From: Henriciella barbarensis
Lineage (GTDB): Bacteria > Pseudomonadota > Alphaproteobacteria > Caulobacterales > Hyphomonadaceae
Length of the DNA stretch: 64,000 nucleotides
Direction: 5' to 3'
Assembly: GCF_003576345.1 (NCBI RefSeq)
Contig: NZ_QWGB01000003.1
Coordinates: forward strand, 1-64,000
Shown here: positions 1 through 64,000 of the stretch, piece after piece
Numbering within the stretch: the stretch's first letter is position 1
How the letters are laid out: the number at the start of each line of letters is the position of its first letter
Made by a program: the position numbers and the translations under genes
The notes under the pieces: model-generated
Databases searched by the model: none
Told to the model about the DNA's origin: nothing
What the model saw: the letters and a program-made list of their open reading frames with translations, nothing else

Positions 1-26
1 TGACCCAGCCCCGTGATCCGGGCCGT

Positions 27-953
27 TCATTCGGAGAGTCTGTTCGCCTTTCTTTCTGTTGGTTGGTTTGAGGTCAAGGCCCGGCGAGCGGAGCCACCGC
101 GACGCTCAAGCGAGCCGGGCCGGTGTCTGCGGTGCTGAGCGGCATAGGTCAACGGAGCAAGTCCGCCGAGTGCGGTGTGCGGCCGTGTCGTGTTGTAATC
201 GATCCGCCAGGCTTCGATGATGCGCCGGGCGTCACCGAGACTGTCGAAGAGATGCTCGTTCAGGCACTCGTCGCGCAGCCGGCCGTTGAAGCTTTCGACG
301 AAGGCATTCTGTGTCGGCTTTCCCGGCGCGATGTAATGCCACTCGATGCCGACCTCGCGGACCCATTTCAGGATCGCATGACTGGTGAGCTCAGTGCCAT
401 TGTCGGAGACGATCATCTTCGGAGCGCCCCGCTGGGCGATGAGGCGGGACAGCTCCCTCGCGACCCGCACGCCGGACAAGGAGACATCGACGACCACAGC
501 CAGGGCTTCCCGGGAGAAGTCGTCGACAACACAGAGCGTGCGGAACCGGCGGCCATCGCTGAGGGCATCCGACACGAAGTCCAGGCTCCATCGCTCATTC
601 GCCTGTTCCGGCAGGAGCATGGGCGAACGCGTGCCTGTCGCCCGCTTTCGCCCGCGTCGTCGTTTCACGGCCAACCCCTCCTCGGCATAGATGCGGTAGA
701 TCTTCTTGTGATTGGCACTGAGGCCCTCGCGGTCCAGCAGGATGCCGAGCCTGCGATAGCCGAACCGGCGGCGTTCACCAGCCAGCTCCCGTAGCCTCTG
801 GCGCAGCTTCTCGTCACCGCCATCGCGTTTCTCATACTGGAAGGTGGACCGATCGAGATCGGCCAGCAGGCAGGCCCGACGCTCCGACAGGCCATGCGTT
901 TCCATCACGTGGTGCACGGCCTTCCGCTTCGCATCGGGCGTCAGAAGTTTTTT
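27..953 (-). CDS. IS3-family transposase OrfB (expressed by -1 frameshift)
   Basis: This part of the frame, about 308 codons from the slippery site, carries the HTH_21 region followed by the rve integrase core. The catalytic triad is visible as the first Asp in [10 protein letters not shown], the second Asp in IVSDNGTE and the Glu in [14 protein letters not shown]. The frame stays open upstream to 1214, but that upstream stretch is merely the out-of-frame shadow of OrfA. Expression is therefore expected as an OrfAB fusion through the A6C site at 947-953. There is no internal stop and the protein looks functional. Confidence 0.9.
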
Positions 954-1207
954 GTCGCCAGGTCCTTCAGGGCGGCATTGTCCAGCATGGCATCGGCCAG
1001 GAGGCGCTTCAGCTTCGAGTTCTCCTCCTCCAGCGTCTTCAACCGCCGGGCGTCCGACACCGTCATGCCGCCGAACTTCGCCTTGTACTTGTAGAAGGTC
1101 GCATCCGAGATGCCGTACTTGCGGCAGATATCGGCCGTCTTCACACCAGCTTCGTGCTCCCGGATCATCCCAATGATCTGTTCTTCGGAAAATCGTGATT
1201 TGCGCAT
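941..1207 (-). CDS. IS3-family transposase OrfA
   Basis: This 88-residue protein has the HTH_Tnp_1 pattern: an N-terminal [18 protein letters not shown] helix, then a [22 protein letters not shown] recognition-helix region in outline, then a leucine-rich coiled coil ([18 protein letters not shown]) used for multimerisation in this family. It ends at a TGA just after the slippery run, so most translation would yield OrfA alone and a minority would shift into OrfB. OrfA binds the terminal inverted repeats. The frame is intact, so the element may be active. Confidence 0.9.
947..953 (-). other. Programmed -1 ribosomal frameshift site (A AAA AAC)
   Basis: On the minus strand OrfA reads ACA AAA AAC TTC TGA. 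A one-base backward slip on A-AAA-AAC moves the ribosome into the OrfB frame (AAA AAA CTT CTG). This is the classical X-XXY-YYZ heptamer of IS3 elements. The OrfA stop follows one codon later, which would limit OrfA-only product to a short read past the site. No search for the downstream stimulatory structure was made. Confidence 0.8.
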
Positions 1208-1270
1208 CTGTCATCCTCTTCGTGTCGAGGACTCTGCAAATTCATGGCCGGAAATTACGGGGCTGGGTCA

Positions 1271-1440
1271 CATTCCATAATCATTCCATAATCATTTCAA
1301 CCTCGACCGCCACTTCAACCGAGGACAGATATTCAAATCTCAACGTGATGCCGCCCTTGCTGAATGGCGTTAGCTTATGGCTGCCTAAACCAGCCTATTC
1401 GTCGGCTATCAGAGGCGAGTTTGCATGTCTGACAACATCC
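1271..1440 (+). pseudogene. 3' remnant of an IS6-family element
   Basis: From 1284 the frame reads FHNHFNLDRHFNRGQ... and ends in RDAALAEWR and a TAG at 1371-1373. This matches closely the C-terminus of the transposase at 3659-4072 (FHNHFNLDRHRN...RDAALLEWR). After the stop the two copies share the end GAGTTTGCAT..GTCTGACAAC, which is the terminal inverted repeat. Everything upstream is missing because the IS3 element occupies it. An 11-bp tandem duplication (CATTCCATAAT at 1271-1281 and 1282-1292) sits exactly at the junction. Confidence 0.8.
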
Positions 1441-1463
1441 TTCTCACCCTTTTCACAACACCA

Positions 1464-1814
1464 TCACGAATAGGTCGTCTTCAGCTTCTCTTCCAAGCGA
1501 TGCTTTATTACCTGAAGCTGGCCGATCTTTTCGTCGACATCCTTGAGCTTGTCGCGAAACATCTGGGCAGCCTTCTCGCGCGACAGCCGCTCGTCCATGA
1601 ACAGGGTCAGATAATGCTCGATCTCCGAGAGGGAGAAGCCCAGCGACTTTCCGACAACGACCCACTTTAGCCGTTCAAGATCGCGTTCGGAGAAATCTTG
1701 ATAGACCCGTGTACCGGCCTGTTTGGGTGTCGGCCTCAAAAGGTCAAGGTCGACGTAGTGTCTGACAGCTTCTTTCGTAACGCCCGCCCGCTTAGAGACT
1801 TCTCCGATCAGCAT
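1464..1814 (-). CDS. MerR-family transcriptional regulator
   Basis: This 116-residue regulator has the N-terminal winged helix of the MerR family (MLIGEVSKRAGVTKEAVRHYVDLDLL), a wing with RVYQDFSERDLERLKWV, and a C-terminal dimerisation coiled coil (about residues 75-110). An ATG at 1853 is also in frame, but that start would place the promoter/operator palindrome inside the gene. The ATG at 1814 follows an AGGA and gives the usual MerR start, so I chose it. No cysteines or effector-binding domain appear, so the signal is unknown. It is divergent from the hydrolase at 1919, its probable target. Confidence 0.85.
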   Translation of the reverse strand: MLIGEVSKRAGVTKEAVRHYVDLDLLRPTPKQAGTRVYQDFSERDLERLKWVVVGKSLGFSLSEIEHYLTLFMDERLSREKAAQMFRDKLKDVDEKIGQLQVIKHRLEEKLKTTYS

Positions 1815-1831
1815 TTCTTGTCCTGTAACGC

Positions 1832-1863
1832 TTGACTGTGGGGTTAACCCCATAGGCTAGAGC
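1832..1863 (+). promoter_or_regulatory. Candidate MerR operator/promoter with perfect palindrome
   Basis: A TTGACT box at 1832-1837 is followed by the 14-bp perfect palindrome TGGGGTTAACCCCA (1839-1852) and then CTAGAG/TAGAGC at 1857-1863. That leaves a spacer of about 19-20 bp. Over-long spacers holding a palindrome are the hallmark of promoters activated by MerR proteins through DNA twisting. It lies between the divergent merR and hydrolase genes. The -10 assignment is tentative. Confidence 0.6.
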
Positions 1864-1918
1864 ACGAATCCCTCCTCTTGACGAGGGACAAGCGAAACCT
1901 TTGGGAAGGAAGTCCGGA

Positions 1919-2935
1919 ATGGCACTCAAAATAATAATCGGCGTGATCGGAACGCTCGCGATGCTCGCGGGGCTGATCTGGTTTGCAAATCTTGGCGGAA
2001 TTAAAGAGCGCATCTTCGTCAATCAAATCGTAAAGATGCGTGTCTCGCCCGAGCGTCTGACGAATCCAAAGACACCGCAAGACTACGGGATGGCGTTCAC
2101 TGAGACTGACATAATGACGCCGGACGGTGTACGCTTAAGCGCCTGGGAAATTCCCGCCCCCGATGGCTCGGATAAAACGATCATCATGAACCACGCTCTC
2201 GGCACTACTCGGTATGGTGCGGTCGAGGGACTCGATGGCGTGTCCGTAGAGCATCTCCCAATGGTGAAACACCTTCATGACGCCGGCTACAATGTCGTCA
2301 TGTACGATCATCGAGGCCAGGGCGAAAGCGACGGCGGCACAGGAAAGACGAGAATCGGAACCGAAGCCCCCGTGGGTGTCGGCGCAACTGAATGGCAGGA
2401 TGTGATCGGATCGCTTGAGTATGTCCAAAACCATCCGCAATTTCGCGACGATCAGATTGCATTCCTCAGTCAGTGCATGGGCGCAAGCGCCACCTTCAAG
2501 GCCTGGTCGCAAAAACCTAAAACCTTCTCCGATCCAAAGATCCGCTCGGTCGTCGCCATACAGCCGCCCATCGCCTACAAGATGAATGAACGCTTCATCA
2601 TCGCCAAGGCCGGAATGGACCTCGTCGATGAAGTGCTCGACGCGCAGATCGAAAATTATGGCTTCGGCTTTGCGGATAATCTCAACGATATAAAGAGCCT
2701 CACAGTGCCAGTTCTGTTCCTACAGTCTGAGGCTGATCAATACACATTCGACGACGAAACCGGCACCAATGATGTCCAGATGATCTTTGATGCTGCCCCC
2801 ACCGAAAAAGAGTTAATCTGGGTTCGAGAGACCGGCGATAAACCGCACGGCACGGGCCAGCGCTTCGATGGTTATGGCTACTTCAACAAATACCCCGAAG
2901 AACTCGTCGATTTCTTCGATCGGCATTTTGAATAA
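1919..2935 (+). CDS. Membrane-anchored alpha/beta hydrolase
   Basis: This 338-residue protein starts with a hydrophobic anchor (residues 4-25) and continues into an alpha/beta-hydrolase fold. The oxyanion-side motif NHALGTTRYG is at about 91-100, YDHRGQGESDGG at 129-140, and the nucleophile elbow FLSQCMGAS at 182-190. A C-terminal acid lies near Asp273 and the His in KPHGTG is His310. The elbow position holds Cys186 rather than Ser, as in dienelactone hydrolases. The ATG at 1919 follows GGGAAGGAAG; an upstream in-frame TTG at 1901 is less likely. The substrate is unknown. It is divergently paired with a MerR regulator and flanked by IS6 copies, so it is probably transferred cargo. Confidence 0.8.
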   Translation: MALKIIIGVIGTLAMLAGLIWFANLGGIKERIFVNQIVKMRVSPERLTNPKTPQDYGMAFTETDIMTPDGVRLSAWEIPAPDGSDKTIIMNHALGTTRYGAVEGLDGVSVEHLPMVKHLHDAGYNVVMYDHRGQGESDGGTGKTRIGTEAPVGVGATEWQDVIGSLEYVQNHPQFRDDQIAFLSQCMGASATFKAWSQKPKTFSDPKIRSVVAIQPPIAYKMNERFIIAKAGMDLVDEVLDAQIENYGFGFADNLNDIKSLTVPVLFLQSEADQYTFDDETGTNDVQMIFDAAPTEKELIWVRETGDKPHGTGQRFDGYGYFNKYPEELVDFFDRHFE

Positions 2936-3312
2936 TTCATAAAAGCCAAGCTTCGCTATGCATCGGTCCTGATCGCAGCTCTTTTTCAAGCCACAGGAAC
3001 CTCGAATCGAAACCGGTAGAATAACGGCCGCACAATGCCGGTGCTATGTCGAACAATCGACACCACCCAAGCTTGATCGATCCGCTAGTTTCCTTCGTCA
3101 AAGCGTTCAATTTAAAGTAGAGCCTCAACAAAATCAAACGAGAAACTTCATTGGTAATAAGTGAGAACTTACAACAGATCGAGGCGGCCTGCCGGCCGCC
3201 TCCTTTGCATTCGTAAGACTGCCTCAACAGCAGGTCACCCCCACGCCAATTTGCCCTTGTAGCCAGAGTGAGCACAAGCCAGCTTTCGGGTCAGCCTGGG
3301 AGCGAAACAGAA
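2936..3312. other. Intergenic stretch with one strong hairpin
   Basis: No convincing gene is visible. The only structure is a 9-bp perfect stem with a four-base loop at 3181-3202 (GAGGCGGCC / GGCCGCCTC). It is followed by CTTTG, so it could be a weak terminator for the hydrolase, though it lies 250 bp past its stop. Confidence 0.5.
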
Positions 3313-4125
3313 GGTATTGTCAGAAGAACTTCGCTTGAACGGCGGTTGCCGCCCGCCCTATTCTTTGCGACATGACCAAATCTCCATTCCGCTACTTCAA
3401 GACGTCGCCGGTAATCATACGCCTCGCCGTAATGATGAATGTCCGCTTCCCGCTATCGCTCCGCAATGTAGAAGACCTCCTACATGAACGCGGGATCGAG
3501 GTAAGCCATGAGACGGTGCGATATTGGTGGAACCGATTTGGGCCGCTGTTCGCAGGCGAGATTCGAATGCGCAGATCTCAGCAACTTCGCCAAATCGCAC
3601 AATGGCGATGGCACCTCGACGAAGTCTATGTGAAGATTAATGGCAAGACGCATTACCTATGGCGCGCCGTCACGAAGGTGAAGTGCTCGAGAGCTACGTT
3701 ACGAACACTCGAGATAAATCAGCGGCTTTGCGTTTCCTAAAGAAAGCCAAGAAGCGGTACGGCACGCCGCATGAAGTGGTGACTGACCGACTTCGTTCTT
3801 ATGGTGCAGCCATGAAAGAAATCGGCAACATCGACCGTCAGGAGGTCGGTCGACATCTCAACAATCGGGCTGAGAATAGTCACCTGCCCTTCCGGCGACG
3901 GGAGCGAGCGATGTCGCGATTTCGAAGGATGGGCAATCTACAAAAGTTCGCCTCAACCCACGCCTCGTTTCACAATCACTTCAATTTGGATCGCCATCGC
4001 AACTCAAGATCCCGCTTCAAGCTGAACCGTGACGCCGCCCTCCTCGAATGGCGCCTGCTTCTGGCGACCTAACCGCGTTTGCTTCCCCGAAAACAGAGAC
4101 GAGTTTGCATTAGTCTGACAACACC
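3313..4125 (+). mobile_element. IS6-family insertion sequence (transposase broken)
   Basis: The ends are inverted copies: GGTATTGTCAGA at 3313-3324 against TCTGACAACACC at 4114-4125 (11 of 12 match). The roughly 813 bp length and single DDE transposase fit the IS6 family. No direct repeat is seen in the flanks (AAACAGAA against GCCAGGCT), which suggests a rearranged insertion or one resolved from a cointegrate. The same end sequence closes the remnant at 1440, in the same orientation. Confidence 0.85.
3372..4072 (+). pseudogene. IS6-family transposase, frameshifted
   Basis: The N-terminal part (from ATG 3372) holds the IS6 helix-turn-helix region and the first catalytic Asp in WHLDEVYVKINGKTHYLWRAV. 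After WRAV the reading moves to the -1 frame (HEGEVLESYVT...), which carries the second Asp (VVTDRLRSYGAAMKEIG), the Glu (NNRAENSHLPF) and the C-terminus. The break is near 3672, where intact relatives read roughly WRAVDHEGEV. A one-base (or four-base) deletion explains it. No slippery run is apparent, so this is probably a true pseudogene rather than programmed shifting. Confidence 0.85.
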
Positions 4126-4329
4126 GCCAGGCTTTATTTGTTTCAGTGACCCTCTCGAAGCCGCGCGTCTCGCGTGGGGCTCGACATTGCTGGTCAGCAA
4201 AAACGAATAAAGTTCAGTCAGGTTCTCGAACCCAATGAAATCACTAGCTGTAGAGGTATTTTGCTCCGCGGCCTGATAGGCTGGGTCGAAAATTCGCTCT
4301 GGCAAAACATCGGGAGAATTCGGCATCAT
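4126..4329 (-). pseudogene. Possible gene fragment cut by the IS6 element
   Basis: A minus-strand frame of about 68 codons from an ATG at 4329 reads protein-like (MMPNSPDVLPERIFDPAYQ...) and runs into the IS6 right end, where the sequence becomes element DNA. No ribosome-binding site is visible and I recognise no family. It may be the 5' part of a chromosomal gene truncated by the insertion, or chance. Confidence 0.25.
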
Positions 4330-4408
4330 ATGCGCCGATATTTCGCTGGATTTGCCCGTTGACGTTGACGCGTGCCCACCGTATCAACCCGCCTTCCGAA
4401 GCCGGATT

Positions 4409-4493
4409 GCCCAGGTGGCGGAATTGGTAGACGCGCACGGTTCAGGTCCGTGTGTCTCACGACGTGGAGGTTCGAGTCCTCTCCTGGGCACCA
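4409..4493 (+). tRNA. tRNA-Leu (anticodon CAG)
   Basis: The cloverleaf folds completely: acceptor GCCCAGG/CCTGGGC, D-stem GCG/CGC, anticodon stem CACGG/CCGTG around the loop TTCAGGT (anticodon CAG), a long type-II variable arm, T-stem GGAGG/CCTCT with loop TTCGAGT, discriminator A and encoded CCA. The 3' end doubles as the attachment site of the downstream island and stays intact. Confidence 0.96.
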
Positions 4494-4499
4494 TCGGAA
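4475..4499 (+). repeat. Attachment site next to the integrase (3' end of tRNA-Leu)
   Basis: The 25 bases from the T-arm of tRNA-Leu through CCATCGGAA recur at 17987-18010, with one G missing from the GGG run. Integration into tRNA 3' ends by tyrosine recombinases commonly leaves such direct repeats. The integrase gene begins 83 bp further on. Confidence 0.85.
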
Positions 4500-4581
4500 T
4501 TCGGAAAAATCTTTCAATTTCAATGGTCTTAGCCTTGGCTGACAGCATCTCGAGTACAAATCGAGGTACAAAAGCCAAACC

Positions 4582-6033
4582 ATGCGTGTAGTCTTGAAAC
4601 ACCTGAAGCTGCTTCCCAACGGCAAATATCAATATCGAAGGATCTGGCCTCAGGACGTGCGTGACGCACTGCCCGACCTGCCACGCGAACTTAAAAAGTC
4701 GTTCCTCGCCCCGGGCGGACAGGATGAAGCTATCCTGACAGCTGTTACACTGAACCGTGAGTTTGATCGTACGCTAAGATCGATCCGCGAGAATGGCGGC
4801 GAAGCGCCTGCGTGGGAAACTGCTGCTAAAGTTCGTAAGTGGCACGCTGAGAATAGTGTGGAGCTCGCGTCAGTGTTGCTCGAGCGGCTCGGCTTCGACA
4901 ATCACGGCAACCCAGTCACAATCGAAGAAACAGCTGGTAGTATGGAGATCGATCGCATTCTGGAAGCAGCTGAAAAGCGATACGGTTCGTCGCTTGAGGG
5001 TGGCCCTGCCAAGCTAAGCTTGGAGGATCGTATGAAGATCGAAGCGATCAACAAAGGCTCTGTGTCCGCTACGGCAATTACAGTTCAGGAGGCCTTCGAG
5101 CTCTACACTCAGAAGAAGAAAGCTGGTCGTGTAGACAGACAGGCACAGAACGCCCTTCGGCAGTTCATGGAGTTTCATGGCAATATGTCCGTGTCGGACA
5201 TCCGCAGCCCCTTGGTCATGGATTGGCTCGACCATCTGGTGGACAATCGCAAACAAGGCTACGAGACCGTCAAGAAACGCCTTGGCGCCATGAAGGCGAT
5301 GGTCAACTTCGCAAAGAAGCGTGGCGCTTTCGTGGGCGACAATCCGTTCGTGGGTCATCAGCCACCGGACCATGCCAAAGCAACTCTTGATCGGTTGCCT
5401 TTTCACGAGGTCCATCTCGCGGCGCTTGATAAGTACCTGGCGCGGGGTTCAGTGCTTGAGGAAACAGCGTGGGTTGTTCAGCTCCTGAAGTACACTGGCT
5501 GTAGACCAAGTGAGATCGGAGGTCTCATGGCAGAGGACCTGTCATTAGATGGCGACCTCCCCTTTGCTCTGGTTCGATGGAGCGAGGATAGACGTCTGAA
5601 GACTAACGATAGCGAACGTCGAGTGCCATTGCTCGCCGGAGCTCTTGAGGCGGCGCGTGCGGCCAAAGCTCGAACACCTGAGGGCTGGCTCTTCCCTTCG
5701 TTGGCTCCATCTTCGGGGGACCTGAATGACAACAACAGGATATCTGCGCGCATAAATGCGGTCATCCGGAATGCGGGTATTTTCGATACGCCACAGTTAG
5801 TCTGTTATAGCTTCAGACACACAATGGCCGCTGCGTTAGATCAAACTCCCGATATCGCTCACGTTGTCAGAGAGCGGGTCTTGGGGCGACGACGCGCTCA
5901 GTATGGTGCGAAGGAGCAGCCATTGGTGGAGAGCCATAACGCGCTGAGTGGTGCGTTGGCGTATCTCGGCAAGTCAGACGCGGTTTTGTACAAGCCTGAG
6001 ATGTTGAAGGTTTCGAGATCTGATAAGGGATAA
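4582..6033 (+). CDS. Tyrosine recombinase / phage-type integrase
   Basis: This 483-residue integrase has an N-terminal arm-binding part (1-160), a SAM-like core-binding domain (about 165-250) and a catalytic domain (270-460). Visible catalytic positions are Arg308 in TGCRPSEIGG, Lys340 in RRLKTNDSERR, Arg412 in CYSFRHTMA and the likely nucleophile Tyr441 in RAQYGAK. Two usual histidines are replaced: Tyr409 in box II and Arg in VLGRR. Both substitutions occur in divergent members of the superfamily, but the activity should be tested. It lies 83 bp after tRNA-Leu in the same direction, and presumably integrates the island at that tRNA. Confidence 0.9.
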   Translation: MRVVLKHLKLLPNGKYQYRRIWPQDVRDALPDLPRELKKSFLAPGGQDEAILTAVTLNREFDRTLRSIRENGGEAPAWETAAKVRKWHAENSVELASVLLERLGFDNHGNPVTIEETAGSMEIDRILEAAEKRYGSSLEGGPAKLSLEDRMKIEAINKGSVSATAITVQEAFELYTQKKKAGRVDRQAQNALRQFMEFHGNMSVSDIRSPLVMDWLDHLVDNRKQGYETVKKRLGAMKAMVNFAKKRGAFVGDNPFVGHQPPDHAKATLDRLPFHEVHLAALDKYLARGSVLEETAWVVQLLKYTGCRPSEIGGLMAEDLSLDGDLPFALVRWSEDRRLKTNDSERRVPLLAGALEAARAAKARTPEGWLFPSLAPSSGDLNDNNRISARINAVIRNAGIFDTPQLVCYSFRHTMAAALDQTPDIAHVVRERVLGRRRAQYGAKEQPLVESHNALSGALAYLGKSDAVLYKPEMLKVSRSDKG

Positions 6034-6912
6034 ATCGGCTGCAAGCGGAACAGATATAAACGCAGCAATTACAAAGCCTTATCAAAACCCCGCGTATTAG
6101 GGATAAAGAAGCTACTCTGGGCGCTCTCAGAGTAGCTCTTGAGACATCAACCTGCCTTCATCCTTAGCATTATTCCTATGGGTAACTGATAGGGTTCATT
6201 GCTCCACAGCGGCTTAGGGAACATTGGAAGTGCCTTGAGGCCCTCCAAGGGTTTGACCCTGATTGTTCTGTAAGCGCTCACCGGGCATTCGAGTAATCCT
6301 CTCGACTACTCTTTGCTCGACTGGCGCTGTCTAGCGCTTGGTGCAGGCTCCCTGTGGAGCCGACATTCATTCTCAATCCAAGTTTGCACACTGCTCAGAA
6401 GGATCTCTGTAAGCGCGCTGGCAGCAGCGTCCCCCTTCAGGGCATTGCGATCAGTCAGACCAAGTCTCACGTGCTTGGGTGCCGTTCTGATTGCGACGTA
6501 AAGCGATGTTCGAAGATCTCCCATGAAGAAGAAGCACGTGAACGAACTGGGAACAAGTTCCGCTAGTAGCTCTGACCTAGAAAGCTGTGGATGCCAGGGC
6601 AAATCGAAATCTGGCACAAAATTCTCAGGGGTATTAATCGCAGCAACTCGCCTCAGTTTACCCCCTCGGGGGGGGCTGCTTGCCCTGTAGCCAATGCAAT
6701 CTCCGGCGGCAGACTTTCCTCGCCTTCACGTCCTCGAGTGAAAGCCAGGCAATCAAAAGTTGCCGTATATGGAGGAGTCCTGAGTAGGGCATCGTATTCG
6801 GAGATCGCGCCAAGCAATGTGATTGACGAGTTTTACGATCCGTCGGATGGATCGGACCGCGACGCTGCGTATAGATGAGCTCTGTAGTAAATAGAACAGA
6901 GGGAACGCCGAC
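6034..6912. other. Gene-poor stretch of the island with hairpin
   Basis: Between the integrase and the secreted protein no strong gene is seen. A perfect 10-bp stem with an 8-base loop lies at 6110-6137 (AGCTACTCTG / CAGAGTAGCT), 75 bp after the integrase stop. It may end integrase transcription, although no T-run follows. Two weak frames (6306-6617 minus and 6591-6878 plus) overlap here; neither resembles a known protein. This is also where an excisionase or origin could hide. Confidence 0.5.
6306..6617 (-). CDS. Hypothetical protein (weak)
   Basis: A 103-codon frame begins with GTG at 6617 and has plausible protein composition (MPDFDLPWHPQLSRSELLAE..., a hydrophobic FTCFFFMG segment and a charged C-terminus). 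The ribosome-binding site is poor (TGAG) and no family is recognised. It would be transcribed against the integrase. It could be a small island gene or chance. Confidence 0.3.
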   Translation of the reverse strand: MPDFDLPWHPQLSRSELLAELVPSSFTCFFFMGDLRTSLYVAIRTAPKHVRLGLTDRNALKGDAAASALTEILLSSVQTWIENECRLHREPAPSARQRQSSKE

Positions 6913-7437
6913 ATGAAGAGCTCTAGTGTGCTTGTAGGCGCAATCGCATTCTTCTCAACCCAGTCGCTCGCGGTTGCAGAACAGGTCTTCTACTGCATCC
7001 CCGACGAAGTTTCTTACTTGGGGCTTGTGGATGGAGAGTTTGCATCGGATGCAAGGCGGACCAGCGAGCTTGAGCGCCGTTTCACAGTTGCGTTCGTCGA
7101 AAGCTCGGATGAACCAAGCCTTGTTGCCGCCAAATTGAGCACGCGCAGCGACGAATTGCCTTGCTATCTAGATATGACTGAAAGCGGCGATCTCCGCCGA
7201 CAGCTCGCCGAGAAGGGCAATCCACTTGAGGTGTCTGATCACATAGACTGCCAGACCTTGGGTGCCGGTTTCGCCTTCAACACAGAGAACAATACGTTCA
7301 TCTATCGCGGCGAGCGATTGGGCTTGGTTACGCACCCCTACACCGCAACGTCGTCAACCTTCACGAAGGATCAGTGGGAGAACTCAATCGGCTACACAGG
7401 GTCTTTCATGGCGGTAGGCAGCTGCGAGACATTCTAG
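6913..7437 (+). CDS. Secreted hypothetical protein with four cysteines
   Basis: This 174-residue protein begins with a Sec signal peptide: a positively charged start, a hydrophobic core VLVGAIAFFSTQSLA and a likely cleavage near AVA-EQ. The mature part has four cysteines (FYCIP, LPCYL, DCQT, GSCETF), suggesting two disulfides in the periplasm. GAGGGAA precedes the ATG. I recognise no family. It stands alone between the integrase and the restriction genes and may be ordinary island cargo; nothing links it to restriction. Confidence 0.6.
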   Translation: MKSSSVLVGAIAFFSTQSLAVAEQVFYCIPDEVSYLGLVDGEFASDARRTSELERRFTVAFVESSDEPSLVAAKLSTRSDELPCYLDMTESGDLRRQLAEKGNPLEVSDHIDCQTLGAGFAFNTENNTFIYRGERLGLVTHPYTATSSTFTKDQWENSIGYTGSFMAVGSCETF

Positions 7438-7601
7438 AGCAGCCCCGCTTTCGAGTGTCTCCCTGTGACCCTCTATCGTTTTTCCAAAACTAGTGGACAA
7501 GATGGCATCCGTTGCCCCGGCGCATTCACCCAACGTTGAACTCATGCGCTATCCAGCATTAGCGTACCGATTGACGACTCATTCTTGGCACGCGAGGCCC
7601 C

Positions 7602-10040
7602 ATGGCAATCAAGAAGACAGACATCTACCGCTCCCTCTGGGACAGCTGTGACCAGCTCCGGGGCGGCATGGATGCCTCCCTCTACAAGGACTACATCCTA
7701 ACCCTCCTCTTCGTGAAATATGTCTCTGACCGGGCAGGCCAGGCGGACTCGCTTATCCACGTCCCTGAGGGCTGCACCTTCGACGACATGCGCAAGCTGC
7801 GTGGTCGCAAGAGCATTGGCGAAGAGATCGACAAGATCATCGCCCAGATCGCCGAAGCAAATGACCTGAGCGGCGTCATCGATCGCGCCTTCTTCAATGA
7901 TACTGAAAAGTTCGGCAAGGGCGAGAAGATGGTGCGCACACTTACCGCGCTTATCAACATCTTCAGCCGCCAAGAGCTCGACTTTAGCCGCAACCGCGCG
8001 GGCGGCGATGACATCCTGGGCGACGCCTACGAATACCTCATGCGGAACTTTGCGACGGAGTCCGGCAAGAGCAAAGGCCAGTTCTACACGCCTGCAGAGG
8101 TCTCCCGCGTAGTAGCTTCCGTCGCAGGAGTAGAGCGGGCAGAACGCGTCAGCCAATCCGTCTATGATCCAACCTGTGGCTCTGGTTCACTCCTGCTGAA
8201 AGCAGCAGATCAGGCTCCTGTGTCGCTAACGGTGTTCGGTCAGGAGAAGGACATCACGACGCGCGGCCTCGCCGTTATGAACATGATCCTCCACGGCAAG
8301 GAGACAGCAGACATCCGCCAGGGGGACACGCTCTCGGATCCGGAATTCACCAATACGGACGGCAGCCTGCAGACCTTTGACTTTGTCGTCGCCAATCCGC
8401 CTTTCTCGGACAAGGCCTGGGGCGACGGCATGAATGCAGAGGCCGATCGCTTCGATCGCTTCGCCGATGGTGTGCCGCCCGCCAAGAATGGTGACTTCGC
8501 TTATCTCCTGCATATCCTCGCCTCGATGAAGGCGACAGGCTCCGGCGCGGTCATCCTGCCTCATGGCGTGCTCTTCAGGGGCAACAAGGAGGCTGAGCTT
8601 CGCGAAAAGGTGCTGAAGCGCGGCTACATCAAGGCCATCATCGGCCTGCCCGCCAACCTTTTCTACGGCACAGGCATCCCGGCGTCCGTCGTCGTTCTGG
8701 ACAAGTCGGCAGCCACAGCCGAGCGCCCTATCTTCATGATTGATGCCTCGCGGGGGTTCATCAAGGACGGCAACAAGAACCGCCTGCGGGAACGTGACAT
8801 CCACAAGATTACCGACGCCTTCGCGCGCCAGGCCGAGATTCCCAGCTATTCGCGGCTCGTCCCTTTCGACGAGATCCAGCGCAACGACTTCAATCTCAAC
8901 CTCCCGCGTTACATCGATGGCTCGGAGCCGGAAGACCTTCAGGACATCGAAGCCCACCTCAAGGGCGGCGTGCCGAACCGCGACATTGACCTGTTGCAGG
9001 ACTTCTGGACCGTCATGCCTGGTATACGCGTGACGCTCTTCGGGCCGAACGAGAGGCCGGGCTACTCGGACCCTCTGGTCGAGCCGGAAGACGTCCGCGC
9101 GGCGATCCGCAATCACGCAGACTTTGTGGCCTATCGCGACCGGGTTCGCGCCATCCTTCAGGGCTGGATCGACGCCAATCGGCTACTTATGCAGGCCTTT
9201 GGTCAAGGTGCGAAGCCCTCAGAGTTCATCCACACGATCGCCGAGGACATGCTGGCCCGCTTCGCCGAAGCTCCGCTCATTGATCAGTATGAAGCCTATC
9301 AGCGGCTGATGTCCTACTGGCAGGAGACCATGCAGGATGACGCCTTCATCATCGCCGATGCGGGCTGGGAAGCGGCGAAGGAGCTTCGGGAGGCGCGCAA
9401 GGAAGTCGACGGCAACAAAACGAAGTGGTTGGAAGAGGCCGACCTTACCGTCAACAAGGTGCGCCTGGTCGCGGATGTCATCCCGCCAACCTTGATCGTC
9501 GCCCGCTTCTTTCCGGAATTGCATAAGGCCTTGGACGAGGCTCAGATGAAGGCCGATGCGATTGCGGCGGAGATCGACGAGCTCGTGGAAGAACATGGCG
9601 GCGACGAGGGGCTGCTCTCAGATGCGCTTTCGGATGCCGGTAAGCTCACAAAAGGCACACTCAAGGACCGCATTGGATCGGGCAAAGCTGACGCCGGAGA
9701 ATTGGCAATGCTCAAGCAGGCTAAGAAACTGATGGACGCTGATACGGCAGCGAAGAAGGCGGTGAAAGTGGCCGATGAGGCTCTGACCGAGGCCACTTTA
9801 AAGAAATATCCTAAGCTGACAGAGGATGAGATCCGCGCGCTGGTTATGGAAGACAAGTGGTTGTCAGATATTGCCAAACTCGTTGAGGCCGAAATCGAGG
9901 CTCGAACAAAGCAGCTAACGGCCAGGGTGCGAGTGTTGACGGAACGGTATGGGCAAACGTTGCCGGAGTTAGCTGAAAGACTGTCGAAATTCACATGTAA
10001 GGTGGAGAAGCACCTCGCATCTATGGGCTTTGCACAATGA
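7602..10040 (+). CDS. hsdM: Type I restriction-modification DNA methyltransferase subunit
   Basis: This 812-residue HsdM has an HsdM_N helical domain (about 5-140) and an N6-adenine methyltransferase domain. The AdoMet motif YDPTCGSGSLLLK lies near residue 187 and the catalytic NPPF near 264 (VVANPPFSD). It modifies host DNA with HsdS and is needed for restriction with HsdR. Beyond the usual roughly 500-residue body is a long charged, helical C-terminal part (about 490-812), characteristic of the longer HsdM subgroup. The start ATG is at 7602, and the stop overlaps the hsdS start (ATGA), so the two are translationally coupled. Confidence 0.95.
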   Translation: MAIKKTDIYRSLWDSCDQLRGGMDASLYKDYILTLLFVKYVSDRAGQADSLIHVPEGCTFDDMRKLRGRKSIGEEIDKIIAQIAEANDLSGVIDRAFFNDTEKFGKGEKMVRTLTALINIFSRQELDFSRNRAGGDDILGDAYEYLMRNFATESGKSKGQFYTPAEVSRVVASVAGVERAERVSQSVYDPTCGSGSLLLKAADQAPVSLTVFGQEKDITTRGLAVMNMILHGKETADIRQGDTLSDPEFTNTDGSLQTFDFVVANPPFSDKAWGDGMNAEADRFDRFADGVPPAKNGDFAYLLHILASMKATGSGAVILPHGVLFRGNKEAELREKVLKRGYIKAIIGLPANLFYGTGIPASVVVLDKSAATAERPIFMIDASRGFIKDGNKNRLRERDIHKITDAFARQAEIPSYSRLVPFDEIQRNDFNLNLPRYIDGSEPEDLQDIEAHLKGGVPNRDIDLLQDFWTVMPGIRVTLFGPNERPGYSDPLVEPEDVRAAIRNHADFVAYRDRVRAILQGWIDANRLLMQAFGQGAKPSEFIHTIAEDMLARFAEAPLIDQYEAYQRLMSYWQETMQDDAFIIADAGWEAAKELREARKEVDGNKTKWLEEADLTVNKVRLVADVIPPTLIVARFFPELHKALDEAQMKADAIAAEIDELVEEHGGDEGLLSDALSDAGKLTKGTLKDRIGSGKADAGELAMLKQAKKLMDADTAAKKAVKVADEALTEATLKKYPKLTEDEIRALVMEDKWLSDIAKLVEAEIEARTKQLTARVRVLTERYGQTLPELAERLSKFTCKVEKHLASMGFAQ

Positions 10041-11269
10041 ACGATGCGGTTAATAGCCCAAGTTTTGTACGAGCTGGAGAGGGCAGCGAACCTTGGGTCG
10101 AGGTCTCGCTCGGCGACCTTGCAGATCTAAAGAATGGGTATGCCTTTGCTAGCTCTACCTACAATGTCCTGGGCCAATATCGAATTGTGACTATCGCGAA
10201 CGTTCAGCAGGGGCGAATGGACTTGAGGCAATGCAGTCGTATCGTTTCTGCTCCGAAAGATTTGCAAAGTCATCAGCTCCTTTCCCATGGGGACATACTG
10301 ATCTCCATGACAGGAAACGTTGGTCGCGTTTGTCTTGTCAACGAGGACAATTGCTTACTAAATCAGAGAGTCGGAAAGCTTTCTCCGAGACGCGTCTCCC
10401 GGAGTTTCCTATTTCAACTTCTTCTGCAGCCGACCTTCGTTGAAGCCATGGCGGGAAAAGCGACCGGAGGTGCGCAGGGGAACCTCGGAAAGGACGATAT
10501 ATTAGATCATCCGTTCTATGTCCCGACCTGCCGGTCGGAGCAGGAAGCCATCGCCGAGGTGCTCTCGGATGCGGATGCGCTGATCGAGGGGCTGGATCGG
10601 CTGATCGCCAAGAAGCGGCTCATCAAGCAGGGCGCGATGCAGGACCTCCTGACCGCCAAGCGCCGCCTCCCGGGGTTCTCGGGAGAGTGGGGAGAGCGTC
10701 GGCTTAGAACACTATGCAAGGTTAGCCGCGGAGCCTCACCCCGACCAATCGCCAGTGCCAGATGGTTTGATAATTCCTCGTCAACCGGATGGGTTCGGAT
10801 CTCAGATCTTCCTCAATCCGGGCGTTTCCTCACACAAACAACTCAGCGTCTCTCTCAAGACGGTATTGACCGGAGCAGGCGCGTTCCGATCGGCAGTCTG
10901 ATAATGAGCATCGCGGCGACCGTCGGAAAACCTGCGATCACTACTATCGACACGTGCATACACGACGGATTTGTCGTGTTCTCGGATCTCAAGGTCGATC
11001 AGCTGTTTCTTTATTATCTTCTCAAAACAATGGAACCTGAGTGGTCTCAGCACGGCCAAACAGGCTCACAAATGAATATCAACACGGCGATCATTGAAGC
11101 AGCAGAGGTCTTCGTACCCGAAACCATCGAGGAACAAGCAGCTATTTCCTGTGTCTTCGCTGATATGGACACCGAAATCCAAGCCCTCGAAACTCGCCTC
11201 GACAAGGCGCGGCAGGTGAAGGAAGGCATGATGCAGAACCTTCTGACCGGACGGATCAGGCTGGTCTGA
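10037..11269 (+). CDS. hsdS: Type I restriction-modification specificity subunit
   Basis: This 410-residue HsdS has the usual two half-subunits. TRD1 (about 20-165) is followed by a central conserved helix (AIAEVLSDADALIEGLDRL...), and TRD2 (about 215-355) by a similar C-terminal helix (AISCVFADMDTEIQALETRL...). These helix repeats set the spacing of the two half-sites. The TRD regions are lower in GC than hsdM and hsdR, normal for exchangeable specificity modules. It overlaps hsdM by 4 bp and precedes hsdR by 42 bp. The recognition sequence cannot be read from sequence. Confidence 0.94.
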   Translation: MNDAVNSPSFVRAGEGSEPWVEVSLGDLADLKNGYAFASSTYNVLGQYRIVTIANVQQGRMDLRQCSRIVSAPKDLQSHQLLSHGDILISMTGNVGRVCLVNEDNCLLNQRVGKLSPRRVSRSFLFQLLLQPTFVEAMAGKATGGAQGNLGKDDILDHPFYVPTCRSEQEAIAEVLSDADALIEGLDRLIAKKRLIKQGAMQDLLTAKRRLPGFSGEWGERRLRTLCKVSRGASPRPIASARWFDNSSSTGWVRISDLPQSGRFLTQTTQRLSQDGIDRSRRVPIGSLIMSIAATVGKPAITTIDTCIHDGFVVFSDLKVDQLFLYYLLKTMEPEWSQHGQTGSQMNINTAIIEAAEVFVPETIEEQAAISCVFADMDTEIQALETRLDKARQVKEGMMQNLLTGRIRLV

Positions 11270-11311
11270 GGCTATGACACGCAGAGACCACCCAGACCGC
11301 GGGGCCAGAGC

Positions 11312-14300
11312 ATGAGCACAATCGGCGAAGCAGAGCGCAAGGCGCAAAACCGCACCATAGATCTTCTCTGCGGCGGAAAATCTGGCTCAGTGGGCGGTCT
11401 CGGCTGGCGCTATCTCGGCGACTGGCAGAAGCAAGACGGCAACGCCAACATCGAAGAAGGTCTGCTTCGTCCCTGGCTTCTGTCTCGAGGCTATGCGCGG
11501 GATCTTGTCGCTCAGGCAATCAACCTCCTGAAGCGTGAGGCGCGCCTTGAGGGCGACAAGCTCTATGAGGCCAACAAAGCCTTCTACGAAGCCCTGCGCT
11601 ACGGCATTTCGGTCTCGCCGGGACCGGGTGAAGCCCCAGTGACCGTGACGTTCGTCGATTGGTCAAATCCAGCCGTAAACGATCTCGGCGTCGCGGAGGA
11701 AGTCTCAATCAACGGCAAGTCCTCCAAGGCCTACAACAAGCGCCCGGATCTCGTCCTCTATGTGAACGGCATCGCGTTTGGCGTCATCGAACTCAAGAAG
11801 TCGACCCAGAGCGTCGGCAAGGGCATTCGCCAGACGCTAGACAATCAGCGCGCGGAGTTCATTCGTCACTTCTTCACGACCGTTCAGCTGACCCTCGCAG
11901 GCAATGACAGCGAGGGACTGCGCTACGGGGCGATCGACACGCCGCAATCCTACTGGCTCGCCTGGAAGGAAGAAAGCGAGATCGCCGAACGCCTGGACCG
12001 CGATGTCACACAGATGCTGGCGCCCGCTCGCTTCCTGGAGCTTATCCACGACTTCACGCTCTTCGATGCGGGCACCAAGAAGATCGCACGGCCCAACCAA
12101 TACTTCGCCGTGAAGGCTGCCCAGGCGCGCATAAGGGAGCGCTCTAGCGGTATCATCTGGCAGACCCAGGGGTCAGGCAAGAGCCTCATCATGGTCATGC
12201 TGGCGCGCTGGATCCGGGAAGCCTATCCGGATGGGCGGGTCCTCGTCATCACGGACCGCAAGGAGCTTGACCGCCAAATCGTGGAAGACGTCTTCGGGGG
12301 CACGGGTGACAAGGTCCGACAAGCCAAGAGCGGCGCCGATCTCATGGCGGCCCTCGCCAACCCCGCAGACCGTGTTGTGAGCTCCCTTGTTCACAAGTTC
12401 GGCAAGAGTGAGGAAGAGGAGATGCAGGCGCTCGTCTCCAAGATCCAGAGTTCAGGCATTGGCGTGCCGCAAGGCGAATTTTTCGTCTTCGTCGACGAAT
12501 GCCACAGGACGCAATCGGGCAAGCTTGCAAAGGCCATGCGGTCCATCCTACCGGATGCGATGTTTATCGGCTTCACAGGCACGCCGCTCCTGCGCTCAGA
12601 CAAGCAGACCTCGCTTGAAGTGTTTGGCCCCTATATCGGCAAGCCCTATCGCTTTGACCAGGCTGTGGAAGATGAGGTGGTTCTAGACCTGCGCTATGAG
12701 GCTCGCGACATCGATCAACGCATCAGCGCGCCGGGCAAAATTGACGAATGGTTCGAGGCGAAGACCAAGGGGCTTACGCCCGTCGCAAAGGCTTCCTTGC
12801 GCCAGCGCTGGGGAACGCTGCAGCGCGTGCTCTCAAGTCGTGACCGGCTGGACCAGATCGCAAGCGACATCATCTTCGATATGGAGACCAAGTCCCGCCT
12901 TGAGTCCGGGCGCGGCAACGCAATGCTAGTGGCCGGTTCGATCCCTGAGGCCTGCAAGTTCCTGGAGATTTTCAAGAAGTCCGGCTCGATGCTGGCGAAC
13001 AAGTGCGCCATCGTGACTTCCTACAAGCGCACGGCAGGCGAACTGACAGGCGAGGAAACAGGACTCGGTGAGACTGAGCGCCAATACGTCTACCGGGTCT
13101 ACGATGATCTTCTCGGCGACGAAGACGAAGAAGAGTATGAGAAGGAAGCGCTCCGTAAGTTCCGCAGGGAGCCGGGACAGATGAAGCTTCTGATTGTGGT
13201 GAGCCGCTTGCTTACCGGGTTTGATGCGCCCACCGCGACCTATATCTACATCGACAAGCAGATGCGCGATCACGGCCTCTTCCAGGCCATCTGCCGAGTG
13301 AACCGTCTCGATACGGACGACAAACAGTATGGCTACATCGTCGACTACAAGGACCTCTTCAAGAGCATCGAAAACGCGGTCGAGGATTACACATCGGAAG
13401 CGTTCGACGGCTTTGACGCGGAAGATGTCGAGGGCCTGATCTCTGATCGTGCAGAGCGTGCGGATGAGGACCTCGAAGTCGCGCGGGAAGCCTGGCTTGC
13501 TCTGATGCAACGCGTGGCGCCGCCCGCTGGAGACACCGAGATCTACTCGTACTTCTCGACACTCGACGGTGTTGAAGGCGACGTGTCTCAGGACGACAAA
13601 GCCCGGCGCCGAGAAACGCTCTACAATCTTGCCGGGCGCTATGCGCGTGCCTATGGCGCAGTGGCTGAAGACCCGGATGCGTCAGAACTTCCGGGCACCT
13701 TTCTCGAAACGTGCCGTCAGGAGGTTGAACGGGCTATCGCCATTCGGGACGCTGTCCGCCTGCATAGTGGGGACGCCGTCGACATGAAGCTCTATGAGCC
13801 CGCCATGCGGCATCTCATCGACAACTACATCAAGGCAGACGCTCCAGAGGTTATCTCTCACCTTGACGATGTCAGCCTCATTGATCTGGTCGAGGCCAAG
13901 GGCTCTGACCTGGATAAGGGCCTGCCGGATGAGCTTATACGAAATCGCGAAAACTCAGCCGAAGCGATAGCCAATAATGTCCGCCGTCTGATCATCGAGG
14001 AAATGCCGGTCAATCCGCGTTTCTATGAGAACATGTCGGAGCTCTTGACAGATCTCGTACAACGGCGGCGCGAAGATGCCATTGAATATGCAGAGTACCT
14101 CAAGGAAATCGCCGAGCTTGTCCGACAGGCGCGCGCAGGGCATGGCCGCTCCTATCCTTCCTCCATGGATACGCCGGGGCGAAAGGCGCTCTATGATAAT
14201 CTCGGCAGTGATGAAGAGTTGGCCAGACGGGCAGACGAGGCGATCAGGTCAAGTGCAGAAGCTGGTTGGCGCGACCATATGATGAAGCAGCGCCGCATCC

Positions 14301-14383
14301 TGCAAAGTCTCAAGCCGGTACTTGGTGATGCCGCAGATCCTGAGAACATCCTTGAGATTGCGAGAGCCAATGGCGAGTACTGA
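11312..14383 (+). CDS. hsdR: Type I restriction endonuclease / translocase subunit
   Basis: This 1023-residue protein cuts unmodified DNA after ATP-driven translocation. The N-terminal nuclease carries the PD-(D/E)xK residues: Asp in RPDLVLYV (about 146) and the ELKK motif at about 160. The SF2 helicase motor follows, with Walker A QGSGKS near 286, DECH at about 394 and FTGTP near 421, and later helicase motifs SRLLTGFDAPT and QAICRVNRLD. The C-terminal region is helical and contacts HsdM. All key residues are present, so the system looks active. Confidence 0.95.
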   Translation: MSTIGEAERKAQNRTIDLLCGGKSGSVGGLGWRYLGDWQKQDGNANIEEGLLRPWLLSRGYARDLVAQAINLLKREARLEGDKLYEANKAFYEALRYGISVSPGPGEAPVTVTFVDWSNPAVNDLGVAEEVSINGKSSKAYNKRPDLVLYVNGIAFGVIELKKSTQSVGKGIRQTLDNQRAEFIRHFFTTVQLTLAGNDSEGLRYGAIDTPQSYWLAWKEESEIAERLDRDVTQMLAPARFLELIHDFTLFDAGTKKIARPNQYFAVKAAQARIRERSSGIIWQTQGSGKSLIMVMLARWIREAYPDGRVLVITDRKELDRQIVEDVFGGTGDKVRQAKSGADLMAALANPADRVVSSLVHKFGKSEEEEMQALVSKIQSSGIGVPQGEFFVFVDECHRTQSGKLAKAMRSILPDAMFIGFTGTPLLRSDKQTSLEVFGPYIGKPYRFDQAVEDEVVLDLRYEARDIDQRISAPGKIDEWFEAKTKGLTPVAKASLRQRWGTLQRVLSSRDRLDQIASDIIFDMETKSRLESGRGNAMLVAGSIPEACKFLEIFKKSGSMLANKCAIVTSYKRTAGELTGEETGLGETERQYVYRVYDDLLGDEDEEEYEKEALRKFRREPGQMKLLIVVSRLLTGFDAPTATYIYIDKQMRDHGLFQAICRVNRLDTDDKQYGYIVDYKDLFKSIENAVEDYTSEAFDGFDAEDVEGLISDRAERADEDLEVAREAWLALMQRVAPPAGDTEIYSYFSTLDGVEGDVSQDDKARRRETLYNLAGRYARAYGAVAEDPDASELPGTFLETCRQEVERAIAIRDAVRLHSGDAVDMKLYEPAMRHLIDNYIKADAPEVISHLDDVSLIDLVEAKGSDLDKGLPDELIRNRENSAEAIANNVRRLIIEEMPVNPRFYENMSELLTDLVQRRREDAIEYAEYLKEIAELVRQARAGHGRSYPSSMDTPGRKALYDNLGSDEELARRADEAIRSSAEAGWRDHMMKQRRILQSLKPVLGDAADPENILEIARANGEY

Positions 14384-15119
14384 CGCTAGCACCATCCTTG
14401 AAGTTGCAGGCCTGCCGATCGAAGTCGTCCGCAAGCCCATCAAAAACCTTCACATCGGCGTCTACCCACCGGAAGGTCATGTGAGGGTGGCGGCGCCTGG
14501 CTTCATCGCCGAAGAGGCCATCAGACTCTCCGTCCTGAACCGCCTCCACTGGATCAGGCGTATGCAGCGAGACTTCCGGCAGCAGGCAAGAGAGACGGAA
14601 CGGCACTACGTTTCCGGCGAGACACATTATCTCTTCGGTGCGCCATTGAAACTTCAAGTCAGGCCGAAAGGGCGGCGAGTAAACGTCTCGCAAACCTCGC
14701 CAGATCGATTGACCCTGGAAGTCAGCAACAGCGCAATGCGCGAAGACCGAGCAAGGGCGCTGCAAGTCTTCTACAGAGCGAGGCTGAAAGCTTACGCAGA
14801 GCCGAAACTCGAGGACTGGGCTAAACGCCTGGGCGTTGAAGTACCAAGATTTGGCATTCGCCGAATGAAGACGATGTGGGGGAGCTGCAATCCAGACAAC
14901 GGCCTAGTCTGGCTGAACCTCGAACTTGCTAAGAAGCCGAAGCCCTGCATTGACTATGTGATCCTCCACGAGATGGCGCACTTCCTCTCGCCAACGCATG
15001 ATGAGCGCTTCGTCGCGCTTCTGGATCACCACATGCCAAACTGGCGCCAGCGCCGGGCGGAGCTCAATGCGCTCCCCCTAGCCTTTGAAGACGAGCTCGA
15101 AACCCACAGATCTGCCTGA
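14370..15119 (+). CDS. YgjP/SprT-like zinc metallopeptidase (DUF45)
   Basis: This 249-residue protein (ATG at 14370, overlapping hsdR by 14 bp) belongs to the YgjP-like family. The zinc motif ILHEMAHFLSPTHDERF gives His200, Glu201 and His204 with a downstream acidic residue, and a conserved MKTMWGSCN lies about 45 residues earlier. Such genes are commonly coupled to type I restriction operons. The role is not settled; regulated proteolysis of the restriction subunit is an attractive guess. An upstream in-frame ATG at 14322 lies inside hsdR and is less likely. Confidence 0.85.
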   Translation: MASTDASTILEVAGLPIEVVRKPIKNLHIGVYPPEGHVRVAAPGFIAEEAIRLSVLNRLHWIRRMQRDFRQQARETERHYVSGETHYLFGAPLKLQVRPKGRRVNVSQTSPDRLTLEVSNSAMREDRARALQVFYRARLKAYAEPKLEDWAKRLGVEVPRFGIRRMKTMWGSCNPDNGLVWLNLELAKKPKPCIDYVILHEMAHFLSPTHDERFVALLDHHMPNWRQRRAELNALPLAFEDELETHRSA

Positions 15120-15230
15120 TTGAGATCATTGTGAGGATAACGGCTTCAAGATAAGCACTGTCGAGTTCCCCGGGCACCGGCCCAGTTCCTTCGCAATCCA
15201 ATCTTTGATCACCCCTCGGGAGATACGTGT

Positions 15231-15689
15231 TTGAATATCACGAAGCACGAAGCGACTGTCTTCATCGTCTCTACAGCCTCAGGCCCAGATGCGGCGTGGG
15301 CGCTATGCTGGCGCCGCCACCACAGGGAGGACAAAACTAATAGGGCATTGATTAGCGAGGCCACTGGTCCAAGAGCTGCCCTCTTGGCTCTTTGTGATGT
15401 CCTCGAAAAAGTTGAGGACCCAGCGACTCTGCATGTGATTTCCGATCAGGACTACATCGTCAAATCTATCATGAGCGACTTGCCGGTCTGGGTCTCCAAG
15501 GGCTTCAAGACAGCGAAAGGAAAAGAGGTTAGCAATGCCGACCTCTGGCAGAGGATCTATGCGCGGCTTTCTGTGCATACAGTCGACGCTAAACACCCAT
15601 CTGGAGATGCCGAACGAGAGGAGCTGGCGAGGTTGAAGGCAGTCACCAAGAAGCTTCTTCAGGCGCAGAAATTGGCGTCACACACATAG
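15231..15689 (+). CDS. Degenerate RNase H-like protein
   Basis: This 152-residue protein aligns by eye with RNase HI across most of the fold. HVISDQDYIVKSI corresponds to the STDSQYV strand, WVSKGFKTAKGKEVSNADLWQRI to the basic handle and the NADLW motif, and KHPSGDAEREELA to the C-terminal HxG...DELA region. Of the four catalytic carboxylates only the Asp70 equivalent (Asp72) is clearly kept. The Asp134 equivalent is Glu130, and the Asp10 and Glu48 equivalents appear to be Ser and Ala. The start is TTG at 15231 after GGGAGA. It lies 2 bp before the polymerase-like gene, so the two probably work together. Confidence 0.6.
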   Translation: MNITKHEATVFIVSTASGPDAAWALCWRRHHREDKTNRALISEATGPRAALLALCDVLEKVEDPATLHVISDQDYIVKSIMSDLPVWVSKGFKTAKGKEVSNADLWQRIYARLSVHTVDAKHPSGDAEREELARLKAVTKKLLQAQKLASHT

Positions 15690-15691
15690 CG

Positions 15692-16999
15692 ATGACAGAG
15701 GCGAGAAAGCCCTTCAACGACAAGCCGATCAACTGGAACAGAGTACCCGCTTCAGACAGGATGCGCTGCCTGGTGTCCGAGGCGACTAAAGATGCCGACG
15801 ATGCTCGACGTGAGCGGTCCACACAAAGTGGGAAGCAGGCAAGAGCGTTACGGCCCGCCTTTCGAGATCCATTCGAGGCTGCAGTCTCGATGCTGGTCTG
15901 CAATTGCACTCAAGAATACCTGCTTGGCGGCGGATTTGGGGTCTATCTCTCTTTGGACGTCGCGCTTCTCGGGCGCCAGGACTTATTAAAGCCGTTGGCA
16001 GAGAGTTCTGGATTGCCAAAGCGCGTCAAAGAACTGGAATCGAAGGGATGGCTCAACGTCGAATGGGGCCGCCGATCGGCAAGCCAAGGGCGCCGTCAGA
16101 CGGTTCTACGCGCCGGGGAAATGCTGCAGCGGCGGATCGCTCTTTGGAGCGTCGAGGATACTGATGTTGTCGAGCGACTGCTTCGTTCGCCGGTCATTGC
16201 TCAAGGCCGCTCCCATGATGCTGCTTCGTTCAACTCGCCTCGAGTTACTCATGTGCAGGCCGAGATGGTCGACATCAATAAGCGGTTGATTAATGCTGAT
16301 ATCCGATGGACGTCCCCCCTTGATGGCGTCGACCTTTCACAGCGTACGTTACACCGAAGCTTTCGAGACGAAGCTTGCACGCTGGGCGGGCGTATGGCTG
16401 GTGGCTTCTGGTTTCAGATGAGCAAACAAAGCCGCTTTGACTATCTTTGCCTTCAGGGGGAACGCCCTGTAGAGCTCGACTACTCTGGTATTATGCTGCG
16501 CATCGCCTACGCACTTGAAAAGACCGCTCCGCCGCGCTCAGACGTTTATGCCATTCCCGGTTTAGAGGCGGCGCAAAGAGACGACGTGAAGAAGCTCGTC
16601 AATGCCATGATCTGGGACGAGAAGCCGCGCACAAGGCTTCCACGAGGCACAGCGCCTGCCTTCAGACCTATGACCGGACGATTTGCCTCTGCATTGGTCT
16701 TGGACCATCATCAAGCCGTACAGCCCTGGTTGCAGTGTGGTCGAGGCCTAGAGCTTCAACGTTATGAGAGTGACATCATAAGCCGCGCCACAAGGTTAGC
16801 GCTGGAGAGCGGCTTCGTGGCGTTACCAGTTCATGATGCACTCTACGTTCCCTACTCCAAAACGAAGTTGGCAGAGGAGATCATGAGAACAGCCTTCAAA
16901 GACATTTGCGGGGGTGAGGCCATGGTTGTGATGACTGGTGGGGCTGAAGCGGTTCGTGGTGAGATGTCTGCAGGCGGTGATCTCTTCGAGGATGCATAG
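15692..16999 (+). CDS. Compact protein with family-A polymerase motifs
   Basis: This 435-residue protein shows, in the right order, the three signatures of family-A DNA polymerases and single-subunit RNA polymerases. Motif A is VELDYSGIMLRIAYA (Asp263), motif B is QRDDVKKLVNAMIW (Arg296, Lys300, aromatic Trp308) and motif C is LPVHDALYVP (His381, Asp382). The segment before motif A (LGGRMAGGFWFQM) recalls an uncharacterised family in phages and islands. There is no exonuclease domain, and the N-terminal 200 residues look helical and basic. Gene start ATG 15692 follows the RNase H-like stop by 2 bp. A polymerase or primase-like role is inferred only; biochemical activity is unknown. Confidence 0.6.
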   Translation: MTEARKPFNDKPINWNRVPASDRMRCLVSEATKDADDARRERSTQSGKQARALRPAFRDPFEAAVSMLVCNCTQEYLLGGGFGVYLSLDVALLGRQDLLKPLAESSGLPKRVKELESKGWLNVEWGRRSASQGRRQTVLRAGEMLQRRIALWSVEDTDVVERLLRSPVIAQGRSHDAASFNSPRVTHVQAEMVDINKRLINADIRWTSPLDGVDLSQRTLHRSFRDEACTLGGRMAGGFWFQMSKQSRFDYLCLQGERPVELDYSGIMLRIAYALEKTAPPRSDVYAIPGLEAAQRDDVKKLVNAMIWDEKPRTRLPRGTAPAFRPMTGRFASALVLDHHQAVQPWLQCGRGLELQRYESDIISRATRLALESGFVALPVHDALYVPYSKTKLAEEIMRTAFKDICGGEAMVVMTGGAEAVRGEMSAGGDLFEDA

Positions 17000-17063
17000 G
17001 AATAATGTTAAGCTCCTTGGCCTGCCCAACAAAGGCAACAGCGATCTCTTCACGCCTTGCCGC

Positions 17064-17753
17064 TTATTCTGCTCGGCGTCGATACATCCAACCTTGCTCC
17101 CCGTGAGATCCTTGCATCGGCTGGACGCTGTAGGTCTTGGTGTAGAGCCGCATCATGGCAGCCCGCCGTCTGTTGAACGCCAAATCAGCGAAGGACTCAT
17201 CTGGGGAGTTGAAAGCATGTTCATACTCTAGCGGGAACGCTTTGAGGACGATCAACGCGAAGTCAGGACAGAAGGCGCCTACCAATGAGTTCACGGCATC
17301 CGAGCTCCGGCCAGCCAAGGACGAGATGGGTTTCATCCAGACCCGACGGATCTCAACGATATCACCATAGGCGCCGACCTCTTCTCCAATGTCGCCGAAC
17401 TCAGCTTCCAATGCGCAAGCAAGATCGCTTTCCTCCTGCTCATCCATATCCATTACGTAGAGCACTTCTTCGGCGTCCATAAACGCGGGTATACTGTAGC
17501 GCATGAGCTGAACGCCGCCGACTATGTCAGAGCCCAAGAAGATCCAGGCGTCACAGACCTGCCGCCGGATAACCGACATTAACTCGTCCAAAGGAACGTC
17601 ATAGAGCCCAACCGGCTCGGGTGCGCTCAAGCTGTACTCAATGCGAAGATCTGGACCGAGTTGGATCGTCGGAAGACGAGCAGCTCTTGCATGGTCTTCA
17701 GCACGGAAGGGAGACGGCACTTTAGTCTGGCGCCGCAAGCGTTTTGTTGTCAT
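17064..17753 (-). CDS. Uncharacterised island protein
   Basis: This 229-residue protein (ATG 17753) starts with a basic stretch (MTTKRLRRQTKVPSPF) and then an acidic centre (DMDEQEESDLACALEAEFGD). It ends with a conserved-looking segment: LIVLKAFPLEYE, FNRRRAAMMRLYTKTYSV and GEQGWMYRR. I have no family name for it. The frame stays open upstream to 17969, but that extension looks poor. It is convergent with the polymerase-like gene (65 bp between stops) and is the last gene before the island's right end. Confidence 0.6.
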   Translation of the reverse strand: MTTKRLRRQTKVPSPFRAEDHARAARLPTIQLGPDLRIEYSLSAPEPVGLYDVPLDELMSVIRRQVCDAWIFLGSDIVGGVQLMRYSIPAFMDAEEVLYVMDMDEQEESDLACALEAEFGDIGEEVGAYGDIVEIRRVWMKPISSLAGRSSDAVNSLVGAFCPDFALIVLKAFPLEYEHAFNSPDESFADLAFNRRRAAMMRLYTKTYSVQPMQGSHGEQGWMYRRRAE

Positions 17754-18257
17754 GAGACTCTCGGAGTGGAGATGAGGTGGAAAGGAAAGTATCTGCTGTT
17801 TGGCAGGACGGTATGAACGCGCGTTGGAGTCGCTGGTTCCGCGTAACTGAAAGTCGGCATGAGCGGTACAAAGCGGCGGCAAGGTTCGAGTACAAAAAAC
17901 TCCATATTGCGGTTTGTACCCCTGCTTGACCGCTTCTGTAACCTCTTGTATAGAAACGGAATAATTCAATCACTCAGATGCCCTCCAGTCCTCTCCTGGC
18001 ACCATCGGAAAATTTCTAAAATCAATGTATGGCTTTCTCTCCAATACCTTGGGGGCTGGCCAGCACTTGCGGCCGCAGGCCCGTTGGGGCTGCGGTGATC
18101 GGTGGTGCGACGGCTGCTGCCACCTGCGTTCTTTTTGACGGGCTCCGGATGAGGGTCAGGTGTCTAGGGTGAGACTTAAGCAGTGAGCGCGCCTGTATAT
18201 GTGCGGGGCTATGGATGCCTGCCTGTGCAGGTATCTTTGGCACGGAGGCGCATGTCA
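17754..18257. other. Island right end and flanking non-coding DNA
   Basis: This stretch contains the island boundary (17987-18010) and no convincing gene. Past the boundary, 18211-18240 holds a short REP-like palindrome (CCTGC-CTGT-GCAGG within ATGGATGC...GTATC), a layout common to dispersed palindromic repeats. Only one copy is seen in the window. Confidence 0.45.
17987..18010 (+). repeat. Distal attachment site of the island
   Basis: This 24-base copy of the tRNA-Leu 3' end and flank (AGTCCTCTCCTGG..CACCATCGGAA) differs from 4475-4499 only by loss of one G. No tRNA gene precedes it, so it marks the far end of the integrated element. The missing G would break the acceptor stem if it were part of a tRNA. 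Confidence 0.82.
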
Positions 18258-18641
18258 CTAAGGCGGTACGAGTTCGAAGGGTGCGGCAAGTGTGTGTCCC
18301 GAGGCGTCATACATTGCCTGCGGGACCCGTAGCGGGGGTGCTTTGAATTCGGCGTCTCTTATGCCTTGCCAAGGGCCTGAAGCATCGAGCGGCAGTCTGT
18401 CCCACGGTTGGCGGGGCGCAAAAGCGGTCCAGTCGTTCGGATCTGGCTGGTCCCCGAAAGCCTGCAGCGTGATATAGATACGGCCCTTTCTGCAGACCGA
18501 GTAGCCGACAAGACCAGAACGATTTTCGGCACGTCTCGCTATGAGGTAGCGGTCCAGCCAGTAGAGTTCCCAGAGGAATATAGGCCAGTACCAGAGCTCC
18601 AGCTCTGCCAACACATCAAGGATCCAGTCGCGGGCGATCAT
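18258..18641 (-). CDS. Hypothetical protein
   Basis: A 127-residue protein from ATG 18641 begins with an amphipathic, tryptophan-rich segment (MIARDWILDVLAELELWYWP...LWELYWLDRY) and has a proline-rich C-terminal half. It could be membrane-associated. No family is recognised. It lies just outside the island boundary, on the same strand as the GNAT genes but 100 bp downstream of them. The alternative TTG start at 18650 adds three residues. Confidence 0.5.
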   Translation of the reverse strand: MIARDWILDVLAELELWYWPIFLWELYWLDRYLIARRAENRSGLVGYSVCRKGRIYITLQAFGDQPDPNDWTAFAPRQPWDRLPLDASGPWQGIRDAEFKAPPLRVPQAMYDASGHTLAAPFELVPP

Positions 18642-18749
18642 GGAAGCCAACGTAATCGGGCCACGAACGTGTCGGAAACTCTGGTGCAGGAATGGTGTTT
18701 GTGCCGGTGTAGTGACGGTGTTTTTTGGAGGTCTGTCCTCGGAATCTGC

Positions 18750-19394
18750 TCAGGCAGCCTCCTCGCAGTCCCGGTCAGTGGAACGCTGGGCTGATTCCTC
18801 GAGTATGCCCTGCCGGTCCCAGTCGCCTTCGGGACGTATCAGGATGAAGGGATCGCTTCCGGATGTGATCGGGTTCGGATGGCGTGGAACGGGAATGTCG
18901 ATCTCAAGATACTCGAAGTCCGAGAAGCTGAAGCTTTCCCTGCCATCCTGAAGCTCGCAGTGGAGCACGCGCGACCAGAGTGGCCAGAGGCGTGCCTGTA
19001 TCTGACCGATCATCAGGCGGTAGCCTTTGCGTGATGCAATCTCGATCGCGTGGGCGAGCAGAATACGTTCAATGTGGCGGCCTCGCATTGAAGGCAGAAT
19101 ACAGACGCGTTCGATCTTTCCGAACTCAGCAAACCATCTGAGGCGAAGTGTGCCGACAGGCTCCCTGCCCATGAAGGCAATGAGATGAAGCGCGGCAAGA
19201 TCATTGCCGTCATATTCTTCATCATAGGGGCAGCGCTGCTCTGCCATGAAGACGGCGGCGCGGATGGCAAAGACACGCTGGAGGTCATCCAGTGACTGTA
19301 CGGGGCGCACACGCAGCGCGCGAAAACTGTCTGGCGAGGGCGCGCGGCGCAGTGCCTTGCAGCCTATGGCCGGGTAAGAAAGCGGATAGGACAT
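18750..19394 (-). CDS. GNAT-family N-acetyltransferase
   Basis: This 214-residue protein has a GNAT acyl-CoA-binding core. The N-terminal strand-helix region is VFAIRAAVFMAEQRCPYDEEYDG, followed by strand PVGTLRLR, strand IERVCILPSMRGRHIERILL (the pyrophosphate loop, in divergent form) and helix HAIEIASRKGYRLMIGQIQARL. The C-terminal 50 residues are unusual. Its start ATG overlaps the stop of the preceding gene, so they form a two-gene unit. The substrate is unknown. Confidence 0.75.
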   Translation of the reverse strand: MSYPLSYPAIGCKALRRAPSPDSFRALRVRPVQSLDDLQRVFAIRAAVFMAEQRCPYDEEYDGNDLAALHLIAFMGREPVGTLRLRWFAEFGKIERVCILPSMRGRHIERILLAHAIEIASRKGYRLMIGQIQARLWPLWSRVLHCELQDGRESFSFSDFEYLEIDIPVPRHPNPITSGSDPFILIRPEGDWDRQGILEESAQRSTDRDCEEAA

Positions 19395-19969
19395 CAGGTG
19401 GCGCTCACAGGATCAGAAACGAAAAGGTCTCTTAGTCCGCCAGATACGCGACGGTAGCCCAGCGTCAGCATGGATCGTGCGCCATCTTCGGTTGCGCCGC
19501 GGGCATAAGTGGGAACAGGCGCAAAGGCGTTGAGACGCAGATCTCCCGCTGCCATGAGCACTGATTTTCGCGCCTCCCGCGTGGCGCCAGCATAGATGCC
19601 ACAATAGACCCCAAAGATCGGTGTATCAGCCGGCGCGATATGCCGAATGGCCGGGTCTGCAGGGTTGAAGCTACCATTCTCGACAGCGGCCCTCCCCTCT
19701 TCAGTTACCGGAACCAAGAGGAAGATGCCTGCTATCGGATTACCCGTGTTCCAGACAGTCATCTGCGTGATTGCGTCAATGGTTGCGACGACTTCCGGCC
19801 GAGCGAGGGCGCCGCCGATGAGAGTTTCGCCGAGCGTTAAAGTCTCGATGATTTCGCTAGGCTCAGCGCGGCGGATGGCGTACTTTCTCATGATCCCAGC
19901 GACGTGGCCGGGTGATGTGCTGCAGTATGGCCGGGCGGTTTGAGATACAACTGTGCGGTGAATGGTCAT
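19394..19969 (-). CDS. Uncharacterised protein co-transcribed with the GNAT gene
   Basis: This 191-residue protein (ATG 19969, good GGAG at 8-11 bp) contains the segments MRKYAIRRAEPSEI, GIYAGATREARKSVLMAAG and ATEDGARSMLTLGYRRV. The last recalls the C-terminal strand-helix of acyltransferases, so it may be a diverged GNAT-like partner. It overlaps the next gene by one base and is divergent from a LysR gene, a common arrangement of regulator and target. Confidence 0.6.
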   Translation of the reverse strand: MTIHRTVVSQTARPYCSTSPGHVAGIMRKYAIRRAEPSEIIETLTLGETLIGGALARPEVVATIDAITQMTVWNTGNPIAGIFLLVPVTEEGRAAVENGSFNPADPAIRHIAPADTPIFGVYCGIYAGATREARKSVLMAAGDLRLNAFAPVPTYARGATEDGARSMLTLGYRRVSGGLRDLFVSDPVSAT

Positions 19970-19984
19970 GAAAAACTCCCTTTA

Positions 19985-20007
19985 CGCGAGATTCTTCGGA
20001 TTTCGCG
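19985..20007. promoter_or_regulatory. Candidate LysR-type operator dyad
   Basis: The 121-bp divergent gap holds CGCGA-N13-TCGCG, an interrupted dyad of the size LysR regulators bind. It is close to the start of the 19969 gene and about 85 bp from the lysR start. This is inference from position and symmetry only. Confidence 0.35.
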
Positions 20008-20090
20008 CAAGGGTTGTCAAGTTGTGTGATTTACTTTTTTCGAATTCGCGGTCAGGGCATTGCTGTCACCCTGGTCCGGAAGGCTTCTGA

Positions 20091-21044
20091 ATGAAAAAGA
20101 CATCCCTCGACTGGGACAAGCTGCGCGTTTTTGGCGTCGTCGCTGAACTGAAAAGCCTGACCGCAGCAGGCAAACGGCTCGGAGAGTCCACGCCAACTGT
20201 CAGTCGTAAAATAGACGAGCTTGAGAAAATGCTCGGGTGCGACTTGTTTAATCGCACCACGAAGGGCGTGGAGCTGACGGAGGCCGGCCGGGAAGTCCAG
20301 AGACGAACCCGCACCATGTCTGACAGCGCCAACGACATCGTCAACACGGTCAGCGACTTTGATCTGGAGGGAAGCGGAAGCCTTCGTTTTTCAGGACAGG
20401 ATGGCGTGGCGTCGCATTGGCTTGCCCGCCTCATCCCGCAATTCCAGGAAGAAAGACCGGGGGTAGATCTCGACTTCCAGATCGCCGATCGTGAAGCAGA
20501 TCTCGCAGGAGGCGATGCGGATCTGAGCATCACGTTCAATGAGCCGCGCCTGAGGGATATTCTCTCAATCCGGCTTGGCGTGCTTCACTACATGTTTTTC
20601 ACGACGAAAGACTATCTTGCGGGGCGTACGGCGCCGGCAAGCCTTTATGACCTGATTGGTCACGATGTGCTGATGCACGACGCCTATTCCTACCAGATCG
20701 AGAGCTGGTCGAGCCGGGCAGTCGATCTGAAGAAAGCAATCCGATTCAAACTGACGACGAATTCAGGAACTGTCCTGCGCGAAGTTTGCGCGAATGGCGG
20801 CGGGATCGCCGTCATGCCATCCTATGTGGTGGAACTTGATCCGCGTCTGATCGCGCTGGAGCTGCCGGAAGTTGCACCGATCCAGTTCTGGCTGACCTAT
20901 ACGCCCCGGATCCAGCGCCTTTCACGGGGACGCCAGTTTATCGACTGGACGAGAAAGCAATTCTCCAGCGAGAAATCGCCCTGGTTTCAGGACACGTTCG
21001 TGCATCCTAACCAGTTCGATAAGTACGCGGAGCGAGGAAAATAG
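20091..21044 (+). CDS. LysR-family transcriptional regulator
   Basis: This 317-residue protein has the LysR winged helix at residues 5-65 (LRVFGVVAELKSLTAAGKRLGESTPTVSRKIDELEKMLG in outline), a linker helix, and a periplasmic-binding-like effector domain (about 95-295). The start ATG is at 20091. It is divergent from the acyltransferase-like pair and probably controls it and itself. The effector is unknown. Confidence 0.9.
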   Translation: MKKTSLDWDKLRVFGVVAELKSLTAAGKRLGESTPTVSRKIDELEKMLGCDLFNRTTKGVELTEAGREVQRRTRTMSDSANDIVNTVSDFDLEGSGSLRFSGQDGVASHWLARLIPQFQEERPGVDLDFQIADREADLAGGDADLSITFNEPRLRDILSIRLGVLHYMFFTTKDYLAGRTAPASLYDLIGHDVLMHDAYSYQIESWSSRAVDLKKAIRFKLTTNSGTVLREVCANGGGIAVMPSYVVELDPRLIALELPEVAPIQFWLTYTPRIQRLSRGRQFIDWTRKQFSSEKSPWFQDTFVHPNQFDKYAERGK

Positions 21045-21055
21045 GCCTCTATACT

Positions 21056-21430
21056 TTAGAACGTCTTTAGAATGGTGATGATGGCCTCAAGTTTTTTGGG
21101 GTCATCGATGGTTCGGGTCACGCGGCTAACCTCCGAGCGCATACGATCAATCTCACTGTCACCGCCGTCCGTGCCGCCGAGCAAAACTTCGTCCGGGAAG
21201 AGATGGTCGATTGGTACCGCCAGAAGGTTGGCGATGGCTGCAAGCGTACCTGCACTGATGCGGTTGGTGCCGTTCTCATACTTGTGAACCTGTTGGTATG
21301 ACAGGCCAAGCTGCTTGGCGAGATCGTCGAGGGTCATACCCACACGGCGGCGCGCCTGCCTTACGAGTTGTCCAATTCCGCGATCAGCGTCACTTACCTT
21401 GCGCGGCGAAGCAGTCAAAACAGTACTCAT
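21056..21430 (-). CDS. XRE-family helix-turn-helix regulator
   Basis: This 124-residue protein has a Cro/CI-type HTH at about 20-78 (LVRQARRRVGMTLDDLAKQL, then QVHKYENGTNRISAGTLAAIANLL) and a C-terminal tail of 45 residues. GAGGGG precedes the ATG. Similar small regulators are common in alphaproteobacteria. It is convergent with lysR, 11 bp between stops. The target is unknown. Confidence 0.88.
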   Translation of the reverse strand: MSTVLTASPRKVSDADRGIGQLVRQARRRVGMTLDDLAKQLGLSYQQVHKYENGTNRISAGTLAAIANLLAVPIDHLFPDEVLLGGTDGGDSEIDRMRSEVSRVTRTIDDPKKLEAIITILKTF

Positions 21431-21582
21431 TGGAACCCCTCGTGAATTGCAACTCTAACTGACATATTCCGATCTACATTATCGCCTAGCTTTACCCGTT
21501 ACATCAATTGGGGCGTTCATAAAGAAAATGAAACACAAATACATCTTCGAGTTTAGAGAAAGTTTTCAATAATATAAAATTG

Positions 21583-21610
21583 AAAAAAAAGGGCCGCCCT
21601 AAGGCAGCCC
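21583..21610 (-). terminator. Rho-independent terminator for the CoA-transferase gene
   Basis: Read on the minus strand, GGGCTGCC-TTAG-GGCGGCCC forms a stem with one mismatch and is followed by eight T. It is 146 bp past the stop of the CoA-transferase gene, the nearest minus-strand gene upstream. Confidence 0.75.
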
Positions 21611-21642
21611 AGTTCAAGCAAGAAGGACGCCGGACCGCAAAA

Positions 21643-21742
21643 CTTCAGGAGAACTTTTCTCCTGTCGCTGCAGCCGACGTCCCTTTGATAGCAAAGCCCA
21701 GCTGAACACCTTCGCATACGGCTCGTTGTGCCGTGTTCAGCT
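21643..21742. other. Non-coding segment with two perfect inverted repeats
   Basis: Between the terminator and the CoA-transferase stop lie AGGAGAA-CTT-TTCTCCT (21647-21663) and a perfect 10-bp pair AGCTGAACAC (21700-21709) / GTGTTCAGCT (21733-21742) around a 23-base loop. There is no coding potential. It may be the structured 3' tail of the CoA-transferase mRNA or a small RNA. Confidence 0.4.
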
Positions 21743-21755
21743 AGGCTGGCCGAGG

Positions 21756-22853
21756 TCAGCCGATATCCCAGTCCTTCAGGACTTCGTCGGTATGCGCGCC
21801 CGGGCTTGCCGGCGGACGCTGAATTTTGCCTGGCGTTCTGGAGAAGCGCGGCGCAGGAGCCGGTTGGGTCACACCTTCATAATTCACGAAGGTCTGGCGT
21901 TCCTTGTTATGCGGATGTTCAGGCGCCTCTGCCATGGACAGAACCGGCGCGAAGCAGACATCTGTGCCCTCCATGATCTCACACCACTCATCGCGGGTCT
22001 TCGTCTTGAAGACATCAATGATCTTTGCCTTAAGCTCCGGCCATTTGGAGCGGTCCATCTGGTGCTGGAAGTCAGGATCGGTGAGCCCGGCTTTCTCGAG
22101 CAGGAGCGCGTAGAATTGCGGTTCAATCGAGCCGATGGCGACGTAGCCGCCATCCTTGGTTTCATAGGTGTCGTAGAAGTGCGCGCCCCCATCAAGAAGA
22201 TTGTTTTCGCGCTCATCGTTCCAGACGCCCATGGCGCGCATGCCGAAGAACATGGAGCTGAGAGAGGCTGCGCCATCGGTCATGGCAACGTCGATGACCT
22301 GGCCCTCTCCGCCGCCTCGAGCATTCAGAATTGCCGCAAGGAGGCCGAAAGCGAGATAGAGTGCGCCGCCGCCATAGTCGCCAATCAGATTGAGCGGCGG
22401 GTATGGGCGTTCATCCTTGCGGCCCATTGCGCCGAGAGCGCCAGTCAGGGCGATATAGTTGAGGTCGTGGCCGGCGGCCTGTGCCAGCGGGCCGAACTGG
22501 CCCCAACCGGTCATGCGGCCATAGGCAAGCTTTGGATTGCGGGCGAGAACGACGTCAGGGCCGAGGCCGAGGCGTTCCATGACACCTGGGCGGAAACCCT
22601 CGATCAGGCCATCTGCCTTCTCGATCAGCTTGAGTGCGGTTTCGACATCGTCGGGGTTCTTGAGGTCGAGCGCGATGGAGCGGCGCCCACGTGATTCGAC
22701 ATTGGCTGGGGTTGCGGCGCGGCCGCCCTTCCCTGCCCTGTCGATCCGCACAACATCGGCCCCCAGATCCGACAGGAGCATGCCGCAGAACGGCCCTGGC
22801 CCAATGCCCTGAAATTCAACAATCCTGACGCCTGTAAGTGGTCCGCTGGCCAT
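21756..22853 (-). CDS. CaiB/BaiF CoA-transferase family, alpha-methylacyl-CoA racemase type
   Basis: This 365-residue member of the family III CoA-transferases most resembles alpha-methylacyl-CoA racemase, which inverts the 2-methyl centre of branched acyl-CoAs before beta-oxidation. The racemase catalytic pair is visible: His in [11 protein letters not shown] and Asp in [11 protein letters not shown]. The N-terminal [14 protein letters not shown] is the family signature. GGAGGAG precedes the ATG at 22853. It lies upstream of nothing obviously related and has its own terminator. Another CaiB-family reaction cannot be excluded. Confidence 0.85.
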
Positions 22854-22964
22854 TGCCTCGCTCCTCCATGATTTCGCAATGGCGAGACCATATAAGAGCC
22901 GGTCTTGCTGCCAAGACTTGCCGTCGCGTCGTGCCAGACGCTGGTTTGCACCGGTGGGGCGGCG

Positions 22965-25900
22965 TCAGGCAGGCACGAGGCCGCCAAGCTCTCGCAGCAG
23001 GTTGCGGATGAGCTGGATGCGTTTGTGTTTCTCATCCGGTGCGCGGGTCACGACAAGCTTGCCATCAGGGCGAAGCTTCATGGAGTTCGGACGAGATTGA
23101 ACAATGGTCATCAGCTCGCGCGGCTCTACCGGTGTGTCTTCGCGGAACGCCATCACAATGCCTTTCGGACCGGAATCGAGCTTGCCGATCCCAAGCTTTT
23201 TGCAGGCCGCCTTGATAGCCGTGATGTCGAGTAGCTGCCTGGTTTCCTCCGGCAGCGGGCCGAAGCGATCGATGAGCTCAGCGGCGAAACGCTCACGGCC
23301 TTCGTCAGTGTCGATTTCAGCCAGTCGTCGATAGAGGGCGAGCCGGACACCGAGGTCTTCAACATAGTCTTCCGGAATGAGGACGGCGACGCCAAGATTG
23401 ATCTGCGGCGACCAGTCGTCGGCGACTTCTTCCTCAAGGTCGCTGCCGGATTTTAGGGCGGCGACGGCATCTTCCAGCATGGACTGGTAGAGCTCGACCC
23501 CAACCTCTTTGACATGGCCCGATTGCTGGTCGCCGAGGAGGTTGCCGGAGCCGCGCATGTCGAGGTCGTGGCTGGCGAGCTGGAAGCCCGCGCCGAGACT
23601 GTCGAGCGACTGGAGAATGCGAAGACGGCGTTCGGCGCCGGGCGTCATGACGTGTTCGCGCGGCGTGGTGAGATAGGCATAGGCGCGAAGCTTCGAGCGG
23701 CCGACACGTCCGCGAAGCTGGTAGAGCTGGGCCAGGCCAAACATGTCGGACCGATAGATGACGAGCGTGTTTGCGCGCGGAATGTCGAGGCCGCTTTCAA
23801 CGATAGTGGTCGAGAGCAATACGTCATACTCACCCTCATAGAAGGCGGTCATGATGTCCTCGAGTTCGGTCGGTGGCATCTGGCCGTGCGCGACGATGAA
23901 ACTCACTTCCGGCACATTGTCGCGCATGAAGGTTTCTAGGAAATCGAGATCGGAAATCCGGGGGGCTACGAAGAAGGCCTGGCCGCCGCGATATTTCTCG
24001 CGCAGCAGGGCCTCACGGATCGTGACGGTGTCGAACTCGGCCACATAGGTACGCACGGAGAGACGGTCGACAGGCGGTGTCGCGATGATGGAAAGATCGC
24101 GAATGCCTGTGAGCGCCATCTGAAGGGTGCGCGGAATGGGCGTTGCCGAAAGCGTCAGGACATGGACATCCGATTTCAGCTCTTTCAGACGTTCCTTGTG
24201 CTTCACACCGAAACGCTGCTCCTCATCGACAATCAGAAGGCCGAGGCGTTTGAACTCGATGGACTTTGACAGAAGCGCATGCGTGCCGACGACGATATCA
24301 ACATCACCGCTGGTCAGACCGTCGCGGGCGTCATTCGCCTCCTTTTGCGTGACCATCCGGGAAAGGTGCCGGACTTTCACTGGCCAGTTTGCAAACCGCT
24401 CAGCAAAGGATTTGAAGTGCTGGCGGGCAAGCAGCGTGGTTGGCGCGATGACTGCGACCTGCATACCGCTCATCGCGGCGACGAAAGCAGCGCGCAGTGC
24501 AACCTCTGTCTTGCCGAAGCCGACATCGCCGCAGACGAGCCGGTCCATTGGCTTGCCGCTGGCAAGGTCTTCCAGCGTGTCCTCAATGGCGTTGAGCTGG
24601 TCGTCTGTCTCTTCATAAGGGAAGCGGGCGGCGAACTCCTCGTAAAGCCCCTGCCCTGTCGTCGTCGGTTCGGCTTTCCTGAGCTCCCGGGCTGCCGCGA
24701 TCTCCAGCAGTTCGGCGGCCATCTCCAGAATGCGTTTCTTGGCCTTGGCCTTGCGGGTCTGCCAGCCGACACCGCCCAGCTTGTCGACGGCACTTTCAGC
24801 GTCGTCGCTGCCATAGCGGCTGATCAGATCGACGTTCTCAACCGGCAGATAAATCTTGTCTCCGCCTGAGTATTCAAGCTCGAGGCAGTCGTGTGGCGCG
24901 CCCGTCAGCTCAAGCGTCTTGAGGCCTTCGTAGCGACCGACGCCATGATCGACGTGGACGACAAGGTCACCGGTATTGAGAGACGCAGCCTCGGAAATAA
25001 AGTTGGCAGCCTTGCGCTTGCGGCGCGGGGCCGCGAGCCGGTCGCCAAGTACGTCCGGTTCAGAGATGATGGCGAGGTTCTCGGTCTCGACGCCCTGCTC
25101 TAGCGGCAGTTCGCAGATGCTGAGACCTGCAGTGGCTGCTGCATCCAGCGAGTAGACTCGTGGAAGCGCGCCGAGCCCGTGGTCTTCCATGACATTGACG
25201 AGCCGGTCTGCCGAGCCGGATGTCCATGCGCCGAAGATAACGGTGAGACCTTTTTCGCGCAGCGCCTCTGCATGGGCTGCGGCAGATTTGAAGACGTTCG
25301 TCTCGGGCTGTGCGCGTTCTGGCGCGAAATCGCGGCCATGCTTGCCGCCCAGGTCGATGCCAGTTTCGGCACCGGTCGCAGTGAACCGCGCAATTCCGCG
25401 CGAGGAGAGCTCTTCGTCGAGATCCTTTGCATTGAGGTAAAGCGCGTCCGGCGGCAGGACGCGCGCCGGCCGGTCATCCGTCGCCGCTTCGAGGCGCGCG
25501 GCGTGATAGTCTTCTGCCTGCGAACGGCGCTCGCTGGACGCTTCGCCAGCCAGATAGCCAAAACCCACCAGCGCATCGCTGTCGATATAATCGAACAGGC
25601 TATCAAGGTGGTCGTGGAAGAGCGGCAGCCAGTTTTCGAGGCCCTGGCGCCTGATCTGGGCCCGTGCAGCTTCATACATCGTGTCGCCGCCCGGCGCACC
25701 GAAGGCATCGAGGTACTTTTCACGAAACAGGCTGAGTGTGTCGCTGGAGAAGAGAATCTCGGACACCGGCGCAAGCGTGATCGATGGCAGTTCGCGCGTC
25801 GAAATCTGGGTTTCGGGGTTAAAGGCTTTCAATTGATCCAGCGTGTCGCCAAACAGGTCGAGGCGGATCGGCTCATCGCTGGTCGGCGGGTAGATGTCGA

Positions 25901-26411
25901 TAATACCGCCGCGAATGGCATACTCGCCGCGCTCACTGACGGTGGAGGAGCGGATATAGCCATTGACCGAAAGGTAGTCGGTGAGCGCGTCTTCAGCGAG
26001 TTCTTCCCCCACGCTCATCGAGAAGCTGGCTGCGTGCATCGTCTCGCGAGGTGGCAGGCGCTGGATCAGGGATGAGCCAGTCGTAATCACCAGGAGCGGC
26101 TTGCTGCCGTCGCGCTGCTGGGCAATGCGGGCAAGTGCTGCGCAACGCTGGGAGGCGACCGCGGCACTGGGGCTGACCCGGTCATAGGGAAGCATGTCCC
26201 AGCCGGGCAGAAGCACCCTGTCCATCGTCGGGTGGAAAAACTCTGCCAGTTTGAGCGCCGTAGCGGCGGTCTTGTCGTCCCGTGCTACATAAAGCGCGAT
26301 GCCGCCCTTGTTCAGCAGGGAATCCTGGAAAGCCTTGAGGTCCACCCCGAACGGGGCGCCAGTTACGTTTGTTGGCGCAGACAGGCTGGAAAGGCGCGAA
26401 AGGCTGGGCAT
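22965..26411 (-). CDS. mfd: Transcription-repair coupling factor
   Basis: This 1148-residue Mfd removes RNA polymerase stalled at lesions and recruits UvrA. Seen in order are the UvrB-like N-terminal domains, the RNA-polymerase-interacting domain (GDLVVHVDHGVGRYEGLKTL, about 485-510), the RecG-like translocase with Walker A CGDVGFGKTEVAL (about 625-637) and DEEQ (LLIVDEEQRFG), the TRG region (QLRGRVGRSKLRAYAY) and a C-terminal domain. Length is exactly typical. It stands upstream of sdhE-recG, on the opposite strand to recG. Confidence 0.97.
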   Translation of the reverse strand: MPSLSRLSSLSAPTNVTGAPFGVDLKAFQDSLLNKGGIALYVARDDKTAATALKLAEFFHPTMDRVLLPGWDMLPYDRVSPSAAVASQRCAALARIAQQRDGSKPLLVITTGSSLIQRLPPRETMHAASFSMSVGEELAEDALTDYLSVNGYIRSSTVSERGEYAIRGGIIDIYPPTSDEPIRLDLFGDTLDQLKAFNPETQISTRELPSITLAPVSEILFSSDTLSLFREKYLDAFGAPGGDTMYEAARAQIRRQGLENWLPLFHDHLDSLFDYIDSDALVGFGYLAGEASSERRSQAEDYHAARLEAATDDRPARVLPPDALYLNAKDLDEELSSRGIARFTATGAETGIDLGGKHGRDFAPERAQPETNVFKSAAAHAEALREKGLTVIFGAWTSGSADRLVNVMEDHGLGALPRVYSLDAAATAGLSICELPLEQGVETENLAIISEPDVLGDRLAAPRRKRKAANFISEAASLNTGDLVVHVDHGVGRYEGLKTLELTGAPHDCLELEYSGGDKIYLPVENVDLISRYGSDDAESAVDKLGGVGWQTRKAKAKKRILEMAAELLEIAAARELRKAEPTTTGQGLYEEFAARFPYEETDDQLNAIEDTLEDLASGKPMDRLVCGDVGFGKTEVALRAAFVAAMSGMQVAVIAPTTLLARQHFKSFAERFANWPVKVRHLSRMVTQKEANDARDGLTSGDVDIVVGTHALLSKSIEFKRLGLLIVDEEQRFGVKHKERLKELKSDVHVLTLSATPIPRTLQMALTGIRDLSIIATPPVDRLSVRTYVAEFDTVTIREALLREKYRGGQAFFVAPRISDLDFLETFMRDNVPEVSFIVAHGQMPPTELEDIMTAFYEGEYDVLLSTTIVESGLDIPRANTLVIYRSDMFGLAQLYQLRGRVGRSKLRAYAYLTTPREHVMTPGAERRLRILQSLDSLGAGFQLASHDLDMRGSGNLLGDQQSGHVKEVGVELYQSMLEDAVAALKSGSDLEEEVADDWSPQINLGVAVLIPEDYVEDLGVRLALYRRLAEIDTDEGRERFAAELIDRFGPLPEETRQLLDITAIKAACKKLGIGKLDSGPKGIVMAFREDTPVEPRELMTIVQSRPNSMKLRPDGKLVVTRAPDEKHKRIQLIRNLLRELGGLVPA

Positions 26412-26468
26412 TGGTCGATCACCTGGCGGGATAGACAGGAGCGCGCCTTCAGCGCGTTCGCCGTGTTT

Positions 26469-26729
26469 TTAGAGAGCGCGCGCGTCGTATCTAAAGCCGA
26501 GCAGCTGGTCCAGCACAGGGCCTGCATAATTTGGCGGCACAGGCTTGTTGCCGATGATCCAGGCATAGACTTCCCAGTCCGGCGTTGCGAGCAGGCGCTC
26601 GAACTCATCCAGATCTGTCTCGGACATGGCGTCAATCTTCTGCTGGGCGAACTGGCCCATGATCAGGTCCATTTCCCGGAAGCCGCGACGCGAGGCGCGG
26701 AACTGGAGTTTGCGTTTACGTTCTTCCAC
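26469..26729 (-). CDS. sdhE: FAD assembly factor SdhE
   Basis: This 86-residue protein helps insert FAD covalently into the succinate dehydrogenase flavoprotein. The defining motif RRGFREMD near residue 15 (RGxxExD) is intact, and the small helical fold with WEVYAWIIG matches the DUF339 family. The ATG is at 26729, and mfd starts 57 bp after its stop on the same strand. recG starts 112 bp away in the other direction. Confidence 0.92.
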   Translation of the reverse strand: MEERKRKLQFRASRRGFREMDLIMGQFAQQKIDAMSETDLDEFERLLATPDWEVYAWIIGNKPVPPNYAGPVLDQLLGFRYDARAL

Positions 26730-26840
26730 GAGAGATACCTCTGTTTGAGCGTGAAACCGTCACATAGGTGAAGCTTTACCAATTGCCCACCAACCTCTTC
26801 AATTGAAGCCTGCGACGCTTTCGATATTGTCAGCCGACCC

Positions 26841-28907
26841 ATGCGTGATGAACGACTCTTTCCCCTGTTCCAGCCCGTCGACAAGCTCCCGGGGATTGGT
26901 CCGAAGTTGAAGCCGGTTTTCGAGCGGCTGGTCGACGGTGAAACGGTATGGGACCTGCTATTACACCTGCCGGAAAAATGGCTGGACCGCCGGGTGCGTG
27001 ACAGTTTTCAGGACTTGGTCTCTGGCGAAGTGTCGACGGTTCGCGGCGAGGTGATGTCGTACAAGGCGCCCTATTCCGACCGGGCGCCGCACCGCATCCA
27101 GTTATTCGATGGCAGCGGCTTCCTCACGCTGACTTATTTCCGCGCCGACCCACGCTGGCTTCAGGGCCAGTTTCCAATCGGGAAGGAACGGATCGTGTCC
27201 GGCCTTGTCAGTGAGTTTCAGGGTGAACGGCAGATGTCGCACCCGGACCATGTCGTAGATCCGACACGAGGTGAACCGCCGCCGCCCGTTGAGCCGATCT
27301 ATCGTTTGACCGCGGGCCTGACGAACAAGCGGGTTCATTCGGCAATGACCGCCGCCCTGGAACTTGTTCCAGAGGATCTGCCGGAGTGGCTCGGGAGCGA
27401 TCTGGTTGCCGCGCAGCAATGGCCTGGCTTCAAGGCCGCGCTGAGCGGTCTGCACACACCGGACGCCTACGACCCGGATGCGTTCGAACTCGCACGCCGG
27501 CGCCTCTCCTATGACGAAGCATTGGCGCGCGAAATCATATTTGCATTTGCCCGGGAGAGCCGGACGCGGCGAACTGCACCGCCACTCGAAGGTCCGAATG
27601 ATCCGCTGAACGCGCTCTCGGCGCGCCTGCCTTACAAGCTGACCTCCGCGCAAAGGCGCGCTGTCCGCGAAATTGCCGATGATGTCGCGAGACCCCATCC
27701 CATGCGACGGATGCTGCAGGGCGACGTCGGCGCCGGTAAGACGCTAGTCGCAGTCATGGCGGCACTGAAGGCTGTTTCATCCGGTTATCAGGCAGCTTTC
27801 ATGGCACCGACCGAAGTGCTGGCGCGGCAGCAGTTTGAGACGGTGGCCGGCCTGCTTGCGCCCTTGGGGCACGAAGTCGCGATCCTCACGGGTCGGGAGA
27901 AAGGCCCCAAGCGCGAATCAACGCTGATGGGGCTCGCCGATGGCAGCATTCATGTCGCTGTCGGCACGCAGGCGCTTTTTCAGGAAAGTGTCTCGTTCAG
28001 GAATCTTGGCCTTATTGTGGTGGATGAACAGCACCGCTTTGGCGTCGCCGACCGGATGCGCCTCATCGAAAAGGCATCGGCGCCGCATATGCTGGTGATG
28101 AGCGCGACGCCTATTCCCAGAACCCTTGCACAGGCAGTTCATGGTGACCTCGATATCTCGGTCCTTGATGAGAAACCTGCCGGGCGTCAGCCAATCGAGA
28201 CGCGGGCTATTCCCGATACGCGCATTGAAGATGTGGTCGAAGCCATCGGGCGGGCCATCGACAGGGGTGAGCGCGTCTTCTGGGTCTGTCCGCGCGTCGA
28301 TTCGGACGAGGACGATAGTTCCGCCGTTGCCCGCGCCGCCGCGCTAGAGGACTGGCTGGGGCAGAAGGTCGGGCTCGTCCATGGCCGGCTTCGCGGGGAC
28401 CAGAAGGATGAGGCGCTTGAGGCATTCCGGCGCGGCGATACGAAAGTGCTGGTTGCAACGACGGTAATCGAGGTCGGCGTGGATGTGCCCGACGCCACGG
28501 TCATGGTGATCGAGCGCGCCGAAGGCTTCGGCCTGGCGCAGCTGCACCAGCTTCGTGGACGTGTCGGGCGCGGTGACCGAAAATCCTATTGCATCCTGCT
28601 TTATCGCCCGCCTCTCGGTGAAATCGCACACAAACGGCTGGAAACGCTTCGCGAGACGGAGGACGGCTTTGCGATTGCGGAAGCTGACTTCAAGCTTCGC
28701 GGACCTGGCGATGTGTTGGGCGTTCGCCAGTCCGGCGCCGTCGATTACCGTATTGTCGATCTGCAAGCCGACGCTGACCTGATCGAGATTGCCCGCAAGG
28801 ATGCGCGTTATGCAATCGAGACAGATCCCGGCCTTACGAGCGACCGGGGCCAGGCTCTAAGCATCCTCAGAGAGCTTCTCAGTCCCCTCGTCCGTCAGCG
28901 GGAGTGA
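26841..28907 (+). CDS. recG: ATP-dependent DNA helicase RecG
   Basis: This 688-residue helicase regresses stalled replication forks and branch-migrates junctions. The N-terminal wedge/OB domain (about 55-150) is followed by the SF2 core, with Walker A QGDVGAGKT near 293-301, VVDEQHRFG, and MSATPIPRTLAQ, then motif V/VI in VIEVGVDVPDA and QLHQLRGRVGRG. Length is normal. Its last 51 bp overlap the oppositely transcribed DUF502 gene. Confidence 0.97.
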   Translation: MRDERLFPLFQPVDKLPGIGPKLKPVFERLVDGETVWDLLLHLPEKWLDRRVRDSFQDLVSGEVSTVRGEVMSYKAPYSDRAPHRIQLFDGSGFLTLTYFRADPRWLQGQFPIGKERIVSGLVSEFQGERQMSHPDHVVDPTRGEPPPPVEPIYRLTAGLTNKRVHSAMTAALELVPEDLPEWLGSDLVAAQQWPGFKAALSGLHTPDAYDPDAFELARRRLSYDEALAREIIFAFARESRTRRTAPPLEGPNDPLNALSARLPYKLTSAQRRAVREIADDVARPHPMRRMLQGDVGAGKTLVAVMAALKAVSSGYQAAFMAPTEVLARQQFETVAGLLAPLGHEVAILTGREKGPKRESTLMGLADGSIHVAVGTQALFQESVSFRNLGLIVVDEQHRFGVADRMRLIEKASAPHMLVMSATPIPRTLAQAVHGDLDISVLDEKPAGRQPIETRAIPDTRIEDVVEAIGRAIDRGERVFWVCPRVDSDEDDSSAVARAAALEDWLGQKVGLVHGRLRGDQKDEALEAFRRGDTKVLVATTVIEVGVDVPDATVMVIERAEGFGLAQLHQLRGRVGRGDRKSYCILLYRPPLGEIAHKRLETLRETEDGFAIAEADFKLRGPGDVLGVRQSGAVDYRIVDLQADADLIEIARKDARYAIETDPGLTSDRGQALSILRELLSPLVRQRE

Positions 28908-29597
28908 ACGCTGTTCCGGCGCTTCGTCCCCATGTTCCGGCACGACGAGACCAGCCGACAGGATCATCTTCGCACCCTCCTCGATCGACATGTTCATCTC
29001 AATGCACTCCGATTCGCGTACATAGATGAGGAAGCCGGATGTCGGGTTCGGGGTCGTCGGCACGAAAACACCGATGAAATCATCGCCTAGCTTATGCGCG
29101 ATCTCACCCTTTGCGCTGGATGATACGAATCCGATGCACCATGAGCCGACCTTTGGGTACTCTACCAAGACCACGCGGTCATAAGAGGCCTGCTGATTGT
29201 TGGTGAGAACTTCGATCAGCTGTTTGAAAGCTGCATAAACGTTGCGAACAATTGGCACGCTGGACAGAAGCCGGTCTGCCCCCCGCACGATTGAGCGGCC
29301 AAGCAGGTTTGTCGTGACCGCGCCCAGTATCGTGAGCGCAACGATCATTACGATCACGCCAAATCCGGGTATCGCGATATTCGTATATGTTTCGGGCTGG
29401 ATGATCGGCGGCAGCAGGGGTTTGACCCTGTTGTCGATGAAATTGATCAGGAATTGCAGGACGAAAAACGTAATCGCAATTGGGGCGGCGATGACTATGC
29501 CTGCAAGGAATCTGCCCCGCAGCCATGCCCACAGACTGGGCCGTTTGGGCTCGGGTGCCATCAATCCATGGTCAGAGTGACCGGATTTGTCCGCCAT
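28857..29597 (-). CDS. DUF502 family membrane protein
   Basis: This 246-residue inner-membrane protein has two hydrophobic segments, FLAGIVIAAPIAITFFVLQF and IAIPGFGVIVMIVALTILGA, separated by a short periplasmic loop. A soluble C-terminal domain follows, with the family pattern YPKVGSWCIGFVSS and FVPTTPNPTSGFLIYV. Function is unknown. The gene is convergent with recG and overlaps it. Confidence 0.88.
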   Translation of the reverse strand: MADKSGHSDHGLMAPEPKRPSLWAWLRGRFLAGIVIAAPIAITFFVLQFLINFIDNRVKPLLPPIIQPETYTNIAIPGFGVIVMIVALTILGAVTTNLLGRSIVRGADRLLSSVPIVRNVYAAFKQLIEVLTNNQQASYDRVVLVEYPKVGSWCIGFVSSSAKGEIAHKLGDDFIGVFVPTTPNPTSGFLIYVRESECIEMNMSIEEGAKMILSAGLVVPEHGDEAPEQRSLPLTDEGTEKLSEDA

Positions 29598-29668
29598 AAA
29601 AGCGCTCCTGAAAAGTGGTCTGGGTTTACGTTGAGTATGGCTTGGAGATCATATGATTTCCGTTAATT

Positions 29669-30685
29669 GTGGCGAAGATGAGTGAGAAACAAGAATTCGA
29701 TAGCAGGCTGCAGGCGGTCCTTAGACGCGTGTATGGCGAGCAGATAGCGCTGGCCTCTGCAAACAGGCTGTCAGGTGGCGCAAGCCAGGAAACCTGGCTG
29801 CTTACGCTCAGCGGTACCGGGGCGCCGGACACGCTTATTCTGCGCCGCGCGCCTGAGGGGATGGAAGCGACCGATGATTCGCGCGCCATCGGCCTGCCGA
29901 ATGAGGCACGGCTTATCCGGAAGGCAGCGGCCACGGGCGTCGCCGTCCCTGAAGTTGTCCATGTTCTAGAACCGGATGAAGGTGTCGGCGAAGGCTTCAT
30001 CATGTCGCGTGTTGAAGGTGAAACAATTGCCCGCCGCATCCTGCGAGACGACGAGTATGCGAAAGCGAGGGAGCACCTGCCTGCGCAGTGTGGCCGCGCG
30101 CTGGCGGGCATTCACCGCATCGACGGGTCTGACGTCCCGCGCATTCGCGAGAGTACCGGCCTCGCCCAGGTCGAACAGTATGAGCAGACCTATCAGGAGA
30201 TCGGCGTTTGCCGTCCGATCTTTGACCTCGCAATTGTCTGGTTGAAGGAAAATGCCCCAAAGCCGCTCGCGCCGTTGCTGGTGCATGGTGACTTCCGGCT
30301 CGGCAATATCATGGTGGACGAACAGGGTCTCGCAGCGGTGCTGGACTGGGAGCTCGCCCATTACGGCGACCCGCGTGAGGATATTGGCTGGATGTGCACC
30401 AATTCATGGCGCTTTGGACAGTCTGAGAAACGCCTCGGCGGCTTCGGCGACGTTGAGCCGCTGCTGGAGGCTTATGCTGAAGCTGGCGGCGCAGAGTTCA
30501 CACCGCGAGATATTGATTGGTGGGACATGCTGGGCAGCATGAAATGGGGCATTATGTGCATGGGAATGTACGAGACGTTCCGCTCAGGCGCTGATGCCAG
30601 TGTCGAGCGCGCCGCCATTGGCCGCCGCGTTTCCGAGACGGAAATGGACCTTGTGAACCTTCTGGAGGGCCAGCGTCATGCATGA
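29669..30685 (+). CDS. APH-fold phosphotransferase (ACAD10/11-like)
   Basis: This 338-residue protein of the aminoglycoside-phosphotransferase superfamily has the catalytic loop LVHGDFRLGNIMVDE (catalytic Asp, metal-binding Asn) and the metal Asp in AVLDWELAHYGDP. The N-terminal lobe has LSGGASQETWLL. This subfamily usually occurs with acyl-CoA metabolism and with a DUF6285 protein, as here. The start is GTG 29669; an ATG at 29678 is an alternative. It overlaps the next gene by 8 bp. Confidence 0.85.
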   Translation: MAKMSEKQEFDSRLQAVLRRVYGEQIALASANRLSGGASQETWLLTLSGTGAPDTLILRRAPEGMEATDDSRAIGLPNEARLIRKAAATGVAVPEVVHVLEPDEGVGEGFIMSRVEGETIARRILRDDEYAKAREHLPAQCGRALAGIHRIDGSDVPRIRESTGLAQVEQYEQTYQEIGVCRPIFDLAIVWLKENAPKPLAPLLVHGDFRLGNIMVDEQGLAAVLDWELAHYGDPREDIGWMCTNSWRFGQSEKRLGGFGDVEPLLEAYAEAGGAEFTPRDIDWWDMLGSMKWGIMCMGMYETFRSGADASVERAAIGRRVSETEMDLVNLLEGQRHA

Positions 30686-31055
30686 TCAGCCAAGCGTCAG
30701 TGAACTCGTACAGGCGGTGAAGAATTTCGTCGACCATTCAGCAATGCCGGAACTGAAAGGTCGTGCCGCCTTCCATGCGCGCGTCGCCTCCAACGTTCTG
30801 GCCACGATCCTGCGGGATCTGGACGCCCGCGAAGCCAATGATGGGGCCGAGTATGAGCGGCTGAAGGCGTTGCTGCCCGATAGTGACGGCAAAACCAGAC
30901 AGGCTCTCAATGAGGAGCTTCAAGGTAGGATCCGGTCTGGTGAGCTGACGATCGCGTCGGCGGCGCTGATGGAACACCTCAAAAAGACCGCAATTGCGCA
31001 GTTGAAAGTCGATCAACCGAAATACTCCGGACTGGCAACCGCTCTAGAGGACTGA
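30678..31055 (+). CDS. DUF6285 domain protein
   Basis: This 125-residue helical protein (VSELVQAVKNFVDHSAMP..., FHARVASNVLATILRDL) matches the small DUF6285 family that follows APH-type phosphotransferases. It probably forms a complex or functional pair with that enzyme. The function is not known. Start ATG 30678 overlaps the previous stop, and the next gene begins 2 bp after its stop. Confidence 0.8.
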   Translation: MHDQPSVSELVQAVKNFVDHSAMPELKGRAAFHARVASNVLATILRDLDAREANDGAEYERLKALLPDSDGKTRQALNEELQGRIRSGELTIASAALMEHLKKTAIAQLKVDQPKYSGLATALED

Positions 31056-31057
31056 AT

Positions 31058-31966
31058 ATGCGCCCTATCCTGATCGCGCTTGGCATTGTCGCTGCGCTGG
31101 CTGTTGGTTGGGTTGCGTTCAAGGATGGTATCTACGCATCCTGGCTTGGTCAGGGAGAGCGAGAAGCGGTAGAGCCTGACTATGCGCTGGAGGACGACTG
31201 GCTTGAGCGCCCGGCAGAGGCCCCGCCGGGTGGATGGGCGAGCCCGTGGGGCATAGATGTCGTCATACTGGCTCCGTTTCCAACGACGCCGCAGCCTGCA
31301 GGCCTGCTCACAGCGTCCAGCGATGTCATCAAGAACGATTTTGACGGTTTCATGGATGAGGCCGGTCTCTCATCGGAGCTCAGTTCGGTCGTCTATGCCC
31401 CCTCCTATCGTGCGCCTTCGCCTGCTTTAGGTAAGCGCATGCGCGACGAGGCGAGCGCGCTGGCAGCCGCCGATGTTGCTGCCGCCGTGTCCCGTTATGC
31501 ATCCGCCGACAACCGCAAGCGCGGTGTCCTGATTGTGGCTGCACCTGGCACTGAGGCGCTTCTTGAAGGGGCGCTAAGCGCCCTGCCCGCTGATGAAGAT
31601 TTCCGTCAAAGGTTTGGCGGCGTGATGCTGCCAGCGGATATGGATGTTGCCGAGTGGATGGAAGTTGCTGGCCCCTGCAGCGATGGCGTGGATGCTTGCG
31701 TGGTCTCAACAGGTCTCGACGCCAGCAAACCTTTCAGGCGCTTCTTACTGCCAAGCCTTCCGCGTCCACGTCTAGTCTATAGCGATGACGGCACTCTCGC
31801 CAACACGATCGACGAGCGGGCGGATACGCTGTCAGTATGGCTGGAAGAAAATCTGCCTAAACCAGCAGAGCCCTTCGACACCTGGGCTGCAGAGGAAGTG
31901 GTGGATGTAGCCCCCATCCGACGCCCGAATTCGGAACGCGATATTTCGGGCGAGCGTGGGAACTAG
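31058..31966 (+). CDS. DUF3089-like membrane-anchored protein
   Basis: This 302-residue protein has an N-terminal anchor (PILIALGIVAALAVGWVAF) followed by a periplasmic domain. Features such as PDYALEDDWLERP, VVYAPSYRAPSP and VLIVAAPGTEALLEGAL recall the DUF3089 family, which has an alpha/beta-hydrolase-like fold. The usual nucleophile serine motif is not clear here (APGTE). It ends the phosphotransferase operon and overlaps hldE by 4 bp at convergent stops. Confidence 0.6.
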   Translation: MRPILIALGIVAALAVGWVAFKDGIYASWLGQGEREAVEPDYALEDDWLERPAEAPPGGWASPWGIDVVILAPFPTTPQPAGLLTASSDVIKNDFDGFMDEAGLSSELSSVVYAPSYRAPSPALGKRMRDEASALAAADVAAAVSRYASADNRKRGVLIVAAPGTEALLEGALSALPADEDFRQRFGGVMLPADMDVAEWMEVAGPCSDGVDACVVSTGLDASKPFRRFLLPSLPRPRLVYSDDGTLANTIDERADTLSVWLEENLPKPAEPFDTWAAEEVVDVAPIRRPNSERDISGERGN

Positions 31967-33456
31967 CTACGCGAGCGCTCAATGATATTCGTCGTCGACC
32001 GGCCTTCCAGCAGCGGCACGATAATCACTTCACCGCCGCGGGCCCTGACCGTGTCGGCGCCCACGATTTCATCGGCTTTATAGTCGCCGCCCTTTACCAG
32101 AACATCTGGCTGCAGGGCTTCGATCAGTTCGGCAGGTGTATCTTCGTCGAAGCTGGTAACAGCGTCGACGGCAGCAATGCCTGATAGCAGCTCGGCGCGG
32201 TCCTGTTCAGTGTTTACCGGGCGGCTTTCGCCTTTGAGGCGCTTGACCGAGGCGTCGGTGTTGACCGCGACGATCAGGCGGTCGCACTGAGCCCGGGCCT
32301 GACGCAAAACCCTCAAATGGCCGGGATGCAGAATGTCGAAGCACCCATTGGTAAATCCGACGCGTAGTCCAGACGCTCGCCAGCGCGTTGCAAGTTCAAC
32401 GATATCCGCGCGGGTCAGCAATCCTGCCGATTGCGGTGCCTCACCCGCGGAGAGCGCACGTTGAAGCTCGTCTGCGCTGACCGTTGCTGTGCCGACTTTG
32501 CCAACGACGATGCCGGAAGCTGCGATAGCGAGTTCGACCGCGTCCTTGAGCTCTGCGCCTGCCGCGATGGCCGCTGCAAGCGCCGCCATGCTGGTATCCC
32601 CAGCGCCCGAGACGTCGAAAACCTGCCGGGCCTCGCCCTTCATATGAAAGGTTTTCGTTCCCTCAAACCAGGACATACCCTTTCCAGCGCGAGTCACAAC
32701 AAAGCTGGTGTCAGGCAGGCTATCGGCCATGGTGCCAAGTGCTGCCTTGACATCGCTATCGCTTGTGGTGGGCAGGCCGCTGGCAGCCGCAAGCTCACTC
32801 GCATTCGGCTTGATCAGGTTTGCACCCGTGTAGACGCTGAAATCCTTTGATTTCGGGTCGACCAGAACGGGTATGCCATTGTCCCGGGCAGCTCTGATGC
32901 AGGCGTCGAAAACAATCGGATTGACCGCACCTTTGGCATAATCTGACACAATGATCAGTGCGGCCGTTCTTGCAGCGTCTGTGACCAGTTTGCCGATCTC
33001 TGATGAGGCGTCAGCAAGGTCTGGGCAATCGTCCTCGGTATCGACGCGTAGCAATTGCTGTGTGCCAGCAATGAAGCGGGTCTTTATCACCGTCGGCATA
33101 CTGCTCGTGCGGACAAGCTGACAGCTGATCAGCGGGTCGGCTTCGAGAAGTTCTGTAAGATGCGTGCCGGCATCATCATCGCCGATACAGCCAATCATGA
33201 TGGTGTGCAGGCCAAGGGCGCTGAGGTTGCGGGCAACGTTTCCTGCGCCGCCGGGCACTTCAGTTGAGTTCGATTTGCGCAAAACCGGAACAGGTGCTTC
33301 TGGCGAGACCCTGCCAACGCTGCCATAAACATACCGGTCCAGCATCAAATCGCCGACGCAGATGATCTGCTTGCCGCTGGCCTTGTGCAGAATGTCAGAT
33401 ATTTGCTGTCTCAAGCCGCAATTCCCCGTGCCAGCCTCTGTTTTTGGTCGCGCCAC
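31963..33456 (-). CDS. hldE: Bifunctional heptose 7-phosphate kinase / heptose 1-phosphate adenylyltransferase
   Basis: This 497-residue fusion makes ADP-heptose for lipopolysaccharide inner core. The N-terminal ribokinase-like half has the PfkB signatures VPGGAGNVARNLSALG and VFDVSGAGDTSMAALAAA. The C-terminal half is a nucleotidyltransferase with TNGCFDILHPGHLRVL (HxGH) and the KGGDYKADEI region. Start GTG 33456 gives a slightly long N-terminus; a TTG at 33414 is possible. It is divergent from the photolyase operon. Confidence 0.93.
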   Translation of the reverse strand: MARPKTEAGTGNCGLRQQISDILHKASGKQIICVGDLMLDRYVYGSVGRVSPEAPVPVLRKSNSTEVPGGAGNVARNLSALGLHTIMIGCIGDDDAGTHLTELLEADPLISCQLVRTSSMPTVIKTRFIAGTQQLLRVDTEDDCPDLADASSEIGKLVTDAARTAALIIVSDYAKGAVNPIVFDACIRAARDNGIPVLVDPKSKDFSVYTGANLIKPNASELAAASGLPTTSDSDVKAALGTMADSLPDTSFVVTRAGKGMSWFEGTKTFHMKGEARQVFDVSGAGDTSMAALAAAIAAGAELKDAVELAIAASGIVVGKVGTATVSADELQRALSAGEAPQSAGLLTRADIVELATRWRASGLRVGFTNGCFDILHPGHLRVLRQARAQCDRLIVAVNTDASVKRLKGESRPVNTEQDRAELLSGIAAVDAVTSFDEDTPAELIEALQPDVLVKGGDYKADEIVGADTVRARGGEVIIVPLLEGRSTTNIIERSRS

Positions 33457-33511
33457 GCCTGACTAAACAAATATTTCCTTTGGCGCCAGACACATACAAT
33501 GTGGACAAGAC

Positions 33512-33541
33512 TGATCCGAGCCACAGTTTGCCGCGTAGACG
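33512..33541 (+). promoter_or_regulatory. Candidate ECF-sigma (RpoE/ChrR-type) promoter of the photolyase operon
   Basis: TGATCC at 33512-33517 and TAGACG at 33536-33541 are separated by exactly 18 bases. The same layout, TGATCC-N18-TATAGA, precedes the cupin gene on the minus strand. The motif resembles the published target of the singlet-oxygen ECF sigma factor RpoE in Rhodobacter-like bacteria. The downstream genes are of the type found in that regulon. Confidence 0.65.
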
Positions 33542-33595
33542 CCTACGACATTGCGCACACAGGAGAAAAAGCTGGGACAGGAAAATCCAACCTCA

Positions 33596-35026
33596 GTGAT
33601 CGTCTGGTTCAGGAACGATCTTCGGCTCGCAGACCATGCAGCCCTCGCCGCCGCGGTCAAAGCGGATGCGAAGATCTTTCCGGTCTACATACTCGAGGAT
33701 ACCGTCGCCGGGGGACGTAAGCTTGGGGGCGCCTCGAAATGGTGGCTGGACAAGTCTCTTAAATCGCTTCGCTCTGCTATCTCGCAGCGCGGCGGCAAGC
33801 TTATCTGCCGGAAGGGAGATGCTGAGAAGGTCCTGCATGATCTCGTCAGCGAGACAGGTGCTGACGCGGTCTTTTGGGGACGCAGATATACCCAGCCTGA
33901 AATGGATCGTGATGCCGATATCAAGAAAGCGCTTCAGGATGAAGGCATAGAGGCCGAAAGCTTCAACACATGCCTTCTGACCGAGCCCTGGTCTTATCAG
34001 ACGACGTCTGGCGGCTATTACAAGGTATTTACTCCCTATTGGCGGGCGGTCCGCAGCAGCTTCGAAGCGCCGGACCCGGTGCAGGCGCCGGAGACATTTG
34101 CCGGTATCGGGATCAATGGCGATGAGATTGAGAGCTGGGAGCTGCATCCAAGCAAGCCCGACTGGTCCAAGGGGTTCGACGACATGTGGACCCCGGGTGA
34201 GGAAGGCGCGCAAGAGAGATTGCAGAGCTTCCTCGATGGCCCGGTCCGCGAATATGAAGAGATGCGCAACCGCCCAGATCAAGATGGGACGTCCGGGCTT
34301 TCTCCTCACCTGCATCATGGCGAGATCAGTCCGGCCACTGTCTGGCGCGCCGTGATGGGTCGTATCAATCGCGGCTTGCAAGAAGAAGAAAGCGCTTGGT
34401 CATTCCTCTCCGAAATTGTCTGGCGTGAGTTTTCGTACGTTCTGATCTATCATAATCCGAAGATGGGACGGGAAAATTACGACAGCAAATTCAACAAGAT
34501 GGAGTGGAGGTCTAATAAAAAGGATCTTGAGCTCTGGCAAAAGGGAAAGACCGGCTACCCGATCGTGGATGCTGGCATGCGCCAGCTGTGGGCCACCGGC
34601 TGGATGCATAATCGCGTCCGTATGATCGTCGCCTCGCTTCTGACCAAGCATCTGCTACTGAACTGGACAGAAGGCGAAGACTGGTTCTGGGATACGCTCG
34701 TGGATGCTGACCCGGCATCTAACGCTGCGGGTTGGCAATGGACGGCTGGTTCGGGCGCTGACGCATCGCCCTACTTCCGTGTCTTTAACCCGATCACACA
34801 AGGCCAGAAGTTCGACCAGACTGGCGCTTATGTTCGCAGATGGTGCCCGGAGCTGAAAAAGCTGCCCAACAAACATCTCCATGCACCCTGGGAAGCAGGA
34901 CGCCACGTACTGGAGAAAGCAGGGATCGAACTCGGGAAAACATATCCGCGACCGATCATCGAACACAGGCAAGGCCGCCAGCGTGCGCTGGACGCCTGGG
35001 AAACGCTTAAGGGAAAGCAGGACTGA
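33596..35026 (+). CDS. phrB: Deoxyribodipyrimidine photolyase
   Basis: This class I photolyase-type protein (about 476 residues) repairs UV-induced pyrimidine dimers using light. The N-terminal antenna domain begins VWFRNDLRLADHAAL, and the FAD domain has ATGWMHNRVRMIVASLL, WDTLVDADPASNAAGWQW and SPYFRVFNP. An in-frame TTG at 33551 is possible, but it lies at the predicted transcription start; GTG 33596 gives the usual N-terminus. The start is uncertain because the GGAG at 33562 points between them. It is first of a four-gene stress operon; the next ATG is 2 bp after its stop. Confidence 0.93.
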   Translation: MIVWFRNDLRLADHAALAAAVKADAKIFPVYILEDTVAGGRKLGGASKWWLDKSLKSLRSAISQRGGKLICRKGDAEKVLHDLVSETGADAVFWGRRYTQPEMDRDADIKKALQDEGIEAESFNTCLLTEPWSYQTTSGGYYKVFTPYWRAVRSSFEAPDPVQAPETFAGIGINGDEIESWELHPSKPDWSKGFDDMWTPGEEGAQERLQSFLDGPVREYEEMRNRPDQDGTSGLSPHLHHGEISPATVWRAVMGRINRGLQEEESAWSFLSEIVWREFSYVLIYHNPKMGRENYDSKFNKMEWRSNKKDLELWQKGKTGYPIVDAGMRQLWATGWMHNRVRMIVASLLTKHLLLNWTEGEDWFWDTLVDADPASNAAGWQWTAGSGADASPYFRVFNPITQGQKFDQTGAYVRRWCPELKKLPNKHLHAPWEAGRHVLEKAGIELGKTYPRPIIEHRQGRQRALDAWETLKGKQD

Positions 35027-35028
35027 GC

Positions 35029-36360
35029 ATGAAAAAGATAGCTGTCATTGGCTCAGGAATTACCGGTCTCGGTGCTGCCTTTGCGTTGAAAGATACCGCT
35101 GACGTCACTGTATTTGAAGCGCGTGAGCGCGCCGGCGGCCATGCGCACACCAGAACCATCGACTATGACGGGAAAGAGCTGAATGTCGATGTCGGCTTTA
35201 TCGTCTATAATGGTCGCAACTATCCAAACCTGACGGGATTTTTCGAGGCGCTGGGGGTGGAAACGGAGCAAAGCGATATGAGCTTTGCTGTGTCAAACGA
35301 GGACGGGTTTGAATGGGCTTCGACCGTCAAGGGCATGTTCGCGCGGAAGCGAAACCTCCTTCGCCCGCGGTTCCACAAATTCTGGCGAACGATCCTGAAG
35401 TTCAATGACATTGCGCGCGAGGAGCTCGCCGCCGGTTGCATTGGAAATGAGACGCTTGGCGTCTGGCTGGACCAGAAGGCTTTCAGCGAAGACTTCAAGC
35501 AGAACTACATTCTGCCCATGGGGGGCGCGATCTGGTCGACGCCGCCCGCGGAAATGATGGATTATCCCGCGCTCAGCTTCTTCCGCTTTTTCGAAAACCA
35601 TCGCCTTATGCATGCAGAGCGCCCGAAATGGCGCACGGTGACGGGTGGCTCAAAGCGCTATGTCGACAAGGCGTGCCGCGCCCTTGGATCGCGCCTGCGC
35701 CTCAACGCGCCGGTCAAACAGGTCAGCCCGTTCGGCCAGCATGTGCGTGTAACGACTGAGGATGGCCGCGAACATCTTTTCGATGATGTCATTCTGGCTG
35801 TTCATTCAGACACGGCGCAGCAGATGCTGGCTCCGGCCTATGAAGATCAACGCTTCCTGCTCAATTCGGTCGGATACAGGCCAAACCGCATTTTTCTGCA
35901 TCGCGATCCCGCTTACATGCCGAGCCGAAAGGCTGCCTGGGCAAGCTGGAACGTGATTCAGAAGTATTCTGACGGCGAGAACATTTGCCTCACTTACTGG
36001 ATGAACCGGCTGCAGAACCTGCCGAACGACCGCCCTCTCTTCGTGACGCTGAACCCGTCAGTTCCACCAGCGCCTGAGAACGTATTCCACGAAGTGACGT
36101 TCGATCATCCCCAGTTCGATGCGCCTGCCGCTGCTGCTTGCAGATCACTGGAACGCATTCAGGGCGACCGGGGGCTGTGGATGGCTGGGGCATGGCTAGG
36201 CTCCGGCTTTCACGAAGATGGCCTCAAGAGCGGGCTTCGAGCCGCGCTGTCGCTAGGCGGGCAAGTCCCATGGGATGCTGAAGGTGTAGAACGCGTCGTT
36301 CCCTCAGCGGACCGGGTGGTGGCCGCCGATGTTAGAGCAGCCGGGACGGCAGCGCAGTGA
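35029..36360 (+). CDS. FAD-dependent oxidoreductase / amine-oxidase-like protein
   Basis: This 443-residue flavoprotein starts with a Rossmann FAD motif (AVIGSGITGLGAAFAL) and EARERAGGHAHTRT, continues through DVGFIVYNGRNYP, and ends with LWMAGAWLGSGFHEDGLKSG. This family is regularly encoded with a DUF1365 protein and a cyclopropane-fatty-acid synthase. The group is thought to modify membrane lipids under oxidative stress; the exact reaction is not established. It overlaps the next start (GTGA). Confidence 0.87.
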   Translation: MKKIAVIGSGITGLGAAFALKDTADVTVFEARERAGGHAHTRTIDYDGKELNVDVGFIVYNGRNYPNLTGFFEALGVETEQSDMSFAVSNEDGFEWASTVKGMFARKRNLLRPRFHKFWRTILKFNDIAREELAAGCIGNETLGVWLDQKAFSEDFKQNYILPMGGAIWSTPPAEMMDYPALSFFRFFENHRLMHAERPKWRTVTGGSKRYVDKACRALGSRLRLNAPVKQVSPFGQHVRVTTEDGREHLFDDVILAVHSDTAQQMLAPAYEDQRFLLNSVGYRPNRIFLHRDPAYMPSRKAAWASWNVIQKYSDGENICLTYWMNRLQNLPNDRPLFVTLNPSVPPAPENVFHEVTFDHPQFDAPAAAACRSLERIQGDRGLWMAGAWLGSGFHEDGLKSGLRAALSLGGQVPWDAEGVERVVPSADRVVAADVRAAGTAAQ

Positions 36361-37160
36361 GCAGCGCCAGCCCTGCACTTCGGCTACACGAAGGCGACAC
36401 CGTACATCGCCGGTTCACGCCGTTCGTATCTGATTTCAGCTATCGCATCTTCATGCTTGAAGTCGATATCGACCGATTGCCAGACGCGCGCGAGCAATGC
36501 CGCCTTTTCGGCATTGATGAGGGCGCGCTTTTCAGCTTTCAAACTGATGAGCACGGTGCCCAGGGTGAGCAGTCTCTGCGAGGGTGGGCGGAAGAACGGT
36601 TGCTGGAAGCCGGTATCGACGCGTCGTCGCTTAGGCTGAAGCTGATCACCTTTCCCCGCCACCTGTTCTACAAGTTTGCACCCATATCCGTCTGGATTGC
36701 GGAGGATGAGGATGCACGACCTGCGGGGGTCATTTACGAAGTGCGCAACACGTTTGGTGAGCGCCACGTTTATGTGGCAGCGGCCGACGGCGGGTGGAGC
36801 CGGCATGCTGCGGACAAGGTCTTCCACGTCTCGCCGTTCTTTGACGTGTCCGGAAAGTATGAGTTTTCACTTCAGCGAGACGAGACGACGCTGCGCCTGG
36901 GGGTGAGCACTGTCTCTGAAGGCGGCGTGAAACATATGGCGACCCTGTCGACAAAAGCGGCTGCAGCTACGGACAGTGCGCTGATCCGCAAGGCGGTTTC
37001 AATGCCGTTTTCGACCCTCGGGGTCACTCTTGCCATTCACTGGGAAGCCTTGAAGCTATGGCTGAAGGGCGCAAACTATCATCCAAAACCGCATCAGGCG
37101 CAGCGGAAGGTGTCGGTTGCTACGGCCTCTGGCCGCCTTTCGGAGGAGACACATCAATGA
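36357..37160 (+). CDS. DUF1365 protein
   Basis: This 267-residue protein starts at GTG 36357, overlapping the previous stop. It has the family features VHRRFTPFVSDFSYRIFMLEVDI, KLITFPRHLFYKFAPISVWI and KVFHVSPFFDVSGKYEFSL. The function is unknown. Fusion and neighbourhood patterns tie it to fatty-acyl chain modification with the flavoprotein and the CFA-type methyltransferase. It ends in an ATGA overlap with that gene. Confidence 0.88.
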   Translation: MSSASPALRLHEGDTVHRRFTPFVSDFSYRIFMLEVDIDRLPDAREQCRLFGIDEGALFSFQTDEHGAQGEQSLRGWAEERLLEAGIDASSLRLKLITFPRHLFYKFAPISVWIAEDEDARPAGVIYEVRNTFGERHVYVAAADGGWSRHAADKVFHVSPFFDVSGKYEFSLQRDETTLRLGVSTVSEGGVKHMATLSTKAAAATDSALIRKAVSMPFSTLGVTLAIHWEALKLWLKGANYHPKPHQAQRKVSVATASGRLSEETHQ

Positions 37161-38389
37161 ACCAGCACACAGGCGAAATTCGCGCGACGGTCTCATCGCT
37201 AAGGCAATTGTCAGGTGTTCCGGCAGGGTTCAGGCTGGCTGGGCTTTTCCTCCTCCGGACGGAAAATGGCTCGCTTCGCTTCAATCTGCCTGATGGCCGG
37301 TCGGTCCTGTTCGATCAGGGTAGGCCGGGGCCGCACGCGGTCGTCGATGTCCACGAATTTGGTTTTGCGAAACGTGCGCTGGCAGGCGGCGATATCGGTT
37401 TCGCCGAGAGCTACATGGACGGCGAGTGGTCAACGCCAGATCTAACGTCTGTGCTGGAATACTTCTCCGAGAACTTCGAGGCAGCTGGCAAGCTTGCGGT
37501 GGGCGGATCGATGGTAAAGGCCATCAACAAGATGCGCCACTTCTTCAATCGCAACAGCCGTGCGGGCGCGCGCCGCAACATCATGGCGCACTATGACCTC
37601 GGCAACGACTTCTACTCTGCCTGGCTGGATGAAACGATGACTTATTCGTCGGCCCTGTACGACAAGCCAAACCTGTCATTGGAGCAGGCGCAGACAGCCA
37701 AATACAAGGGCATTGCAGACCAGCTGGCCGCTGGCCCTGATAGCCATTTGCTTGAGATCGGTTGTGGTTGGGGCGGGTTTGCTGAATATGCGGCGAAAGC
37801 ACGCGGCTCAAAGGTCACCTGCCTGACAATCTCAGAAGCGCAACGCGACTACGCGGCGGCTCGCATGCAGCGCGCAGGACTGTCGGACCGGGTGGATATA
37901 CGTCTGGAGGATTATCGCGACCATCAAGGCAGGTATGATGGTGTCGCGTCTATCGAGATGTTCGAAGCGGTCGGAGAGGCCTACTGGCCCAGCTATTTCG
38001 AGAAAGTCCGCGAAAGCCTCAATGAAAACGCCAAGGCAGCGCTCCAGATCATCACAATTGATGACGGCCTGTTCCGGCGCTATCGCAAACGCACTGATTT
38101 CATCCAGCGTTACATCTTCCCTGGCGGGATGTTGCCGAGCGAAAAAGCGCTACGAGAATCACTGGCCAACGCAGGCCTTCGTTTCGATGCTGTGCATTAT
38201 TTCGGGCAGGACTACGCCCGCACGCTGAAGCTCTGGGCTGAGCGTTTCGAAGAGGCGTGGGACAGGATCCAGACGTTTGGCTTCGATGAACGTTTTCGCA
38301 GACTTTGGCGCTTCTATCTCAGCTATTGCGAAGCTGGGTTCGGCAACGGCCGGATCAATGTCGGCCAGTTCCAGCTGTCTCGGGCATAA
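37157..38389 (+). CDS. cfa: Cyclopropane-fatty-acyl-phospholipid synthase family methyltransferase
   Basis: This roughly 410-residue AdoMet enzyme adds a methylene (or methyl) group to unsaturated acyl chains of phospholipids. The CFA body is clear: MAHYDLGNDFYSAWLDETMTYS, the AdoMet motif LLEIGCGWGGFAEYAA, SIEMFEAVGE and RYIFPGGMLPS. ATG 37157 overlaps the DUF1365 stop. A longer in-frame reading from 37058 lies inside that gene and is rejected. It ends the operon, followed directly by a terminator. Confidence 0.93.
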   Translation: MNQHTGEIRATVSSLRQLSGVPAGFRLAGLFLLRTENGSLRFNLPDGRSVLFDQGRPGPHAVVDVHEFGFAKRALAGGDIGFAESYMDGEWSTPDLTSVLEYFSENFEAAGKLAVGGSMVKAINKMRHFFNRNSRAGARRNIMAHYDLGNDFYSAWLDETMTYSSALYDKPNLSLEQAQTAKYKGIADQLAAGPDSHLLEIGCGWGGFAEYAAKARGSKVTCLTISEAQRDYAAARMQRAGLSDRVDIRLEDYRDHQGRYDGVASIEMFEAVGEAYWPSYFEKVRESLNENAKAALQIITIDDGLFRRYRKRTDFIQRYIFPGGMLPSEKALRESLANAGLRFDAVHYFGQDYARTLKLWAERFEEAWDRIQTFGFDERFRRLWRFYLSYCEAGFGNGRINVGQFQLSRA

Positions 38390-38391
38390 AA

Positions 38392-38415
38392 AAGGCGGGC
38401 ATCGCTGCCCGCCTT
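38392..38415. terminator. Bidirectional rho-independent terminator
   Basis: AAGGCGGGC-ATCGCT-GCCCGCCTT forms a 9-bp stem between the convergent cfa and DUF3108 genes. It begins 3 bp after the cfa stop. It is preceded by an A-run that becomes a T-run on the minus strand, so it can serve both directions. Confidence 0.85.
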
Positions 38416-38438
38416 CATTTCTTGATCGTGGCTTTTTT

Positions 38439-39146
38439 CTAGTAAAGCTGTGTGAGGACATAATCGATCTGCTGACCGCGCGCTTCGAAGCCGAGCTTCA
38501 CCCAGCGCGATTTATCATCGTACCAGAGGTCTACCGTGAGGTCTGACTGAAGACGGTAGTGGGTTGTTTCCACTTCCTCACCGCCGATCGTGAGAGTTTC
38601 ACGCCCTATTTTCTCAACATTCGTATCCAGCAGCTCACCAGTCTCAGTCGAAAGGATCTGACTGCTGAAAGCCTGCTGGATGTTCCAGTGGCTCGACGGA
38701 ATGATGCCGATTGGTGCGTCGCCCGAATAAGCCGAGCCATCAATCACGAGGCTGTCGCCGTCGACACTCGCTTCTACGTATTCGTCGTCGCCGTCGTCAT
38801 TCGTCTGTCCCTTCAAGCCAACAAGCTTGCCGTTTTCCCAGGTTTCAGTGGCGTCGAGTTCATATTTGAAAACGGTGATCGGGCCGAGACCGGCCTTCAG
38901 TTCGACATCAGACCGCGCAGTAAACGTGTCATCAGACTCGACGTCGAAAGAAATCTTGTGGGTCCCGAACTCCTTGCCTTTACGCAGTACGTTGAAGACG
39001 ATCTGGTCGCCATCTTCGGGCTGCCAGGCGGCCGGCGCTTCCTGTGACACTGGTGCGCTCATGGTGTCTGTTTCGGCAGTGTCTGCGAAAGCAGGCAAAG
39101 CGGTGAGAGCGGTAGCCAGTGCGAGTGTGCTGATCGTGGTTTTCAC
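38439..39146 (-). CDS. DUF3108 domain protein, periplasmic
   Basis: This 235-residue protein starts at GTG 39146, overlapping the cupin stop. It has a Sec signal peptide (LALATALTALPAFA-DT) and a beta-rich DUF3108 region (VFNVLRKGKEFGTHKISFDVE, WYDDKSRWVKLGFEARG). DUF3108 proteins are exported; the function is unknown. It is translationally coupled to the ChrR-like cupin gene and probably shares its ECF-type promoter. Confidence 0.82.
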   Translation of the reverse strand: MKTTISTLALATALTALPAFADTAETDTMSAPVSQEAPAAWQPEDGDQIVFNVLRKGKEFGTHKISFDVESDDTFTARSDVELKAGLGPITVFKYELDATETWENGKLVGLKGQTNDDGDDEYVEASVDGDSLVIDGSAYSGDAPIGIIPSSHWNIQQAFSSQILSTETGELLDTNVEKIGRETLTIGGEEVETTHYRLQSDLTVDLWYDDKSRWVKLGFEARGQQIDYVLTQLY

Positions 39147-39667
39147 GTAAATCTCCAGAATGGTGTATCAGCTCGAGCAACGAAGCAGGTACAAGCCTTG
39201 TTCCCCGCTGCGGCCGGGCGGTGACGCTCTCCTGGTGCTGCCAGGACAAGATCGCCGGCGTCGAAGGTGTCGCGGCCATCTTCCAGTCGTCCATCAAGAA
39301 CAATCATTGCCTCGAGTGCACTATGGCCATGAGCAAAAACCCGGTCACCGGGCTGCAGGCGCATCAGCGACCCACTCGTTTCTGGTAACTTGCAGAAATG
39401 GGCCCCCGAGAGGCCTTTGCGCCAAGGAACATCGTCATAATCGGTGTTTATTATCTCGGTCGCGATATCTTCCATCCGAAACAGCGCTTCAAGGTGATCT
39501 TCGCCTGCCGGTTTGATGTTGTCCCGAACCGCTTCCCAGGTGCGTGCTATCTCATCTCCTTCTTCGGTCATGAGACGGTGCAGTGTTGCGGCGAGGCTCA
39601 TGCTGGCCGACAAATTTCCGGTCGCGTAATCCAGCATAAAGGCGTGATAGGTATCGGGGTTGGACAT
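39143..39667 (-). CDS. ChrR-like cupin protein
   Basis: This 174-residue protein (ATG 39667) has the two-part ChrR layout. The N-terminal helical part (YHAFMLDYATGNLSASMSLAATLHRL) matches the anti-sigma domain. The C-terminal cupin keeps its metal ligands: His, His and Glu in VFAHGHSALEA and a later His in PGERHRP. The CxxC that completes the zinc site in ChrR is absent (RLMTEEGDE). No sigma-factor gene adjoins it. It overlaps the DUF3108 start by 4 bp. It may be a diverged regulator or sensor in a singlet-oxygen response. Confidence 0.75.
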   Translation of the reverse strand: MSNPDTYHAFMLDYATGNLSASMSLAATLHRLMTEEGDEIARTWEAVRDNIKPAGEDHLEALFRMEDIATEIINTDYDDVPWRKGLSGAHFCKLPETSGSLMRLQPGDRVFAHGHSALEAMIVLDGRLEDGRDTFDAGDLVLAAPGERHRPAAAGNKACTCFVARADTPFWRFT

Positions 39668-39698
39668 TTGTGTGCGCTCAAACAGATTAGGTTCGAAA

Positions 39699-39728
39699 TC
39701 TATACGCGCAGAGAGCCAGACTGGATCA
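39699..39728 (-). promoter_or_regulatory. Candidate ECF-sigma promoter of the cupin-DUF3108 operon
   Basis: Read on the minus strand, TGATCC (39728-39723), then 18 bases, then TATAGA (39704-39699) lies 31 bp before the cupin ATG at 39667. The layout is identical to that at 33512-33541 in front of the photolyase. A longer reading of the cupin gene from 39748 would run through this promoter, which supports the 39667 start. Confidence 0.65.
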
Positions 39729-39794
39729 GCCGGTCCCGGTGTTGTCACTGCGGTGGCTGATAGCTACATCGAAACTGCAAACGGAGTAGTCTGA

Positions 39795-40799
39795 ATGATC
39801 CTCAACTCGGTTCTCGACGCTATCGGGAATACACCCCTCATCAAGCTGCAGCGTGTTTCTGAGGAAACCGGATGCACCATCCTCGGCAAGGCCGAATTCC
39901 TCAATCCAGGACAGTCTGTAAAGGATCGGGCGGCTCTTGGCATTGTCCGAGACGCAGAGCGCTCTGGAGCCCTGAAGCCTGGCGGCACGATTGTTGAAGG
40001 TACAGCCGGTAATACCGGCATTGGCCTTGCTCTGGTTGGTAGCGCGCTTGGCTATCGCGTTGTGATCGTCATGCCGCGCACGCAAAGCCAGGAAAAGAAA
40101 CTGGCCGTGAAGCTCCTGGGCGCAGAGCTCATTGAAGTGGATGCGGTCCCCTACTCCAACCCGAACCATTACGCCCGATATTCTGGCAAGCTCGCCGGAG
40201 AGCTTGCCAAGACAGAGCCAAATGGCGCGATCTGGGCGAACCAGTTCGACAATACTGCCAATCTCGAAGCGCATTACGACACGACCGGTCCCGAGATATG
40301 GGAGCAGACCAAAGGCAAGGTCGACGGATTTATCTGCGCGGTGGGATCAGGCGGCACGCTCGCTGGCGTCGCGAAGTACCTTCAGGAGCAGAGCAAGGAC
40401 GTGAAGGTCGGGATCGCCGATCCGGGCGGCGCGGCACTCTATGAGTATTTCAAGAATGGCGAGCTGAAGTCCGAAGGTACTTCGATTACCGAAGGTATTG
40501 GTCAGGGCCGGATCACAAAGAACATTGAAGAGCTGAAAGTTGACTACGCCTACAGGTGTCAGGACGATGAGGCGCTGAAGATTCTCTACGATCTGATCCT
40601 TCATGAAGGGCTCTGCCTCGGCGGATCTGCCGGTATCAACATTGCCGGGGCTGTCCGCCTGGCAAAGGATCTTGGACCCGGTCACACGATCGTGACGATA
40701 CTTTGCGATTACGGCAATCGCTATCAATCCAAGCTCTACAATCCGGAATTCCTACGCAGTAAGGATCTGCCTGTTCCGCCATGGATGGAGGAGTCCTGA
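39795..40799 (+). CDS. cysK: Cysteine synthase A
   Basis: This 334-residue PLP enzyme makes cysteine from O-acetylserine and sulfide. The PLP lysine is in FLNPGQSVKDRAALG, the phosphate loop in EGTAGNTGIG, and the glycine-rich GSGGTLAG motif is present. The C-terminal region is slightly longer than in typical CysK. It is first of a three-gene sulfur operon, and the next ATG overlaps its stop (TGATG). Confidence 0.94.
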   Translation: MILNSVLDAIGNTPLIKLQRVSEETGCTILGKAEFLNPGQSVKDRAALGIVRDAERSGALKPGGTIVEGTAGNTGIGLALVGSALGYRVVIVMPRTQSQEKKLAVKLLGAELIEVDAVPYSNPNHYARYSGKLAGELAKTEPNGAIWANQFDNTANLEAHYDTTGPEIWEQTKGKVDGFICAVGSGGTLAGVAKYLQEQSKDVKVGIADPGGAALYEYFKNGELKSEGTSITEGIGQGRITKNIEELKVDYAYRCQDDEALKILYDLILHEGLCLGGSAGINIAGAVRLAKDLGPGHTIVTILCDYGNRYQSKLYNPEFLRSKDLPVPPWMEES

Positions 40800-41650
40800 T
40801 GGCACATGCATCGCCGCTCGTTTCTGCCAGCTGGTTGAAGGATAATCTGAAGGCGCCCGACCTTCGCGTCGTCGATGCAAGCTGGTTTCCGAGCTGGACG
40901 TCGAGTGCCGGTGCCGGTCGCCAGTCTTATGACCGGGGGCATATTCCGGGCGCGGTCTATTTCGATATCGACGAGATCAGCGACAGCGAAAGCGATCTGC
41001 CCCACATGATGCCAGATTCCGTGAAGTTCTCTTCGCGTGTGCGCAAGCTCGGCATCGGGGACGGCAACCGGGTCGTTGTTTACGATGCGAATGACTTTTT
41101 CGCCTCTGCGCGCGTGTGGTGGATGTTCCGCGTCATGGGGCACAAGGAGGTCTACGTACTGAATGGCGGCTTACGGGCCTGGCAGACAGAAGGCGGCGAA
41201 CTGGAAGACCTGCCGCCTGTGATTACTGGCGGGCGGCACTTCACGCCGCGCGTGCGCTCGGACCTGATCAAGTCGCGCAAACAGGTGGCGGCTGCTTCCG
41301 CCTCGGGCGAGTTTTCGATACTTGATGCCCGCCCCACGGGCCGTTTTTCTGGTGCTGAGAAAGAGCCTCGCCCAGATCTCCCATCCGGGCACATTCCGGG
41401 AAGTTTCAATGTCCCATCAGGCAAGCTGGTCGGCGCGGACGGCAAACTCGCCGCGAGAGAACAGCTCCAGTCCCTTCTCGGTGACTATGCTGAGAGACCG
41501 GTGATTACGAGTTGTGGTTCTGGCGTGTCGGCCGCGGTTATCGCGCTGGCGCTGGCAGAAATCGGCAACTGGGATGGCGCGGTGTATGATGGCTCATGGT
41601 CTGAATGGGCCTCACATCCAGAAAGCAAGATCGCGACAGCATCGGTATGA
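40799..41650 (+). CDS. sseA: 3-mercaptopyruvate/thiosulfate sulfurtransferase
   Basis: This 283-residue protein has two rhodanese domains, the first catalytically inert and the second with the active cysteine in ITSCGSGVSA. The CGSGV loop is typical of mercaptopyruvate sulfurtransferases. SGHIPGSFNVPSG is the domain signature. ATG 40799 overlaps the cysK stop; a longer reading from 40781 lies inside cysK. It passes sulfur from mercaptopyruvate, a cysteine breakdown product, to acceptors. It overlaps metC by 4 bp. Confidence 0.92.
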   Translation: MAHASPLVSASWLKDNLKAPDLRVVDASWFPSWTSSAGAGRQSYDRGHIPGAVYFDIDEISDSESDLPHMMPDSVKFSSRVRKLGIGDGNRVVVYDANDFFASARVWWMFRVMGHKEVYVLNGGLRAWQTEGGELEDLPPVITGGRHFTPRVRSDLIKSRKQVAAASASGEFSILDARPTGRFSGAEKEPRPDLPSGHIPGSFNVPSGKLVGADGKLAAREQLQSLLGDYAERPVITSCGSGVSAAVIALALAEIGNWDGAVYDGSWSEWASHPESKIATASV

Positions 41651-42807
41651 AACTCCCGACCCGGCTCATCCATAACCGCAAGGGAAACCCGGAGCGGCGA
41701 ACGGTGAACCCCCCTGTCGAGCGCGCATCGACTGTACTCCTGCCTGACCGGCAATCACTTTATGGCGGCGGTACCGGGTATGGCCGCATGGGGCTCTCGG
41801 TTCACAGGGAGCTGGAGGCGGCGCTGTGTGATCTCGAGGGCGGCACGCATGCGCGTCTGACGCCTTCGGGGCTTAGTGCATGCGCCGTAGCAATCGCCTC
41901 AGCTGTCGAGGCGGGCGACCACGTGCTGCTTTCAGATTCAGTTTACGGCCCCACCCGGCGTTTTTGTGAAAAGCGCCTGCCAACCATGGGCATTAGTGCT
42001 GCCCGCTTCAATCCGAGGGACCCGGCGGCGCTTGAAGCCGCCATTACGCCCTCCACGAAGCTGATTGTGCTAGAATCTCCCGGATCGTTGACCTTTGAGA
42101 TTTCTGACACGCCCGCGATTGTCGCCATTGCCGGCCGGGCAGGAATTACGACCGTAATGGACAATACCTGGGGCGCTGGCGTGTTTCACCGGCCGTTGGA
42201 CCTCGGCGTTGATATCTCTGTTCAGGCACTCACAAAATATATCGTCGGCCATGCTGATGCGTTCGGTGGTGCTGTCGTAACTAAAAACCGGAAACTAGCA
42301 GCGTCAGTTGAAAGCCTGACCGAAGACTGGGGTATTTCCCTTGGACCGGACGATGCCTATGCAGCGTTGCGCGGCACGCGTACGCTCAACACCCGTTTGA
42401 AAGCGCACGAAGCCAGTGCGCTCGAAATTGCTGAATGGCTTGGCAAGCAGGAAGACGTCAGCCTGGTTATTCACCCTGCCCTGCCCAATCATCCCGATCA
42501 TGAAGTCTGGAAGCGCGATTTTTCGGGTAGTTGTGGTCTTTTCGGGTTTCTGCTCGATGCGCCCGATGAAGTCCACATTGATGCGTTTCTGTCAGCGCTC
42601 AAACTGTTCAAGATGGGCTTTTCCTGGGGCGGATTCGAGAGCTTGATCATTCCTTCTGATGAGCAGCTTACCCGCCTGCCGGAAGATTGGTCGCAAGCCC
42701 GCAACGGTCGGCTGATCCGCCTTCATGCAGGCCTCGAAGATACCGCAGATCTTATCGACGATCTGGCCCGAGCATTCAGCGTCTTAGATAACGTAAAAAA
42801 TACTTGA
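41647..42807 (+). CDS. metC: Cystathionine beta-lyase
   Basis: This 386-residue PLP enzyme of the Cys/Met metabolism family has RTVNPPVERASTVLLPD at the N-terminus and GLSVHRELEAALCDLEGGTHARLTPSG. The PLP lysine is in VQALTKYIVGHADAFGG, and the family signature DNTWGAGVFHRP precedes it. It converts cystathionine to homocysteine or degrades cysteine-type substrates. ATG 41647 overlaps the sseA stop. Confidence 0.9.
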   Translation: MKLPTRLIHNRKGNPERRTVNPPVERASTVLLPDRQSLYGGGTGYGRMGLSVHRELEAALCDLEGGTHARLTPSGLSACAVAIASAVEAGDHVLLSDSVYGPTRRFCEKRLPTMGISAARFNPRDPAALEAAITPSTKLIVLESPGSLTFEISDTPAIVAIAGRAGITTVMDNTWGAGVFHRPLDLGVDISVQALTKYIVGHADAFGGAVVTKNRKLAASVESLTEDWGISLGPDDAYAALRGTRTLNTRLKAHEASALEIAEWLGKQEDVSLVIHPALPNHPDHEVWKRDFSGSCGLFGFLLDAPDEVHIDAFLSALKLFKMGFSWGGFESLIIPSDEQLTRLPEDWSQARNGRLIRLHAGLEDTADLIDDLARAFSVLDNVKNT

Positions 42808-42931
42808 TCTTTGAATTGCGATTCAATATCTCGACCGCCGACACGCAAGCGAGCTACGACGGTCCCGAAAGGGCGTCAGTACGGGTGAGCCCAGATGTCT
42901 TCACTTTCATCATCGGGTGCTGAGCCCGGTA

Positions 42932-43087
42932 ATGCTGGACGAGGATACTTGGATGGCACCGAACATGATCGCTTTGGCGGCAGCGTACAGCCGTTTGGAT
43001 GTGGCCTGGGACACCGGGCTCTACAACTATTACGACAAGAAATTCGGAGATTATGCGGCTGCGGTCGCTGAACTTATAAGGCCGTAG
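42932..43087 (+). CDS. Possible small ORF (51 aa) in a 350-bp gap
   Basis: In the gap between metC and the decarboxylase, a frame from ATG 42932 reads MLDEDTWMAPNMIALAAAYS and continues with a tyrosine-rich GLYNYYDKKFGDY before a TAG at 43085-43087. It looks like protein. No ribosome-binding site is visible and the frame is open upstream without a start, so it may be the 3' fragment of an older gene. A GCGGG-TTCG-CCCGC hairpin (43087-43100) begins at its stop. Nothing else is seen in 42808-43158. Confidence 0.35.
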   Translation: MLDEDTWMAPNMIALAAAYSRLDVAWDTGLYNYYDKKFGDYAAAVAELIRP

Positions 43088-43158
43088 CGGGTTCGCCCGC
43101 CGAACTGTCGTGCGCATCAGACGTTTGTTCTGGTGCAGTCAATAAGTTCACTGGCTTC

Positions 43159-44373
43159 GTGCCAGCCAAAATCCGAATTCTTGCCATGTTCAAATCTGGT
43201 TCTGCGCCGCTGGCGCGCCCTGCTATTCTTCCCGACACCACCACCCGCACTGGGCTTCCGGCTTTTGCGAGTGTGGGTGACGTGCTGCGCGCCTATGAGG
43301 GCGATGATGCGATCTTCGTACTCTACCCGAAGAAGATCGCTGCAGCTGCGCGTACCTTCCTGAATGGGTTTCCCGGCAAGGTTCTCTATGCCGTGAAGGC
43401 GAACCCGCACCCAGCCGTCCTGAAGACGCTCTGGACCAGCGGTGTCCGCAATTTTGACGTGGCCTCGACCCGAGAGGTAGACCTTGTTCAGAGTGTCGTG
43501 CCAGGCGCGAAACTGTTTTTCATGCACCCTGTAAAGTCGCGTACCGCGATCCGTCACGCCTATGAGTGCGGCGTACGTGATTTCTCCTTCGACACCGCTG
43601 ACGAGCTTCAAAAGATGCTTGAAGTGACAGGGTATGCGAGTGATCTGAACCTGCACCTGCGAGTCGCGCTGCCAAAGGGCGGGGCTGCGATGCCTTTGTC
43701 AGGCAAGTTTGGCGCAGATCGCGATCAGGCGATTGAACTGCTCGCTGACGTAAGGCGGCACGCATTCAAGCTGGGCGTTACTTTCCATGTGGGGTCGCAG
43801 TGCCTTGAGATTGGCGACTACGACACAGCTCTGGCCTATGTCCGCTCCATCGTGGAGGCGTCCGGCGTCGAGATCGATTCCATCGATTGCGGCGGCGGTT
43901 TTCCGGTGCCTTATCCCGGCATGTCGCCCCGCCCGATGAGTGAGTATTTCAGTGCAATTCGCTCATCGCTGTCGGCTCATGGCTTTACGGGCCTGCAAGT
44001 CCTTGGCGAGCCGGGCCGTGCCCTCTGCGCGCAGGGTGGTTCGACGCTCGCCCGTGTTGAACTTCGCAAAGGCGGCGACCTTTACCTCAATGACGGTAGC
44101 TACGGCTCGTTGTTTGATGCGGCCCAGTGCGCTTGGAAGTTTCCTGTAAAGCTCCACACGGTCGAACCGCGCGACGAAGCTGAAACCGAAGCGTTCCGCT
44201 TCTTTGGCCCAACCTGCGATAGCCTGGATGTCATGAATGGCCCCTTCGATCTGCCTTCCGACGTGCAGGAAGGCGACTGGGTCGAAATCTGCCATCTTGG
44301 TGCCTATGGTCAGGCCCTTTCCTCGCGGTTTAATGGCTTTTACAGCGAGACGACCGTCGCCGTTATGGCGTAG
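43159..44373 (+). CDS. Type III PLP decarboxylase (ornithine/lysine decarboxylase type)
   Basis: This roughly 400-residue alanine-racemase-fold decarboxylase has the PLP lysine in VLYAVKANPHPAVL, HVGSQ, the phosphate loop EPGRALCAQ, and the active cysteine in FGPTCDSLDVM. These mark the eukaryote-like ornithine decarboxylase group rather than diaminopimelate decarboxylase. It yields putrescine or cadaverine. The start is GTG 43159; an ATG at 43186 is an equal candidate. It is 116 bp upstream of a deoxyhypusine-synthase homologue, which makes a polyamine pathway likely. Ornithine/lysine specificity cannot be told by eye. Confidence 0.87.
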   Translation: MPAKIRILAMFKSGSAPLARPAILPDTTTRTGLPAFASVGDVLRAYEGDDAIFVLYPKKIAAAARTFLNGFPGKVLYAVKANPHPAVLKTLWTSGVRNFDVASTREVDLVQSVVPGAKLFFMHPVKSRTAIRHAYECGVRDFSFDTADELQKMLEVTGYASDLNLHLRVALPKGGAAMPLSGKFGADRDQAIELLADVRRHAFKLGVTFHVGSQCLEIGDYDTALAYVRSIVEASGVEIDSIDCGGGFPVPYPGMSPRPMSEYFSAIRSSLSAHGFTGLQVLGEPGRALCAQGGSTLARVELRKGGDLYLNDGSYGSLFDAAQCAWKFPVKLHTVEPRDEAETEAFRFFGPTCDSLDVMNGPFDLPSDVQEGDWVEICHLGAYGQALSSRFNGFYSETTVAVMA

Positions 44374-44489
44374 TCACCCCTTCAATCAAGTCTGGCAGCA
44401 GCCTTCGCCTGCATGGGCGAGGGCTGCCTGCCTGCTGGACCCCGTCACCCCACATCGTTACAACGCCTTCCAAGTCATTGGAGACCCAA

Positions 44490-45521
44490 ATGTCTGACAA
44501 TTCCAACCGTAAGGCCGAGCTTCTAAGCAATCCGGTCGAGCATATCGACATCACCAAGTTCGATGCCCGCCCAATCGTGGAATCGATGGGCAAGATGTCC
44601 TTCACCTCTCGCGATCTCGCGCGGGCAACCGACATCTTCAACATGGCGCTTGAGGACGAGGACTGCTCGACCATCCTGACGCTGGCAGGGTCCACGTCGG
44701 CAGGCGGCTGCATGCATGTCTACCGTGACCTTGTGAAGGACGGCCTGATCGACTGTATCGTCGCCACCGGAGCGTCGATCATCGACATGGATTTCTTCGA
44801 AGCGCTCGGATACAAGCACTATCAGGCGCCAGAGTCGGTCGACGACAACATCCTTCGCGATCTCTACATCGACCGCATCTATGATACATTCATCGATGAA
44901 GAAGAGCTGCAGGCCTGTGACCATGTCATTTACGACATCGCAAACAAGCTGGAGCCGCGCCCCTACTCTTCCCGTGAATTCATCTGGGAAATGGGCAAGT
45001 GGCTGAAGGATAATGCCGTCAAGAAGGGCTCGCTGATCGAGACCTGCTATGACCACAATGTTCCGATCTTCGTTCCGGCCTTTTCGGACTGTTCGGCAGG
45101 GTTTGGTCTCGTGAAGCACCAGGTCGAAAATCCCGGAAATTACATGTCGATCGACAGCGTTGCTGACTTCCGCGAGCTCACCGATGTGAAGATCGCAGCC
45201 GGTACGACAGGACTCCTTATGGTTGGCGGCGGTGTGCCGAAGAACTTCGTGCAGGACACAGTGGTTTGCGCTGAAATTCTCGGCAAGGAATGCGAAATGC
45301 ACAAATACGCCGTGCAAATCACTGTGGCCGACACGCGCGATGGGGCCTGCTCATCCTCGACGCTGAAAGAAGCCGCAAGCTGGGGCAAGGTGCAGACCGT
45401 GCATGAGCAGATGGTGTTTGCCGAAGCCGGCTCCGTCGTGCCTCTGCTTGCCTCTGCTGCCTGGCATAAGGGGGCCTGGAAAAACCGCAAGAAGCGAGAG
45501 TTCGCAAAGCTCTTCCTCTAG
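44490..45521 (+). CDS. Deoxyhypusine-synthase-like protein (probable homospermidine synthase)
   Basis: This 343-residue protein belongs to the deoxyhypusine synthase family, with SGS-like LAGSTSAGGCMHVYRDL, the NAD site region GGGVPKNFVQDT and the catalytic lysine in EAASWGK (Lys300). Bacteria have no eIF5A, so the aminobutyl group is expected to go to another amine, as in homospermidine formation. The gene lies just after a decarboxylase that could supply putrescine. ATG 44490 follows GGAGA; an upstream ATG at 44478 is in frame. A strong terminator follows. Confidence 0.82.
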   Translation: MSDNSNRKAELLSNPVEHIDITKFDARPIVESMGKMSFTSRDLARATDIFNMALEDEDCSTILTLAGSTSAGGCMHVYRDLVKDGLIDCIVATGASIIDMDFFEALGYKHYQAPESVDDNILRDLYIDRIYDTFIDEEELQACDHVIYDIANKLEPRPYSSREFIWEMGKWLKDNAVKKGSLIETCYDHNVPIFVPAFSDCSAGFGLVKHQVENPGNYMSIDSVADFRELTDVKIAAGTTGLLMVGGGVPKNFVQDTVVCAEILGKECEMHKYAVQITVADTRDGACSSSTLKEAASWGKVQTVHEQMVFAEAGSVVPLLASAAWHKGAWKNRKKREFAKLFL

Positions 45522-45548
45522 AACGCGCCGCGACACGATAGACCATGA

Positions 45549-45578
45549 CGCCGGGACATTACTTGTCCCGGCGTTTTT
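45549..45578 (+). terminator. Rho-independent terminator
   Basis: CGCCGGGAC and GTCCCGGCG form a 9-bp perfect stem (extended by an A-T pair) around a short loop, followed by TTTTT. It closes the polyamine pair, 28 bp after the stop. Confidence 0.9.
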
Positions 45579-45624
45579 CGTTGGGCAGATTATTTCGAGA
45601 TTTCCAAGCATGAGGAGACCGCAC

Positions 45625-46440
45625 ATGTCCGACAGGATTCAGGTCACGAAGAAAGACGGCGTCGCTGACGTCAAACTCGTTCGCGCCGACAAGATGAATG
45701 CGCTGGACGATGCGATGTTCGAAGCGCTACTGGCAACCACAGAAGAGTTGGCGAGGGACAAGTCTGTCCGCTGCGTGGTCCTGTCCGGCGACGGACGTGC
45801 CTTCTGTGCAGGCCTGGATATGGGCAATTTCGGCAAGATGGCCGAAGGCAACAAGGAGGGCGGTTCGCCTAGCGGGCGTCAGGGACTCACCCCACGCACA
45901 CACGGTATTACGAACCGGGCTCAGCAGGCTGTCTGGGGCTGGCGTGCCCTGCCCGTGCCTGTCATCGCCGCTGTGCATGGTGTCGCTTTAGGTGGCGGCT
46001 TCCAGGTCATGCTGGGCGCCGACATGCGGATTATTCATCCCGAGACCAAGCTGTCCATCATGGAGATCAAGTGGGGCCTCGTACCAGACATGGCGGGTAC
46101 AGCGATCATGGGTTCGCTCTGCCGCGATGATCGCCTGCGCGAGCTGACCTATACCGGACGTATCTTTTCGGGCGCTGACGCGGCTGAATATGGCTTTGCC
46201 ACCGAAGTCAGCGAGACACCGTATGAGCGCGCCATGGAGCTTGCGGTACAGATTGCCGGAAAGAACCCGGACGCCATCCGCGCGAACAAGGAGATCTTCA
46301 ACAATCTCCCGGACATGACGGCTGCAGAAGCCCTGCTTCAGGAATCGGTGCTGCAGGACAAACTGATCGGAAGCAAGAACCAGATCGAAGCAATTATGGC
46401 CGAGCTGCAGAAGCGCCCTGCTGTCTTTGCGGATAGCTAA
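45625..46440 (+). CDS. Enoyl-CoA hydratase/isomerase family protein
   Basis: This 271-residue crotonase-fold protein has the oxyanion-hole segments AFCAGLDMG and AAVHGVALGGGFQVMLGADMRI, and a helix RELTYTGRIFSGADAAEYGF. It probably acts in beta-oxidation, on an acyl-CoA of unknown length. The ATG at 45625 follows GAGGAG, and a terminator follows its stop by 26 bp. Without the standard pair of glutamates being certain, an isomerase or another crotonase reaction is possible. Confidence 0.87.
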   Translation: MSDRIQVTKKDGVADVKLVRADKMNALDDAMFEALLATTEELARDKSVRCVVLSGDGRAFCAGLDMGNFGKMAEGNKEGGSPSGRQGLTPRTHGITNRAQQAVWGWRALPVPVIAAVHGVALGGGFQVMLGADMRIIHPETKLSIMEIKWGLVPDMAGTAIMGSLCRDDRLRELTYTGRIFSGADAAEYGFATEVSETPYERAMELAVQIAGKNPDAIRANKEIFNNLPDMTAAEALLQESVLQDKLIGSKNQIEAIMAELQKRPAVFADS

Positions 46441-46466
46441 GGACAAATACATTTCGTCCAAAAAGA

Positions 46467-46497
46467 AAGGCGACCGTTTGAGGCGGTCGCCTTTTTT
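46467..46497 (+). terminator. Rho-independent terminator
   Basis: AAGGCGACCG and CGGTCGCCTT form a 10-bp stem followed by a T-run (46494 on). It ends the enoyl-CoA hydratase transcript. Confidence 0.9.
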
Positions 46498-46526
46498 CTT
46501 GATCTGTTTTTCCACTTCAAACGAAG

Positions 46527-46603
46527 TGGCGCGAGTGACGGGGCTCGAACCCGCGACCTCCGGCGTGACAGGCCGGCACTCTAACCAACTGAGCTACACC
46601 CGC
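46527..46603 (-). tRNA. tRNA-Asp (anticodon GTC)
   Basis: On the minus strand the acceptor GCGGGTG pairs with CACTCGC, the D-arm is GTTGGTTAGAG type, the anticodon stem GCCGG/CCGGA region surrounds a loop with GTC, the T-arm is GCGGGTTCGAGCCCCGT, the discriminator is G and CCA is encoded. It is 77 nt. Confidence 0.96.
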
Positions 46604-46739
46604 GCAGATCGTCCACCGCGTTTGGCGGTGAGGCGCCTGATTAGACAAGCCACGCGCACCGGTCAAGCGTGAAGTGTGCCTGTATGCAGACGAGTTGCAG
46701 CTGCACCCTTCGCACAGTGAATTTCGCTGGTGACCAGGG

Positions 46740-49178
46740 TCAGCCCGTGGCGGTCTGTCGGTTGCGCGGCGTGCCTTCGAGGCGGATGACATCGCCTGAC
46801 ATTGAAATGCCCGAGGTTGAATTCGCGAGCAGTCTGTCCGCTTCTTCTTCAGAGCGCACAGGGAAAAGATGGCCAAGTTTCTCTAGCGGCTGCGGCCGGC
46901 TGATCAAATAGCCCTGCAGTTCGTCGCAGCCGATTTCGGTGAGGTACTGCTTTTGGGTTTCGGTTTCGACGCCCTCAGCGGTGCAGCTCATATTAAGGGC
47001 CTTGGCAATCTGGAGCGTCGCCTTTGTGATGGCCCGGCTCTCATGATTGTGGTCGATATCTTCTACGAAGCTTTTGTCGATCTTGAGTTTGTCGAACGGG
47101 AACCGGCGCAGGTAGCTCAGCGATGAAAAGCCGGTGCCGAAATCGTCTAGCGAGATACGCAGGCCGATTTCCTTCAGCTGATTTAGACGCTTCAGCGTGA
47201 ATTCGGTATCTGTCATCAGAACCGACTCGGTGATTTCCAGTTCAAGCCGGGCTGGATCAATCTGATTCACCGCAATTGCGTTGATGATCGTCGTCACGAG
47301 GCTTGAGCTATGAATCTGCAGCGGAGAGATATTCACCGCGACGCGCATATTGTCCGGCATGCGGCGGGCCGCGCTGAGTGCTTCGCGTAGCGCCCAGTCG
47401 CCAAGTCGGGTGATGATGCCGCTATCTTCGGCGTGCTGGATAAAATGACCCGGTCCGATCAGGCCGCGGGTCGGGTGCTGCCAGCGAATGAGGGTTTCAG
47501 CACCAATGATTTCATTAGTCTGGGCGTTGAGCTGGGGCTGGAAGAACAGGCGTAATTCGTTGTTCTCAAGCGCCTTGTTGAGGTCCAGCTCAATGCTCTG
47601 ACGCGCTCTGGCCCGGTCTTCGAGGTTCTGGCTGAAAACACACCAAGTGCGCTTCCCCGCCTCTTTGGCCTGATAGAGAGCAAGGTCGGCATGTTTGAGC
47701 AGCGTCTGAATTTCCATATTGTGTTGCTCAATGATCCGCACACCAATACTCGCGCCGCAATGAACGATTGAACTCCAGATATCGTATGGCCGGTTCAGAC
47801 GTTCACTCATCGCTTTCACTGTCTCGATGAGCTCATCCTGCGAATCACACTCGAGCAGCATTGCAAACTCATCACCGCCGAGACGCGCGATAACGTCTGC
47901 ATCAGGCGCGGCATCCTTCAGGCGCTTTGCGACCTGGCAAAGAAGTTCATCCCCCGCAGGGTGGCCGAGCGTGTCATTGACCCATTTAAAGTTATCCAGA
48001 TCGAGCCAGAGAAGAGCTCGGCAGCGACCGCCAGGAACCGGGCGGGTCGACGCTTTCTCAAGATACTCATGCAAATTCGCCCTGTTTGGCAGAGACGTCA
48101 GAGGATCGAAGTGGGCCATGAAGGCAATGCGGTCTTCAATGGCTTTCGACTGGGTAATGTCAGAGGCAACGCCACGAAATCCCTGAAACTTGCCTGCTCC
48201 ATCGAAGATCGGCTTGCCGGTCAGAGACCACCAGGTCTCATCCTCGCCTTCGACTTCCAGATTCAGGTCGCGAAAGCTTTGCTGACGGTCGAGGCACCGC
48301 GCCAGCGTCCTTGCGTCCTCGTTCTCTTTGAAAAGCGAGCCTAGGCTGACACCAACCGCCATCAGTTCAAAATTGTTTTGCTCTGATACCGTCGGAAGCG
48401 GAATATCGATCAACGCATTGGTTTCATCCGTCTGCCACAGCCAGTCTGACGTACTTTCTTCAAAGTCTCGCAGAAGCAGTCCGATAAGCTGGGCCTGTTG
48501 TTTGACTGCGGAGCCGTTGAGATGTTGTTCGACGAACTGGTTGAATGACCACTTCGAAGACGTCCACAATACGACAGCGTAAACAAACGCCAGAACCGAC
48601 AGGAAATCGTTGCGCGGATCCTGTCCGAGCTGGAGACCCACGATGTAACCGATCACGGTCGGGATCAGGAAACCCATCGCGGCTTCCGGTATCCGGCCGA
48701 TGAGCAGGACCCCGGCGAACATGACGCCCGCCACGATCGAACTTACGGCAAGCTGGTTGGTATGATCCGTGAGCGGGAGGATCAAAAGCGGCAGTATTCC
48801 CCATAGCATGCCAAGTACCGAGGCGAAACGCGCAAATCGATCAATGCTGTTCTTACCACCGTCCGCCAAAGGTGAGTCACTCGGATTTTCGGCACGCCGG
48901 CGCATGATGAAAAATCCGACCAACATGATAGATGTCGCGATGACCATCGTCATCGACCAGATGCCAAGCAATCGGTTAGCGGGTGTGTTGGCGAATGAGA
49001 TCATCACCACGGCTGCATTTATGAGATTTGCGAGCCCAATCACAGGCAACAGCGAGCCGACGGCAGCAACCTGCTTTTCGCGAATTGCGCCAAGCTGTTC
49101 ATCCGGAATATCGATCGAGCCAAGAATGTTGGCTGATTTCAGTTTTGGTGGCTCCGCCGGGTGCGATGCATCGCCCAT
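46740..49178 (-). CDS. Membrane-anchored GGDEF/EAL protein with PAS domain
   Basis: This 812-residue c-di-GMP turnover protein has about six N-terminal membrane segments, a PAS domain with PAC-like tail (WWSLTGKPIFDG...FRGVASDITQ), a GGDEF domain and an EAL domain. The GGDEF has ARLGGDEF and LDLDNFKWVNDTLGH, so a synthase is plausible. The RxxD inhibitory site before it appears lost (PDADVIAR). The EAL half has GAETLIRW, DDFGTGFSSLSY, KLKIDKSF and AEGVETE, so phosphodiesterase residues are complete. ATG 49178 is preceded by GAGG at proper spacing. Confidence 0.88.
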   Translation of the reverse strand: MGDASHPAEPPKLKSANILGSIDIPDEQLGAIREKQVAAVGSLLPVIGLANLINAAVVMISFANTPANRLLGIWSMTMVIATSIMLVGFFIMRRRAENPSDSPLADGGKNSIDRFARFASVLGMLWGILPLLILPLTDHTNQLAVSSIVAGVMFAGVLLIGRIPEAAMGFLIPTVIGYIVGLQLGQDPRNDFLSVLAFVYAVVLWTSSKWSFNQFVEQHLNGSAVKQQAQLIGLLLRDFEESTSDWLWQTDETNALIDIPLPTVSEQNNFELMAVGVSLGSLFKENEDARTLARCLDRQQSFRDLNLEVEGEDETWWSLTGKPIFDGAGKFQGFRGVASDITQSKAIEDRIAFMAHFDPLTSLPNRANLHEYLEKASTRPVPGGRCRALLWLDLDNFKWVNDTLGHPAGDELLCQVAKRLKDAAPDADVIARLGGDEFAMLLECDSQDELIETVKAMSERLNRPYDIWSSIVHCGASIGVRIIEQHNMEIQTLLKHADLALYQAKEAGKRTWCVFSQNLEDRARARQSIELDLNKALENNELRLFFQPQLNAQTNEIIGAETLIRWQHPTRGLIGPGHFIQHAEDSGIITRLGDWALREALSAARRMPDNMRVAVNISPLQIHSSSLVTTIINAIAVNQIDPARLELEITESVLMTDTEFTLKRLNQLKEIGLRISLDDFGTGFSSLSYLRRFPFDKLKIDKSFVEDIDHNHESRAITKATLQIAKALNMSCTAEGVETETQKQYLTEIGCDELQGYLISRPQPLEKLGHLFPVRSEEEADRLLANSTSGISMSGDVIRLEGTPRNRQTATG

Positions 49179-49303
49179 CACCATTCCTCTTTGCGCAATT
49201 ATGGGACGTCTCTTAGAGAGAAGATGTGAACATCCTCTCAAGACCAATCTTTGAAATTTGATCGATTGGGTGAGAGTGTTCTGGTCAAACAGGAGTCTTC
49301 GCG

Positions 49304-50812
49304 ATGCAATCTGATGCGCTCATCCTGACGCTCGACCAGGGAACGACGTCCAGCCGGGCGATGGTTTTCGATGCCAGCGGCGCTGTCGTCGCAGTTGCTC
49401 AGGAAGAGTTCGCCCAGCACTTCCCCAAGCCTGGCTGGGTTGAGCACGACCCGGAAGACATCTGGCAAACCACGCTCGATACAGCGCGGCGTGCGATGGT
49501 GGCCGCCGAGGCCGAGACGGGTGGAAAAGTCGTCTCGATTGGCATCGCCAACCAGCGAGAGACCGTCATCGTATGGAATCGAGAAACCGGAAAACCTGTC
49601 AGTCGGGCAATCGTCTGGCAGGATAGGCGCACCGCTTCGATGTGTGAGGCGCTAAAGGCCGGCGGACACGAAGACATGGTCAATGAACGAAGCGGCTTGA
49701 CCATCGACCCCTATTTTTCTGGCACAAAGCTTCGCTGGATACTGGAGAATGTCCCTGACGCTGCCAGCCTTGCCGATGCCGGGAAACTAGCCTTTGGCAC
49801 GGTCGACAGCTTTCTGATGTACCGCCTGAGTGGTGGTCAGGCGCACGTAACGGACGAAACGAATGCCAGTCGGACCCTCCTCTACAATATTCGAGAGGGA
49901 CGTTGGGACGAAGACTTGCTCAGACTCCTGAAAGTGCCGCGCTCTGTTCTCCCCGACGTGAAAACCAGTGCAGCAGCATTCTGTGATGCGGTGCCGGAAT
50001 GGTTTGGACGCGTGCTGCCCGTGACAGGTGTTGCGGGCGACCAGCAGTCTGCCGCATTCGGCCAGGCCTGCTTCCACCCCGGCATGGTAAAAAGCACTTA
50101 CGGCACGGGCTGCTTCCTGCTCGCCAATTGCGGAGATGAGTGTCTGACCTCGACAAACCGCCTATTGTCTACAATTGCCTGCCGTACCGGCGCGGCGCCA
50201 CAATTCGCCGTTGAGGGATCGATATTCATCGCGGGTGCCGTCTCGCAATGGCTCCGCGACAGCCTCCAGATCATCAAGAGTGCGAGTGAAACTGAACTTC
50301 TGGCCCAGCAAGCTGGTGGCAATGAGGGCGTCTACTTCGTGCCCGCTTTTACCGGGCTTGGCGCGCCGCATTGGGACGCTGACGCGAGAGGTGCAATGTA
50401 CGGTCTTACGCGAGGCACCAACAAAGCCGATATCGCGCGCGCAGCACTGGAATCGGTAGCGTACCAGACGCTCGACCTACTTACGGCGCTGAACGCTGAT
50501 GGCTTTGATGCGGGTCGCATTCGCGTTGACGGCGGCATGGTCGCCAATAGCTGGTTCCTGCAATTTCTGGCAGACGTGACGGCGACGACAATTGATCGGC
50601 CGGACATGATCGAAAGCACAGCACGTGGCGCGGCTTTTCTCTCGGGACTCCAATCTGGCGTCTTCGATAGTGTCGACACACTTGAGAAGCTTTGGCAGAG
50701 CGAGACCGTGTTCAGGCCGTCGATGCACGATGCTGAACGCAAGGTGCTCGTTACAGGATGGCAGAAGGCTGTAAAGACAACGCTTTACAGGGCTCAACTC
50801 GACCGCGAGTGA
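49304..50812 (+). CDS. glpK: Glycerol kinase
   Basis: This 502-residue FGGY-family kinase phosphorylates glycerol to glycerol 3-phosphate in the cytoplasm. It shows LDQGTTSSRAMVFD, KPGWVEHDPEDIW, SGTKLRWILENV and FTGLGAPHWDADARGAMYGLTRG. Length is normal. It is single, with tRNA-Pro (opposite strand) 2 bp beyond its stop. No glpF or glpD lies nearby. Confidence 0.95.
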   Translation: MQSDALILTLDQGTTSSRAMVFDASGAVVAVAQEEFAQHFPKPGWVEHDPEDIWQTTLDTARRAMVAAEAETGGKVVSIGIANQRETVIVWNRETGKPVSRAIVWQDRRTASMCEALKAGGHEDMVNERSGLTIDPYFSGTKLRWILENVPDAASLADAGKLAFGTVDSFLMYRLSGGQAHVTDETNASRTLLYNIREGRWDEDLLRLLKVPRSVLPDVKTSAAAFCDAVPEWFGRVLPVTGVAGDQQSAAFGQACFHPGMVKSTYGTGCFLLANCGDECLTSTNRLLSTIACRTGAAPQFAVEGSIFIAGAVSQWLRDSLQIIKSASETELLAQQAGGNEGVYFVPAFTGLGAPHWDADARGAMYGLTRGTNKADIARAALESVAYQTLDLLTALNADGFDAGRIRVDGGMVANSWFLQFLADVTATTIDRPDMIESTARGAAFLSGLQSGVFDSVDTLEKLWQSETVFRPSMHDAERKVLVTGWQKAVKTTLYRAQLDRE

Positions 50813-50814
50813 AA

Positions 50815-50891
50815 TGGTCGGAGCGGCGGGATTCGAACCCACGACCCCTTGTCCCCCAGACAAGTGCGCTACCGGGCTGCGCTACGCTCCG
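50815..50891 (-). tRNA. tRNA-Pro (anticodon GGG)
   Basis: On the minus strand CGGAGCG pairs with CGCTCCG, the anticodon loop CTGGGGG gives GGG, and the T-arm has GTGGGTTCGAATCCCGC. The discriminator is A and the CCA is encoded. It abuts glpK. Confidence 0.96.
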
Positions 50892-50948
50892 ACTAGGCGC
50901 TTGCTTAATCGCCGCGCCTCTTGATTGCAATCACTGTTGCTGCAGCTC

Positions 50949-51446
50949 TCAGGCAGCTTTTCGCAGACGCGCTGCATCAAGCCGAGCCTTGATATCCATC
51001 AGGTCGCTCAGCATGGTTTCGAGCCGTTCACTGCCTTTCGGTCCGTTAGCTTCTGCTGAGTCTTCGTATGAGAAAGCGTCCCGAACCGCTTCCTGAAGCT
51101 TTCGGGCCGGGCCTTCGGTCGAGGCATTGGCGCGTGTCGTATGCGACCCAAGCACAGCGGCACCATCAAGTACGGCGTCCAACCCTTGCTCGTTGAGAAG
51201 TTGACCTGCACCCTTGAGAGTGAAGCCCTTCTCATGGACGAGGATCTTGATCGCTTGCAGAGCGCGAATGTCTTCTGGCCGATACATGCGACGGCCGTCG
51301 GGCCGCTTCATGGGTTTAAGGTGCCGCTTAAACTTGCCCTCCCAATAGCGAAGCACGTGGGGCTGAAGACCCAGTTCTTCAGCGGCTTCACCAATTGATC
51401 GATAGGCGGCTGCGGACTTCTTGATCCGCTTTGCGGCATTTCCCAT
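50949..51446 (-). CDS. MerR-family regulator
   Basis: This 165-residue regulator has the winged helix YRSIGEAAEELGLQPHVLRYWEGKF and RRMYRPEDIRALQAIK at residues 15-75, then a helical C-terminus ending in LSDLMDIKARLDAARLRKAA. It carries no metal-binding cysteines. It lies immediately downstream of ihfA, 10 bp apart, an order common in alphaproteobacteria. The targets are unknown. Confidence 0.9.
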   Translation of the reverse strand: MGNAAKRIKKSAAAYRSIGEAAEELGLQPHVLRYWEGKFKRHLKPMKRPDGRRMYRPEDIRALQAIKILVHEKGFTLKGAGQLLNEQGLDAVLDGAAVLGSHTTRANASTEGPARKLQEAVRDAFSYEDSAEANGPKGSERLETMLSDLMDIKARLDAARLRKAA

Positions 51447-51456
51447 GAATTTCCCT

Positions 51457-51756
51457 CTAGTCTTTATCTGTTTCCACGGCAGATTTGAGGAGCGGAGACG
51501 GCTTGAAGGTCACGACGCGGCGTGCCGAAATCTTGGCCTCAACGCCAGTCTTCGGATTGCGCCCCGCCCGGGCCGCTTTCTTGCGAACCACAAAGTTTCC
51601 AAACCGTGAGAGCTTAACTTCATTCTCATGCTCGAGGCTCTTGCCGATTAGATCGAGCACTCGGTCGAGAATGTCGCCTGATTCCTGACGGGTGAGACCC
51701 ACCTCGCGCACGATGGCGTCGGAAATCTCTACGCGGGTAACGGTCTTATTGCTCAC
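51457..51756 (-). CDS. ihfA: Integration host factor subunit alpha
   Basis: This 99-residue nucleoid protein of the HU/IHF family has the signature LSRFGNFVVRKKAARAGRNPKTG, and the proline-containing beta arm is intact. It bends DNA with the beta subunit. Start GTG 51756 follows GGAG. It sits between fabH and merR on the same strand. Confidence 0.94.
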   Translation of the reverse strand: MSNKTVTRVEISDAIVREVGLTRQESGDILDRVLDLIGKSLEHENEVKLSRFGNFVVRKKAARAGRNPKTGVEAKISARRVVTFKPSPLLKSAVETDKD

Positions 51757-51806
51757 GAATTCAGCTCCTCTGGTTAACAGATATGGCTGAGTTCTTAACG
51801 AAAAGA

Positions 51807-52775
51807 TTACAGCCGGAAGAGGGAAGCGCCCCAGGAAAAGCCACCGCCCATTGCCTCACTTAGCACAAGATCGCCCTTCTTGATGCGACCATCCGAAACC
51901 GCCGTGTGAAGGGCGAGCGGGATGGAAGCGGCAGACGTGTTCCCGTGCTTCGCAACAGTAGATATGACCTTTTCCTCGTCGAGGCCAAGTCTCTTGGCAA
52001 CCCCGTTGAGGATACGCTGGTTGGCCTGGTGCGGCACGAACCAGTCAATGTCATCGATCGTGTAGCCTGTGTCATCGAGAACCGACGCGACCGCGCTGGA
52101 AATGTTCGCAATGGCGTGGCGGAAAACTTGATTCCCTTGCATACGCACGTGGCCGATGGTGCCGGTCGAGGATACCCCGCCATCTACGTAGAGAAGGTCT
52201 TTTTTCGAGCCGTCAGTGCGCACATGGTGGGCGATTACACCTTCATCTTCAGCACCTGTACCGGTCTGCAGGACAACCGCCCCTGCCCCGTCACCGAACA
52301 GCACGCAGGTCGAGCGGTCCGACCAGTCGAGGATGCGGGTAAACGTCTCCGCGCCTATGACGAGCGCTGTCTTGAAAAGGTTCTGACGCAGCATTGAGTC
52401 CGCCGTTGCCAGTGCAAACAGAAACCCGGAACATACCGCCTGGACATCGAAAGCTGCGCCCTGCCTTATGCCAAGCTTGTCCTGAACCGTGGTAGCCGTT
52501 GCCGGAAATGTCTGGTCTGGCGTCGTCGTCGCCAGCACAATGAGGTCGACCTGACCGGCATCAATGCCTGCATTGACTAACGCGTCCCTGGCGGCGCCTG
52601 TTGCAAGATCTGACGTGAGTTCTCCGTCAGCCGCGATATAGCGCTGCTCGATCCCGGTCCGTTCGCGAATCCACTCGTCAGACGTGTCGACCATCTTCGA
52701 TAGATCGGCATTGGTAAGGATACGCTTGGGCAGATACGAACCGGATCCGCGAATAAAGCTACGCTGCATGCTCAT
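51807..52775 (-). CDS. fabH: Beta-ketoacyl-ACP synthase III
   Basis: This 322-residue enzyme starts fatty-acid synthesis by condensing acetyl-CoA with malonyl-ACP. The active Cys115 is in [16 protein letters not shown], and the His and Asn lie in VPHQANQRI and [11 protein letters not shown]. Length is typical. The ATG at 52775 overlaps the plsX stop. Confidence 0.95.
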
Positions 52776-53812
52776 TTGCTGACCGATTCTGCTGCAATGT
52801 CCTGACGTCCCACACGGGTCAGCCCCGTGGCAACTTCCTGCATGTAGTTGCTGCGTGCCAGATTCGCGGCGAGACCGACAGCCGTCGCGAAGCCCTCCGC
52901 GTCCGTGCCGCCATGGCTCTTGACGACCACGCCATTGAGGCCGAGCAGTACGCCGCCATTAACGCTGGATGGATTCATCTTGGTGCGCAGGTCCATGAGA
53001 CCGCGTTTCGCAAGTAGCGCGCCGACTTTTGAAAGCGGACTCGATGTGAGTGCCTGACGCACATAGGTCGACACAAGCCGTGCCGTGCCCTCGGCTGTTT
53101 TCAAGGCGACGTTACCGGTGAAACCATCTGTGACGACAACATCGACCTCGCCCATGGAAATGTCGTTGCCTTCCACGAAACCCTTGAATTCGATGCCAAG
53201 ATCGCGCGTTCGGAGTATCTCGCTCGCTAGCTTGACGGCGTCAGGGCCCTTTTCGTCTTCAGCCCCGATGTTGAGCAGACCCACCGTTGGTTTTTCAATG
53301 CCGAAAACCGCGCGGGCATACGATTCGCCCATAACGGCGAACTCAACGAGTTGCTCAGCATCAGCATCAAGGTTAGCGCCGACATCAAGCACGACGGCGC
53401 GCCCTTTGAGCGTTGGCCAGACAGCCGTCATTGCAGGTCTGTGTACCCCCTCCATCTTGCGAAGAGCGAGCATGGACATCGCCATCAGCGCGCCGGTATT
53501 TCCGGCAGAAACGCCCGCGGCTGCGCGTCCATCTTTCACGGCCTCAACCGTGCTCCACATGCTGGTACCTTTTGCCTTGCGCAGTGCAGAGGACGGCTTG
53601 GCGTTCATGCTGACAACTTCGGGCTGGTTGCAGATCTCGCAGATGTCGGTCAGACCGCGTGAGGCAACACCCGCCACGAGTTCGCTCTGACGACCATGGA
53701 GGAGGTAACGCACGCCCGGCGACATCCCGCGGAAAAGCTTGAGTCCGTCCAGCACCACTTCTGGTGCCGAATCGCCGCCCATTGCGTCGATGGAAAGGGT
53801 GAGGTCACTCAT
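52772..53812 (-). CDS. plsX: Phosphate acyltransferase PlsX
   Basis: This 346-residue enzyme makes acyl-phosphate from acyl-ACP for phosphatidic acid synthesis. It begins with [17 protein letters not shown] and has [11 protein letters not shown] and [13 protein letters not shown]. The ATG is at 53812; an upstream in-frame start at 53857 adds only an improbable tail. It is translationally coupled to fabH. Confidence 0.95.
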
Positions 53813-53910
53813 TGGATAAAAACAGGTCCAATCTTGAATTGGCCGGACAGTACGCACGCGGCCAGATCAGTGCAACTCACTGAACGCAACTGGCGATGAA
53901 ATCAATAAAG

Positions 53911-54438
53911 CTACCAGTCAAGCTGCCCTGACAGCAGCGAATCGTCAGATTGGGCCTCCAGATCTCGGCGAGCGTCGATGATATCGTCAGCCACGTTTGA
54001 CGTGCCTGTACCGCCTGTAAGTCCATTCCTGTCCAGAATATCGCTGACACTGACATGAGGATCGGACGTCAGGAACGCTTCGTTCACCGCGATCCCCAGA
54101 CCTACAAAACGTTCACCAATCGTCCTTACCTTACGAGCGATGGAGGCGTCCCCGACCCCTGTCTCCCGAAGTCCAGCATCAATGTCATCAAATACCCTGT
54201 CGGTTAGCCGGGAAGAAAGTGCGCGACCGGGCTGAGAGATGGCAGATAGACGCGTGGTCACCAGGCTGGAATAGATTGCAAGCGCTCCAGTTCGCCCGTC
54301 CATCGTGTCAGCGAATCCAAGGTCGCCGAAAATGTCCGGATTGCGTGCCCTTTTCAGAATGGCCGCATAGAGGTTTGAGACGGCCGCCCTGTCCGCCCTT
54401 GCGGTATTGCCTGGAAGAAGTTTGCGGAGCCAATTCAT
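53911..54438 (-). CDS. Ubiquinol-cytochrome c chaperone family protein
   Basis: This 175-residue protein matches the CBP3/UQCC1 family (MNWLRKLLP..., helices with YAAILKRARNPDIFGDLGFADTMDGR) that assists cytochrome b assembly of complex III. It is at the membrane in mitochondria and alphaproteobacteria. It is divergent from bamE with a 70-bp gap. Confidence 0.85.
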   Translation of the reverse strand: MNWLRKLLPGNTARADRAAVSNLYAAILKRARNPDIFGDLGFADTMDGRTGALAIYSSLVTTRLSAISQPGRALSSRLTDRVFDDIDAGLRETGVGDASIARKVRTIGERFVGLGIAVNEAFLTSDPHVSVSDILDRNGLTGGTGTSNVADDIIDARRDLEAQSDDSLLSGQLDW

Positions 54439-54508
54439 ATCTGCGCTCTATAACTTGCCAATCGCCTGTACCGCCATGTAAGCGATTTGGCAGTGAAAGG
54501 AATTGTTC

Positions 54509-54988
54509 ATGGCACATCGGACCATTCTCGCTAGCCTGGCATTGGCCTGCCTTACGGCTGGCTGCATCTCGCCCATGCAGGAATATCACGGCTATGCACC
54601 CGACGAGGTCGCGCCCAATCAAATAACGCCGGGCGTCGACACCCGATCGAGCGTTCTGGCGCAGCTTGGCTCTCCCTCGACGCGTTCCATATTTGACGAC
54701 AATACATGGATGTACATCACGACCATCCAGGAACGCTTTGCGTTCTACCGTCCGGACATCTCTACGCGTACCGTGACCGCCATCCGGTTTAGTGATGAGG
54801 ACGTGGTCGAAGAAGTTCTTGAGTATGATCAGAATGACGGTCGCGTCCTGAACTACGCGTCGCGCGAAACGCCGACCCGTGGCCGTGAGCTTGGGCTTTG
54901 GGAGCAGATCTTCGGCAATGTGGGGCGCTCCGTACTGCCACAGACGAACGAAGCGACACCCGGCAATCCAACGGGACGCCGCAACTAA
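54509..54988 (+). CDS. bamE: Outer membrane assembly lipoprotein BamE (SmpA/OmlA)
   Basis: This 159-residue lipoprotein has a signal peptide ending in LTAGC (acylated Cys19), and then GVDTRSSVLAQLGSPSTRS and WMYITTIQERFAF. It is a component of the BAM complex. The ATG is at 54509 after AAGGA; a TTG at 54503 is possible. A C-terminal extension of about 45 residues is longer than the family minimum. Confidence 0.9.
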   Translation: MAHRTILASLALACLTAGCISPMQEYHGYAPDEVAPNQITPGVDTRSSVLAQLGSPSTRSIFDDNTWMYITTIQERFAFYRPDISTRTVTAIRFSDEDVVEEVLEYDQNDGRVLNYASRETPTRGRELGLWEQIFGNVGRSVLPQTNEATPGNPTGRRN

Positions 54989-55042
54989 AACGGACAGACA
55001 TTTGTCCGGGCTCTTCAAGCCTACAAGTCAGACCATATACGA

Positions 55043-55074
55043 AAAAGCCCCGGCCGCTCAGGACCGGGGCTTTT
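55043..55074. terminator. Rho-independent terminator between bamE and hppA
   Basis: GCCCCGG (55047-55053) and CCGGGGC (55064-55070) pair around a 10-base loop. T-runs flank both sides (AAAAA before, TTTTCTTTT after), so it can end both convergent transcripts. Confidence 0.85.
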
Positions 55075-55096
55075 CTTTTGGAAGTATCAGTCCTGC

Positions 55097-57262
55097 CTAG
55101 TGGGCAAGAACGGCCAGCATCAGAAGCGCGACGATGTTCGTGATCTTGATCATCGGGTTCACGGCGGGGCCTGCGGTGTCCTTGTAAGGGTCACCGACGG
55201 TGTCACCCGTCACGGCAGCCTTGTGAGCTTCGGAGCCCTTACCGCCATGATTTCCGTCTTCGATATACTTCTTGGCGTTGTCCCAGGCGCCGCCACCTGA
55301 CGTCATTGAGATAGCCACGAAAAGACCTGTTACGATCACGCCGAGCAACATGGCACCTACGGCTGCAAGCGCCGCTGAGATGCCACCGATTGGCCAGATG
55401 ACCAGCAGCAGGACGATTGGAGACAGGACTGGCAGCAAGGACGGAACGATCATCTCCTTGATAGCTGCGCGGGTCAGGATGTCGACCGCACGGCTATAAT
55501 CCGGTTTGACTTCGCCTTTCATGATGCCGGGCATTTCGCGGAACTGACGGCGAACCTCTTCGACCACAGACTGGGCGGCCCGGCCAACAGCCATCATCGA
55601 CATACCGCTGAACAGGAATGGCAAGAGACCCCCGAACAGCAGGCCGACCACCACATAAGGGTTGGCAATAGAAAAGTTTACCGAAGTTCCAAGAAGAACG
55701 CTGCCCTCTGCTGCATTGGTCGCAAAGTAACTGAGATCCTCCGAATAGGCGGCGAAAAGAACGAGCGCACCAAGGCCCGCAGACCCGATGGCATAGCCCT
55801 TCGTCACGGCCTTGGTCGTGTTGCCGACAGCGTCGAGCGCATCAGTGGTGTCACGCACTTCGCTTGGAAGGTCAGACATTTCAGCAATGCCACCGGCATT
55901 GTCGGTGACCGGCCCGAAGGCGTCGAGCGCGACGATCATTCCGGCCAGTGCAAGCATCGTCGTTGTTGCGATCGCAATACCGTAGAGGCCAGCGAGGTTA
56001 AATGTCAGGATGATGCCCGCAATGATGACGATCGCCGGAAGTGCAGTCGCCTCGAGCGAAACAGCCAAACCCTGGATCACGTTGGTACCATGGCCAGACT
56101 CTGATGACTTCGCCACCGAACGCACCGGACGGTAGGCCGTGCCGGTATAGTATTCAGTGATGACGACGATCAGCGCCGTTACGACCAGGCCAGCGACGCC
56201 GCAGAAGAAGATGTCGAGACCTGTAACCGTGGCGGCTTCACCGCCTTCGCCGGAAAGTAGACGAAGCGCTGCGCCAGCACCCTCAAGCTCACCAAAGCCA
56301 TTCGGCAGGCCGTAATTGATCGCAATGGCAAGACCAATAAGCGAGAACAGGCCGGTAGCGATCAGGCCCTTATAAAGAGCGCCCATGATGTTGGTGGAGC
56401 CCTTCCCGAGCTTCACGAACCAGGTGCCCGCAATCGATGCCACGATACAGACCGCACAGATTGCCAGAGGCAACAGCATGATCGAACCAAGATAACCGAG
56501 GCCACTGAAGTAGATCGCGCCGAGGACCATCGTCGCCACGATTGTAACAGCAAAGGTTTCGAACAGGTCTGCGGCCATGCCGGCACAGTCACCGACATTG
56601 TCGCCGACATTGTCAGCAATCGTTGCTGCGTTGCGCGGGTCATCCTCAGGAATCCCGGCTTCGACCTTGCCAACCATATCACCGCCGACGTCAGCGCCTT
56701 TGGTGAAGATGCCGCCGCCCAGGCGTGCAAAGATCGAGATGAGAGACGCACCAAAGCCCAAGGCGACGAGACCATCGATGACGGCACGGTCGCTATCAGC
56801 GTAGCCGACGACCCCGGTTAGCAGGCCATAATAACCTACAACCCCCAGCAGAGCGAGACCGACGACGAGAAGCCCCGTTACCGCTCCAGATTTGAACGCC
56901 ATATCGAGGCCGCCCTGCAGGCTCTTGCTCGCGGCCTGCGTGGTGCGGACGTTTGCCTGGACCGACACTTTCATTCCTATGAAGCCGGCGGCGCCCGAAA
57001 GGACGGCACCGATGATGAAGCCGACAGGGACTTCCCAACTTCTGAAGGCAATGAAAAGAACGACTATTACCCCGACACCGACCATGGCGATCGTGGTATA
57101 CTGGCGCTTCAGATAGGCGTTCGCGCCTTCCTGGATTGCGCCTGCAATTTCCTTCATTCTCTCTGTGCCAGCATCGGCGCTCATAATCGAGCGCGACTGT
57201 AGCCAGCCATACAGCACTGCGGCGAAGCCCGCCGCCAGTGCGATCCAGTACCATAGGGTCAT
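55097..57262 (-). CDS. hppA: Proton-pumping membrane pyrophosphatase, K+-independent type
   Basis: This 721-residue membrane pump hydrolyses pyrophosphate and moves H+ across the inner membrane. About 15-16 membrane helices are expected. The catalytic motifs are [21 protein letters not shown] and [20 protein letters not shown]. The segment [16 protein letters not shown] carries Lys and Thr where K+-dependent relatives have Ala and Gly, the known mark of the K+-independent class. Start ATG 57262. Confidence 0.95.
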
Positions 57263-57397
57263 TAGTGCCCTTCCTCCCTTTTGTGGCTGAGCTGTATTCG
57301 AAGTGAATCAGCTCTGCTCGTTGTGTGGATTCAGGACTGCCAAACCGTGGGGCGATTAGCAAGAAACTTCGATTGGGTAGGATTGGCGCCTGGCTCG

Positions 57398-58327
57398 CTA
57401 GTGGCGGTAGCCAGTGAGCGCCGGCAACGACACGTCCTCACCGTTGAAGCTCAGTTTGACGCCGTCGCCCTGTCCTACTGTTCCGATGAAGGAGATACGG
57501 ATACCCAGTGTTGCAGCCGTCGCGAGAAGACGGTGCTCATCCTCCGCGGCGGCGGTGAAGAGCGTCTGGTAGTCATCGCCTGCTGTTGCGAGCGTTAGAG
57601 CCCCCTCAGCGTCGTGAACCTGTTCTGCGAAGGGGACTTTGCTTAAGTCCAACTGGATACTGACGCCGCTTTCCCCAGCGATGTGGCCGCTATCAGAGAT
57701 GAGACCGTCCGACACATCGATCGAGGCGGTCGCAAATGCGGCAATCAAGTCAGCGATAGCTGCGGGTGGGAGCTCAGGGATGCGATAATGATCGGTGTGA
57801 TCGCTTTCTTCGCCTCTAAGCGCATCACTGAGGCCAAGTCCGCCACGGCCAATAACGCCGGTTACGTACACGGTATCCCCAACGATGGCCCCGCTTCTCT
57901 GGACGACGCTTTCAGTCAAACATGCGCCTGTGAGTGTAAGACTGAGAGTGAGCGGTCCAGGTGTTCTAACGGTATCGCCGCCAATCAGAGCGATATTCCA
58001 ATCATCAAGGTCGGTTCTTAGCCCTTCGCAAAGCGACGCGAAGTCAGATTCTGTGAAGCTCGTTGGCATCGCAATAGACAGCAGCGCATCGCGAGGCACA
58101 CCGCCTTTGCAGAGGACGTCAGAGATATTCACTCGCAGAAGCTTTTGAGCCACCGACGAAAGCGGGTCGGTGTTAAGGAAGTGGACGCCTTCAACCAGCG
58201 TATCGAGCGTCGCGATGAGGGGCGAACCTGCAGAGCGCAGGACGCCCACATCGTTTTTCAGGCGGTCTGCGCCCGGCGATTTGGCGAGGGGACGCAGATA
58301 GCGATCGATCCATTCGAACTCGTTCAT
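57398..58327 (-). CDS. thiL: Thiamine-monophosphate kinase
   Basis: This 309-residue enzyme makes thiamine diphosphate. AIR-synthase-type motifs are visible: FEWIDRYLRPL, LKNDVGVL, TLDTLVEGVHF, ALIGGDTVRTPG and SIDVSDGLISD. ATG 58327 gives the normal N-terminus, 7 bp after the nusB stop on the same strand; a start at 58363 would overlap nusB. Confidence 0.93.
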   Translation of the reverse strand: MNEFEWIDRYLRPLAKSPGADRLKNDVGVLRSAGSPLIATLDTLVEGVHFLNTDPLSSVAQKLLRVNISDVLCKGGVPRDALLSIAMPTSFTESDFASLCEGLRTDLDDWNIALIGGDTVRTPGPLTLSLTLTGACLTESVVQRSGAIVGDTVYVTGVIGRGGLGLSDALRGEESDHTDHYRIPELPPAAIADLIAAFATASIDVSDGLISDSGHIAGESGVSIQLDLSKVPFAEQVHDAEGALTLATAGDDYQTLFTAAAEDEHRLLATAATLGIRISFIGTVGQGDGVKLSFNGEDVSLPALTGYRH

Positions 58328-58334
58328 CCAGGCC

Positions 58335-58811
58335 CTACTCTCCGGGGCGAATATCCTTGCCAATATTATCGAGCACCGCGTTCACGAAATTTGCTTCCGT
58401 CTTTTCGAAGAAGTCGTGGGCGAGCGAGACATATTCATCGATAATGACGGGCCGGGTAAGCTCCGGATGAGCAATGAATTCGGCGGTCGCCGCGCGCAGG
58501 ATGGCACGAGTGGTGGAATCAAGGCGCGAAAGCTTCCAGCCCTTGCTGAGGCGTTTCAGGATGGCCTTGTCGATTTCAGCCTGATGTTCAACAGTTGCGC
58601 GCAGAACTTCCTTGAAGAGATCCGGGTCCGCCTCTTCAACAGGTTCCTCGTCAGGGCCGAAGCCGAGCCTGTCTTCCATGAATTCACGGATGACCGCGCG
58701 AGCGCCCCGCCCGGTTTGCTCCATCTGGTAGAGTGCCTGAACGGCAGCAAGGCGTGCCCCTGCCCTGCGGGCACGGATCACTTCAAACGGGAGTTTCTGG
58801 GCTTCGCTCAT
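58335..58811 (-). CDS. nusB: Transcription antitermination factor NusB
   Basis: This 158-residue all-helical protein ([51 protein letters not shown]) acts in rRNA antitermination with NusE. It overlaps ribH by 4 bp and thiL follows closely. The order ribH-nusB-thiL is typical of this group. Confidence 0.95.
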
Positions 58812-59236
58812 CCCACGAACTTCTTGCGGAGTTTCAGCATTTCCAGACAGGCGACAGCTGCGTCGCGGCCCTTATTCTTGCGCTTTCGATCAGCGCGCGC
58901 CAGCGCCTGTTCTTCATTCTCGACGGTGAGAATGCCGTAACCGATTGCGAGACGACGTTCGACAGCAAGCGCCATCAGGCCACGAGCGCTTTCACCACAA
59001 ACATAGTCATAATGGCTCGTTTCACCGCGGATTACACAACCAAGAGCGATAAAGCCGTCATAGCGACCGCTATCAGCGGCCATGGCGATTATGCCAGGCA
59101 CTTCGAATGCGCCGGGCACCTTGATCGTTTCAAGTGTAACGTCTTCGTCTGCGAGGGCTTCAGCAACGCCTGCTTCAAGCTCTAGGGAAATATGTTCATA
59201 GTAGCGCGAGGTCGCGATCAGGATGCGGTGGGCCAT
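58808..59236 (-). CDS. ribH: 6,7-dimethyl-8-ribityllumazine synthase
   Basis: This 142-residue enzyme makes lumazine, the riboflavin synthase substrate, from the two pathway branches. [32 protein letters not shown] and [12 protein letters not shown] are the family core. It is slightly short at the N-terminus. The start overlaps the ribBA stop (TGATG). Confidence 0.95.
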
Positions 59237-60363
59237 CAGCTGTTTCCATCATTGAGGGTTCGCCAGCCTTCGATCTGCATGCCATAGCCTTCGAGGCCTG
59301 CCACGCGCGTCGGCTTGGTATCAGAAAGGAAGATCATCTTGCGGACACCAAGTTCGCGCAGGATCTGTGCGCCGACGCCATATTCGCGAAGCGGCATATG
59401 CCCATCGTCGCCTTCGGACGTCTTGAGACCAAGGCGCTCGGCAATTGAGTTGGGGCGCATTGTATTCACGAAGATGACAACGCCCGGCTCTTCGGCATTC
59501 GCGATGATCTTCATGGCGCGTTCAACGAGGTTGGCGCGCGGTCCCTTCTGACCGAGTATGTCAGAGAGGACGTCGGTTCGATGGACGCGAACCAGGACTG
59601 TTTCATCTGGCGTGATCTTGCCGTGCACAACAGCGATGTGTTCGCAATTGTCGAGCGTATTGCGGAAAACGACCGTCTTGAAGCCGTCGCCATATTCGCT
59701 ATCGAGCGGGGCTTCGACGCGGCGCTCCAGATACCGGTCATTCTTGCGGCGCCAGGCGATGAGGTCGGCAATCGTGCCGATCTTTAGGCCGTGAAGCTGC
59801 GCGAAAGAAACGAGCTCAGGAAGCCGGGCCATCGTCCCGTCATCATTCATGATTTCGCAAATGACGCCGGCTGGATAGAGCCCTGCCATCCGCGAAATAT
59901 CGACGGCCGCTTCGGTATGACCGGCACGTACAAGCGTTCCGCCGTCACGGGCGACGAGCGGAAAGACGTGGCCTGGCGACACGATATCGTGGTGATCTTT
60001 CGTGGGATCGATCGCAACGGCGACGGTCTTTGCACGATCAGCCGCTGAAATGCCCGTCGTCACGCCATCCTTGGCTTCGATCGACACAGTGAATGCGGTT
60101 TGCATGCTTTCGCGATTGTCACGGGCCATCATGTCGAGATTCAGCGTGCGGGCACGCTCCCTCGTCATGGAAAGGCAGATGAGGCCGCGGCCATACTTCG
60201 CCATGAAGTTTACTGCTTCCGGCGTTGCAAAGCTTGCCGGGACGACGAGGTCGCCTTCGTTCTCGCGATCCTCCGCATCGACCAGAATGAACATGCGCCC
60301 GTTGCGTGCATCCTCAATGATTTCATCGATGGATGAGATTGCGTAATGGAGATCGCCGCTCAT
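59236..60363 (-). CDS. ribB: Bifunctional RibBA-type protein with degenerate GTP cyclohydrolase II half
   Basis: This 375-residue protein has an intact N-terminal dihydroxybutanone-phosphate synthase (RibB): [14 protein letters not shown] near residue 28 and AGHTEAAVD near 150. The C-terminal half (about 210-375) is GCHII-like ([26 protein letters not shown]). However, where GCHII has its three zinc cysteines after VRVH, this protein reads [20 protein letters not shown], without any cysteine. That half is therefore probably inactive as a cyclohydrolase, a variant known in proteobacteria as RibBX. It overlaps ribE by 4 bp. Confidence 0.92.
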
Positions 60364-60989
60364 GTTGTGCCCTTGGTCTCCGGTGCGTCGGCACCGATCA
60401 TCCGGGCGACGTACCGCGCGAGCATGTCGACCTCAAGATTTACTTTGCTGCCCGGCTGTAATGCGCCGAGCGTCGTAACCTGCCAGGTGTGAGGAATGAT
60501 CGCGACATCGAAGTCGCCGTCGTCGTGCGCCTTGGCAACGGTTAGGGATACGCCGCTTACAGTGACCGAGCCCTTTGTAGCGAAGTATCGAGCGATTTCA
60601 GAAGGCGGGCGGATCCTGACCCGAAAGCTCTCGCCTTCGGCTTCAATAGAGACGATTTCGCCGAGACCATCGACATGTCCATAAACGAGATGGCCGCCAA
60701 GTTCGTCGCCAAGCTTGAGCGAAAGTTCCAGATTGACGTTAGAGCCAGTTGAAAGCTCGCCCAAAGTGGTGAGTGACAAAGTCTCAGGGACTGCCTCAAC
60801 TTCGAACCAGCTGCCCTGCCCTTCTGCGCCAAAGTCCACAACCGTAAGACACACGCCCTCATGCATGATTGACGCGCCCATGGTGATGCTATCGGCGGCA
60901 TAGCGAGAGACGACGCGCAGCCTGCGTAGGCCATTTTGGTCGTCGACGTTCTTAACTTGGCCGATGTCGGTGACGAGCCCAGTAAACAT
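60360..60989 (-). CDS. ribE: Riboflavin synthase alpha chain
   Basis: This 209-residue protein has two lumazine-binding repeats, MFTGLVTDIGQV... with HEGVCLTV, and HLVYGHVDGLGEI... with GVSLTVAKA. It converts two lumazines to riboflavin. ATG 60989. It is separated from ribD by about 90 bp. Confidence 0.95.
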   Translation of the reverse strand: MFTGLVTDIGQVKNVDDQNGLRRLRVVSRYAADSITMGASIMHEGVCLTVVDFGAEGQGSWFEVEAVPETLSLTTLGELSTGSNVNLELSLKLGDELGGHLVYGHVDGLGEIVSIEAEGESFRVRIRPPSEIARYFATKGSVTVSGVSLTVAKAHDDGDFDVAIIPHTWQVTTLGALQPGSKVNLEVDMLARYVARMIGADAPETKGTT

Positions 60990-61082
60990 GGCAATTCCTC
61001 TTCCTCAACCGGCATATAGGCGTGTGATGGAGACGTACCAATCACTTTCCTCGGGTCAATCTGACGCGCGGGCGCGGTGCGT

Positions 61083-61739
61083 CTAAGCTGGCGTCCAGAT
61101 TTCTAGACAGTCGGCGTCAAAGGATTCACGCGACTGCAACTCCCACCGGCGAGCCTGATCCATCTGTTCGTGCCCCAGCGCATTGACCGCCGGGATGCCA
61201 TCACCACCGATCAGGATCGGTGCACGAAACCAGGCCAACACATCGACGAGCCCCGCGGACAGGAAGCTGGCCGCAAGCGTGCCGCCGCCTTCGAGAAAGA
61301 TTCGCTGAAAACCTTCAGCTTCGCAGCGACGCAATAGCTGTTCGAGGTCAAGTCGCTCGGTTACCGTCCCAACAGGCCAGGTCTCAGCGCCTGTATTCGC
61401 GAAGCGATCGCTCTCTGCATCGTCGGCGTGTGCAAGGATGACGCGGCCGAGCCCGGCAGACTCCACGAGCCGTGAGTGGGCCGGTGTGCGCAGGCGGCTG
61501 TCGGCAACAATCCGGGCGGGCTGTTTTGCCGGCGCGGGAACAGTGCGCGCCGTTAGCAAGGGGTCGTCGGCGAGCACGGTGCCGACGCCAACGAGCACCG
61601 CATCGTGGCGCGCCCTCATTTCATGAACGCGCGCACGTGATTTACTGTTTGTGATCCACTGACTGAGGCCGTTCGACAGCGCAATACGGCCATCAAGCGA
61701 AGTTGCGAGCTTCAGTGTGACAGAAACGTTGCTGCTCAC
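61083..61739 (-). CDS. RibD reductase domain only
   Basis: This 218-residue protein is the C-terminal reductase of Rib[16 protein letters not shown], the NADPH-binding [15 protein letters not shown] and [20 protein letters not shown]. The usual N-terminal deaminase, with its zinc HAE and PCxxxGRTPPC motifs, is absent. The nrdR gene overlaps its start by 4 bp, so no room remains for that domain. The pathway must get deaminase from elsewhere. It is downstream of nrdR and upstream of ribE. Confidence 0.88.
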
Positions 61740-62206
61740 TCGTCTGAACCAGATTCGTCCAGCGAAGAGGAATCGATGAATTTCGCAAAATCGGTTGGGT
61801 CGCGAAAATCCTTATAGACGCTCGCATAGCGAACATAGCCGACAGGATCCACGGTTTTCAGAGCGTCCATCACTAGCTCGCCGATATCTTCCGATCGGAC
61901 CTCGGTTTCGCCGCTGCTCTCGAGCTTGCGAACGATGCCCGAGACGAGCTGCTCTACACTCTCATCGCCTACGGCACGCTTGCGCAGTGCGATGGTAACC
62001 GATTTGGCGACCTTCTCGCGATCGAACAATGCGCGCTTGCCATCGCGTTTGACAACGATGATTTCTCGAAGCTGAACACGCTCAAATGTTGTGAAACGAC
62101 CGCCGCAGACCTCGCACGCACGGCGTCGGCGGACTGCCGTATTGTCCTCAGCCGGACGCGAGTCCTTCACGGCGGTGTTCTCAGCGGTGCAGAACGGACA
62201 CTTCAC
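61736..62206 (-). CDS. nrdR: Transcriptional repressor NrdR
   Basis: This 156-residue repressor of ribonucleotide reductase genes has a zinc ribbon ([31 protein letters not shown]) and an ATP-cone domain ([19 protein letters not shown]). The start is GTG 62206, which makes the C in MKCPFC residue 3. It follows glyA by 7 bp and is overlapped by ribD. Confidence 0.95.
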
Positions 62207-62213
62207 CTTCTGT

Positions 62214-63518
62214 CTATCCCAGCGTGTGATAGATCGGGAAGCGTGCGGTCAGCGCTTTCACGTCCTCGGCGATGCGGGCTTCAGCCGCAGCCGAGTCGCC
62301 GCTGGCCACAGCATCTACGATTTCGCCGATCCATTCGCCGATCTGACGGAATTCAGCCTCGCCGAAGCCCCGTGTCGTGCCAGCGGGCGAGCCAACGCGG
62401 ATGCCGCTGGTGATGGCCGGTTTTTCAGGGTCAAACGGAACGCCGTTCTTGTTACAGGTGATATAGGCTCGGCCAAGGGCCGCCTCGGCATCCTTGCCGG
62501 TAACCTTCTTCGGCCGAAGGTCGATCAGCGCAACGTGCGTATCGGTACCATCGGAGACGAGGTCCAGACCGGACGCCTTTGCCGCGTCTGACATGGCGCG
62601 TGCATTCTTTACAACCTGCGCGGCATAAGCACGGAAATCGTCGGTGAGCGCTTCACCGAACGCTACGGCTTTCGCGGCGATTACATGCATGAGGGGACCG
62701 CCCTGGATACCCGGGAAGACAGCCGAGTTTACCTTCTTGGAGATGGTTTCGTCATTGGTCAGGACCATGCCGCCGCGCGGGCCGCGAAGCGTCTTGTGTG
62801 TCGTTGTAGTTGCGACGTGACAATAATCGAGTGGGTTCGGATGTGCGCCGCCGGCCACCAGGCCCGCAAAGTGCGCCATATCGACCAGAAACCACGCGCC
62901 GACCTCGTCAGCGATTTCGCGGAATTTGGCGAAATCGATCTGGCGTGGATAGGCAGAGCCACCAGCGATGATCAGCTTTGGCTGGTGTTCCCTGGCCAGC
63001 GAACGGACCTCATCAAAGTCGATGAGGTGTGTGTCCTCACGAACGCCATATTGCACGGCATTAAACCATTTGCCCGACTGGTTAGGCTTTGCGCCGTGCG
63101 TGAGGTGGCCACCAGCATCGAGACTCATGCCAAGAATGGTGTCACCCGGCTTGATAAGAGCTTGGAAGACGGCCTGATTGGCCTGGCTACCAGAGTTTGG
63201 TTGGACGTTTGCATAAGTGCAGTTGAAGAGCTTCGTTGCGCGTTCGATCGCGAGGTTTTCGGCAAGGTCAACGAATTGGCAGCCGCCATAATAGCGCTTA
63301 CCCGGATAGCCTTCTGCGTACTTGTTGGTGAGAACCGAGCCTTGCGCGTCAAGGACGGCCTTCGAAACGATATTCTCCGAAGCAATCAGTTCGATTTCAT
63401 GCTGCTGGCGATCAAGTTCCTTGGCGATCGCATCAGCGAGTTCCTTGTCGGTATCAGTCACACCGGCCGAGAAGAAATGCGTGCGGTCAAAGCTTGCCGA
63501 AGAAGACGTGTCGGGCAT
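62214..63518 (-). CDS. glyA: Serine hydroxymethyltransferase
   Basis: This 434-residue PLP enzyme interconverts serine and glycine with tetrahydrofolate. The PLP lysine is in [45 protein letters not shown] and [12 protein letters not shown] are visible in parts. ATG 63518 follows GAGGA; an ATG-like start at 63617 gives an unlikely tail. It precedes nrdR closely. Glycine made here feeds the ALAS reaction next door. Confidence 0.96.
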
Positions 63519-63676
63519 GGTCAATTCCTCATCTTGAGTTTCGAACTGTCTAAGAGGCCTCACGTCCCGGAGCAAGACAGGAGCGTGTGCGACGAATGCA
63601 CCAATGCCCGCGACCACCCATGCTGGATGCGCGCTTGCAATTGGCCATCATTTGGCTTGTTGATGGCGACTTGTAA

Positions 63677-64000
63677 TCAGGCGGCTTCTTCGAGCCCGAG
63701 CTGTTTCCAGACGGCGAGGATCGCTGCAACCAGCTCATCCATCATAACTTCGTCATGTACTGGCCCTGGCGTGAAACGTAGGCGCTCCGTGCCGCGTGGT
63801 ACCGTCGGATAATTGATCGGCTGAACATAGATGCCGAAATCAAACAAAAGCGTGTCAGACAGTGCTTTGCACTTCTCCGGGTCACCGACGAGCAGTGGGA
63901 CGATATGTGTAACGCTATCCATGACCGGGAGGCCAGCTTGCCGGAACTTTTCCTTCAGGAGCGCTGCCTTCGCCTGGTGGTCGGCGCGAAGGGCGCGGCC
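63677..64000 (-). CDS. hemA: 5-aminolevulinate synthase, C-terminal part (window edge)
   Basis: The last about 107 residues are in the window, reading GRALRADHQAKAALLKEKF, LPVMDSVTHIVPLLVGDPEK, GIYVQPINYPTVPRGTERLRFTPGPVH. This fits the alphaproteobacterial ALAS (C4 pathway) that condenses glycine and succinyl-CoA. The gene continues past 64000. The 158-bp gap to glyA (63519-63676) shows nothing of note. Confidence 0.9.
   Translation of the reverse strand, partial: GRALRADHQAKAALLKEKFRQAGLPVMDSVTHIVPLLVGDPEKCKALSDTLLFDFGIYVQPINYPTVPRGTERLRFTPGPVHDEVMMDELVAAILAVWKQLGLEEAA

Follow-up and report, generated by a model that had tools for sequence, protein, structure and literature searches.

The closest described systems are family-A polymerases carried by mobile elements. 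The TV-Pol family was described by Iyer, Abhiman and Aravind in 2008 and, in the available part of that paper (PMC2579912), its members have a thumb, a hairpin in which one arginine is absolutely conserved, a palm with two aspartates and fingers with an aspartate and an RxxxK motif. They occur in mobile elements that also encode resolvases or integrases, within regions rich in restriction operons, and were predicted to be primase-polymerases, while a D5-like helicase, fused or adjacent, was frequent but not universal. Priming has been shown for CcPol-MP (available text of PMC7581432 and PMC10061031). CcPol keeps E710 and F762, with which Pol I selects against ribonucleotides, and in 2020 no other TV-Pol-type member had been biochemically characterised to the knowledge of the authors (available text of PMC7581432). 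Here, a polymerase and RNase H-like gene pair of Henriciella barbarensis was analysed in a window of 64,000 nucleotides, by which we mean the whole stretch of DNA studied.

An integrative element in tRNA-Leu(CAG)

The gene pair was found in a 13.5-kb integrative element that is inserted in tRNA-Leu(CAG) and carries a type I restriction system. The features, in window coordinates, were as follows:

4409 to 4493, forward strand: tRNA-Leu(CAG), integration target of the island (ARAGORN)
4475 to 4499, forward strand: attL, tRNA-Leu 3' end plus flank, AGTCCTCTCCTGGGCACCATCGGAA (direct repeat, empty-site comparison)
4582 to 6033, forward strand: tyrosine recombinase / integrase (Pfam Phage_integrase PF00589 1.6e-7, phrog_1 3.1e-30)
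7602 to 10040, forward strand: HsdM, type I methyltransferase, cargo (Pfam N6_Mtase 8.5e-99; PADLOC MTase_I)
10037 to 11269, forward strand: HsdS, type I specificity subunit, cargo (Pfam Methylase_S 4.7e-30)
11312 to 14383, forward strand: HsdR, type I restriction enzyme, cargo (PADLOC REase_I, 1180.9 bits)
14322 to 15119, forward strand: YgjP-like metallopeptidase (Pfam PF01863 6.9e-56)
15231 to 15689, forward strand: RNase H-fold protein with a degenerate active site, 152 aa, keeping the block KGFKTAKGKEVSNADLWQR
15692 to 16999, forward strand: TV-Pol-type family-A polymerase, 435 aa (AF2 model, fold search, profile comparison)
17064 to 17969, reverse strand: 301-aa ORF, the last large ORF of the island, family unassigned
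17987 to 18010, forward strand: attR, AGTCCTCTCCTGGCACCATCGGAA, one base fewer than attL (direct repeat, empty-site comparison)

The right flank of the island was present in 18 of 29 genomes of the genus, its own genome counted, and in the one of these 18 that was examined (G008) the flanks joined at an uninterrupted tRNA-Leu(CAG), i.e., an empty site. This site and the attL and attR repeats give the element its length of about 13.5 kb. The restriction island of the original prediction turned out to be an integrated mobile element that encodes a predicted polymerase of its own, and consists of an integrase, a type I restriction-modification (RM) system, a YgjP-like metallopeptidase, the gene pair and unassigned ORFs. 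The proposed type I RM system next to the pair was confirmed, with HsdM, HsdS and HsdR all in the island. The statement that phage and plasmid genes were absent did not hold, given the tyrosine integrase beside tRNA-Leu(CAG) and the att repeats.

The island ORF at 6913 to 7437 showed no significant match in Pfam, PHROGs or PADLOC, and the 301-aa ORF none in Pfam, PHROGs or NCBIfam at E 1 or in PADLOC at E 0.01. In the island genes that were scanned with Pfam, PHROGs, NCBIfam and PADLOC, small ORFs being partly covered, no D5-type replicative helicase could be recognised; published TV-Pols are often accompanied by one, and its absence here counts against the explanation preferred below. Transposase genes were located outside the island, to its left, at 27 to 1214 and 3372 to 4072 (rve; IS240-type DDE over two overlapping ORFs). 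An 18-nt inverted repeat (94%) was seen at 6163 to 6180, after the integrase gene, and 16995 to 17012, spanning the polymerase stop codon; it was considered as an element end, but such pairs also appeared in 1 of 20 shuffles.

Polymerase fold and family

The two ORFs, their junction and the motif order were as originally proposed. The RNase H-like ORF has a TTG start with GGGAG upstream, and its stop codon is separated by 2 bp from the ATG start codon of the polymerase ORF, in which motif A (VELDYSG, Asp263), motif B (Arg296, Lys300) and motif C (PVHDALYV, Asp382) follow in this order. Conservation at these motifs was as follows:

16478 to 16480, forward strand: Asp263, motif A metal ligand (96 of 97 aligned relatives, one gap)
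16577 to 16591, forward strand: Arg296-x3-Lys300, fingers RxxxK motif (R296 in 95 of 97, K300 in 96 of 97)
16835 to 16837, forward strand: Asp382, motif C metal ligand (94 of 97 aligned relatives, three gaps)

The hairpin arginine (R234) was present in all 97 relatives and the fingers aspartate (D284) in 86 of them. Judged by this retention, the polymerase motifs exceed chance. The original prediction had inferred a polymerase from motifs and named the two aspartates and the structure as its tests: both aspartates were kept in relatives, and the AF2 model gave a confident palm/fingers/thumb fold as in Pol I and T7-like RNA polymerase (fold search, profile comparison). Residues 160 to 420 aligned to polymerase domains, with an N-terminal part of about 159 aa. 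The 435-aa protein has a minimal polymerase domain and no exonuclease domain (no Pfam match at E 1), which agrees with the compact family-A-type enzyme that had been proposed.

The polymerase had no match in Pfam or NCBIfam at E 1 and none among PDB sequences at E 10; annotated phages gave no match and plasmids two weak ones. Among PHROGs it matched only 4756, a family with no assigned function that was matched by all 34 TV-Pol rows scanned. PHROG 4756 may be a TV-Pol family, in which case the label could be applied and a function suggested for it. Relatives were also encoded by viral contigs and phages.

By its described features and setting, and on the predicted fold, the 435-aa protein is assigned to the TV-Pols, as a palm/fingers polymerase of family A whose N-terminal part is accessory. 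It has in common with the family the hairpin arginine, two palm aspartates and fingers aspartate with RxxxK, as well as the lack of an exonuclease and a mobile-element setting with integrase and restriction genes. It differs in that neither a D5 helicase nor a resolvase was recognised in the island. The polymerase family is already in print under the name TV-Pol (PMC2579912, available part), and TV-Pols occur in many bacterial islands. A second TV-Pol, 29% identical, was found in the same genome (G000:C7:260215-261402; L002, L057), and the 16 kb around it contained nothing that matched RNase H significantly.

RNase H-fold neighbours of TV-Pols

The RNase H-like ORF matched Pfam RNase_H at 3.3e-10. 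We take the catalytic residues of RNase HI to be numbered D10, E48, D70 and D134; titles of mutant RNase HI entries name D10, E48, H124 and D134. Bacterial RNase HI has Asp at D10 and D134 and Glu at E48, whereas in the window protein no Asp aligned at D10 or D134 and E48 was replaced by Ala; D70 was kept, and Glu residues lay close to the D134 position. At least three of the five catalytic residues were lost as aligned. All five were present in 28 of 28 copies of housekeeping RNase HI. By its sequence, the window protein lacks what marks an active RNase HI, most of the catalytic residues being gone. The gene can thus still be called RNase H-like from its Pfam match, but the description of its product as an RNA-strand nuclease fails at D10, E48 and D134.

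A second RNase HI was found elsewhere in the genome in all four genomes checked, and the linked gene is an extra copy. The model of the RNase H-like protein had low confidence over its first 40 residues, and a scan of viral contigs showed no relative of it. GC by codon position was 0.566, 0.434 and 0.618 for the gene and 0.612, 0.408 and 0.561 for an antisense ORF of the same stretch; as a coding test, this composition did not set the gene apart from the antisense ORF.

Neighbours were tallied for 98 TV-Pol ORFs (scores of 120 bits or more, after removal of four duplicate loci), a sample chosen by likeness to the window protein and mostly from Alphaproteobacteria, with an RNase H search profile built in part from linked copies. 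An RNase H-fold ORF lay within 1.5 kb of 8 of the 98 (7 of 97 without the window), on the same strand in every case; L071 and L072, two TV-Pols on one contig, were each counted. Between 1.5 and 6 kb none was found in 736,466 bp, and one was located at 8.4 kb. Roughly 0.08 such ORFs were expected within 1.5 kb at genome background (103 matches in 105 genomes, 3.5 Mb assumed for each), and the distance bins served as an internal control. The neighbour survey that had been suggested therefore showed recurrence, but 90 of the 98 TV-Pols had no RNase H-fold ORF inside 1.5 kb, which indicates that the partner is optional.

The linked RNase H was degenerate at four loci (the window, L071 of Bradyrhizobium yuanmingense, L192 and L129) and intact at the other four (L077 of Roseovarius, L091 on a viral contig, L138 and L150). 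The L129 copy had Asn at D10 and D70 and Ala at H124 and kept E48 and D134, while the L071 and L192 copies kept D10 and lost E48, D70 and D134. The last two were 83% identical with a dN/dS of 0.208, which indicates purifying selection on that degenerate form, whereas their polymerases were only 49% identical. On a quick tree the RNase H-linked TV-Pols were scattered (8 changes for 8 rows, shuffled mean 7.8). This scatter and the difference in identity fit loose exchange better than a tight complex. On the RNase H tree the linked label required 2 changes, with 0 of 500 shuffles as low; the window copy joined L071 and L192 on very long branches and L129 was separate. Since long branches may attract each other, no conclusion was drawn on a single origin of the linked copies.

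The block that the window protein keeps is the handle region, and it held six of the nine columns invariant in seven linked copies without L192 (W87, V100, N102, D104, W106 and R108). As a control, columns conserved in housekeeping copies were counted, 22 in the handle and 64 elsewhere. The window copy kept 12/22 and 16/64 of these, L129 19/22 and 41/64, L071 9/22 and 22/64, and L192 8/22 and 20/64. As far as these alignments go, handle retention is uneven and in L071 and L192 not clearly above the rest, which counts against the explanation preferred below. The same applies to a Cys-rich gene that sits between the RNase H-like gene and the polymerase in L071 and L192.

This Cys-rich gene (GCxxP...C.xH...RHGS, about 230 to 310 codons) adjoined a TV-Pol in L192 and in 9 of 41 loci (L053, L054, L055, L056, L067, L069, L071, L072 and L074; e.g. 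L071:8663-9415), and was split into two ORFs in L072. The members scanned gave nothing above the cut-off in Pfam, and the product is possibly a further TV-Pol partner. Within 6 kb of TV-Pols, serine-recombinase-like ORFs were present in 22 of 41 loci and integrase-like ORFs in 9 of 41 (cluster names by eye). A 130-aa ORF overlapping a TV-Pol ORF (L194:7395-7784) resembled RNase H over its handle and C-terminal part alone and lacked the catalytic N-terminal half (hmmsearch E 0.004; hhalign 77%, E 2e-5). It was excluded from the eight; its inclusion gave 9 of 104 ORFs within 3 kb, fragments counted. Another ORF, L072:712-1290, looked RNase H-like by eye and was discarded as it had no useful match.

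Proposed role of the pair and comparison with known systems

We take Pol I E710 to correspond to the motif A Asp +5 and F762 to the fingers Lys +4. The window polymerase has Met268 at the first position and Asn304 at the second. Glu was found at the gate position in 0 of 96 TV-Pols (His in 49, Phe in 11, Gly in 7, Met in 6, others in the remainder), and DYSxxE in 14 of 14 Pol I sequences. Ribonucleotide use by TV-Pols is possible on this pattern: with Glu absent from the TV-Pols examined and Phe from that of the window, RNA-containing primers could be made, and the presence of an RNase H-fold partner would then make sense. The side chains of His, Phe and Met are bulky, however, and at the gate might keep ribonucleotides out by themselves.

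Template-dependent nucleotide addition is what homology predicts for the polymerase. We propose that the TV-Pol both primes and elongates DNA when the element is excised or single-stranded, and that the RNase H-fold protein, as a product of the same operon, would be its nucleic-acid-handling partner. The window protein would bind an RNA-DNA or template-primer duplex and, with most of its cutting site gone, would not cut it, thereby serving the TV-Pol as the SSB-like MP subunit serves CcPol. Intact relatives would cut the hybrid, e.g. for primer removal or trimming. Overall, we consider it fairly probable that the island-borne TV-Pol copies element DNA with an RNase H-fold operon partner; the fold, conserved catalytic residues, island boundaries, empty site and recurrent neighbour were computed, while we infer the priming and the partnership. 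A replication module of the island was one of two options first offered for the pair and is the better one from family and context. A broader reading, in which TV-Pols repeatedly recruit an RNase H-fold subunit that in some lineages has turned from a nuclease into a non-cutting holder of RNA-DNA hybrids or primer duplexes, is offered tentatively and may well be wrong.

The RNase H-like gene might instead be a decaying or chance neighbour, formerly the active primer-removing RNase H of the element and now without a role. An alignment in which the window copy has lost three or more of the five catalytic residues, the 90 of 98 TV-Pols without such a neighbour and the four of eight linked copies that are intact would fit this, and the window copy has no close relative for a selection estimate and a codon-position base composition like that of the antisense ORF. 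However, its reading frame is intact up to the 2-bp junction, degenerate copies occur in at least two separate lineages, dN/dS is 0.21 in the sole comparable degenerate pair (L071/L192) and proximity to TV-Pols is far over background, so that we hold decay to be unlikely.

The second option first offered was an uncharacterised defence system, in which the polymerase would make or sense nucleic acid in phage infection. The pair does adjoin a type I RM system, and an RM or BREX gene was present in the stretch covered at six of the eight linked loci, the scan taking in all but L071: type I genes at the window, L129 and L192, a type III res subunit at L091, a C5 methylase at L150, and PglZ and BrxL (BREX) upstream of the Roseovarius TV-Pol and intact RNase H pair (L077:1-3452); L138 had an AAA ATPase only. 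Against this, no PADLOC model was matched at E 0.01 by the polymerase, by the RNase H-like protein or by any of three relatives, many TV-Pols have recombinase genes within 6 kb, relatives are also found in viral contigs and phages, and islands in general commonly carry RM genes as cargo (available part of PMC2579912), all of which makes a defence role quite improbable. Transcription of the island genes by a compact DNA-dependent RNA polymerase of the phage T7 or mitochondrial type seems very improbable, as the TV-Pol literature points to replication (PMC2579912, available part) and, among the viral fold matches listed, the polymerases named for a function were DNA polymerases; a promoter-binding domain of such an enzyme would be expected in the N-terminal part, outside the residues aligned to polymerase domains.

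Under the preferred explanation, copying of element DNA by the TV-Pol with its operon partner, the RNase H-shaped neighbour hints at a helper for starting or handling DNA copying. Its recurrence, intact or non-catalytic by locus, offers a testable hint on how synthesis starts and whether RNA is involved. The linkage of TV-Pol and RNase H was not found in the open-licence literature searched and may be in print elsewhere. A word search for 'RNase H' gave no hit in the available text of PMC7581432 and PMC10061031, and in that of a 2026 survey of bacterial DNA polymerases (PMC12926913) 'transposon' was absent and the sole 'RNase H' was in the reference list.

The window locus resembles the CcPol-MP / PolA-SSB primases in having a mobile-element family-A polymerase beside a small second protein (available text of PMC7581432 and PMC10061031), in islands that often carry RM genes (PMC10061031, available text). 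No D5 helicase was recognised in the scanned genes of the window island, another point of difference. The partner is an OB-fold SSB in those systems, whereas that of the window has an RNase H fold. The gate also differs, with the Glu710 and Phe762 equivalents kept in CcPol (PMC7581432, available text) and Met268 and Asn304 in the window polymerase. If true, the hybrid-holder reading would add, beside CcPol-MP, a second two-protein family-A primase architecture, one able to use ribonucleotides.
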